Below, piece by piece: positions 1-6,253 of a stretch of DNA of 6,253 bases; position 1 is the stretch's first letter; every line of letters starts with the position of its first letter. Under the pieces are notes generated by a model that had not been told where the DNA came from, did no database searches, and saw nothing but the letters and a program-made list of their open reading frames with translations. This DNA is from a bacterium (GTDB lineage: Bacteria; JAJVIF01; JAGGVT01), in NCBI GenBank assembly GCA_021157815.1, contig JAGGVT010000132.1, positions 1 to 6,253 of the forward strand, read 5' to 3'. A program made the position numbers and the translations under genes.

Positions 1-135
1 AAGATTATCTTCCCCAATCAATATGCATTCAAAAAGTGGAGGGGTTGGACTCCACATAATTCCCGGACCTGATTTATGTCCGCAGGCGATAACATCATAC
101 AGTGAATAGAAACCGAAACCATGACCTTATTCATG
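1..135 (-). pseudogene. Remnant of a second zinc-protease-like C-terminus, stop codon inside HExxH
   Basis: Reading the minus strand from 135 to 1 gives 45 codons that open HE-stop-GHGFGFYS and continue with IACGHKSGPGIMWS, leaving the window still open. This closely matches the C-terminus of the large protein encoded at 824-4110 (HELSHGFGLYYS, IACGHKSGPGILWS), with one residue fewer between the two blocks. The third codon is TAA (127-129) where the intact copy has TTA (Leu), so a single T to A change would explain the stop. Many differences between the copies are synonymous (GGA/GGT, TTT/TTC, TGT/TGC, AAG/AAA, CCT/CCG), so this DNA evolved as coding sequence for most of its divergence. Similarity extends weakly upstream to about position 150, overlapping the 3' end of the 219-residue gene in another frame. 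I see nothing resembling the rest of the protease upstream. It is probably a truncated, inactivated paralogue; a base-calling error at the stop cannot be excluded. Confidence 0.72.
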
Positions 136-136
136 G

Positions 137-796
137 CTACGGATACGGATGCTGTCGCATCTCCGGCAGAATGACATCCTCAAGATAATCAATCAACGGC
201 ATGAGCTCTTCCGGCGGGTCATCGCCAATATTCCAGTCTTTAATAAACGTTCGTTTTGTGGGTAATTCCGGTTGTTCTTGATTTGGCAGATATATCTGCA
301 TAACGATACGATTTTGCAGCCCTAATTCTGTGATGCTGCCATACTCTAAAGTTTCCTCGCCATTGAATTCCTCAGCATTAAAGAAGTAATTCCCATTATC
401 CAGAATTACTTGAAACATGGGAATAACTAGGTTTGATGGGATTTTATGTTCATATGATTGATTTATATCTATATCTATATAATAAGAGTAGAATTCATCA
501 ATTTCCGAAAGCGGAAAATTTAACAATGTACCACCATTATAACGATATCTCGCTTCTACATCAAGTCGCTGCCACCTTGCATCAGGATGAGAGCTGTTAC
601 TCCGCATGAAATAATTAAAATATATCATTGTGAATTCCTCTTCAGAATCCATGAACCCTTCGAAATATTCCTGTGTGAACGGGTAATGTGTAATAACAGG
701 ATTCTTCATAGGCGGAATATCAGTTTGTGCAGGTGATGTAAAACCAAATAATAATAGCATAAGTAGAAGTGATATTTTATAATATTTTTTTACCAT
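137..796 (-). CDS. Secreted protein of unknown function, 219 aa
   Basis: I do not recognise this protein. It begins with a clear Sec signal peptide: basic residues KK at 3-4, a hydrophobic core at about 8-20 (ISLLLMLLLFGF) and a likely signal peptidase I site after SPA (residue 23). The mature part is acidic and rich in aromatic residues. Alternating hydrophobic stretches such as 120-133 and 161-170 suggest a beta-rich extracytoplasmic domain. There is no lipobox, no cysteine and no recognisable catalytic motif. The ATG at 796 is supported by AAGGAG seven bases upstream. The gene starts 27 bases after the stop of the large protease-like gene on the same strand, so the two are probably cotranscribed. 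Its last codons (HPYP, then TAG) overlap the region where similarity to the broken protease remnant begins, in a different frame. The native C-terminus may therefore have been replaced or truncated by a deletion joining the two. Confidence 0.8.
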   Translation of the reverse strand: MVKKYYKISLLLMLLLFGFTSPAQTDIPPMKNPVITHYPFTQEYFEGFMDSEEEFTMIYFNYFMRSNSSHPDARWQRLDVEARYRYNGGTLLNFPLSEIDEFYSYYIDIDINQSYEHKIPSNLVIPMFQVILDNGNYFFNAEEFNGEETLEYGSITELGLQNRIVMQIYLPNQEQPELPTKRTFIKDWNIGDDPPEELMPLIDYLEDVILPEMRQHPYP

Positions 797-803
797 TTTA
801 ATA

Positions 804-809
804 CTCCTT
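804..809 (-). promoter_or_regulatory. Shine-Dalgarno AAGGAG of the 219-aa gene
   Basis: AAGGAG on the minus strand, seven bases before the ATG at 796 and inside the 27-base gap after the preceding stop codon. It fixes the start of the secreted 219-residue protein and shows that the gene can be translated independently of the upstream frame, including when the protease-like gene is out of frame. Confidence 0.7.
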
Positions 810-823
810 GTGCATATTTGATA

Positions 824-3800
824 CTATGGGATTCTTGGATTAAATCTCATTAAGAATACATGGTCACCCCATAAATGACTTTTCCTAAAAGTAAGTGCAT
901 CATACATACTGCAGTCCCAATTATCTTCACTCCAAAGTATACCAGGACCTGACTTATGACCACAGGCAATGGGATCAATCGCGCTATAATATAAACCAAA
1001 TCCATGACTTAACTCATGCAAGGCGATTGCGATTTTTATATATTCAATATTACGAAGTACATGTCCATCAATCGCAAAGGCATTATGTTTCCCCAAACCC
1101 TTAATGAGATCGGTAGTCGAACCAACTAAGATAGCTGAAATCGGGAGACCACTTGGGTAAGTGTGTGTAGCAAAACCAAGTTTTTCAATGCTTTCAGGAT
1201 CGAAACATGGACAATAACTTCCTTCATAACCATCAATACTTAGAACCTGCGCAACATGAGGTGTTGTTGACGGTGGTGGCAAACGATCTTCAAGATGTGT
1301 CCAATCATCTGAATATGATGGAAGCCCACCATCGCTCACCATATCTTCATGTAATGTTCCAGGCGCTGACTTGTCTATCTCTTCAGGAGGTTCATCTGCA
1401 TCACCAAGGTCACGCCGATCAACACGCCCTTCTTGAAGATCAATGAAACAATCATCAAACATTTTGTGAGCGAAATCAACGATCTTCGCACGATCAGCAT
1501 TATAAGGACCTTCGAAGTGTGGATATTCATAATCTTCATTCTCGCAGCAGACATTAGGATCATCGTCATGCCTCATTTCCGAGAATTCAACATACGCTTT
1601 TCTCCAAACATGTATAATAGGTGATTCCGCCACTTCACAGGTTACTTCCACAGGATCATTATCAGGATCAACAATTGAAGCAAAAAATTTGTAATTGTCG
1701 CCTGCAAAATTTGACGTATAAAACTTAAATGGAAATGTTTGTGGATTGTCACATGTGTTATTAAAATAGTAAGCCAGATCTATTTCCTGCGTGCGATAAT
1801 AATGGCCTTGAATGAATCCTCCCCTTTGATAGGGAAGAATACGATGATAAACATTATTACTACAATTGGAGAATTGAGATACACTGTATTCTGAGGAATC
1901 AGAATTGTCCGGAGTTTGACCGGGATCAACAGGATCAATTTGCCAGGCCCCCTGATGCACCCGTGGATCAGGAAACAGGCGACTCGGTGAGCCAAATGGC
2001 CAAACCTCATCACCTAAACAAGCGTCTCTTGAATCAGTAAGCCAGGGGAATTTAGGGCGTTCAGTCGGCGCTTTGGGACCAAATGGCGTCATGGTTTTCA
2101 TTGGTTCAGTATCGATTTCAGGATCTTTCCAGAAAACTCTTAGTTTTGTACCTGGAGCGATCCAATAAGGTTCGAGTAATTCGACTTCGACTATTACATC
2201 AATCTTATTCTCGCGTTGAATATCGGGAACATCTTCTGGTAGTTTCTCACCAACTTCAAGATTGATAAACTGCTTACGTTCTTCAGCAGGTTCAATGAAG
2301 TGGACGACCAAGCCTTCAACATTTTCCCCATCACATCCAATGCTTAAATCTTGATAAATGTTTGGATATCTAACCCAATTACTTTCACCAGTTCCAGGAG
2401 TGTCCTTTAGAACTGGTCGCATGGTGAATGTATCCTCATGACCCCGGATTTGCGATTCCAAACCACCAATCCACGCCCAATAATCTAATACCCAGAGTTT
2501 AAATTCACCATCCAAATGTTTATCCATTGGCAAAGGATTATGGTCAGGATCACTCCATTCTATATGTTCCAGATAAGACTCAGGGTGGAGATCTACAGAA
2601 AATGCGTCCAGTGGCCATGCAAGATCAACATTAAAACAAATTGGAGAATCAGCATCAGGAGTAAACCCATAATTGATAGAGATATATTCATCCAAACATC
2701 CGAGGTGTGTTTTGTCATTACCACTCTCATCTTTTCCAAACATGTCTATTCCCGCCCAAAGGAAAAACTGCCTGCATTTATTAAAATCGTTTTTTAGGAA
2801 TAAAATCATATTTACGATACCCAAGGGCACTGGAGCACCTTGCCCAAACAACTCATAGTATTTATCTAAAACAAAATCTCCGGCATCATCTCCGTTCATT
2901 AAAATCGGTTCAACAACGAATTGCGGTGGTTCAGCATCCAGTGGAAAATCCCATGATGGTGATTCCCAAACCAGATTTGGCGGATCCTCTGAATCCCAAA
3001 CTTTAACTTTCATCTGGATACGATAACACCAGGGGAAATATAATGTATAATGTCCTGCAGCAACGGGAAAACTATTCGCACCATAACAAAAATCCATATG
3101 CTGTATATGGCTTTTGTCAATATTTAATGCTGTCTGACATTCATTGGTAACATCCGGTACTTCTGTAACATCTAGAATCCATTCTACTTCGAGGTTGCAA
3201 TCGGGTTCTTTTATTACCTTGTAGGTAATCGCATGAAATTCAGATTCGACTGAAAGGTGCTTATCTGTTTCGTCATTATAAACAATCTCACCACAACCTC
3301 CATCTCTACCTCCACCGCCATCACGCGGTTGCCTTTCTTCAGGGATTAAAAGAAATTCTGTTGACCCTCTTCCAGCATCGTATGACAGGTGGTAATCCTG
3401 GTCGCGGAAATTCTCATGCTTGCTTTCATCAACCAGATAAACAACCGCCCAATCTCCGAAATCCATATAATTAACTTTCTCGATTAAATCGGAACTGCCA
3501 TTCAATTTCCAGTTTGATTTATCCTCAATCTTTTTACTGTCTATTTCACCATCAAAGCAGATAAAGTAGCGTCTTCCTTTCGCATCACCGAGAAATCCGC
3601 TGATTTGCGGTGGATTCTTTTTCACCTCAAAATTCCAGTACGCACATGCGATATGTCCATTTTCAAAAGCAACACTTACATAAACACGGTTGAAACCATA
3701 ATCCAGGTCATAATCAGGAGTGAATATTATTTCATTTCCATTGACAATAATATTTGGTGAGTATTTATCGTTTATGGTTGCAGCTGTTTTAGTAATGGGA

Positions 3801-4110
3801 ACTTCTTCACCTACATGCAGTATTCCAGTGAAAGTTGGTTGCCTGTTCAGTATCCAGGGGAGTTTGAGGTTGGTATTAAGCAATTCATCGGGACCTGTTC
3901 GCTCGATATAATAATATTGAATACTGCCGTATGCCTGTCTTTCATAAGTTTGGGGCAGGATGTCAGATTCCGGGAACGTATTAATTAAATTCTCCCCTCC
4001 CCCCCCGAAGATGGCAGTACAATTGGATTGGAGCTTTTAGAGCATCCAATGGTTACAGAAAACAGAAATAGAAACGCTATACCACGCAACAGTGTTTTGG
4101 ATGAGAACAT
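824..4110 (-). CDS. Large lipoprotein with C-terminal HExxH zinc-protease signature, interrupted by a frameshift at a G8 tract
   Basis: The uninterrupted body runs from 3883 (first possible start, a TTG with no Shine-Dalgarno) to the TAG at 824, 1019 codons. Its frame is open further up to a stop at 4037-4039. From 4110 an ATG with AGGAGG eight bases upstream encodes a lipoprotein signal peptide, but in the other frame; adding one G to the G8 run at 3999-4006 joins them as SSGGGGENL into about 1095 residues. Numbering the 1019-residue body: about 1-90 and 91-180 look like Ig-like beta-sandwich segments; 186-199 is a Gly/Asp linker; DPD loops occur at 445-447 and 739-741; HELSHGFG lies at 956-963, followed by IACGHKSGPGILWS (972-985). 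There are 22 cysteines, which fits an exported disulfide-bonded protein. HExxH is the classic zinc-protease motif with Glu957 as catalytic base. The metzincin third ligand position (966) is Tyr, so Asp970 or His976 may serve instead. The substrate is unknown, and protease activity is inferred from the motif only. Confidence 0.78.
3985..4110 (-). other. Lipoprotein signal peptide and leader frame, 41 codons as read
   Basis: From the ATG at 4110 the minus strand reads MFSSKTLLRGIAFLFLFSV then TIGCSKSSNPIVLPSSGG, and stops at TAA (3985-3987) just after the G-rich tract. Lys5 and Arg9, a hydrophobic core at about 10-19 and a lipobox TIGC with Cys23 are typical of a signal peptidase II substrate. 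The short Ser/Asn/Pro-rich segment after the cysteine is a normal lipoprotein tether. Nothing else in this leader suggests a self-contained protein. It is most simply the missing 5' end of the large gene downstream, separated from it by a change in G-run length. Confidence 0.8.
3994..4006 (-). repeat. G8-A-G4 homopolymer tract at the frameshift point
   Basis: On the minus strand this is eight G, one A, four G. It lies about 35 codons into the leader and encodes the glycine linker after the lipobox. With eight G the leader ends at TAA six codons later. With nine or six G the leader continues into the 1019-codon body. With seven G it also ends quickly. Homopolymers of this length near the 5' end of surface-protein genes are known phase-variation switches, and they are also common sites of sequencing error. 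Confidence 0.75.
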
Positions 4111-4118
4111 TCTACAGA

Positions 4119-4124
4119 CCTCCT
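4119..4124 (-). promoter_or_regulatory. Shine-Dalgarno AGGAGG of the lipoprotein gene
   Basis: AGGAGG on the minus strand, eight bases before the ATG at 4110. It decides the start: the downstream TTG at 3883 has no such site, whereas this one is a full match to the anti-Shine-Dalgarno core and precedes a signal peptide. Confidence 0.85.
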
Positions 4125-4127
4125 GCA

Positions 4128-4177
4128 TTTAATGCTCATTAAAGCAACGCTCATTAAATTAATTCTACTATCATTAA
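4128..4177 (-). repeat. Three TTAATGA repeats plus inverted repeat in the lipoprotein promoter region
   Basis: On the minus strand TTAATGA occurs at 4177-4171, 4157-4151 and 4142-4136. The last two belong to a longer shared unit, TTTAATGAGC, at 4158-4149 and 4143-4134, 15 bases apart. The copy nearest the gene also forms a 7-bp inverted repeat with a two-base centre (TTTAATG CT CATTAAA on the + strand, 4128-4143). One copy sits in the -35/-10 spacer, one near the expected transcription start and one in the leader, as expected for operator sites of a repressor. No regulator gene is visible in the window, and AT-rich spacers can produce such repeats by chance. Confidence 0.45.
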
Positions 4178-4190
4178 GCACACTCGTCAA
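4162..4190 (-). promoter_or_regulatory. Sigma70-like promoter of the lipoprotein unit
   Basis: On the minus strand, TTGACG (4190-4185), a 17-base spacer, then TAGAAT (4167-4162). Five of six -35 bases and five of six -10 bases match the consensus at optimal spacing. Transcription would start near 4155, giving a leader of about 45 bases before the ATG at 4110. It would drive the large protease-like gene and probably the 219-residue gene after it. Confidence 0.65.
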
Positions 4191-4338
4191 TACCATGATA
4201 GCAAGATTACTCAAATATTTTATCAAGGAATCCGACACCGGTAAAATTCAATTAAAAAATCCAAGCATTTTGCGTTGGCATTTGTCCAAGATATAGGGTT
4301 TAATATGTATTGGAATAACGTGAATCAGGAGAAAGCAG

Positions 4339-4659
4339 ATGTCAGCAAGTTTTATTTTTCCACCATTGATTGTTTTTGAAATACCGTTTTTCACGATGCT
4401 CCTTGCCGAGCTCGGATATCAAGTCATGTCAGGTGTTTCTCAAACGCATACGCTCAGTACGCAATCGCATCAGTTCAAGCAGTGTAGTCTTGTTTTCACG
4501 ACCAAAGGCGGAGTGCAGGTTGGAGTTGAAGCCTCCGAGGAGGGCAATTCCAATCTGGTATGCAATGAGGATGAACTTGCAAAGCATGGTTTCACTGTTG
4601 TCGAGGAAGAGGTACTTGAGGACAACATAATTAAAATCCGGGTCAGGAGGTGGAACTGA
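4339..4659 (+). CDS. DUF1257/Ycf35-like protein, 106 aa
   Basis: A small, probably cytoplasmic protein. The best reading is a member or shortened relative of the DUF1257 (Ycf35) family. The N-terminal helix ends in LAELGYQV (23-29 region), as in the family's 'aL.dLGy' segment. A central strand pair, CSLVFTTKGGVQVGVEA (49-65), corresponds to the part that usually reads 'dlvi...ydiGf'. The C-terminus, HGFTVVEEEVLEDNIIKIRVRRW, matches the family's closing 'GF.v..e...dG.i.l.v.RW' pattern. The middle looks shorter than usual. The strongest support is the next gene, a DUF2997 protein, a known neighbour of DUF1257. The start has AGGAG (4327-4331) seven bases upstream. It overlaps the next gene by one base. 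The spacer upstream contains only weak promoter candidates (TAATAT at 4301-4306). The molecular function of the family is not known to me. Confidence 0.65.
   Translation: MSASFIFPPLIVFEIPFFTMLLAELGYQVMSGVSQTHTLSTQSHQFKQCSLVFTTKGGVQVGVEASEEGNSNLVCNEDELAKHGFTVVEEEVLEDNIIKIRVRRWN
4645..4650 (+). promoter_or_regulatory. Shine-Dalgarno AGGAGG deciding the DUF2997 start
   Basis: AGGAGG lies eight bases before the ATG at 4659. A GTG at 4650 is in the same frame but overlaps this site and would leave no ribosome binding site. The 4659 start is therefore preferred and removes three residues from the longest frame. Confidence 0.8.
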
Positions 4660-4874
4660 TGGCGAGAAAAGAGGAATTTGATATAATCGTAACGCCAAAT
4701 GGTGAAATCAAGGTGGTTGCGATTGGTTTCAAGGGCAAGTTATGCCTTAAGCCGATTGAGGAGGTTGGCGAGATTGTTTCTCTCGGCAATCCTCCTATTC
4801 ATGAGGAGAAACACCAGGAATTCTATCAGGAAACAGAGGAAAAAGGTAAAATCACAGGCGAAACAAGCGATTAA
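4659..4874 (+). CDS. DUF2997 family protein, 71 aa
   Basis: Residues 6-40 carry the DUF2997 pattern: a strand (EFDIIVTPNGEIKV), then GFKGKLCLKPIEEVGEIV, corresponding to the family's 'I.v.idpdG.v..ev.G.kGksC...t..le..lG'. The invariant-looking GxKGxxC (23-29) is present, with Cys29. The usual protein is about 60-70 residues, so the length fits. The C-terminal 30 residues are a charged, Glu/Lys-rich tail, probably disordered. The family commonly sits beside DUF1257, as here. The ATG overlaps the upstream stop (TGATG), and its own stop overlaps the glycosyltransferase start (TAATG), so translation of all three genes is probably coupled. The biochemical role is not established; the conserved cysteine could bind a metal or a partner, which is inference. 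Confidence 0.8.
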   Translation: MARKEEFDIIVTPNGEIKVVAIGFKGKLCLKPIEEVGEIVSLGNPPIHEEKHQEFYQETEEKGKITGETSD

Positions 4875-5986
4875 TGAAAATTGCCATTAATGTAAGATCA
4901 TTCTCCAACAAAGGCGGTATCGGACGATATTCCCGCGCGCTTGTGAAAAACCTAATCGCGCGATATCCCGATGATTCATTCCAACTGCTATCCACCCCCG
5001 ACACAGACACATCATTTATCACACCCTCTGGCAACTGGACATTCATTCCAGTGGCAGGTTCATCGAATCGTGTTCTGTGGGAACGATACTCCCTTGCGCG
5101 CGCTGTAAATAAAGTCGAACCGGATATTTTTCACTGCCCCGATTACACAATGCCTCCCGGAATTCGATATCCCGGTGTCGTAACAGTTCATGACCTGTCG
5201 TTTAAATACTTTCCCAGAGGTGTCAGCCTTAAAGCCCGAATGCTCTATAACTACCTGACTCCCCCCAGTGTGAAAAAAGCTTGGCTTGTAATGGCGGACA
5301 GCAATTTCACAAAAAGGGAAATCATTCGCGCCAGATGGAAATCGCATGATTCCATTCGAGTGGTTCATCTGGCAGTCGATGACACTTATTTCGATACTCC
5401 ATCCGATGATGAATTGAAAACCGTCATGGATACTTATGAAATCGACCCGGATTACATTCTGTATCTTGGCGCGCTGGACAGGCGAAAAAACGTAACGATT
5501 CTCGTGCAGGCGTATTCCGAGATGAGAAATCGAATTAAAAATCTTCCAACACTCGTTTTAGCCGGAGAGGATATTGGCGGCGGGGCGGAAATAACATCCC
5601 TTGTGCTTCAACTGGGAATAGGCGACTGTGTCAAACGAATTGGATTTATAAAATCGGAACATCTTCGCGCGATTTACAGATGCGCAAGATTTTTCGTGTT
5701 TCCAACCCTTTATGAGGGTTTCGGACTCCCACCGCTTGAGGCGATGGCGTGCGGAATTCCGGTGATTGTCTCCAACCGCGCGTCTCTCCCGGAGGTTGTG
5801 GGAGATTCAGGCATCGCGGTTTCAGTTGATGATGTTGTCGGGCTTATGGAGTCAATGCAGGTTCTTCTGACCGATGACGATGTTCATCACAAATTGAGCG
5901 TTAAGGGATATGAAAGAGCGCGCCAGTTCACCTGGGGAAAGGTCGCTGATGATGTCATGAACGTTTATCGCGAGGTTCTTCATTGA
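4874..5986 (+). CDS. Family 4 glycosyltransferase (GT-B fold), 370 aa
   Basis: A retaining glycosyltransferase that would transfer a sugar from a nucleotide-sugar donor to a glycan or lipid-linked acceptor at the cytoplasmic membrane face. The N-terminal acceptor domain contains the glycine loop GGIGRY (14-19) and TVHDLSF (104-110). The C-terminal donor domain (about 190-370) contains [10 protein letters not shown] (197-206), the donor phosphate-binding segment, and [15 protein letters not shown] (280-294) with the EX7E pair Glu281 and Glu289, the hallmark of GT4. Length is normal and no residue appears to be missing. It resembles mannosyl- or rhamnosyltransferases of polysaccharide and O-antigen clusters, but the sugar cannot be read from sequence. 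The start at 4874 overlaps the DUF2997 stop by one base and has only a weak purine stretch upstream, so it probably depends on coupling. No other polysaccharide gene is visible nearby. Confidence 0.93.
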
Positions 5987-6013
5987 TTTTGCATTTAATT
6001 CGTACCGGGTACA

Positions 6014-6031
6014 AATTAATTTAAATTAATT
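6014..6031. repeat. 18-bp perfect palindrome upstream of the DUF433 gene
   Basis: AATTAATTTAAATTAATT reads identically on both strands. It lies 53-70 bases before the DUF433 start and covers the likely -35 region of its promoter. A shorter odd palindrome, GTACC-G-GGTAC (6002-6012), adjoins it on the left. Antitoxin genes are often autoregulated through palindromic operators, so this is a candidate operator. It contains only A and T in an AT-rich spacer, which weakens the case. Confidence 0.45.
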
Positions 6032-6047
6032 CGAAATAATGTATAAT
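6020..6047 (+). promoter_or_regulatory. Likely promoter of the DUF433 gene
   Basis: A perfect -10 box TATAAT at 6042-6047 is preceded, after 16 bases, by a weak -35 TTTAAA (6020-6025) lying inside the 18-bp palindrome. It would give a transcript starting near 6054 with a leader of about 30 bases, separate from the glycosyltransferase operon. Confidence 0.5.
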
Positions 6048-6068
6048 TAAACGCAGATTGCAAATTGA

Positions 6069-6253
<185 letters not shown>

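What the first reader, a model, noticed from the sequence alone, without database searches (positions are those of the whole stretch)
3994..4110. G8 tract separates a lipoprotein signal peptide from a 1019-codon protease-like body: possible phase-variable surface protein
Seen directly: the ATG at 4110 (promoter, Shine-Dalgarno, lipobox TIGC) and the large frame are offset by one base, and the only obvious slippage site between them is eight G followed by A and four G. G9 or G6 restores a single lipoprotein frame of about 1095 or 1094 residues; G8 gives a 41-residue peptide. Established knowledge: poly-G/C tracts of this size near the 5' end of surface-protein genes act as on/off switches by slipped-strand mispairing. 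Inference: an off-phase of a switchable secreted protease. A homopolymer base-calling error or fixed decay would look the same, although 1019 codons without a stop argues against long decay.
Basis: partly seen in the sequence, partly recalled or inferred. Interest (0 to 1): 0.75.

Follow-up and report, generated by a model that had tools for sequence, protein, structure and literature searches.

The report
Phase-variable modular lipoprotein family, switched off
A run of eight Gs puts the start of a large surface protein out of step with its body, and several sister genes in the same uncultured bacterium carry the same kind of break at their own C or G runs, which points to a set of slippage-driven on/off switches on protease-like, possibly toxin-like, surface proteins.

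Summary
In detail: on the minus strand a well-formed lipoprotein start (ATG 4110) runs into G8 (3999-4006), and the 1,057-codon body lies one base out of frame. The window is one whole contig of a draft (221-contig) genome from a phylum with only four genomes in the search set. No relatives turned up elsewhere, but the genome has at least seven paralogues. Five share a different leader with C7/C8 in the signal peptide, one has C9, one has no tract. All seven tract-bearing members, window gene included, are one base out of frame. Two unrelated exported-protein genes have an in-frame tract, one has an out-of-frame C11, and one has G10 in its promoter spacer. G/C runs elsewhere in genes are never at a frame junction, so random assembly error is unlikely. 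Phase variation by slippage is the best explanation (0.66), but no read or strain data could be seen, and the five-leader group shares one constant offset, which leaves room for recoding or fixed silence. The proteins look like polymorphic effectors: shared N-terminus, variable C-terminus (HExxH in several), a cognate small exported protein downstream, and displaced C-terminal cassettes.

The parts
4162..4190 (-). promoter-like TTGACG-N17-TAGAAT upstream of the leader
   Evidence: read directly
4119..4124 (-). Shine-Dalgarno AGGAGG
   Evidence: read directly
3985..4110 (-). leader ORF as assembled (41 aa): lipoprotein signal peptide, TIGC at 4042-4053, out of frame with the body
3999..4006 (-). 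G8 tract, the putative switch (followed by A and GGGG at 3994-3997)
824..3997 (-). body of the large modular lipoprotein, open 1,057 codons; N-terminal part homologous to paralogues on C23, C194, C208
827..1306 (-). variable C-terminal module, related to the C-terminus of the 673-codon frame on C142, to displaced cassettes on C142 (two) and C7, and weakly to the C37 C-terminus
1004..1018 (-). HELSH (HExxH) putative zinc-binding motif
137..796 (-). 219-aa exported small protein, putative cognate partner (immunity protein or inhibitor)
43..153 (-). remnant of a second C-terminal module, with a TAA inside

Best explanation
The G8 tract is a simple-sequence contingency site. Slipped-strand mispairing changes its length, and only some lengths join the lipoprotein signal peptide to the 1,057-codon body. 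The assembled consensus is an OFF state that gives only a 41-residue peptide. The gene is one of a family of large modular lipoproteins in this genome, most of which carry such a site in the leader. When ON, the cell would export a lipid-anchored protein with a shared N-terminus and a variable C-terminal module (here HExxH metalloprotease-like); a small exported partner encoded just downstream would protect the producer or hold the module inactive. Shown: tract, offset, paralogues with analogous tracts and offsets, absence of frameshifts at other G/C homopolymers, co-variation of module and partner. Inferred: length variation in cells, export, protease activity, toxin/immunity role.
For: Tract and offset exact. 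Paralogues C23, C194, C13, C174 (C8), C37 (C7) and C89 (C9) carry a tract inside the signal peptide region and are all one base out of frame; C208 has no tract and its leader is in frame. The pattern arose at least three times in the family, with different base, place and leader. Over 1.63 Mb, G/C runs of 7+ tied to signal-peptide genes are out of frame in 8 of 10 cases by hand tally (C174 and C75 added by eye; in frame: C14, C75). Those inside ORFs of 200+ codons are in frame (18 counted in all, none at a mid-gene junction). A/T runs of 8+ in signal-peptide genes are in frame (9 vs 0 after discarding hits with an evident downstream start or no signal peptide of their own; Fisher 0.0007, or 0.011 counting the shared leader once). 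Independent loci are 2 ON: 4 OFF, close to the 1/3 ON expected of random phase. C216 has G10 inside a TTGACA-N18-TATAAT promoter of an exported-protein gene. The C23/C194 bodies differ mainly at third codon positions (64/49/137), so the bodies are under purifying selection. Tracts of 8+ G are shown to switch in Campylobacter, and 7+ is the cut-off used there (PMC6321876).
Against: No length variation observed: no reads, no second strain, no homologue outside this genome. All seven tract-bearing family members are OFF, with no ON copy seen. The five C-type leaders have the same anchor-to-anchor length even where C37 has C7 plus an extra T, which random switching does not predict. Mismatch-repair genes mutS and mutL are present. 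Two members also have in-frame stops (C208 TAG, C89 TAA), so some decay exists. Seven to nine bases is short for a fast switch.
Confidence: 0.66

Rival explanations
1. Recoding or coupling: the tract is fixed, and the body is reached by -1 ribosomal or transcriptional slippage on the homopolymer, or (five-leader group) by reinitiation at a GTG that overlaps the stop of the leader peptide (GTGA).
For: Same offset and anchor-to-anchor length in all five C-type leaders, with ATTCTCGTGATTCC fully conserved. Window gene and C70 need the same direction.
Against: C89 is offset the other way. C14 and C75 are simply in frame with similar tracts. The window gene has no start just after its tract. A GTG start would leave a short signal peptide with no basic n-region. 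C208 uses a plain in-frame leader.
Confidence: 0.14
2. Fixed loss: the family is being silenced by slippage mutations and is a set of pseudogenes or a silent archive for recombination.
For: All tract-bearing members are OFF; C208 and C89 have extra in-frame stops; displaced, N-terminally truncated cassettes exist on C142, C7, C106 and in the window.
Against: Four bodies of 1,056-1,199 codons remain open, and C23/C194 differences are mostly at third positions. Each gene keeps a start region, and the five-leader group a conserved upstream region.
Confidence: 0.12
3. Assembly or base-calling error at long G/C homopolymers.
For: Draft genome in 221 contigs; polishing cannot be checked; several family genes lie at contig ends.
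Against: In-gene G/C runs of 7+ outside leaders show no mid-gene junction while 18 runs are in frame, including G9 tracts in C41 and C104. A/T runs in signal-peptide genes behave normally. Errors would have to choose the leaders of one protein family.
Confidence: 0.08

Closest known systems
NalP (and AusI) of Neisseria meningitidis: phase-variable surface proteases
   Same: [quoted passage not shown] NalP is also a lipoprotein (own knowledge)
   Different: subtilisin-like autotransporter, no sequence relation found; here a multi-paralogue family with variable C-termini and downstream partners
Poly-G/C contingency loci of Campylobacter, Helicobacter and Neisseria (phasome genes)
   Same: G/C runs of 7+ in the 5' part of surface genes, mixed ON/OFF states, a promoter-spacer example
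   Different: described mainly in host-associated pathogens and commensals; here a deep uncultured lineage, with mutS/mutL present and the tract inside the signal peptide n-region in most cases
SitA lipoprotein polymorphic toxins of myxobacteria (sitBAI)
   Same: lipoprotein signal, shared N-terminus, unrelated C-terminal modules, cognate gene downstream (PMC5562445, PMC8546572)
   Different: no sequence relation shown; SitA C-termini are mostly nucleases; partners here carry export signals; traA/traB not tested; no phase switch mentioned in the passages read
TpsA/tpsC-IORF and MafB polymorphic toxin islands of Neisseria
   Same: downstream N-terminally truncated cassettes with alternative 3' ends, each with an intervening small ORF (PMC3848433)
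   Different: two-partner secretion or MafB scaffold rather than lipoprotein; variation by cassette recombination; the MafB paper gave no slipped-strand switch of mafB in the passages found

Membership tests
Simple-sequence contingency (phase-variable) gene | G/C homopolymer of 7+ in the 5' coding region or promoter of the gene | tested here: met
   G8 at 3999-4006; analogous tracts in seven other exported-protein genes out of frame, two in frame, one in a promoter
Simple-sequence contingency (phase-variable) gene | tract length decides whether the full protein can be made | tested here: met
   frames before and after the tract are offset by one and both otherwise sound
Simple-sequence contingency (phase-variable) gene | tract length actually varies between cells or strains | not testable with these tools
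   no reads; no second strain or outside homologue found
Simple-sequence contingency (phase-variable) gene | both ON and OFF states occur | tested here: inconclusive
   not within this family (7 of 7 OFF); across unrelated loci 2 ON and 4 OFF
Bacterial lipoprotein | basic n-region, hydrophobic h-region, lipobox Cys | tested here: met
   by inspection of MFSSKTLLRGIAFLFLFSVTIGC; no predictor was run
Zinc metalloprotease | HExxH with further ligand and a recognisable fold | tested here: inconclusive
   HExxH in six modules; no significant Pfam, NCBIfam or PDB match; AlphaFold model pLDDT 30, unusable
Polymorphic toxin system | shared N-terminus with unrelated or diverged C-terminal modules | tested here: met
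Polymorphic toxin system | cognate small gene downstream co-varying with the C-terminal module | tested here: met
   module and partner similarities correlate, Mantel r 0.87, p 0.003, six pairs
Polymorphic toxin system | displaced C-terminal cassettes with their partners | tested here: met
   two on C142, one on C7, remnant at window 43-153
Polymorphic toxin system | C-terminus is toxic and the partner gives immunity | not testable with these tools
   needs expression in a laboratory strain
SitA/outer membrane exchange toxins | homology to SitA and presence of traAB | not tested
   no SitA or TraA search was made

The most novel reading that the evidence does not exclude
An uncultured phylum carries an arsenal of lipoprotein polymorphic effectors, each with its own partner gene, in which each cell would choose at random which effectors to display because the signal-peptide region of each gene contains a slippage switch: single-cell bet-hedging of an antagonism or self-recognition repertoire.
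Probability: 0.33. Interest if true: 0.78.

Novelty: new variant of a known kind. Interest (0 to 1): 0.6.

Why it matters
Homopolymer phase variation is described mostly for host-adapted pathogens and commensals. A set of such switches in a deep uncultured lineage, placed inside or next to the signal peptides of a polymorphic effector-like family, would extend the mechanism to a new setting and join two themes usually studied apart: contingency loci and polymorphic toxin/immunity repertoires. It also shows that automatic gene calls on draft genomes can miss the start of such proteins, because the leader is annotated as a separate short ORF.

Tried and rejected
Relatives outside the genome: none in the three other genomes of the phylum, none in 84,980-species contigs or viral contigs with the leader-domain pattern, none for the partner in viral contigs, none for the C-terminal module in about 380 further genomes. 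Family libraries and PDB gave no significant match. Structure prediction failed (pLDDT 30), so no fold search was made. A CTP-synthase scan to name the organism gave only a mix of distant phyla at up to 61% identity; lineage unnamed. Many G8 runs were set aside as a dispersed intergenic hairpin repeat ending GATTAAGGGGGG.

Full report
WHAT IS THERE. The window is the whole of contig C109 of a 3.2-Mb, 221-contig draft genome, 90.9% complete. On the minus strand ATG 4110 has a good Shine-Dalgarno and a TTGACG-N17-TAGAAT promoter-like site, and encodes a lipoprotein signal peptide and a short linker. At 3999-4006 the linker runs into G8, then A and GGGG. As assembled the frame ends at 3985 after 41 residues, while the frame one base away stays open for 1,057 codons to 824.

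PARALOGUES WITH THE SAME KIND OF BREAK. A search of the own genome found relatives of the N-terminal region on C23, C194, C208, C37, C89, C13 and C174. Five (C23, C194, C13, C174, C37) share a leader of the type MRFKxSKxxL-PPP-xILVIPLLFSMLFVQC, in which a C8 (C7 in C37) tract separates the basic n-region from the hydrophobic part. All five are one base out of frame and open beyond the tract, for 1,057-1,200 codons where the contig allows. C89 has a different leader with C9 directly after its start, out of frame in the other direction. C208 has no tract and an in-frame leader. The window gene has G, after the lipobox. So leader tracts were placed at least three times in one family. A 9-base insertion in the C13 n-region keeps the frame before the tract.

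OTHER LOCI. Reading all G8+ runs of the genome gave more exported-protein genes: C70 (C11, n-region, out of frame), C14 (C9, n-region, in frame), C75 (G8 right after a lipobox, in frame) and C216, where G10 lies between TTGACA and TATAAT (N18) of an exported-protein gene. Counting the shared leader once, independent loci give 2 ON and 4 OFF.

CONTROLS. In 1.63 Mb, G/C runs of 7+ inside ORFs of 200+ codons are in frame (18 runs, no mid-gene junction), while in signal-peptide leaders 8 of 10 are at a frame junction (hand tally). A/T runs of 8+ in signal-peptide genes are in frame (9 to 0 after discarding hits with an evident downstream start or no signal peptide of their own; Fisher 0.0007, or 0.011 with the shared leader counted once). 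Three mid-gene junction candidates at A/T runs were seen and not examined. Pro uses CCC 18% and Gly uses GGG 12% of the time. The chance of a G/C 7+ run in the first 45 codons is 0.5% per gene, and 3 of 4 independent leaders is about 5e-7. The sample is enriched for contigs that carry G8 runs, so the background rate is, if anything, overestimated and the chance estimate generous.

WHAT THE PROTEINS ARE. The family shares an N-terminal region and diverges at the C-terminus. The window module has HELSH. Related modules end the 673-codon frame on C142, occur as displaced short ORFs twice on C142 and once on C7, occur weakly at the end of C37, and leave a remnant at window 43-153; all six full modules have HE[LI]xH. 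C194 ends instead in a weak Amidase_6 match below threshold. Each module is followed by a small exported protein, and module and partner types co-vary (Mantel r 0.87, p 0.003, six pairs). That anatomy matches polymorphic toxin/immunity loci, and the lipoprotein anchor recalls SitA, but a protease with an exported inhibitor would look the same. No activity was or could be tested.

MECHANISM. [quoted passage not shown] Not shown: length variation itself. The main reason for caution is that all family tracts are OFF and the five-leader group has a constant anchor-to-anchor length, including C37 with a shorter tract; recoding, or reinitiation at the overlapping GTG, stays possible for that group (0.14). 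Fixed silencing (0.12) gains from extra stops in C208 and C89 but loses to the long open bodies and third-position bias. Assembly error (0.08) is disfavoured by the controls. mutS and mutL are present, so switching, if real, works despite mismatch repair or slowly.

KNOWN OR NEW. Homopolymer switching of a surface protease is known (NalP, AusI), tracts of this size are accepted contingency sites in Campylobacter, and cassette-rich polymorphic toxins are known. I found no paper joining homopolymer switching to a polymorphic lipoprotein family, within an open-access library only. I rate it a new variant of a known kind.

Noticed in passing
C216 (L111:6461-6500 +): G10 in the spacer of TTGACA-N18-TATAAT upstream of an exported-protein gene: a classical promoter-type phase switch candidate.
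   Followed up: partly
many contigs, e.g. L066:7099 +, L113:3452 +: Dispersed REP-like hairpin CCCCCCGCTCGCGGGGGGATTAAGGGGGG, 18 copies with a G run of 6+ in the first ~1 Mb; explains a large share of the genome's G runs.
   Followed up: partly
C142 (L099:1-5168 +): Array of three HExxH C-terminal modules each followed by a small exported lipoprotein, like a cassette store.
   Followed up: partly
C208 (L097 minus, 192 codons into the gene) and C89 (L181:6761-6763): In-frame TAG and TAA inside otherwise open family members: decay, or polymorphism in the assembled population.
   Followed up: partly
contig ends of C13, C174, C89, C106, C48, C142, C130, C23: Many family or partner genes are cut by contig ends, as expected if the population is heterogeneous there or if repeats break the assembly.
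   Followed up: no
sister genome G002: 197 overlapping G8 matches in 3.3 Mb, versus 53 here; could be another contingency-rich genome or the hairpin repeat.
   Followed up: no
window 43-153 -: Remnant of a second C-terminal module with a TAA, downstream of the partner gene.
   Followed up: partly
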